A stretch of DNA of 23,017 nt from Mageeibacillus sp. UBA1243 (lineage in GTDB: Bacteria > Bacillota > Clostridia > UBA1212): NCBI GenBank assembly GCA_002308595.1, contig DBWH01000029.1:1-23017 (forward strand), in the 5' to 3' direction. The first letter of the stretch is position 1. The number at the start of each line of letters is the position of its first letter. The notes below the pieces were generated by a model that saw only the letters and a list, made by a program, of their open reading frames with translations, did no database searches and had not been told where the DNA came from. Both the position numbers and the translations under genes were made by a program. Below are positions 1 through 23,017 of the stretch, in pieces.

Positions 1-507
1 GACGATCATGTTTCCTGGTCAGAAGAAAATGTGAATGTGAAAAAGAAAACACGTCCGGAGGAGCATCATTATGAAGTGTTATCAGGAAACGGAAGTATCA
101 CTGGAGAATTATTAGGCGGCTGCCTGGATGTATTCCCGATGATCATTGGTACTGAAGTATGGCCTGAGCGCGATGAATGGAAGAATAAGATACTTCTTGT
201 TGAAACAAGTGAAGAAAAGCCAAGTCCCGATTTGATAACGTATTATCTGAGGAACCTTGGCGCACAGGGAATACTGAATCGGATCAGGGGAATTGTCGTT
301 GGAAAGCCTCAGGATGAACAGTTCTATGAGGAGTATAAAGAAGTGTATCGGACTGTGTTAGATGAGTTTAACTGTCAATACCTGCCGGTCATTTACAATG
401 TAAACATAGGTCACGCTGTTCCTACCGGAATCCTGCCGTTAGGGATAGAATGTGAGATCAATCTTGATAATAGAATTATCCGATTACTTGAATCGGCTAC
501 AGAATAG
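1..507 (+). CDS. S66 peptidase (LD-carboxypeptidase / MccF-like), C-terminal part
   Basis: The reading frame is open from the first base, so the N-terminal half, including the nucleophilic serine, lies outside the window. What remains matches the C-terminal domain of the S66 family, which includes LdcA (cleaves the L,D bond in recycled peptidoglycan peptides) and MccF (cleaves microcin C). Visible landmarks are SGNGSITGELLGGCLD, then ILLVETSEE, whose Glu fits the catalytic glutamate, then the IGHAVPTGILPLG loop, whose His fits the catalytic histidine. The stop is at 505-507. The GTG at 31 is an internal codon, not the start. Without the N-terminus I cannot separate a murein-recycling role from an antibiotic-resistance role. 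The following acetyltransferase stub lies 92 bp downstream. Family assignment is confident; substrate is not. Confidence 0.88.
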   Translation, partial: DDHVSWSEENVNVKKKTRPEEHHYEVLSGNGSITGELLGGCLDVFPMIIGTEVWPERDEWKNKILLVETSEEKPSPDLITYYLRNLGAQGILNRIRGIVVGKPQDEQFYEEYKEVYRTVLDEFNCQYLPVIYNVNIGHAVPTGILPLGIECEINLDNRIIRLLESATE

Positions 508-599
508 TCGGAATATACGGTACTTTATAGAAAGTGTTACAGTTTTAACCGTGTGCAATTCGAAGCGGTTATAAAATGGATTTTGTGGGGGAGAAATAG

Positions 600-755
600 A
601 TGATTAAGAGAGCGAAAGTGGAAGAGGCTGAAATACTTGCAGCATTAGCAATCCAAATGTGGACAGAACATGATTCGGAGGATATGGCAGAGGAGTTTCG
701 TGAACTGGTGATGAATGAGGAAGCAATCAAAAAACGAAATCAGATAATAGGGTAA
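600..755 (+). pseudogene. Truncated GNAT acetyltransferase (aminoglycoside 6'-acetyltransferase-like N-terminus)
   Basis: An ATG at 600 follows a good ribosome binding site (GGGGGAG about 10 nt upstream). It encodes 51 residues beginning MIKRAKVEEAEILAALAIQM, which resembles the N-terminus of AAC(6')-type GNAT enzymes (first beta strand and helix, then a helix ending ...FRELVMNEEA). After residue 42 the sequence becomes IKKRNQIIG and stops, so the acetyl-CoA binding motif A and the rest of the fold are absent; family members are about 140-150 residues. The break lies just before an inverted-repeat element (768-899), so truncation by insertion or deletion is likely. It is not expected to be functional. 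Confidence 0.6.
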
Positions 756-767
756 ATTAGAGTTGTG

Positions 768-899
768 ATACTGTCAAAAAAGCAGGCAAAACAGCCTGAA
801 AATTTGTGCTTTTCGGAAAAAGTGTAATTTTCGGCTCAAAAATCCGTGGAAAAGTGTATTTTTGCCTGCTGAAACCTATTGGCCCGAGATAATACTGTC
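768..899. repeat. Small inverted-repeat element with 8-bp direct repeats at its flanks
   Basis: An 11-bp perfect inverted repeat (AGCAGGCAAAA at 781-791, TTTTGCCTGCT at 860-870) bounds about 70 bp of AT-rich DNA that contains two near-copies of AAAAGTGTA followed by a T-run. The octamer ATACTGTC occurs on both sides (768-775 and 892-899) and could be a target duplication, although the inverted repeat does not reach the octamers symmetrically. No reading frame is present. It lies directly after a truncated acetyltransferase. From 756 to 1079 there is no gene: this element is followed by about 85 bp of AT-rich sequence and then the higBA control region. A miniature insertion remnant fits best, but a plain stem-loop cannot be excluded. 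Confidence 0.4.
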
Positions 900-985
900 T
901 TAACCTATATCTTTTTGAAATTGAAAAAATGTCTCTGAAAACAAACCGGATGATTAGATTGAATACATGTATTTGTCATTATTTA

Positions 986-1006
986 AATTTACCTTTAAGG
1001 TAAATT
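986..1006. promoter_or_regulatory. Palindromic operator O1 upstream of the higBA promoter
   Basis: ATTTACCTTTAAGGTAAAT at 987-1005 has perfect 9-bp arms around one central base, and the flanking A/T pair extends it to 21 bp. It ends 3 bp before the -35 box. The arms ATTTACC/GGTAAAT recur in O2 (1041-1059). Type II antitoxins with an XRE domain normally repress their own promoter by binding such palindromes, so HigA encoded at 1407 is the probable ligand (inference). Confidence 0.75.
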
Positions 1007-1009
1007 CAG

Positions 1010-1038
1010 TTGACTGATGTGTGATTATGTGGTATAAT
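1010..1038 (+). promoter_or_regulatory. Sigma-A type promoter of the higBA locus
   Basis: TTGACT (1010-1015), a 17-bp spacer and a perfect TATAAT (1033-1038). The start site should fall around 1045, inside operator O2. The promoter lies exactly between the two palindromes, so a protein bound at both would block polymerase access. Confidence 0.85.
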
Positions 1039-1040
1039 AA

Positions 1041-1059
1041 ATTTACCTCAGAGGTAAAT
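1041..1059. promoter_or_regulatory. Palindromic operator O2 overlapping the higBA start site
   Basis: ATTTACCTCAGAGGTAAAT is a perfect 9-bp-arm palindrome around a central A. It shares ATTTACC/GGTAAAT with O1 and differs from it only in the centre. The centres of O1 (996) and O2 (1050) are 54 bp apart, close to five helical turns, so both would present the same DNA face. Confidence 0.75.
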
Positions 1060-1079
1060 CCAAAAAGGGGAGTGTCGGC

Positions 1080-1377
1080 TTGGATATCACGTACAGAAAC
1101 AAGAAAATAAAAAAGTGTTTGTACGGATGCCAAAACTGCATTGAGAACTTACGGCCTTGAAATGGCCTTGATAATACATCAGCGTATAGATGAAATACAT
1201 GCTTCTGATACCGTTGAGATGATGGTTAAGCTGCGTACCGGACGGTGTCATCCGCTGACACAAAATCGGAAGGGACAGTACGCTATGGATTTAGTTCATC
1301 CATACAGGTTGGTATTCGAAAAACACGGCGACGAAATCCAAATAGCTAATATTTTGGAAATAGTCGATTATCATTGA
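1080..1377 (+). pseudogene. higB: RelE/HigB-like toxin gene, frameshifted
   Basis: The C-terminal 78 codons (from 1141) match the HigB/RelE-type mRNA interferase family of Clostridia: an IHQRIDEIHASDTVEMM helix, then GRCHPLTQNRKGQYAMDL, VHPYRLVFEK and the terminal ILEIVDYH. The N-terminus MDITYRNKKIK is encoded from TTG 1080 after a GGGGAG site at about 1067, but in another frame. The two parts are joined only if one base is skipped around the A6 run at 1109-1114 (A AAA AAG). With one A fewer, the product reads MDITYRNKKIK-S-VCTDAKTALRTYGLEMA, which looks like an intact family member of about 98 residues. As sequenced, the zero frame stops after 26 codons. It is either inactivated, a sequencing indel, or needs +1 ribosomal frameshifting. 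It is followed by the antitoxin gene, as usual in higBA order. Confidence 0.75.
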
Positions 1378-1406
1378 AATTGAAGGAGAAACGAGGAGGC
1401 AGGAAT

Positions 1407-2456
1407 TTGAAGAGCCGCAGTTTCATTGCTACGCCGCCCGGCGCAACAATAAAAGAACAGCTGAATGACAGATTCATGAGTCAGAAGGAATTTGCAGCCA
1501 GAATGGATATGTCCGAAAAGCATATCAGCAAACTCATTAACGGTGATGTGCAGCTTACTCCGGAAACGGCAGTCAGGTTAGAGATGGTTTTAGGTATACC
1601 TGCAAAGTTCTGGAATAATCTTGAGGCTATATACAGAGAAAAACTCATTAAAGTCCGAGAAGAGAATTCTATGGATGCTGACGCTGAAATTGCAAAACAA
1701 TTCCCTTACTGCGAGATGGCAAAACTCGGATGGATTGAGGAAACAAGAGAAGTTAAGGAGAAAGTTGTAAATCTCAGAAAATATTTCGAAGTTGTTGAAC
1801 TTTCACTTCTTGGGAATGAGCAGATTACGAGAATTGCCTGCAGGCGTCTTGCGATTACTGAGAAGAGTGATCTGGCGCTTATGGCATGGGCTCAGGAAGC
1901 CAAGATTAAGGCTCGTGAAATCCAAACATTGCCGATTAATATCAAAAACCTGATATCTGCTATACCGGAAATCAGAAATATGACGGTGCAAAAGCCGAAA
2001 GATTTTTGCCCAAAGGTAAAGAAATGCCTTGCGGATTGTGGGATTGCTTTGGTATTTCTTCCGCATCTTAAAGGTTCTTTTCTTCAGGGAGCTTCTTTCA
2101 TGGATGGAAATAAAATCGTTGTCGGTCTTACCGTAAGAGGAAAAGACGCTGATAAGTTTTGGTTCAGCTTATTCCATGAGCTTGCACACATTGTCCTTGG
2201 CCATGTCGGACAGATTAACGGCACTTCTGAAGATGACGAAAAGGCGGCTGATAAATGGTCAGGCGATACTCTGATTACAGCTGAAGCTTTTGCAGCCTTT
2301 CGAAAAAACAGAGATTTTTCCGAGAGAAGCGTAATTAGGTTTGCGGATGCTCAGGGCATTGCTCCCGGAATCGTGGTCGGAAGAATGCAATCCGAAGGTA
2401 TTATCAAATACAGCATGTTAAACAATTTAAAGGAAAAATATGAAATTGCAGTATAG
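1407..2456 (+). CDS. higA: HigA-type XRE antitoxin fused to an ImmA/IrrE metallopeptidase domain
   Basis: The 349-residue product starts at TTG 1407, chosen because GAGGAGG at 1393-1399 sits 7 nt upstream; an upstream in-frame TTG at 1374 has no ribosome binding site and overlaps the toxin stop. Residues about 12-70 form a HigA-family helix-turn-helix (PGATIKEQLNDRFMSQKEFA, then MSEKHISKLINGDVQLTPETAVRLE). Residues about 200-310 form an ImmA/IrrE (COG2856) zinc-peptidase domain with HELAH at 257-261 and a downstream acidic helix (DDEKAADKWSGD) fitting the third ligand. Known roles: the HTH binds toxin and operator, while IrrE-like domains cleave repressors in stress responses. The gene lies 29 nt after higB under the promoter at 1010-1038. 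The antitoxin is intact while the toxin is frameshifted. Confidence 0.88.
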   Translation: MKSRSFIATPPGATIKEQLNDRFMSQKEFAARMDMSEKHISKLINGDVQLTPETAVRLEMVLGIPAKFWNNLEAIYREKLIKVREENSMDADAEIAKQFPYCEMAKLGWIEETREVKEKVVNLRKYFEVVELSLLGNEQITRIACRRLAITEKSDLALMAWAQEAKIKAREIQTLPINIKNLISAIPEIRNMTVQKPKDFCPKVKKCLADCGIALVFLPHLKGSFLQGASFMDGNKIVVGLTVRGKDADKFWFSLFHELAHIVLGHVGQINGTSEDDEKAADKWSGDTLITAEAFAAFRKNRDFSERSVIRFADAQGIAPGIVVGRMQSEGIIKYSMLNNLKEKYEIAV

Positions 2457-2464
2457 CTTCACCG

Positions 2465-2495
2465 CCCGGCACTCTACATTTCGTAGGTTGCCGGG
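2465..2495. other. Stem-loop after higA
   Basis: CCCGGCA (2465-2471) pairs with TGCCGGG (2489-2495), and inside it CTAC pairs with GTAG around ATTTC. The following sequence is G-rich (GGTGGGGCGCGGGGG) rather than T-rich, so it is not a canonical intrinsic terminator. It marks the junction where base composition changes, and may be a transcript end or the edge of the transferred segment. Confidence 0.45.
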
Positions 2496-2540
2496 GGTGG
2501 GGCGCGGGGGTATCATTGGCGGTGTAAGGAGGCGAATAGA

Positions 2541-3134
2541 ATGAACCAGTACATTACAGGAACAATGATAAAAAGACTTCGCGAAGAACGCAAAATGACA
2601 CAGACGCAGCTGGCTGAGAAGATTATGGTCAGCGACAAGGCAATTTCGAAATGGGAGACGGGCAGAGGGTACCCGGACATTACGCTGCTTGAACCGCTCG
2701 CGGCGGCGCTTGGCGTGTCGGTGATTGAGCTTTTCTCGGGGCAGGACATTGTCAACACGAACAGGGCTTTTAACCTGCTCAAGCTGAAGTTTTACGTGTG
2801 TCCAATCTGCGGGAACGTGGTGCAGAGCATTGGCGAGGCGGTTGTGAGCTGCTGCGGGATTACACTTCCGGTGCTTGAGGCGGCCGAACCTGACGCCAAT
2901 GACATTCACTGCGAAATCACCCGCGACGATGACGAGTACTACGTGAAAATCGACCACGAGATGAGCAAGACGCACTACGTTTCGTTTGTTGCCGCTGTCA
3001 GGGACGACGGCTGCGAGCTGAGGAAGCTTTACCCCGAGGGGAGTGCTGAGGCGCGGTTTAAGGTTGGCGGTGTCAGATTCATCTACTGTTACTGTAACAG
3101 GCACGGACTCTACAGGATTCCCATCCGTAAATGA
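2541..3134 (+). CDS. XRE-family regulator with a desulfoferrodoxin-type iron-binding domain
   Basis: The 197-residue protein starts at ATG 2541 after AAGGAGG. Residues 7-66 are a Cro/CI helix-turn-helix (MIKRLREERKMTQTQLAEK, SDKAISKWETGRGYPD). Residues about 82-195 align with desulfoferrodoxin / superoxide reductase. A rubredoxin-like Cys4 site is present (C87, C90, C104, C105 in CPIC...CCG), and the catalytic-type His4Cys site is also complete: H123, H139, H145 (HEMSKTHYV), C185 and H188 (CNRHGLY). The 139/145 and 185/188 spacings equal those of desulfoferrodoxin. A one-component transcription factor sensing superoxide, oxygen or iron is inferred. A terminator follows at 3149, so it is monocistronic. 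The target is unknown; its own promoter is possible. Confidence 0.85.
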   Translation: MNQYITGTMIKRLREERKMTQTQLAEKIMVSDKAISKWETGRGYPDITLLEPLAAALGVSVIELFSGQDIVNTNRAFNLLKLKFYVCPICGNVVQSIGEAVVSCCGITLPVLEAAEPDANDIHCEITRDDDEYYVKIDHEMSKTHYVSFVAAVRDDGCELRKLYPEGSAEARFKVGGVRFIYCYCNRHGLYRIPIRK

Positions 3135-3148
3135 CAAACCCATTGACT

Positions 3149-3178
3149 GACGGACTGACGGTTCAGCCCGTCTTTTTT
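3149..3178 (+). terminator. Intrinsic terminator after the XRE regulator gene
   Basis: GACGG pairs with CCGTC, and after one mismatch CTGA pairs with TCAG around a short loop, followed by TTTTTT (3173-3178). It begins 15 nt after the stop codon. Confidence 0.8.
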
Positions 3179-3256
3179 GACTTTTCACGGAGAAAAAGAT
3201 TTGTAACAGGTCGTTAAATAATCGGCTAAGCAGAAGCTCCAATCCGGCAGACTTTA

Positions 3257-3285
3257 TTGATTTTCAGGCAGAAATACATTAAAAT
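3257..3285 (+). promoter_or_regulatory. Probable promoter of the diguanylate cyclase genes
   Basis: TTGATT (3257-3262), 17-bp spacer, TAAAAT (3280-3285). It would give a leader of about 135 nt before the ATG at 3427. The leader contains TTTCCCG (3334-3340) and CGGGAAA (3377-3383), an inverted repeat, overlapping two direct copies of CCGGATCG at 3338 and 3371, 33 bp apart. These could be a regulator site; I do not see the conserved core of a c-di-GMP riboswitch there. Confidence 0.5.
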
Positions 3286-3426
3286 ACACAAACATGTTGT
3301 TGACTTTTTTGCCGACCCGACGGAAAAACGAAGTTTCCCGGATCGACATATTTTGTGTGTGAATAACGGACCGGATCGGGAAAACAGGCAACGCGTGTAC
3401 TACTCTGCAAAATAAAGGACAGCGGA

Positions 3427-4773
3427 ATGGGTTTTAAACGAAAAAGCAATAAGGGTATCTCTCTTCGAACTGTAAACCTTTTGATGATCATTGGGACGGT
3501 TATTACGGCCGGTCTGATGTTCTTTTCCACAATCCATCTGGCTACGGGATTTCGCAATCTGACGGAGACATCGGAGCGGGTGGTTGAACTGAGGAAGGAT
3601 GCGGTCGAGCTGATGGACGGATCCGATTATCTGACCGAATGCGTTCAGCGGTTTGCAGTTCTCGGGGATCGCAGTTTCCTTGACGCTTACTTCGAGGAGG
3701 CTTTTCAGGCAAAACGCAGGGAAGAAGCTGTCGCCAAGATGGCTGACGGTGTCGGCAATACGGCGGCTCTTGATAAACTGAGGAGTGCATTGGCGGGTTC
3801 TCTGGAACTGATGAACAGGGAGTACTACGCAATGAAGCTTGTGGCAGACGCCAAGGGCTACACGGACTGCCCCAATGAGGTGCTTAATGTGAAGCTTTCG
3901 GAAGAGGACGAGGCTCTGTCGCCGGCTGAGAAAATGCAGCGGGCTTCCGCGATTGTCCACGATGACGGGTACTATTCTCAGAAAAACCGTATCCGGGACG
4001 ATATGAAAGCAAGCCTCAGCGAGCTTGAGGTCATGGCAAACGACACTTATTCATCCGCGCTTAAGTCACTTGGCGGTGAGATGACGGTTGTCAGGACTGT
4101 TATCATTATCCAGACAATCGGTATCATCATTACGGTGGTGCTCACGTCAAGGCTCGGCATCCATCCGGTTCTTAACGCGGTGAATCAGATTAAGGCGGAC
4201 AGCGCCATTCCGGAGATGGGAGCGGAGGAGTTTCGCTACCTTGCCCGCGCATACAACAAGATGTACGATGTGTACAAGAGCAGTCTGAAGCGCCTGAATT
4301 TCAAGGCGTCGCATGATGAGCTGACGGGCGCGTACAACAGGTCGGGTTATGAGCTGCTCCTTTCGAGCGTAGACCTGAACAATGTGTACATGCTGCTGTT
4401 TGACGTTGACAATTTCAAAGAGATTAACGATTCGTACGGGCATGAGATTGGCGACAAGGTGCTTGTGAAGCTTGTGCGCGTGCTGAAGTCCAAATTCAGG
4501 TCGGACGACCATATCTGCCGCATCGGCGGTGATGAGTTTGTGGTTTTCCTGGTGCATTCCGCCAAAATCGACAGGGAGCAGCTTGTCGAGAAGGTTAACG
4601 GTATTAACCGTGAACTCGCCAAGGACGACGACGGCCTGCCGGTAATCTCCGTCAGCGTAGGTATCGTACACGGAAGCGAATCGTCGGACGCGGAAGATCT
4701 TTTCAAGAAAACCGACGACGCGATGTATCAGGCGAAGCAAAAAGGAAAGCAGACGTATTCTTTTTACGGATAA
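3427..4773 (+). CDS. Membrane-anchored GGDEF diguanylate cyclase with I-site
   Basis: Makes c-di-GMP from two GTP. The 448-residue protein starts at ATG 3427 after AAAGGA. A transmembrane helix at about 15-37 and another at about 221-241 bracket a helical extracytoplasmic sensor region of about 180 residues of no type I recognise. A short HAMP-like or linker helix follows, then the GGDEF domain (about 285-448). The domain contains DELTGAYNRSG, FDVDNFKEIND (metal-binding Asp at about 326), GHEIGD and an intact GGDEF at 367-371. RSDD at 358-361 lies five residues before it, which is the canonical RxxD inhibitory site, so product feedback is expected. The next gene, also a cyclase, starts 62 nt downstream on the same strand, so co-transcription is likely. 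Confidence 0.93.
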   Translation: MGFKRKSNKGISLRTVNLLMIIGTVITAGLMFFSTIHLATGFRNLTETSERVVELRKDAVELMDGSDYLTECVQRFAVLGDRSFLDAYFEEAFQAKRREEAVAKMADGVGNTAALDKLRSALAGSLELMNREYYAMKLVADAKGYTDCPNEVLNVKLSEEDEALSPAEKMQRASAIVHDDGYYSQKNRIRDDMKASLSELEVMANDTYSSALKSLGGEMTVVRTVIIIQTIGIIITVVLTSRLGIHPVLNAVNQIKADSAIPEMGAEEFRYLARAYNKMYDVYKSSLKRLNFKASHDELTGAYNRSGYELLLSSVDLNNVYMLLFDVDNFKEINDSYGHEIGDKVLVKLVRVLKSKFRSDDHICRIGGDEFVVFLVHSAKIDREQLVEKVNGINRELAKDDDGLPVISVSVGIVHGSESSDAEDLFKKTDDAMYQAKQKGKQTYSFYG

Positions 4774-4835
4774 TAACGGCGGACGGCTTTTGCGGTACGT
4801 TGTTAATATGTAAACTGCATGCAGGTGGGTTGCCG

Positions 4836-5912
4836 ATGTTTGTAATCAGCTTTATAACCGAGCACTATATCATGCTGATGGAGCTTGTCGGGCTGTTTAT
4901 TCTGCTCGTCATATGCTCCCATTTCTCTGCGCGCATCAAACGACTCACGCGTGCGGTCGGAATACTGCTCGTGCTGACGTCAATAATGTCAGAGCTCGAA
5001 AAGTGGATGCAGACGTTTGACAAACTGTGCATCGCAAGACCCTTGCTCAACGCGGCAATCTACTCGATCTACCCTGTAATTCTCATACTGACCATGCTGA
5101 TCACCACCGAAAAACTGCTTACTGCGAGACAGTATGTGCTTTTGCTTCTTGGCGAGGCGGTCAGCGTACCGCTATGTTTTACATCGCAGTGGACGCACTG
5201 GATGTTCTGGGTGAGCGAAAATAACGAGTATATGTACGGCCCCATAGGCAAGTGGCCGTATGTCCTTTTCGGCTTCTACAGCTTCATATTCTTCGCTATG
5301 AACATGTACTTCCTGAGGCGCTCGTCGGTGTTCAACAGGATAATTGCCGGCTTCATCGTAACCGCTCCGCTCGTCGGTGTTGCGTTCTACGCGGGCACGG
5401 GTTATTCGAACGACTACACGACCCTGTTTACGTCAGCGATAATCCTCTACTACCTGTTCTTCTACATCTACCTTGCAAGGATTGACGCGCTCACGGGTCT
5501 TCTCAACCGCAAGAGCTTCTACCAGGACATCAAGACACACGTTTCAAGCATCAACGGGGTCGTCTCCGTTGACATGAACAACCTGAAATACATAAACGAC
5601 AACTTCGGACACGACGCGGGTGACACTGCAATCAGGACTGTCGCCAAGGTGCTCGGCGAGTCGAGCGGACGGCTTGGAACGGCTTATCGCATTGGCGGTG
5701 ACGAGTTCGTGATACTCTACAGAAACGCCCAGGAGTCCTACGTTTCGGAAAAAATCGCCAATATGCGCGACGAGCTCGCCAAGACCTCCTACACGTGCGC
5801 GTTCGGCTACGTGATGAGGGCGAACGGGATGACTGTTGACGCGATGCTGCACGACGCGGACGAGAAAATGTACGAAAACAAGGCGCTCATTAAGGGCAGT
5901 GCCCCGAGGTGA
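4836..5912 (+). CDS. Polytopic membrane GGDEF diguanylate cyclase lacking the I-site
   Basis: The 358-residue protein starts at ATG 4836, preceded at 6 nt by AGGTGGG; a TTG at 4800 is in frame but has no binding site. About six hydrophobic helices occupy residues 12-215, with almost no soluble sensor. The GGDEF domain follows directly (about 215-358): RIDALTGLLNRKSF, VDMNNLKYINDNFGHDAGD and GGDEF at 287-291. The inhibitory-site position reads RLGT (279-282) instead of RxxD, so feedback inhibition by c-di-GMP is probably lost, in contrast to its neighbour. The protein ends shortly after the DADEKMYENK helix, a normal GGDEF C-terminus. Membrane sensing of an unknown signal is inferred. Confidence 0.92.
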   Translation: MFVISFITEHYIMLMELVGLFILLVICSHFSARIKRLTRAVGILLVLTSIMSELEKWMQTFDKLCIARPLLNAAIYSIYPVILILTMLITTEKLLTARQYVLLLLGEAVSVPLCFTSQWTHWMFWVSENNEYMYGPIGKWPYVLFGFYSFIFFAMNMYFLRRSSVFNRIIAGFIVTAPLVGVAFYAGTGYSNDYTTLFTSAIILYYLFFYIYLARIDALTGLLNRKSFYQDIKTHVSSINGVVSVDMNNLKYINDNFGHDAGDTAIRTVAKVLGESSGRLGTAYRIGGDEFVILYRNAQESYVSEKIANMRDELAKTSYTCAFGYVMRANGMTVDAMLHDADEKMYENKALIKGSAPR

Positions 5913-5984
5913 AACGGGCCGGAATTTTAAAGGGCTAAATCAGACAAAAAAATCGAATAATGCTCACGGGAGAAGAAGACTCTG

Positions 5985-6020
5985 TCCGTTTAAACGGATT
6001 GAAAAGGAGCCTCTTTTTTT
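5985..6020 (+). terminator. Possible weak terminator after the cyclase pair
   Basis: A 14-bp palindrome (TCCGTTTAAACGGA, 5985-5998) is followed 15 nt later by AAAAGG/TCTTTT pairing and seven Ts (6014-6020). The stem next to the T-tract is weak, so termination is uncertain. The 173-bp gap between genes holds nothing else that I recognise. Confidence 0.35.
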
Positions 6021-6085
6021 ATAAAATTACAGGTACCCGATTATTTGAAAAAACAGCTAAGACCTTAAGATAAAGGAGAGAAAAC

Positions 6086-8347
6086 ATGGCAAGGCGTTTT
6101 GTCGCGGCTCTTGTGGCTGCTTTGATTTTTGCAACGGTTCTCGGAGGGTGCGTGAAGACTGAAAAGCCGAAAGATACGGTCACCGCGGGACAGATCGGCG
6201 TGCTTAAGGACGAGGACTCCGGCGACGTCTTCTTTGACATTACCATTGACGGGTTCAATGCGCTCGGCTTTGACTTTGGCGACAGCGTGAACGTCTCTTT
6301 CGACAACGGCAGGGAACTTAAAGATATTCCCTATTATTCGGGATATTACGTGCCTGTCGGCGAGACTCTTGTCCTCGGCTCTCCGGGCTACCCGCACGTT
6401 GCGGTTTCGATAAACTACGGCGCGGCGACCTGGGAAGAATTCGGCATGAAGGACGACACAAAGGTCACTGTGACTCTTAACGAAAAAGGTAAGTACAAAG
6501 CGACCGAGGAGTTTTGCGCGCTTGACTATTCAGACGACAGGGCGAGCTTTAAATCCGACGAAATGTTCGCAAATTTCCGCGAAATGAAGGGCGGAAACAT
6601 TGCTGCCGCCAAGTTCTACCGCTCAGCGTCCCCGTGCGACAACAGGCGCGGCCGTGCGTCAATAACCAATGCTCTGACGGAGGCCGCGGGCATTAAATTT
6701 GCCCTTAACCTTTCAGACAATGAAACCAAATACACCGCCCACACGGAAGCTGAAGGATTTGACTCGGTTTACTACGACAACCTTTACAAAAACGGCGGCG
6801 TGCTTCTGCTTGGACTTAACGCAAACTACCGCTCGGACGACTTTGTCCGCACAGTTTCAGGAGCGCTCCTTGAAATGACGTCCCACGGCGGACCCTGCCT
6901 CATCCACTGCGTTGAGGGCAAGGACAGAACCGGTTTTGTGTGTGCACTCATGCTCGCTCTTTCGGGCGCATCGTCAGAGGAGATTGTCGATGACTACATG
7001 ATCACATATTACAACTATTTCGGCATCACCAAGGAGAGCGCCCCCGACATGTACAACGCAATCCTCCGCGACGTTTACAGCTTCTTTTACTGCATGTGCG
7101 GTGTCGATAAAGACGCTGATATAGGGGCGCTTGACCTTAAGCAGGGCGCGAAGAACTATCTGAAGCGCGGCGGCCTGACCGATGAAGAGATTAAAACCAT
7201 TGAAGATTACCTCGTTAAGGCTGATGAGGCGGAGTGCAGGATTGAGGCGGTTTACATTGGCGTCAAGGATTACGGCGCTCCGGAGACCAACAAGGACAAT
7301 AAAAACGACTTTTCATACCGCTTTATGATAGGCGGTGAGGAGCAGATTCTCAAAATCGACAACGGCACAAAAGACGCCGACGGAAACTCCGACTATCCGA
7401 TCCAGAATGCTCTGAAAGAGGGCTACACCTACTATATAACGGTCGAAGACGGCAAGGTGGTCTCCGTATCCGAACAGAAGGAAGACGTCGTTTTTACGCC
7501 TCTTATTAATGGTACGCCCGGTTTGAAGACCCTTGGCAATTTCCTGAAGACTGCCCTTGAGCCCGTGGGAACAACGCTTTATGTTTACGGAGGCGGCTGG
7601 GACTGGCAGGACGAAGGAGCGTCTGTGCAGGCGAGAAGCATTGGCGTGTCCCCGGATTGGGTCAGATTCTTTAACGCCAATGACGAAAACTACACTTTCA
7701 AAGAGAAAAACGGCGACCCGGAGCTTGCAGATCCCACGACAAGCTACTACGCATACGGCGGCTACAACGAGTATTACTATGCGGGACTTGACTGCTCGGG
7801 CTACCTCGGCTGGGTCATTTACAACACAATGGAGACCGAAAGTCTCAAGGAAGGCTACGTTGGCGGTTCGACGGGATTCGCCAAGAGGCTCTACGGAAAA
7901 GGCTGGGGCATCTGGACGCAGGATATCGCGTTCCCCAACGGCAAAAACGGCTATGAAATGAAGCCTGGCGATATTATGAGCATCAACGGCCACGTTTGGA
8001 CATCGCTCGGAACTTGCAGCGACGGAAGCGTTGTGCTGGTTCATTCAAGTCCGTCAAAGAGCAGAACCGGTCAGCCGGGAGCGGGCGTAATGATAAGCGC
8101 GATAGGAACGTCGACAGACTGCGAGGCTTACGTGCTTGCCGATAAATATATGGCCAAATACTACCCTGAGTGGTATGAGCGCTACCCAATCTACCTCTGC
8201 AGCCCGGAAGTTTACTTTACGTTCACGGGCGAAAATGCTGGAAGGTTCAGCTGGGACGTCTCGGATTCAGGCATTCTGAAGGATCCTGACGGTGTGCAGA
8301 AAATGACTCCGGAAGAGGTTCTGAAGTTCCTTTTTGACGAGAAATAA
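6086..8347 (+). CDS. Lipoprotein with tyrosine-phosphatase-like and NlpC/P60-like domains
   Basis: The 753-residue protein starts at ATG 6086 after AAAGGAG. Residues 1-22 are a lipoprotein signal (basic MARR, hydrophobic core, lipobox LGG-Cys22), so it is exported and membrane-anchored. Residues about 35-140 (GQIGVLKDEDSGDVFFDITI, LGFDFGDSVNVSF) resemble the C-terminal domain of SAM hydrolases (DUF62). Residues about 155-385 are a Y_phosphatase3-like domain with the P-loop HCVEGKDRTG (C275, R281 of Cx5R) and a preceding FYRSASP strand typical of this family. Residues about 490-720 are an NlpC/P60-like papain-fold domain with C570 in GLDCSGYLGW, H636 in NGHVWTS and H653 in LVHSSPS. Dephosphorylation outside the cell and cleavage of cell-wall peptides are inferred from motifs. 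No close functional precedent comes to mind for all three parts together. Confidence 0.85.
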   Translation: MARRFVAALVAALIFATVLGGCVKTEKPKDTVTAGQIGVLKDEDSGDVFFDITIDGFNALGFDFGDSVNVSFDNGRELKDIPYYSGYYVPVGETLVLGSPGYPHVAVSINYGAATWEEFGMKDDTKVTVTLNEKGKYKATEEFCALDYSDDRASFKSDEMFANFREMKGGNIAAAKFYRSASPCDNRRGRASITNALTEAAGIKFALNLSDNETKYTAHTEAEGFDSVYYDNLYKNGGVLLLGLNANYRSDDFVRTVSGALLEMTSHGGPCLIHCVEGKDRTGFVCALMLALSGASSEEIVDDYMITYYNYFGITKESAPDMYNAILRDVYSFFYCMCGVDKDADIGALDLKQGAKNYLKRGGLTDEEIKTIEDYLVKADEAECRIEAVYIGVKDYGAPETNKDNKNDFSYRFMIGGEEQILKIDNGTKDADGNSDYPIQNALKEGYTYYITVEDGKVVSVSEQKEDVVFTPLINGTPGLKTLGNFLKTALEPVGTTLYVYGGGWDWQDEGASVQARSIGVSPDWVRFFNANDENYTFKEKNGDPELADPTTSYYAYGGYNEYYYAGLDCSGYLGWVIYNTMETESLKEGYVGGSTGFAKRLYGKGWGIWTQDIAFPNGKNGYEMKPGDIMSINGHVWTSLGTCSDGSVVLVHSSPSKSRTGQPGAGVMISAIGTSTDCEAYVLADKYMAKYYPEWYERYPIYLCSPEVYFTFTGENAGRFSWDVSDSGILKDPDGVQKMTPEEVLKFLFDEK

Positions 8348-8352
8348 AAAGA

Positions 8353-8380
8353 TTGACCTGTTCTGCAGATTGTGTATAAT
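8353..8380 (+). promoter_or_regulatory. Promoter of the interrupted acetyltransferase gene
   Basis: TTGACC (8353-8358), 16-bp spacer, perfect TATAAT (8375-8380), about 50 bp before the ATG at 8433. Confidence 0.7.
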
Positions 8381-8432
8381 CTGAGGCGCAGACAGAAACG
8401 AAAAGTCTGAAATATCTTTTTAGGAGAACTGA

Positions 8433-9052
8433 ATGACAGAACTCAAACCTATCACAGAAGACAATTTCATTGAAGCTTTTAACTTAAAGCTTGCCCCGGA
8501 GCAGGAGAAGTTCGTCTCCCATCCGATCCGAAGCCTCGCGCAGGCCTACGTCTACAGAAGCCAATGCCAGCCGTTCGGAATTTACGCTGACGGCAAAATG
8601 GTCGGTTACGTAATGGTCATATACGACTACGACATACCCGAATACGACGTCTGGCACATGATGATCGACAGGAACTCACAAGGGAAGATTTTTGGCTCTT
8701 TACGCAAGCCGCAAACTAAACTCACAAAAAGAACTGTTTTCTTTGGACACACAAGGTGTCTGACGACAATTACTCGCGGCTTGCTTTGCGCGAGCTCCCC
8801 ACTCGAAGTATCTTCATACATCTTCGGGGTCGCGCACGCAAAAATAGCTCAAAAATCAAGGGTTACGGCGGCGAAGCGCTTGACGAGGTCATCAAGTACA
8901 TTCGCACGAAACCCTTTGGCGATTCGGACAGGGTCGCGCTGACCTGCAACAAGGAAAATCCGCTCGCGATAAAGCTTTACGAAAAGAAAGGCTTTGTGCC
9001 CACGGGAACCGAGTACGACGACGAAATCGAGCTCGCAATGACTGTCAAGTAA
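8433..9052 (+). pseudogene. GNAT acetyltransferase gene interrupted by a miniature element
   Basis: ATG 8433 follows TAGGAGA. The first 84 codons encode the N-terminal half of a GNAT enzyme of the spermidine/diamine N-acetyltransferase-like type (PFGIYADGKMVGYVMVIYDY, VWHMMIDRNSQGK). At 8687 a 171-bp element begins and at 8858 the gene resumes out of frame with GYGGEALDEVIKYI and CNKENPLAIKLYEKKGF, ending at 9052. Removing 173 bp (element plus a 2-bp duplication) rejoins the frame exactly as MIDRNSQGKGYGGEALDEV, the acetyl-CoA binding motif A (Q-x-x-G-x-G). The ancestral product would be about 148 residues. A GTG at 8756 inside the element is in frame with the 3' half and could make a chimeric peptide, but that would lack half of the fold. 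Confidence 0.88.
8687..8857 (-). mobile_element. MITE-like 171-bp element, copy 1
   Basis: The element is 171 bp with imperfect terminal inverted repeats: the ends read GATTTTTGGCTCTTTACGC on one side and, on the other strand, GATTTTTGAGCTATTTTTGCG. It is flanked by AA (8685-8686 and 8858-8859), a 2-bp duplication deduced from the restored host reading frame; AAG is an alternative reading if one terminal G is host. It is in reverse orientation to copy 2 at 11562-11732, and the two align over all 171 bp without gaps, with about 18 mismatches (about 89% identity). Internally GCGCGACCCCGAAG pairs with CTTCGAGCGGGGAGCTCGCGC, and GCAAGCCGC pairs with a distal GCGGCTTGC. No transposase is encoded, so mobilisation must be in trans. 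Confidence 0.88.
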
Positions 9053-9058
9053 GGGCAG

Positions 9059-9149
9059 TTGCGGCACAAGCCGCAAAAGCTTAATGATGATATGAAAGTC
9101 CGGCCGTTATGATGCAATGCATCGTGAACCAAAACGCGGCCGGGCTTTT
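9059..9149 (+). terminator. Tandem stem-loops ending in an intrinsic terminator
   Basis: TTGCGGC-ACAA-GCCGCAA (9059-9076) is a perfect 7-bp hairpin just after the interrupted gene. Next, AAAGTCCGGCCG (9095-9106) pairs with CGGCCGGGCTTT (9137-9148), a 12-bp stem with one mismatch, ending in a run of four Ts. Its loop contains a second hairpin, GATGC-AAT-GCATC. Confidence 0.78.
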
Positions 9150-9175
9150 AACTTTCTTTAAAAAGGTGATATAAT
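9147..9175 (+). promoter_or_regulatory. Possible promoter of the acetyltransferase-thioesterase run
   Basis: TATAAT at 9170-9175 with TTTAAC 17 bp upstream (9147-9152), 25 bp before ATG 9200. The -10 is perfect, the -35 is weak and overlaps the terminator tail. Confidence 0.45.
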
Positions 9176-9199
9176 TGCGGCGTTACGGAGGAACAACCA

Positions 9200-9724
9200 A
9201 TGAACGTAAAACTTATTAAACTCACAAAAGAATACAAAGACGAACTTATCTCGATGATTGAAGAGTGGAAGGCAGACCAAATCGCCAATAACACCGACTG
9301 CTCACCCTGGGCAATCTTCAGAAACGACTGCCACGACTTTGACAATTACCTTGAAAATCTCGAACTGAAAGAGCCGGACGGAAAGCGTGTCCCGGATTCG
9401 GTGTTTTTCCTGCTTGACGTTGACAGAAACAGGCTGCTCGGCGCGGTCGACATCCGCCACTACCTGAACGAAATGCTTCTTGCTGAGGGCGGTCACATCG
9501 GCGACGGTATCAGGCCAAGCGAGCGCAGAAAAGGGTACGCGACCGAAATGATCAGGCTTGCGCTCATCGAGTGCAAAAAGCTCGGAATTGACCGCGTGCT
9601 CATGGTGTGCAGCAAGAGCAACGTCGCATCCGCCAAGACAATCACAAACAACGGCGGCGTCCTCGAAAACGAAGCTGTCGGCGAAGACGGCAAGGTAATC
9701 CGGCGCTACTGGATCACGATTTGA
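9200..9724 (+). CDS. GNAT N-acetyltransferase (COG3981-like)
   Basis: The 174-residue protein starts at ATG 9200 after ACGGAGGA. The N-terminus has the LTKEYKDELISMIEEWKAD helix and DNYLENLE segment seen in the COG3981 predicted acetyltransferases. The acetyl-CoA binding motif is IRPSERRKGYATEMIRLAL (R-x-x-G-x-A) at about 111-129, followed by the late CSKSNVASAKTITNNGG motif typical of this subfamily. It ends KVIRRYWITI. The substrate is unknown; small amines or protein N-termini are generic possibilities. It is the first gene of a same-strand run: the next acetyltransferase starts 14 nt after its stop. Confidence 0.88.
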   Translation: MNVKLIKLTKEYKDELISMIEEWKADQIANNTDCSPWAIFRNDCHDFDNYLENLELKEPDGKRVPDSVFFLLDVDRNRLLGAVDIRHYLNEMLLAEGGHIGDGIRPSERRKGYATEMIRLALIECKKLGIDRVLMVCSKSNVASAKTITNNGGVLENEAVGEDGKVIRRYWITI

Positions 9725-9738
9725 CCTTTTAAAGCCCC

Positions 9739-10413
9739 ATGGACATTCTCTCAATCGACAATCTCGGCATCGACCGCGTGCTTAAACGCGGCACCGGTAT
9801 AATAGTTGAGAAGCAGTCCGACGCGCTTCTTGTGAAGGACACCGTAAGCGGGGCGTATATGCTCGCGTGTGACGAAAGAGAGACCGGGAGGGATATCCTG
9901 AAACGCAGAAGGGCGGATGAAATGAAGCTCCTTATGGTCTCGGATTACTCACTCGGCACGGAAGCATTTGAAACGTTCGGTTTTTCCAAAAAAATAGAGT
10001 GTTATCAGGTCGCTTATTACGGTAAACCGCCGGTTTTTGAAAGCCCTTTAACGGTAAGAAAAGCTGACGAAAACGACCTTCCGATGCTCGTGAAAAACTA
10101 CAGCCTGATAAGCCCGGAGGAGATTGCGGAGGTTGTGAAGAGGCGGTCGATGCTGCTGGGGTACATTGGCGGCAATCTCATTGGCTTCATCGGCGAGCAC
10201 CTTGAGGGCAGCATGGGTCTTCTGTACGTCTTTCCGGAGTACAGAAATAAGGGGTACGGCACGGCTCTTCAGGAGAGAATGATTGCCGATACGATTGAAA
10301 AGGGGTACGTACCTTTCGGCCAGGTCGAAAAAAGCAACCAAAAGTCGCTCAGCCTTCAGAAGAAGCTCGGCATGACTGTTTCGGAGAACTTAATCGTCTG
10401 GATGTGGAGATGA
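9739..10413 (+). CDS. GNAT N-acetyltransferase, second in the run
   Basis: The 224-residue protein starts at ATG 9739, 14 nt after the previous stop; no clear ribosome binding site is visible, so translation is probably coupled. Residues about 105-224 form the GNAT domain with LTVRKADENDLPMLVKNY, GYIGGNLIGFIGEHLEGSMG and motif A VFPEYRNKGYGTALQERMI (R-x-x-G-x-G), then QVEKSNQKSLSLQKKLGM. Residues 1-100 are a degenerate GNAT-like or unrelated N-terminal domain, as in the two-lobed FR47/COG3393 type. Substrate unknown. The stop is 4 nt before the thioesterase start. Confidence 0.85.
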   Translation: MDILSIDNLGIDRVLKRGTGIIVEKQSDALLVKDTVSGAYMLACDERETGRDILKRRRADEMKLLMVSDYSLGTEAFETFGFSKKIECYQVAYYGKPPVFESPLTVRKADENDLPMLVKNYSLISPEEIAEVVKRRSMLLGYIGGNLIGFIGEHLEGSMGLLYVFPEYRNKGYGTALQERMIADTIEKGYVPFGQVEKSNQKSLSLQKKLGMTVSENLIVWMWR

Positions 10414-10417
10414 TATC

Positions 10418-10840
10418 ATGACTGAAATTTGCGCATACAAACACATTGTACAGTATTACGAGACCGACAAAATGGGTGTCACCCATCACTCCAACTACAT
10501 CAGATGGATGGAGGAGGCAAGAGTCGATTTTCTCGAACAAATAGGGTGGAACTACGCAAAACTTGAGTCGATGGGCGTCATTTCGTTCGTTGTGAACGTG
10601 GACTGCGACTTCAAGCACCCGACTCATTTTTCTGACGTTGTTACGATAAAGGCGAGCATTATTGAGTTCAGGGGCGTGACTCTGAAATTCAAGTATGAAA
10701 TGAAAAATCAGGACGGCGACATTGTGTGCACCGGAACGTCCACACACGCTTTCCTCAGCGCAGAAGGTAAACCTGTCAGGGTAAAACGCGAATACCCCGA
10801 GCTTTTCGAAGTCTTCAGCGGCCTTGTGACGGAAGAATAA
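10418..10840 (+). CDS. Hotdog-fold acyl-CoA thioesterase (YbgC/FadM family)
   Basis: The 140-residue protein, of normal length for the family, starts at ATG 10418 with GGAG of the preceding gene's end as binding site. The signature Y-x-E-T-D-x-M-G-V-x-H-H-S-N-Y (residues about 13-27) matches the active-site loop of 4-hydroxybenzoyl-CoA thioesterase-like enzymes, where the Asp is catalytic, followed by RWMEEARVDFLEQIG. Later strands are DCDFKHPTHFSDVVTIKASI and CTGTSTHAFLSAEGKPVR. It hydrolyses acyl-CoA thioesters; the chain is unknown. The position directly after two acetyltransferases suggests one transcript, not necessarily one pathway. Confidence 0.9.
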   Translation: MTEICAYKHIVQYYETDKMGVTHHSNYIRWMEEARVDFLEQIGWNYAKLESMGVISFVVNVDCDFKHPTHFSDVVTIKASIIEFRGVTLKFKYEMKNQDGDIVCTGTSTHAFLSAEGKPVRVKREYPELFEVFSGLVTEE

Positions 10841-10868
10841 GACTTAATTAATCGGAGGGCAGGCTCAT

Positions 10869-11480
10869 ATGAACCGGATCGTATCAAAAATCGGCGCCGC
10901 TGTGGTTTCCGCAACAGTTTTTCTGTTTGCGGTTTTCCTGATATTTGACATGCTTTTCTGGTCATACCTCGTCTGTATGTTCCTGGCGATCGGCTACGTT
11001 ATCCTCGCTGCGGGACTACAGCACGAGAGCACCGAAGACAGACGCGTTGCCGCCAATGCAGGCCTTGCGTTTGCGGCCGTCTACGCAGTCCTGATACTTA
11101 TCGTGTACTTTGCGCAGACTACAAGCGTGAGGCTTGAGGGTCTCAGCGAGCAGACCGCAAAGATACTCGACTACAGAAACGGCGGCCTGCTCTTTAACTA
11201 CGACCTTCTCGGATACGGAATGATGGCTCTTTCGACCTTCTTCATAGGCCTTTCGATGAAGGCTGCGACAAAGCTCGACAAGTGGCTGAAGATATTTCTC
11301 ATGGTACACGGGGTGTTCTTCCTGAGCTGCTTTATAATGCCTATGACTGGTGTTTTTACCGGTATGTCGGCAGGCGGCTCCGGCAAGGGCGGGACGATAG
11401 CTCTTGTCATCTGGTGCGCGTATTTTCTGCCGATCGGAGTATTGGCGTTTTTGCACTTCGGGAAAAAGAAAAACACTTAA
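10869..11480 (+). CDS. Six-helix integral membrane protein of unknown function
   Basis: The 203-residue protein starts at ATG 10869 after CGGAGGG. I do not recognise the family. Hydrophobic helices lie at about 8-28, 31-50, 64-84, 109-130, 140-160 and 175-195, with a glycine/serine-rich loop (GMSAGGSGKGG) between the last two and a lysine-rich C-terminus (FGKKKNT), which implies a cytoplasmic tail. There are no catalytic motifs. It follows the thioesterase by 28 nt and is the last gene before the mobile element. Confidence 0.75.
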   Translation: MNRIVSKIGAAVVSATVFLFAVFLIFDMLFWSYLVCMFLAIGYVILAAGLQHESTEDRRVAANAGLAFAAVYAVLILIVYFAQTTSVRLEGLSEQTAKILDYRNGGLLFNYDLLGYGMMALSTFFIGLSMKAATKLDKWLKIFLMVHGVFFLSCFIMPMTGVFTGMSAGGSGKGGTIALVIWCAYFLPIGVLAFLHFGKKKNT

Positions 11481-11538
11481 GAAACCGTGTGAAAACAGTC
11501 GCTTTAGCTTTATTCTTACCCCTTGACATGGTATAATT

Positions 11539-11559
11539 TTGCGTAAAGAGCCAAAAATC
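11539..11559 (+). repeat. Remnant right end of the 171-bp element
   Basis: These 21 bp are identical to the last 21 bp of copy 2 (11712-11732) and nearly identical to the corresponding end of copy 1. They are separated from the start of copy 2 by only TC (11560-11561), so two element ends abut as CAAAAATC-TC-GATTTTTG. A -10-like TATAAT (11532-11537) lies immediately before it and may belong to the original promoter of the downstream operon. Confidence 0.7.
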
Positions 11560-11561
11560 TC

Positions 11562-11732
11562 GATTTTTGAGCTATTTTTGCGTGCGCGACCCCGAAGATG
11601 TATGAATATACTTCGAGCGGGGAGCTCGCGCAAAGCAAGCCGCAAGCAATAGTCGAAAGACACCTTGTGGGTATTATGAAGACAGTTCTTGTTTTGAGCT
11701 AAGTATGCGGCTTGCGTAAAGAGCCAAAAATC
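11562..11732 (+). mobile_element. MITE-like 171-bp element, copy 2
   Basis: Full-length copy, opposite in orientation to the one at 8687-8857, same length, about 89% identical by eye, with the same GATTTTTG...CAAAAATC ends and internal stem-loops. Flanks are TC (left) and AT (right), so no matching 2-bp duplication is seen, consistent with insertion next to an older copy or with later recombination. Its last 21 bp overlap the first seven codons of the TerB-family gene. In reverse frames both copies can be read as a similar peptide containing ALRELP and HLRGRARKNSSKI, which I regard as a by-product of the repeat, not a gene. Confidence 0.88.
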
Positions 11733-13610
11733 ATCTGTACGGAGAAACAGGCTGTGGAACTTTCCGACTTAACCTATTATGCGAAGGAAAAATACAATAT
11801 CGAAGAGGAGCACAAGTGGCCTGAGTATCCGAACTTCTCGGTGCTTTCACATCCGCAGACCGGCAAGATGATCGCACTGCTGATGAGGTACTGGAACAGT
11901 GACCTTGGCGAGTTCAATGAAATCTGCGACCTGAAATGCGGCAGCATACAGATCCGCGTCTCCGTATATCCGTACATAAGAAGCTCTTTCCGCGTAAAAG
12001 GAGACAAATGGAGGGGTATCATTTTCAACCGGCGCACAGACCCGGAGGTGGTGCTTGAACTGTTCGACAGTGCCGTGCGCCTTGAGACAGAATACGGCTG
12101 CACGTTGGTCCTCGCAGCCGATGACTTAAAACGATGGACTCACAGGGACACACCCTTGCCTTTTTCAAACGGCGCGCCTTCGGAAACCCGCACAAGAAGC
12201 AGTATTCCCGAAAAAATACGCCAAATGATGCGGCTTTACGAATACAGGAGCAAGTCGGATTTCCACAGGGCGAGGAACTTTTACCGCCAAGGCAAATTCA
12301 TGGAAGACTATGAGGACGACGTCCCGTGGAACGAGGAATTTGTCTGCTACTTCCCAACCTACCACGACATGACCGTGAACCAGCTCCGCGGCTACTTCAC
12401 CTGGCGAAAGAAAATCCGCCAAGGCATCTTCGAGCCGATCTCGACCTCGGCCGCTTACGTTTACATCTACGAGCTTTTAAATGGTATCGGCGCGCGGACA
12501 TTTACCGAGAGGGTTGAAAAGCTCAGGGCTTTTGAAAAGGGATACGTTGACGCGGGCTTTGGCGACAGAAGAATGCGCAAATTCATTCATGAGTGGCTTT
12601 TTGACCTTTGTGTCATCGGTAATCTCGACAGGGAGACGACCGGCTTATACATTGACAGCGATATCACGGAATACGACAATGCCCTTGGCGTGTTGATGAA
12701 CCCCTCCGGTGCTTCGGATGCGGACGTCTTCGCGGCGCTCTTCCGGTTCGGCGGCAAAAATACTCTTGAGTCGGACTCGGTCACGTCTGACCCGTCACGG
12801 GCGGCAAGAGTTTTCTCAAACAGCTGGAGGAACATTCAGCGGGACTGCAAACGTTCGAAAAGGAGCTTTTTTGAGATCTGCTTCGGCGCGCGCAAGTCAA
12901 AACTCTGGCATCCTCTCGCCAAGGCAGTCTACTTCGACGAAGACCTTGGCGGTGACCGTGAATATGTGCTGAACGACTACCGCAAATACACATATCACAA
13001 CCTCTCCTGGCGCGAGAACTGCTTCTACAGGAACAATTTCTGCATTTTTATGCTTGATCAGTTTCTGAGAGAGACTGACCTCGTCATGAGGGCTCAAATG
13101 AAAACGGGGCGAAAGCTGAAAGAAAACCCCGATTACACCTGGATGCACCCGTTCATTCTGGAGGCTGTAAGGGAGGAGATTCTCTTTGAAAGAGAAGCCT
13201 CGCGGCCTAAGATTGAGATTGACATTTCGGGTCTTGAAAAGATAAGAAGAGACGCGGAAAAGACGCGGGACAGCCTGCTCACGGACGAGGAGCGCTTTGA
13301 AGAGATGCCTTCGAAAATACTGCAGGAAGAGTCTGAAGAAGTATTGCAGGATACAGCTCTGCAGGAGAAGCTTCAGGAAACCGAATCGCCTCTTTCGGAG
13401 GAGCAGAGAAGTATATTGGCGGCGCTCTTAAGAGAAGAAGACCCCGCGGAGATTATAAAGGCGTGCGGACTCATGCCGAGCATCGCTGCGGATCTTATAA
13501 ACGAGGCGCTTTACGAGATCATCGGCGACATTGCAGTCACGTGCGAAAACGACAGACTGGCGCTTGTCGAGGACTATATTGAAGATATTGCCGGAATTAT
13601 CGGAGGGTAA
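11712..13610 (+). CDS. TerB_N / TerB_C protein with N-terminal MmcQ/YjbR-like domain
   Basis: The 632-residue reading starts at TTG 11712, inside the mobile element; a GTG at 11754 with GGAG upstream is a plausible alternative start that avoids element sequence. Residues about 15-130 resemble MmcQ/YjbR (DUF419): YPNFSVLSHPQTGKMIALLM, EICDLKC, GDKWRGIIF, DPEVVLELFDSAVRL. Residues about 165-350 match TerB_N, with MTVNQLRGYFTWRKKIRQG and SAAYVYIYELLNGIG. An acidic, coiled segment (about 515-575) leads to TerB_C (about 575-632: LSEEQRSILAALL, INEALYEIIGDIAV). TerB-N/C proteins were described in Ter-type stress systems together with DNA-processing enzymes. The stop is 3 nt before the ATPase start and its GGAGGG end serves as that gene's binding site. 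Confidence 0.85.
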   Translation: MRKEPKIICTEKQAVELSDLTYYAKEKYNIEEEHKWPEYPNFSVLSHPQTGKMIALLMRYWNSDLGEFNEICDLKCGSIQIRVSVYPYIRSSFRVKGDKWRGIIFNRRTDPEVVLELFDSAVRLETEYGCTLVLAADDLKRWTHRDTPLPFSNGAPSETRTRSSIPEKIRQMMRLYEYRSKSDFHRARNFYRQGKFMEDYEDDVPWNEEFVCYFPTYHDMTVNQLRGYFTWRKKIRQGIFEPISTSAAYVYIYELLNGIGARTFTERVEKLRAFEKGYVDAGFGDRRMRKFIHEWLFDLCVIGNLDRETTGLYIDSDITEYDNALGVLMNPSGASDADVFAALFRFGGKNTLESDSVTSDPSRAARVFSNSWRNIQRDCKRSKRSFFEICFGARKSKLWHPLAKAVYFDEDLGGDREYVLNDYRKYTYHNLSWRENCFYRNNFCIFMLDQFLRETDLVMRAQMKTGRKLKENPDYTWMHPFILEAVREEILFEREASRPKIEIDISGLEKIRRDAEKTRDSLLTDEERFEEMPSKILQEESEEVLQDTALQEKLQETESPLSEEQRSILAALLREEDPAEIIKACGLMPSIAADLINEALYEIIGDIAVTCENDRLALVEDYIEDIAGIIGG

Positions 13611-13613
13611 CCA

Positions 13614-14942
13614 ATGACCGAAAACCAGAAAGTACCGAAACGGATATCACAGACCGTGCTCAATTCGCTCAAGGGAGGCGTTGTGCCGCGCATAGGGCTG
13701 CCGTACATTACCGTGGGCAGGAAAAGCGAGATTGAGGCGCTTTTGAGAGACGTTGACATTATAACGGAGGGCGGCGCGTCCTTCAGGTTTATTGTGGGAC
13801 GCTACGGAAGCGGAAAGACTTTCCTCCTCCAGACCATACGGAACTACGTGATGGACCGCGGGTTTATCGTTGCCGATGCGGACCTGTCGCCCGAAAGGCG
13901 CCTTCAGGGAACGCACGGGCAGGGCCTTGCGACTTACCGCGAGCTTATCGGGAACCTTTCGACAAAGACCAAGCCCGAGGGCGGCGCGCTGACGCTCATA
14001 CTTGACCGCTGGATAAGCGCTGTTCAGAGCGAGGCGCTGGCTGAGACGGGCCTTAAGCCGGGTGATCCTGCGCTTTCGGACGCGACGGAAAAGAAGATTT
14101 ATGCGGTGACTTCCGCGGTGAGCGAGCTTGTGCACGGCTTTGAGTTCGGAAAGCTCCTTGCGAAGTATTACCGCGCTTACGTTGACGGCAACGATGACGA
14201 GAAGGGCAAAGTGGTCAGGTGGTTTCGCGGCGAGTATGCGACGAAGGGCGAGTCGAAGGAGGCCCTTGGCGTCAACATAATCATCACGGACGACGACTGG
14301 TACGAGTACCTGAAGCTTTTTGCGGCTTTTTTCAGGCTTGCGGGCTACGCGGGCATGCTCATACTCGTTGACGAGCTCGTGAACATTTTCAAGATTCCGA
14401 ACACGATAACACGCCAATACAACTACGAGAAGATGCTCACCATGTACAACGACACGCTTCAGGGCAAGGCGAAATACCTTGGCGTTATCATGTGCGCGAC
14501 CCCGCAGGCGCTTGAAGACAAAAGGCGCGGCATCTACAGCTACGAAGCTTTGAGGTCAAGGCTTTCAGAGGGGCGCTTCTCAAGACCCGGAAGCCGCGAT
14601 CTCCTTGCGCCCGTCATAAGGCTCGAGGCTCTGACGGCTGAAGAAATGCTCGTACTCTGCGAAAAGCTCACGGGCATGCACGCGGGTCTTTACGGCTACG
14701 AGAGCAAACTCACGACGGACGACCTTGTGACGTTCCTGAAGATCGAATACGAGCGCATAGGCGCAGACACAAATATAACCCCGCGAGAGGTCATTCGCGA
14801 CTTTATTGAACTTCTGGACATACTATACCAGAACCCTGAGATACCGGTCGCCGAACTTCTTCGCTCCGAAGAATTCACTTACGCAAAATCCGAAGCGGTT
14901 TCCGACGAGGCCGAAACAGGTTACACGGAGTTCACGATATGA
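13614..14942 (+). CDS. DUF2791-family P-loop ATPase (BrxD-like)
   Basis: The 442-residue protein starts at ATG 13614 after GGAGGG. The N-terminus IGLPYITVGRKSEIEALLRD is typical of the DUF2791/BREX ATP-binding family. Walker A is VGRYGSGKT at 61-69, and Walker B is MLILVDE at 248-254 with Asp253/Glu254, then LVNIFKIPNTITRQYNYEKM. Later motifs are AKYLGVIMCATPQALEDKRRGI and ALRSRLSEGRF. This family belongs to the AAA-like/ORC-related ATPases and includes BrxD of type 2 BREX. The stop overlaps the start of the helicase gene by 4 nt (ATGA), so translation is coupled and the proteins probably work as a complex or in fixed ratio. Confidence 0.9.
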   Translation: MTENQKVPKRISQTVLNSLKGGVVPRIGLPYITVGRKSEIEALLRDVDIITEGGASFRFIVGRYGSGKTFLLQTIRNYVMDRGFIVADADLSPERRLQGTHGQGLATYRELIGNLSTKTKPEGGALTLILDRWISAVQSEALAETGLKPGDPALSDATEKKIYAVTSAVSELVHGFEFGKLLAKYYRAYVDGNDDEKGKVVRWFRGEYATKGESKEALGVNIIITDDDWYEYLKLFAAFFRLAGYAGMLILVDELVNIFKIPNTITRQYNYEKMLTMYNDTLQGKAKYLGVIMCATPQALEDKRRGIYSYEALRSRLSEGRFSRPGSRDLLAPVIRLEALTAEEMLVLCEKLTGMHAGLYGYESKLTTDDLVTFLKIEYERIGADTNITPREVIRDFIELLDILYQNPEIPVAELLRSEEFTYAKSEAVSDEAETGYTEFTI

Positions 14943-17191
14943 ACGTATTTGAGCGATACGCCCCATTTATACAGGATTACATATACCGCTCCGGCTGGCA
15001 GTGCTTAAGGGGCGTTCAGAACGCCGCAGGCGAGGCAATCTTCGGTACTGACGCCAATGTGCTCCTCACAGCCTCCACAGCCTCAGGAAAGACCGAGGCG
15101 GCGTTTTTCCCTATCCTGACGCTTCTTGAGGAGAATCCTTCTTCAACGGTTGGCGTCCTCTACATTGCGCCTCTAAAAGCGCTCATAAACGACCAGTTTG
15201 AGCGCCTTGGCGGTCTCTGCGAAGAGCAGGGCATAGAAGTCACAAAGTGGCACGGCGACGCGTCGCAGACGAAGAAAAGAAAGCTCCTTAAAAAGCCTTC
15301 CGGGATACTCCAGATTACGCCCGAGTCGCTCGAAGCGCTCCTTATCAACAAGCACATGGAGATACCGGCGCTCTTTGGCGATTTGAGGTTCATCGTCGTT
15401 GACGAGATACATTCGCTTCTGCGCGGCGACAGGGGCATGCAGACGTTCTGTCTTGTTGAGAGGCTCTGCAGGGTGGCAGGCTGCAATCCGCGAAGAATAG
15501 GTCTTTCGGCAACCATCGGAAATCCCGAGGGCGCGGGCAGGTTCCTCTCTTCCGGCAGCGGCAGAAAAACAATTATTCCCGAATTTGAGCGAGGAAAAGA
15601 AGTCTGGCGCCTTTCAATGGAGCACTTTTACAACACGCCTCCGCAGGCCGACGAGGGGAAAACTCTCAACGTGAAAACGCCTCTTCTGGAGCCTCCCACC
15701 GACAAGGCACCGCTCGCCGCCGACCCGGGAATAGGCTACGTTTTCGAACACACCAAGGGAAAGAAATGCCTTGTATTCACTAACTCGCGCGAAGAGTGCG
15801 AATCGGTCTGCCAATATCTCCGCCAATACTGCGAAGCAAGCAACGAACCTGACCGCTTCCTCATCCACCACGGCAACCTCTCAGCTTCATACCGCGAGAG
15901 CGCAGAGGAAGAGATGAAGGACGACGAATCACTTATGTCAGTCTGCGCAACGGCGACTCTGGAGCTCGGAATCGACATAGGAAGGCTTGAAAGGGCTTTC
16001 CAGATTGACGCGCCTTTTACCGTTTCGGGATTCCTCCAGCGCATGGGCCGTACCGGAAGAAGAGGCGACCCCGCCGAAATGTGGTTTGTCATGCGCGAAG
16101 ACCATCAGGAGGCGAGGGCAATGCTTCCTGACAGCATCCCCTGGTACCTCATTCAGGGAATCGCTCTCGTGCAGCTTTACATCGAAGAACGCTTTGTGGA
16201 ACCGCCAAGGGAAGGCCGCCTCCCGTACAGTCTCCTCTACCACCAGACAATGAGCACCCTTGCGTCTCACGGCGAGATGACTCCCGCAGAGCTTGCCTCG
16301 CGCGTGCTTTCGCTTAACTGCTTTAAAACAATAACCAGGGACGACTATAAAACACTGCTTCTTCACCTGATTGACACGGACCACATAAACCGCACCGAAA
16401 ACGGAGGACTCGTCACGGGTCTCACAGGCGAGCGGGTTATCAACAACTACAAGTTCTACGCGGTTTTTCAGGAAAATATCGAGTATACGGTACGCTCCGG
16501 TCCCGAGCAGCTCGGAACGATCGTCAAGCCGCCTCCGATTGGGGACAAGATTGCCATTGCCGGCCGCGTCTGGGTTGTCGAAGAGGTCGACCACAAGCGT
16601 AGAACCGTCGAGTGCACGCTTGTAAAGGGCAACATCCCTGCTTACTTTGGCGATGTCGCGGGTGACATCCATACAAGGATACTCGAACGCATGTACGGCG
16701 TGCTGGACGAAGACAAACACTATCCGTACCTGATGCCGCACGCGGCTGCAAGGCTCATGGACGCGCGCGACACGTTCGCAAAGTCGCTGATGGCGGAAAG
16801 ACCGCTGGTTAACATTGGCGGCAAGATGTGGGCGCTCTTCCCGTGGATCGGAACTTACTCGTTCCTGGCGCTTGAAAGGCTGCTAAAGATCGTCTGCAGC
16901 AAGAGGCTCGGTCTTAAGGGTCTTGAGTCGTCGCGCCCGTACTACATGCAGTTTACGATGGATGCGAGCGAGGAGGAGTTCTACAGGGTTGTCTGCGAAG
17001 AGGCCGAAAAGGAGTTTGACCCGTTAGAGCTTGTGTACCCGAACGAGGTGCCCGTTTTCGAAAAGTATGACGAGTACGTGCCCGCAGAGCTTGTGAGAAA
17101 AGGCTTTGCGCACGGCGTTCTTGACGCAGAAGACATGAAAAAGCACGTTCTTACGTGGAAGAAATTTGCCGGCAGGGGCAACGGAAACTGA
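14939..17191 (+). CDS. Lhr-like SF2 DEAD/DEAH helicase (BrxHI-like)
   Basis: The 750-residue protein starts at ATG 14939, overlapping the ATPase stop. Motif order: Q-like region near GWQCLRGVQ, Walker A ASTASGKTEA (GKT 50-52), motif Ia YIAPLKALINDQ, motif II DEIH (155-158) in FIVVDEIHSLLRGDRG, motif III LSATIG (189-194), motif IV CLVFTNSREECE, motif V TATLELGIDIG, motif VI QRMGRTGRRG (367-376). The C-terminal about 350 residues have Lhr-family-like winged-helix and DNA-gripping regions. Predicted 3'-5' ATP-dependent DNA or RNA-DNA helicase. Homologues called BrxHI pair with BrxD in type 2 BREX. A strong hairpin 16 nt after the stop closes the operon. Confidence 0.93.
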   Translation: MNVFERYAPFIQDYIYRSGWQCLRGVQNAAGEAIFGTDANVLLTASTASGKTEAAFFPILTLLEENPSSTVGVLYIAPLKALINDQFERLGGLCEEQGIEVTKWHGDASQTKKRKLLKKPSGILQITPESLEALLINKHMEIPALFGDLRFIVVDEIHSLLRGDRGMQTFCLVERLCRVAGCNPRRIGLSATIGNPEGAGRFLSSGSGRKTIIPEFERGKEVWRLSMEHFYNTPPQADEGKTLNVKTPLLEPPTDKAPLAADPGIGYVFEHTKGKKCLVFTNSREECESVCQYLRQYCEASNEPDRFLIHHGNLSASYRESAEEEMKDDESLMSVCATATLELGIDIGRLERAFQIDAPFTVSGFLQRMGRTGRRGDPAEMWFVMREDHQEARAMLPDSIPWYLIQGIALVQLYIEERFVEPPREGRLPYSLLYHQTMSTLASHGEMTPAELASRVLSLNCFKTITRDDYKTLLLHLIDTDHINRTENGGLVTGLTGERVINNYKFYAVFQENIEYTVRSGPEQLGTIVKPPPIGDKIAIAGRVWVVEEVDHKRRTVECTLVKGNIPAYFGDVAGDIHTRILERMYGVLDEDKHYPYLMPHAAARLMDARDTFAKSLMAERPLVNIGGKMWALFPWIGTYSFLALERLLKIVCSKRLGLKGLESSRPYYMQFTMDASEEEFYRVVCEEAEKEFDPLELVYPNEVPVFEKYDEYVPAELVRKGFAHGVLDAEDMKKHVLTWKKFAGRGNGN

Positions 17192-17207
17192 CTGAATAAA
17201 CGTTATC

Positions 17208-17246
17208 GCCAAGGGGGCTCCGGCTGCGAAGCCGGAGCCCCTTGGC
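17208..17246 (+). terminator. Strong stem-loop ending the TerB-ATPase-helicase operon
   Basis: GCCAAGGGGGCTCCGGCT (17208-17225) pairs with AGCCGGAGCCCCTTGGC (17230-17246) with one bulged G and a GCGA loop. No T-run follows, so it may be a 3'-end stabiliser or Rho-assisted terminator instead of a classical intrinsic one. Confidence 0.6.
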
Positions 17247-17316
17247 ATCATCAAAAGGCGCCTTAAAAGTTACAACTGAACATAAAATTGAACGGTCTGA
17301 GCCCCGTTTTTCTCTA

Positions 17317-17345
17317 TTGACAAAACTCAAAATGATTGGTAAAAG
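17317..17345 (+). promoter_or_regulatory. Possible promoter and leader of the homocysteine methyltransferase gene
   Basis: TTGACA (17317-17322), 17-bp spacer and TAAAAG (17340-17345), a weak -10. The 309-bp gap 17192-17500 also contains two hairpins before the ATG: GTTAGC-TCTT-GCTAAC (17441-17456) and GACCG-GAGGG-CGGTC (17464-17478), the second holding a GGAGGG that might otherwise act as a ribosome binding site. I looked for an S-box or S-adenosylmethionine leader and did not recognise one. Confidence 0.4.
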
Positions 17346-17500
17346 TGTAATTGGTTTCCGAATTGCAAATCGTAAACACCCCGATTTTTAAGACGCAGGG
17401 CACGGCCTATTGCAGTAGATGCCTTAAAATAGGGAAATGCGTTAGCTCTTGCTAACCCATACAGACCGGAGGGCGGTCGGGCTTCATTGGCGGCAGTGAT

Positions 17501-18439
17501 ATGAGTTTCATCGATTGCTTTGAAAATAACAGGTTTATTTTGATGGAAGGGGCGCTTGGCGAGAGGCTGAAACGTGAGTTTTGCGTTGCGTTTGACGAAG
17601 ACGTCGCGATGGCCGGCCTTGTCTACAGACAGAGGTCAAGAAGCGCTCTTAAGAAGCTCTGGAACGGCTACCTTGATATCGCAAAAGAAAGCGGTCTTCC
17701 GTTTATCGCGACCACCCCGACGAGGCGTGCAAACAGAGAGAGAATCGAGCGCTCGGGATTTACCGAAAGAATCATTAAGGACAACGTCAGCTTCCTGAAA
17801 AGCGTCCTTGCCGCCAAGGGTATCGAATCCTACGCAGGCGGGCTCATGGGCTGCAGAGGAGACGCCTACACAGGCGAGGGTTGCCTTAATGAGAGCGATG
17901 CGTATGAGTTTCACAGATACGCGGCTGAGCTTTTTAGAGACGCCGATGCGGATTTCATTTTTGCCGGAATCATGCCGACACTTCCCGAAGCGAAAGGCCT
18001 TGCAAGAGCTGCGGGCGATACGGGCCTTCCTTACATTATCAGTTTTACGGTTAAAAGGGACGGCAGGCTGATTGACGGGACAGCGGTTTCAGAAGCGATA
18101 GAAGCAATCGACTGCTGCGTGAAAAACAAGCCTGTCTGCTACATGGCAAACTGCGTGCACCCGGAAGTCCTTTACGAGGCGCTTTCGCAACCTTTTAACA
18201 GGAACGAAACCGTAAAGAGGCGCTTCCTCGGCATTCAGGCAAACACTTCGCCTTTACCTTATGAGGAACTCGACAATGCGCCTGACCTCAAGTGTTCCGA
18301 GCCCGAAAGCTTCGGTGAGGAAACGGTAAAACTCCTTGATCTTGCGGATTTTAAGATATTCGGAGGCTGCTGCGGAACAGACGACCGCCACATGAGAAGT
18401 ATCGCAAGAAACTTGGAAGTTTTAAAACAAAACACATAA
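17501..18439 (+). CDS. Homocysteine S-methyltransferase family protein (stand-alone)
   Basis: The 312-residue protein has the length of stand-alone (MmuM/Hcy-binding) methyltransferases, which move a methyl group to homocysteine to form methionine using a zinc-bound thiolate. Zinc ligands are visible as C218 in YMANCVHPEVL and C290-C291 in FGGCCGTDDRHM. The barrel start FILMEGALGERLKRE replaces the usual DGAMGTEL signature, and the ATTPTRRANRERIERSGF segment is also divergent, so the methyl donor may differ from S-methylmethionine. ATG 17501 is chosen by alignment; a good Shine-Dalgarno is not obvious beyond GGAGGG 23 nt upstream in a hairpin. There is no MetH-type cobalamin domain. It appears monocistronic. 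Confidence 0.88.
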   Translation: MSFIDCFENNRFILMEGALGERLKREFCVAFDEDVAMAGLVYRQRSRSALKKLWNGYLDIAKESGLPFIATTPTRRANRERIERSGFTERIIKDNVSFLKSVLAAKGIESYAGGLMGCRGDAYTGEGCLNESDAYEFHRYAAELFRDADADFIFAGIMPTLPEAKGLARAAGDTGLPYIISFTVKRDGRLIDGTAVSEAIEAIDCCVKNKPVCYMANCVHPEVLYEALSQPFNRNETVKRRFLGIQANTSPLPYEELDNAPDLKCSEPESFGEETVKLLDLADFKIFGGCCGTDDRHMRSIARNLEVLKQNT

Positions 18440-18511
18440 AACTTGTATAAAATTGAGTATATTTAGCGCTCGCAAGACGATAAAAAGCTTTTTATGACGC
18501 GCTGAATAATG

Positions 18512-18684
18512 TATAATATACGGTTATCTCACCTTGCCCGGACGGTTCCGGTTTTTGTGGAGCAGGTTTCGTTGGTTATCGTACTGAAACACCGCTGAGG
18601 CGAAGGAAAAGATGCCGTCGGCGCCTTTAAAAGGCTCCGGCAAAGGGGAAAAGGACTGCGGCCGTAATTATAGAAAACGGCTGC
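18512..18684 (+). promoter_or_regulatory. Promoter -10 and structured leader upstream of the HD-GYP gene
   Basis: The 284-bp gap 18440-18723 holds a palindrome ATAAAAAGCTTTTTAT (18480-18495) flanked by AGCGC/GCGCT, then TATAAT at 18512-18517 with no good -35. Downstream, CCGGA-CGGT-TCCGG followed by TTTTT (18538-18556) looks like a short attenuator-type terminator. Two further stem-loops follow: about 18617-18641 (GCCTT/AAGGC inside GTCGG/CCGGC) and GCGGCCG/CGGCTGC (18658-18684). The layout suits a regulated leader RNA, but the sequence does not show the conserved core of the c-di-GMP-I or c-di-GMP-II riboswitches. Confidence 0.4.
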
Positions 18685-18723
18685 GGATTGACAGTTAGTA
18701 AAACGAAAGAGAAGGGTACTAAT

Positions 18724-20034
18724 ATGGATTTTATCAGAGCTCATCAGCTTGATATTATGCTGATAATGTGTGGCAGCGTCGGAATACTTGCCATTATGAC
18801 TCTTATGCCGAAGTTCGTTACCCGCAGAAAGAAAGTCATTCTCATGCTTATGGAAGCGGCTTCGCTTCTTCTGCTGGTCTTCGACAGACTTTCGTACGTG
18901 TACAGAGGTGACGAAAGCCGCCTTGGCGGTATCATGGTCAGGGTCAGCAACGGAATGTGTTATCTTCTGATACTTTTCATTCCTTTTCTTGTCACCCACT
19001 TCATACGTGACATGTTCCAGACTGAGGGCAATATGGAGAAACTGCCAAAGCGTCTCTACGTCTGCGACATTCTCTTCGGAATCGGCGCCGCTCTCGTTGC
19101 GGTCTCGCAGTTTACCGGCCTTTATTATACCTTTGACGAACACAACAAATATCAGAGGGCTCCTCTGAACTTTGTCAGCTATATCGTGCCGCTGTTCCTG
19201 GTCATCATCCAGGAGTCGGTCGTCCTGCAGTACCGCAAGAAGGTCCGCCGCAAGCTCGTGCTCGCATTGGCGATAAGCATTGTTTTGCCAATGGTCGCGT
19301 CCGTGTTCCAGTTCATTTTCTACGGTATCTCGCTCATCACGGTGACCATGGCGGTCGTTGTCGCGGTGTTTTTCATCTACGTGCTCTGTTCCCTCGGCGA
19401 GGACATGGAGCGGGCCAGAAAACACGAAATTGAGTTCTACAAGGAGGCGCAGGAGCGCGAATCCACCCTTTTCGAGGAGACTGCGGAGGCTCTCACCAAC
19501 GCAATTGACGCCAAGGACAAATACACGTGCGGCCATTCGGTGCGCGTCGCTTCTCTTTCAAGACTTATCGCCAAGGAGGCAGGCGTGTGCGACGACGAGT
19601 GCGAACAGATTTATTTTGCGGCTCTTCTCCACGACGTCGGCAAGATAGGCGTGCCCGACGAGGTTATCAACAAACAGGGCAAGCTCACCAGGGAAGAGTA
19701 TGCGATGATTATGGAGCACCCGGTCGCGGGCTACCAGATTCTTTCGAGCATCAGACAGTCGCCTTACCTCAGTATCGGCGCGCACTACCACCACGAGCGC
19801 TACGACGGTACAGGCTACCCGGACGGCCTTAAAGGCGAGGAAATACCCGTGATTGCGCGAATCATTGCCGTCGCCGACGCATACGACGCCATGACATCGA
19901 CAAGAAGCTACCGTGAAGCTCTCTCGAAGGAAAATGTCAGGTCGGAGATCGAAAACGGTATGGGCAGGCAGTTTGACCCGAAGTTTGCGGCAGTGCTGCT
20001 GTCGCTCATGGACAGGGACATGGTCGGCAGATAA
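18724..20034 (+). CDS. Seven-helix membrane HD-GYP c-di-GMP phosphodiesterase
   Basis: Degrades c-di-GMP. The 436-residue protein starts at ATG 18724, 7 nt after AGAAGGG; a TTG at 18688 is in frame without a binding site. About seven transmembrane helices occupy residues 9-222 (7TM-type sensor), followed by a coiled linker (about 228-255, EDMERARKHEIEFYKEAQER) and the HD-GYP domain (about 255-436). All signature residues are visible: H271 in CGHSVRVA, HDVGKIG (HD at 303-304), EHPVAGYQIL, and the HHERYDGTGYP segment (356-366) with GLKGEEIP and ADAYDAMTS. It should oppose the two cyclases at 3427 and 4836. A stem-loop terminator follows. Confidence 0.94.
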   Translation: MDFIRAHQLDIMLIMCGSVGILAIMTLMPKFVTRRKKVILMLMEAASLLLLVFDRLSYVYRGDESRLGGIMVRVSNGMCYLLILFIPFLVTHFIRDMFQTEGNMEKLPKRLYVCDILFGIGAALVAVSQFTGLYYTFDEHNKYQRAPLNFVSYIVPLFLVIIQESVVLQYRKKVRRKLVLALAISIVLPMVASVFQFIFYGISLITVTMAVVVAVFFIYVLCSLGEDMERARKHEIEFYKEAQERESTLFEETAEALTNAIDAKDKYTCGHSVRVASLSRLIAKEAGVCDDECEQIYFAALLHDVGKIGVPDEVINKQGKLTREEYAMIMEHPVAGYQILSSIRQSPYLSIGAHYHHERYDGTGYPDGLKGEEIPVIARIIAVADAYDAMTSTRSYREALSKENVRSEIENGMGRQFDPKFAAVLLSLMDRDMVGR

Positions 20035-20060
20035 TACGACTACATTATAAGCTTTCAAAA

Positions 20061-20109
20061 AATCAACCCCGGTTTGCCGTAAAAAAGCAGATTGAGGTTG
20101 ATTATTTTT
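20061..20109 (+). terminator. Probable terminator after the HD-GYP gene
   Basis: AATCAACC (20061-20068) pairs with GGTTGATT (20096-20103), then ATTTTTA. The loop includes CGG-TTTG-CCG, a small internal hairpin. Confidence 0.6.
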
Positions 20110-20168
20110 ATCCAATCGGCAATAATAGCATTGACAATGTTAACAAGATACTGAAAGGATATCCGGCT

Positions 20169-21053
20169 ATGAAAAAGGTGCTATTGCTTGGCGATTCCAT
20201 AAGAATGGGCTATGACGAGTTTGTGAAAGAGGAGCTCGCGGGCGAGTTCGAGGTTTACTACGACGAACTCGACAACGGCAGGTTTGCGGCCTACACACTC
20301 TGGCAGGCGAACCAGTTCTTCAAAAAATGCGGAAAGTTTGACGTTGTGCACTGGAACAACGGCTACTGGGACATGAACATCGAGGCGCCTATGACCGAGC
20401 CGCTGCATCCCATCGGCGATTACGTGACTATGCTTGGCAGGATCCTTGCCGAGATCAGAAAGAACGGCGCTGTTCCGGTTTTTGCGACATCAGTCCCGAT
20501 TCTCCCGAAGGATATTGCCGAGGAGATAAGAGGCGAGGGCATGAAACCGTGCAACTACGACAACGCCTGGGTCATAAAGTATAACGACGTGGCCGTTTCG
20601 CTCATGAAAAACGAAGGCGTCATGGTCAACGACCTCTACTCGCTCTGCCTGAAGGACAAGTACTTCTACAAGTGCCCGGACCTTCTGCACCTGACTGAGG
20701 AGGGTTACCGCCAATGCGCCGCACAGGCCGCCGCAGCAATCCGCAAGGCGGCCGGAATAACCATGAAACTGTCAGAGATATTTGCCGATAGACCTGAAAC
20801 CTGGGGATACCGCGGCGATCCTTACTTCTGGGATTACCTGGAGAAAGCCGCGGACACTGCGGACGTAAAAAGCGGAGAAGAACTCGAAGCGTGGATAAAG
20901 AGCGAATTCAAAAAACTTACCGCCAAGGGCCTTACCGCCGATACAACCGGCCACGTCAAGGAGTTTGAGCACGGCGGCATGAGCTCCGGCGGAATTGACG
21001 GAAACTGGTGGATCGAAGAAGGTATACCGCTCCTTCGCGACAGGCTGAAGTAA
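20169..21053 (+). CDS. SGNH/GDSL hydrolase with a conserved C-terminal extension
   Basis: The 294-residue protein starts at ATG 20169 after AAAGGA. Residues 1-195 carry the SGNH blocks: GDS with catalytic S10 (LLLGDSIRMGY), block III N64 in WNNGYWDMN, and block V D171-x-x-H174 in PDLLHLTEEGY. These enzymes hydrolyse esters (acetyl groups on sugars, lipids). No signal peptide is visible, so it is cytoplasmic unless exported otherwise. Residues about 200-294 are a separate, tryptophan-rich domain, RPETWGYRGDPYFWDYLE ... HGGMSSGGIDGNWW ... IPLLRDRL, resembling small stand-alone uncharacterised proteins I associate with Firmicutes. A deacetylase role is a reasonable guess but not shown. Confidence 0.87.
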   Translation: MKKVLLLGDSIRMGYDEFVKEELAGEFEVYYDELDNGRFAAYTLWQANQFFKKCGKFDVVHWNNGYWDMNIEAPMTEPLHPIGDYVTMLGRILAEIRKNGAVPVFATSVPILPKDIAEEIRGEGMKPCNYDNAWVIKYNDVAVSLMKNEGVMVNDLYSLCLKDKYFYKCPDLLHLTEEGYRQCAAQAAAAIRKAAGITMKLSEIFADRPETWGYRGDPYFWDYLEKAADTADVKSGEELEAWIKSEFKKLTAKGLTADTTGHVKEFEHGGMSSGGIDGNWWIEEGIPLLRDRLK

Positions 21054-21096
21054 CGAAAGCGTAAATCAGACGAAAACTAAATATAGGCTGAAAAAC

Positions 21097-21142
21097 CGGT
21101 CGCAAAATCGGACGCAAAAATTTGCGCTTGATTTTGCGGCCG
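21097..21142. repeat. Nested inverted repeat before the DUF1295 gene
   Basis: A 13-bp outer stem (CGGTCGCAAAATC at 21097-21109 with GATTTTGCGGCCG at 21130-21142, one G-T pair) encloses a perfect inner hairpin CGCAAA-AA-TTTGCG (21113-21126). It ends 35 bp before ATG 21177, so it can fold in the leader RNA just ahead of the ribosome binding site, or act as a two-sided protein site. No T-tract follows. Confidence 0.65.
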
Positions 21143-21176
21143 TAACTTGGCACAAAATGTGAAAGGGACTTTTGAT

Positions 21177-22040
21177 ATGAGTGAAAAAGCGAAGGGACTG
21201 CTCGTTAATCTGCTGCTCTATGCGGCGGCTTTTGCAGTCGGACTTGTGCCGTTTGCGTTCATCGAAAACATATTTCTTGCAGAGGCAGCTCTGACAGCTG
21301 TTGCGACGCTTGTGATATACGTTGTGACATGCTTTGTGCCTGACACTTCGCTCTACGACCCATACTGGAGCGTTGCTCCTGTGGTGATGCTTCTTGCCGG
21401 CATGGTCAAATACAACATGTTTAGCGCAAACGCATGGGTTCTGTTTGCAGCTGTCTGCATATGGTCCGTGCGTCTCACGGGAAACTGGGCGGTCACGTAT
21501 AAAGGGCTTCTTCACGAGGACTGGCGCTACAGGATGTACCGCGAGAAAAACGGTAAATTCATGTTTGCGCTGATAAACTTTATAGGGCTTCAGTATGTGC
21601 CGACCATCGTCGTATACGCGGGGCTTGTCGCGGGATTCTTTATAATTGCCGTTCCGGGGTTCAGCCCGTGGATCATTCCGGGTATCTGCGTTATGATGCT
21701 CGGCGTATCGCTTGAGTTCTTCGCGGACAGGGCTATTCACAGGTTCCTGAGGGAGAACAAAGGCTCGGGGAAGACGTGCGACATATCGATATGGAAGTAT
21801 TCGAGGCATCCGAATTACCTTGGCGAGATGACGTTCTGGACGGGTATTTTTATCGCATTTTTAGGCATGATGCCTGAAAAGTGGTATTTCGGGCTCGGTT
21901 TTCTGCTCATCATCGCGCTGTTCCTTTCGGTGTCGGTTCCGATGATGGAAAGACATAACATGGAGCGCAGGACGGATTACGGAGATTACAAAAGAAGGAC
22001 CTCGGTGCTTCTGCTGCTCCCGAACAAAACAAAAACCTGA
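21177..22040 (+). CDS. DUF1295 membrane protein (steroid 5-alpha-reductase / isoprenylcysteine methyltransferase-like fold)
   Basis: The 287-residue protein starts at ATG 21177, 8 nt after AAAGGGA; an upstream TTG at 21147 lacks a binding site. About seven hydrophobic segments are present (for example 8-28, 35-55, 65-80, 84-102, 131-160, 164-185, 220-258). The family signature lies in the last third: WKYSRHPNYLGEMTFWTGIF (about 206-225), then PMMERHNMERRTDYGDYKRR, as in DUF1295 and related integral-membrane reductases and methyltransferases that use NADPH or SAM on lipids. The substrate is unknown. It is followed 84 bp later by the MBOAT gene, probably with a separate promoter. Confidence 0.88.
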   Translation: MSEKAKGLLVNLLLYAAAFAVGLVPFAFIENIFLAEAALTAVATLVIYVVTCFVPDTSLYDPYWSVAPVVMLLAGMVKYNMFSANAWVLFAAVCIWSVRLTGNWAVTYKGLLHEDWRYRMYREKNGKFMFALINFIGLQYVPTIVVYAGLVAGFFIIAVPGFSPWIIPGICVMMLGVSLEFFADRAIHRFLRENKGSGKTCDISIWKYSRHPNYLGEMTFWTGIFIAFLGMMPEKWYFGLGFLLIIALFLSVSVPMMERHNMERRTDYGDYKRRTSVLLLLPNKTKT

Positions 22041-22064
22041 AACGGTTTTAAAGCGCCGTTCAAA

Positions 22065-22094
22065 TTGCTTTTAACAGGGCTTTTGTGGTAGAAT
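22065..22094 (+). promoter_or_regulatory. Possible promoter of the MBOAT gene
   Basis: TTGCTT (22065-22070), 18-bp spacer, TAGAAT (22089-22094), 30 bp before ATG 22125. Each box has one or two mismatches to consensus. Confidence 0.45.
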
Positions 22095-22124
22095 CACTTT
22101 ACAATTCCGATCCGAGGAGCGGCC

Positions 22125-23017
22125 ATGCTTTTTAATTCAATTGAGTTTGCAATATTCCTGCCGGCTGTGTTCTTCCTGTACTGGATCTTGCCCCACAAAT
22201 TCAGGTGGCCGCTGCTGCTTGCCGCGAGCTACTTCTTTTATATGTGCTGGAAGCCCGTCTACGCGCTTCTGATCCTTGCAACGACACTTGTATCGTATTC
22301 TGCTGGTATCCTCATTGAAACCGCCAATTCAAAAGCCAAAAAGCGCTTTGTGATTGCAGTCGCGGCGACTGTGACGCTCGGAATTCTTTTCACGTTTAAG
22401 TACTTTAACTTTGCGTGTGAGGCTGTGTGCGATCTTATTGGCGTGTTCACGACGCGGCCGCAGCCGCTGACCCTCGGGCTCCTTTTGCCTGTGGGTATTT
22501 CGTTTTACACGTTCCAGACCCTTGGCTATATCATTGACGTTTACCGCGGAACCGCCAAGGCGGAGCGCCACTTCGGTATTTATGCGACTTTTGTCTCGTT
22601 TTTCCCGCAGCTCGTTGCCGGCCCTATTGAGAGGTCAACGAGTCTCATACCGCAGATCAGGGAGGAGAGACGGTTTGACGGCGAGCTTGCCTCGTACGGG
22701 CTCAAGCAGCTCTGCTGGGGCTTCTTTAAGAAGGTTGTCATTGCCGACAGGATAGCCCTTTACGTTGCGCAGGTGTTTGCCGCGCCGGAAAGCTTCAAGG
22801 GCTTTTCGCTGCTTGCGGCTGTGATGCTCTTCACGGTTCAGATTTATTGCGACTTTTCGGGCTATTCCGACATGGCTATCGGTACCGCCAAGCTCCTTGG
22901 CGTAAACCTCACAACCAACTTCAAAAGCCCTTACTTTGCGGGATCGCTCAGAGACTTCTGGAGCCGCTGGCACATATCGCTTTCGACGTGGTTCATGGAC
23001 TACGTCTACATTCCGCT
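22125..23017 (+). CDS. MBOAT family O-acyltransferase (AlgI/DltB-like), N-terminal part
   Basis: ATG 22125 follows CGAGGAG; the frame is open to the window end, giving 297 residues of an expected 450-500. The N-terminus MLFNSIEFAIFLPAVFFLYW and HKFRWPLLLAASYFFYMCWKP are typical of AlgI-like proteins. Further motifs are LPVGISFYTFQTLGYIIDVY, QLVAGPIERS, a CDFSGYSDMAIGTAKLLG block and DFWSRWHISLSTWF with the conserved His at about 283. These membrane enzymes transfer acyl (usually acetyl) groups to extracellular polysaccharides or teichoic acids. AlgI-type genes are normally followed by an SGNH/AlgJ/AlgX-like partner, which would lie beyond the window. The C-terminal part is missing only because the window ends. 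Confidence 0.93.
   Translation, partial: MLFNSIEFAIFLPAVFFLYWILPHKFRWPLLLAASYFFYMCWKPVYALLILATTLVSYSAGILIETANSKAKKRFVIAVAATVTLGILFTFKYFNFACEAVCDLIGVFTTRPQPLTLGLLLPVGISFYTFQTLGYIIDVYRGTAKAERHFGIYATFVSFFPQLVAGPIERSTSLIPQIREERRFDGELASYGLKQLCWGFFKKVVIADRIALYVAQVFAAPESFKGFSLLAAVMLFTVQIYCDFSGYSDMAIGTAKLLGVNLTTNFKSPYFAGSLRDFWSRWHISLSTWFMDYVYIP

Follow-up and report, generated by a model that had tools for sequence, protein, structure and literature searches.

Identification of a complete Shango operon

Three adjacent genes in the window (the whole stretch of DNA analysed here, 23,017 nucleotides from Mageeibacillus sp. UBA1243) are, judged by their sequences, almost certainly a complete Shango operon (SngA-SngB-SngC), a known anti-phage system. 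We compared the three proteins with the PADLOC models, and the first matched SngA (209 bits, E 4.4e-62, residues 150-630 of the ORF counted from its TTG; 350 bits for Klebsiella SngA), the second SngB (623 bits, E 6.9e-188; 154 bits for BrxD) and the third SngC (922 bits, E 6.9e-278; 408 bits for BrxHI). In Pfam, the first protein contains TerB_N (2e-23) and TerB_C (5e-17), both above the cut-off, the second BrxC_BrxD (3.6e-165), and the third DEAD (3.7e-28), Helicase_C (1e-18) and a weak WH_Lhr. The same three PADLOC models match the trio of a Klebsiella plasmid and a trio from Paenibacillus, and the gene order A-B-C read from the window coordinates is that of Shango.

The earlier note on this DNA had proposed a compact three-gene defence cassette of a TerB protein, a BrxD-like ATPase and a BrxHI-like helicase, which is correct by Pfam, PADLOC and NCBIfam. 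The idea of a new three-family combination has to be given up, since the PADLOC matches to SngA, SngB and SngC identify the cassette as Shango, which is already described (PMC10250203, in excerpt); the copy belongs to a known system and is not novel at the system level. We found no support for the "genome maintenance" role that had also been considered.

According to excerpts of PMC10250203, the Shango operon of P. aeruginosa PA14 encodes a TerB-like protein, an ATPase and a DEAD/DEAH helicase; in PAO1 it reduces the plating of many phages 10-100-fold and leaves some unaffected, it is reported to protect liquid cultures strongly, and a separate report of E. coli Shango is cited there. Anti-phage activity is published for such other copies, and the present copy is assigned to Shango by sequence. 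Shango is also among the systems identified in the rumen (survey PMC13356809, in excerpt). The system itself is known, and its mechanism is given as unknown in the excerpted part of a 2026 review (PMC12926258); our literature search, which covered titles and abstract openings and mostly no subscription papers, returned no study of the mechanism.

Gene layout and the start of sngA

The three ORFs lie on the + strand at 11712 (TTG) or 11754 (GTG)-13610, 13614-14942 and 14939-17191, and they are tightly coupled as had been claimed, with a 3-nt gap between the first two and a 4-nt overlap between the last two (Table 1).

Table 1. Features of the Shango locus in window coordinates
Feature	Position	Strand	Evidence
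sngA, 618-aa YjbR-TerB_N-TerB_C protein, probable GTG start	11754..13610	+	PADLOC, Pfam, homologue starts
GGAG, possible ribosome-binding site of sngA	11741..11744	+	sequence
YjbR/CyaY-like double-wing domain (predicted fold), SngA residues 1-112	11754..12089	+	
TerB_N domain, SngA residues 147-306	12192..12671	+	Pfam
TerB_C domain, SngA residues 480-612, C-terminal possible winged helix (about 546-618)	13191..13589	+	
sngB, BrxD-related ATPase, 442 aa	13614..14942	+	PADLOC SngB E 6.9e-188
SngB Walker A GRYGSGKT, residues 62-69	13797..13820	+	
sngC, SF2 helicase related to BrxHI, 750 aa	14939..17191	+	PADLOC SngC E 6.9e-278
SngC motif II DEIH, residues 155-158	15401..15412	+	
SngC motif VI QRMGRTGR, residues 367-374	16037..16060	+	
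Strong hairpin 3' of sngC, without a T-run directly after	17208..17246	+	

The first gene had been read from TTG 11712, which did not hold up; sngA probably starts at GTG 11754, because the 618 aa of a 100% identical database copy of SngA fit this start. Among 32 homologues chosen from the 120 listed, which were used for both the alignment and the fold, 31 start at the column of GTG 11754 and one (P0053) reaches further upstream, and the GGAG lies ahead of the GTG. TTG 11712 sits within a copy of a dispersed repeat that matches the genome 58 times, this copy counted (1.82 Mb searched, 77% complete). This intergenic repeat (11539-11735) carries a 21-nt direct repeat with a spacing of 173 nt, several of its copies lie close together on one contig, and it has no Rfam match; the window as a whole gave 0 Rfam matches at the gathering threshold.

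The strong hairpin noticed behind the third gene is indeed there (-37.7 kcal/mol, z -6.4, equalled by 0 of 200 shuffles). It was rejected as a canonical intrinsic terminator because the T-run directly behind it is missing; a terminator scan of the sequence did not list it and reported a weaker terminator-like site at 17290-17309, one of 16 found with 8.3 expected by chance.

A possible mode of action

As an overall explanation, we lean towards a complete Shango operon in which a nuclease-free motor is guided by SngA, and the mechanism itself is put forward tentatively, at somewhat less than even chances. SngB as a BrxD-type ATPase and SngC as a BrxHI-type SF2 helicase would together make up a conserved DNA motor powered by ATP. 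The target recognised by SngA would be phage DNA, an intermediate of its replication or a protein of the phage; SngA would direct or license this motor, and phage DNA replication would be blocked by displacement or remodelling instead of cutting, for which BREX offers a comparison. A bolder version, which we consider distinctly unlikely, makes SngA a fast-diversifying modular specificity subunit that programs the nuclease-free motor, much as HsdS does in type I restriction; YjbR would be a recognition module that can be detached, and its in-frame loss, occurring repeatedly, would retune the target.

SngA carries a YjbR domain and diverges faster than its partners

The N-terminus of SngA is a YjbR domain, and its model has the CyaY-like double-wing fold. 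A C-x3-C at residues 58 and 62 within this domain is invariant in 33 aligned SngA rows and is a possible metal or redox site. SngA has one clear and one weakly supported domain of DNA-binding type; for its middle (about 150-480), which was never folded alone, the fold searches found no clear match, so that the result is uninformative on its fold.

A YjbR match lies near SngA in 66 of 92 loci with a SngA match (duplicates included) and is missing in the other 26, several of them through a contig end. On a tree of SngB+SngC with 71 rows (18 without YjbR), a minimum of 11 YjbR changes was counted, and when L107, which has just 192 bases upstream of its SngA match and was excluded for this reason, and four distant rows were taken out (13 of 66 rows without YjbR), 9 changes were counted. 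In 200 shuffles the number ranged from 9 to 13 with a mean of 12.1, thus YjbR presence barely tracks the tree, and because 26 of 68 inner branches have support below 80, the count is soft. The domain appears to have been gained or lost at least 9 times among the relatives, on a weakly resolved tree that does not distinguish gain from loss. For two of them (L067 and L094), comparison of the DNA revealed an in-frame internal loss of YjbR with the first codons retained.

To compare the divergence of the three proteins, we dropped incomplete or short ORFs, which left 73 rows containing the whole trio, and then the duplicates L025 and L027, identical in sequence to L070 and L069, which left 71. Of these, 66 have a SngB with 75% or more identity to that of the window and were retained. 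Median identities are 47.8% for SngA, 84.2% for SngB and 82.7% for SngC, and none of the 2145 pairs of these 66 trios shows SngA to be as conserved as either partner. Taken as a ratio of log identities, about 4.2 (A/B) and 3.8 (A/C), SngA diverges about fourfold faster. For instance, the window and its congener G004 share 56% identity in SngA, 87% in SngB and 90% in SngC, compared with 67-86% in the flanking genes (88% in one 89-residue piece), and Klebsiella and E. coli share 81%, 97% and 88%, respectively. The dN/dS values of SngA, SngB and SngC are 0.13, 0.08 and 0.04 at dS > 1, which do not demonstrate positive selection.

A fast-evolving protein with such domains is plausible as a sensor or adaptor. 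The reverse arrangement, in which SngB-SngC sense abnormal DNA and then activate SngA as the effector, with SngA variability as escape from phage inhibitors, seems rather unlikely to us. It has a precedent in Hachiman, with the sensor helicase HamB and an effector nuclease (PMC12278908, in excerpt), and fast evolution would also suit a target of phage inhibitors; against it, Pfam, NCBIfam and fold searches recognised no catalytic domain in SngA, and its recognised N-terminal domain is of DNA-binding type. The relatives provide motor proteins near 83% identical, SngA proteins about 48% identical and natural copies with and without YjbR, so that the role of SngA in phage specificity and the contribution of YjbR are directly testable.

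SngB and SngC as a proposed motor pair

In SngB, the Walker A GRYGSGKT and the Walker-B-like LILVDE are intact, and in SngC the motifs DEIH (II), SAT (III) and QRMGRTGR (VI) are all present. Walker A, DE.H and motif VI also occur in the Klebsiella, two E. coli and Paenibacillus trios. The best-scoring solved relatives of SngC are YprA and 5V9X and 7LHL, whose chains are named ATP-dependent DNA helicase and which we take to be Lhr, and the best match of SngB to a solved structure has E 0.09.

The earlier note had seen no nuclease or modification enzyme, and we recognised no separate nuclease or methylase domain among the Pfam, PADLOC and NCBIfam matches shown. Besides the expected helicase matches, Cas3 and Hef nuclease-helicase families match SngC, and these cover its motor region. 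As the nuclease-family matches are confined to the SngC motor and a separate nuclease was not found, a nuclease-free SngB-SngC motor is favoured. A complex that degrades phage DNA through a nuclease site hidden in the C-terminal half of SngC or the middle region of SngA is in our opinion quite improbable: residues about 400-750 of SngC have a weak WH_Lhr as their sole match, and the predicted SngC model (18 sequences, 17 of them aligned relatives; mean pLDDT 49) was too poor to judge and was left unused, but no nuclease model was found outside the helicase motor among the SngC matches listed (best 25 of 57 for PADLOC, best 25 of 27 for NCBIfam).

Linkage, distribution and mobility of the family

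We scanned genome contigs for SngB and kept the best 80 of 444 relatives. In 75 of 76 of these loci with at least 600 bases upstream, SngA lies within 300 nt of SngB (L087 is without SngA), and SngC is equally close in 71 of the 77 loci that have 600 bases or more downstream. The SngB-SngC gap is 486-3253 nt in five loci (L060, L089, L097, L106 and L107), and L075 has no SngC downstream of SngB. The adjacency of the three families, which had been named as the point where the cassette might fail, is therefore upheld. In L060 (a Bacteroidales record), an EcoRI-family endonuclease and two DNA methylases are located between SngB and SngC (3753-6813), one defence system nested inside another; L061, with SngB 99.5% identical, is without this insert (gap 183 nt). 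Two distant Shango-like loci (L037, 5572-10104; L038, 10395-15097) have two tandem SngC-like helicase matches after SngB.

The SngB model found matches in 22 of 97 genomes at E 0.001 (weak matches and its own genome counted), of which 17 are strong (E 1e-140 or better) and five range from 1e-7 to 1e-62; SngB occurs in 2 of 5 congeners. With strong matches in 17 of 97 genomes, its distribution is patchy. The SngC search also matched 13 of the 14 control genomes, since helicases are a general class of proteins; among the 31 genomes of the order, 12 reached E < 1e-200. SngB is 81-83% identical in records titled Bacteroidales, Bacteroidetes, Desulfovibrio, Flexilinea and Victivallales, and many Clostridia are no higher, which suggests transfer, with mis-binning possible in these metagenome-derived records.

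On plasmids, 692 of 72,556 records have SngB matches, all below 60% identity, 683 of them over at least 80% of the query, and 542 of the plasmids are typed conjugative. Two were inspected, a plasmid typed conjugative and another typed non-mobilizable, and each contains all three genes. In E. coli, 437 of 5426 genomes have 80% or more of the Klebsiella trio in one place, and the three inspected genomes share a single type of island, in which a tyrosine recombinase lies next to tRNA-Arg. Phage records gave no SngB match.

The trio of G004 has the same flanks as the window, a thioesterase gene upstream and a GGDEF gene downstream; on the upstream side, continuity is deduced from a pair of contigs, each of which stops within the thioesterase gene. 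No integrase was found among the window proteins scanned with Pfam, and together with the site shared with the congener this points against mobility of this copy. Mobility and defence-island association, proposed as a check, hold for the inspected relatives on plasmids and E. coli integrase islands; the present locus has a site shared with a congener and one other defence-type match on its contig. The upstream thioesterase gene occurs in G004 alone of the five congeners and the ORF at 10869-11480 in none, so an empty site is undefinable. The other defence-type match near the trio, the only one among the scanned proteins, is an HTH + ImmA/IrrE-type protein at 1374-2456 (PADLOC PD-Lambda-2_B, E 1.2e-37), and 10 proteins from the remainder of the contig gave none. 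It is overlapped by a 78-aa ORF (1141-1377), HigB-like by eye and without a Pfam match.

That plasmids or other mobile DNA are the primary target, with phage defence secondary, is in our view improbable. The modest plate effect (10-100-fold and not for all phages; excerpts of PMC10250203) and the sharing of islands with an antiplasmid system by some E. coli copies (PMC11096173, in excerpt) would fit it, but trio-type genes are themselves carried by plasmids typed conjugative and the liquid-culture protection is reportedly strong. A housekeeping DNA-maintenance cassette of this lineage is highly improbable, for the same chromosomal site in two congeneric genomes and the single other defence-type match among scanned contig proteins are set against the patchy SngB distribution, the relatives on plasmids and islands and the published anti-phage activity of other copies (PMC10250203, in excerpt).

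Comparison with known systems

BrxD and BrxHI of BREX type 2 are related to the window SngB and SngC (PADLOC), and an excerpted published tree (PMC12278908) places SngC, BrxHI, DruE and DpdJ in one group. BREX type 2 was rejected for the present locus: SngB scores 155.5 bits against the NCBIfam BrxD equivalog with a cut-off of 350, and PglX and PglZ had no match among the scanned window proteins (small ORFs only partly included). The Sng models outscore the BrxD and BrxHI models by far. A Ter-type stress operon has TerC/TerD/TerZ-type partners beside TerB, and Pfam scans of 18 window proteins found none of these families.

YjbR/MmcQ (DUF419) proteins, such as PSPTO_3016, have fold and sequence in common with SngA residues 1-112, but in SngA the domain is fused to TerB_N and TerB_C. 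Such YjbR-TerB fusions are mentioned in the excerpted text of PMC7641849 (2020), earlier than the Shango reports of 2022-2023.

Shango has been described in P. aeruginosa PA14 and E. coli. The PA14 operon, in the published excerpts, consists of the same three protein families as the window trio, and the inspected Klebsiella, Paenibacillus and E. coli copies have the same order and tight coupling. The window proteins are 41% (SngB) and 30-31% (SngC) identical to the enterobacterial copies. The window SngA has its N-terminal YjbR domain and no Pfam TerB-core match, whereas Klebsiella SngA has a TerB-core match and no YjbR match, and YjbR was undetected in Paenibacillus SngA as well.
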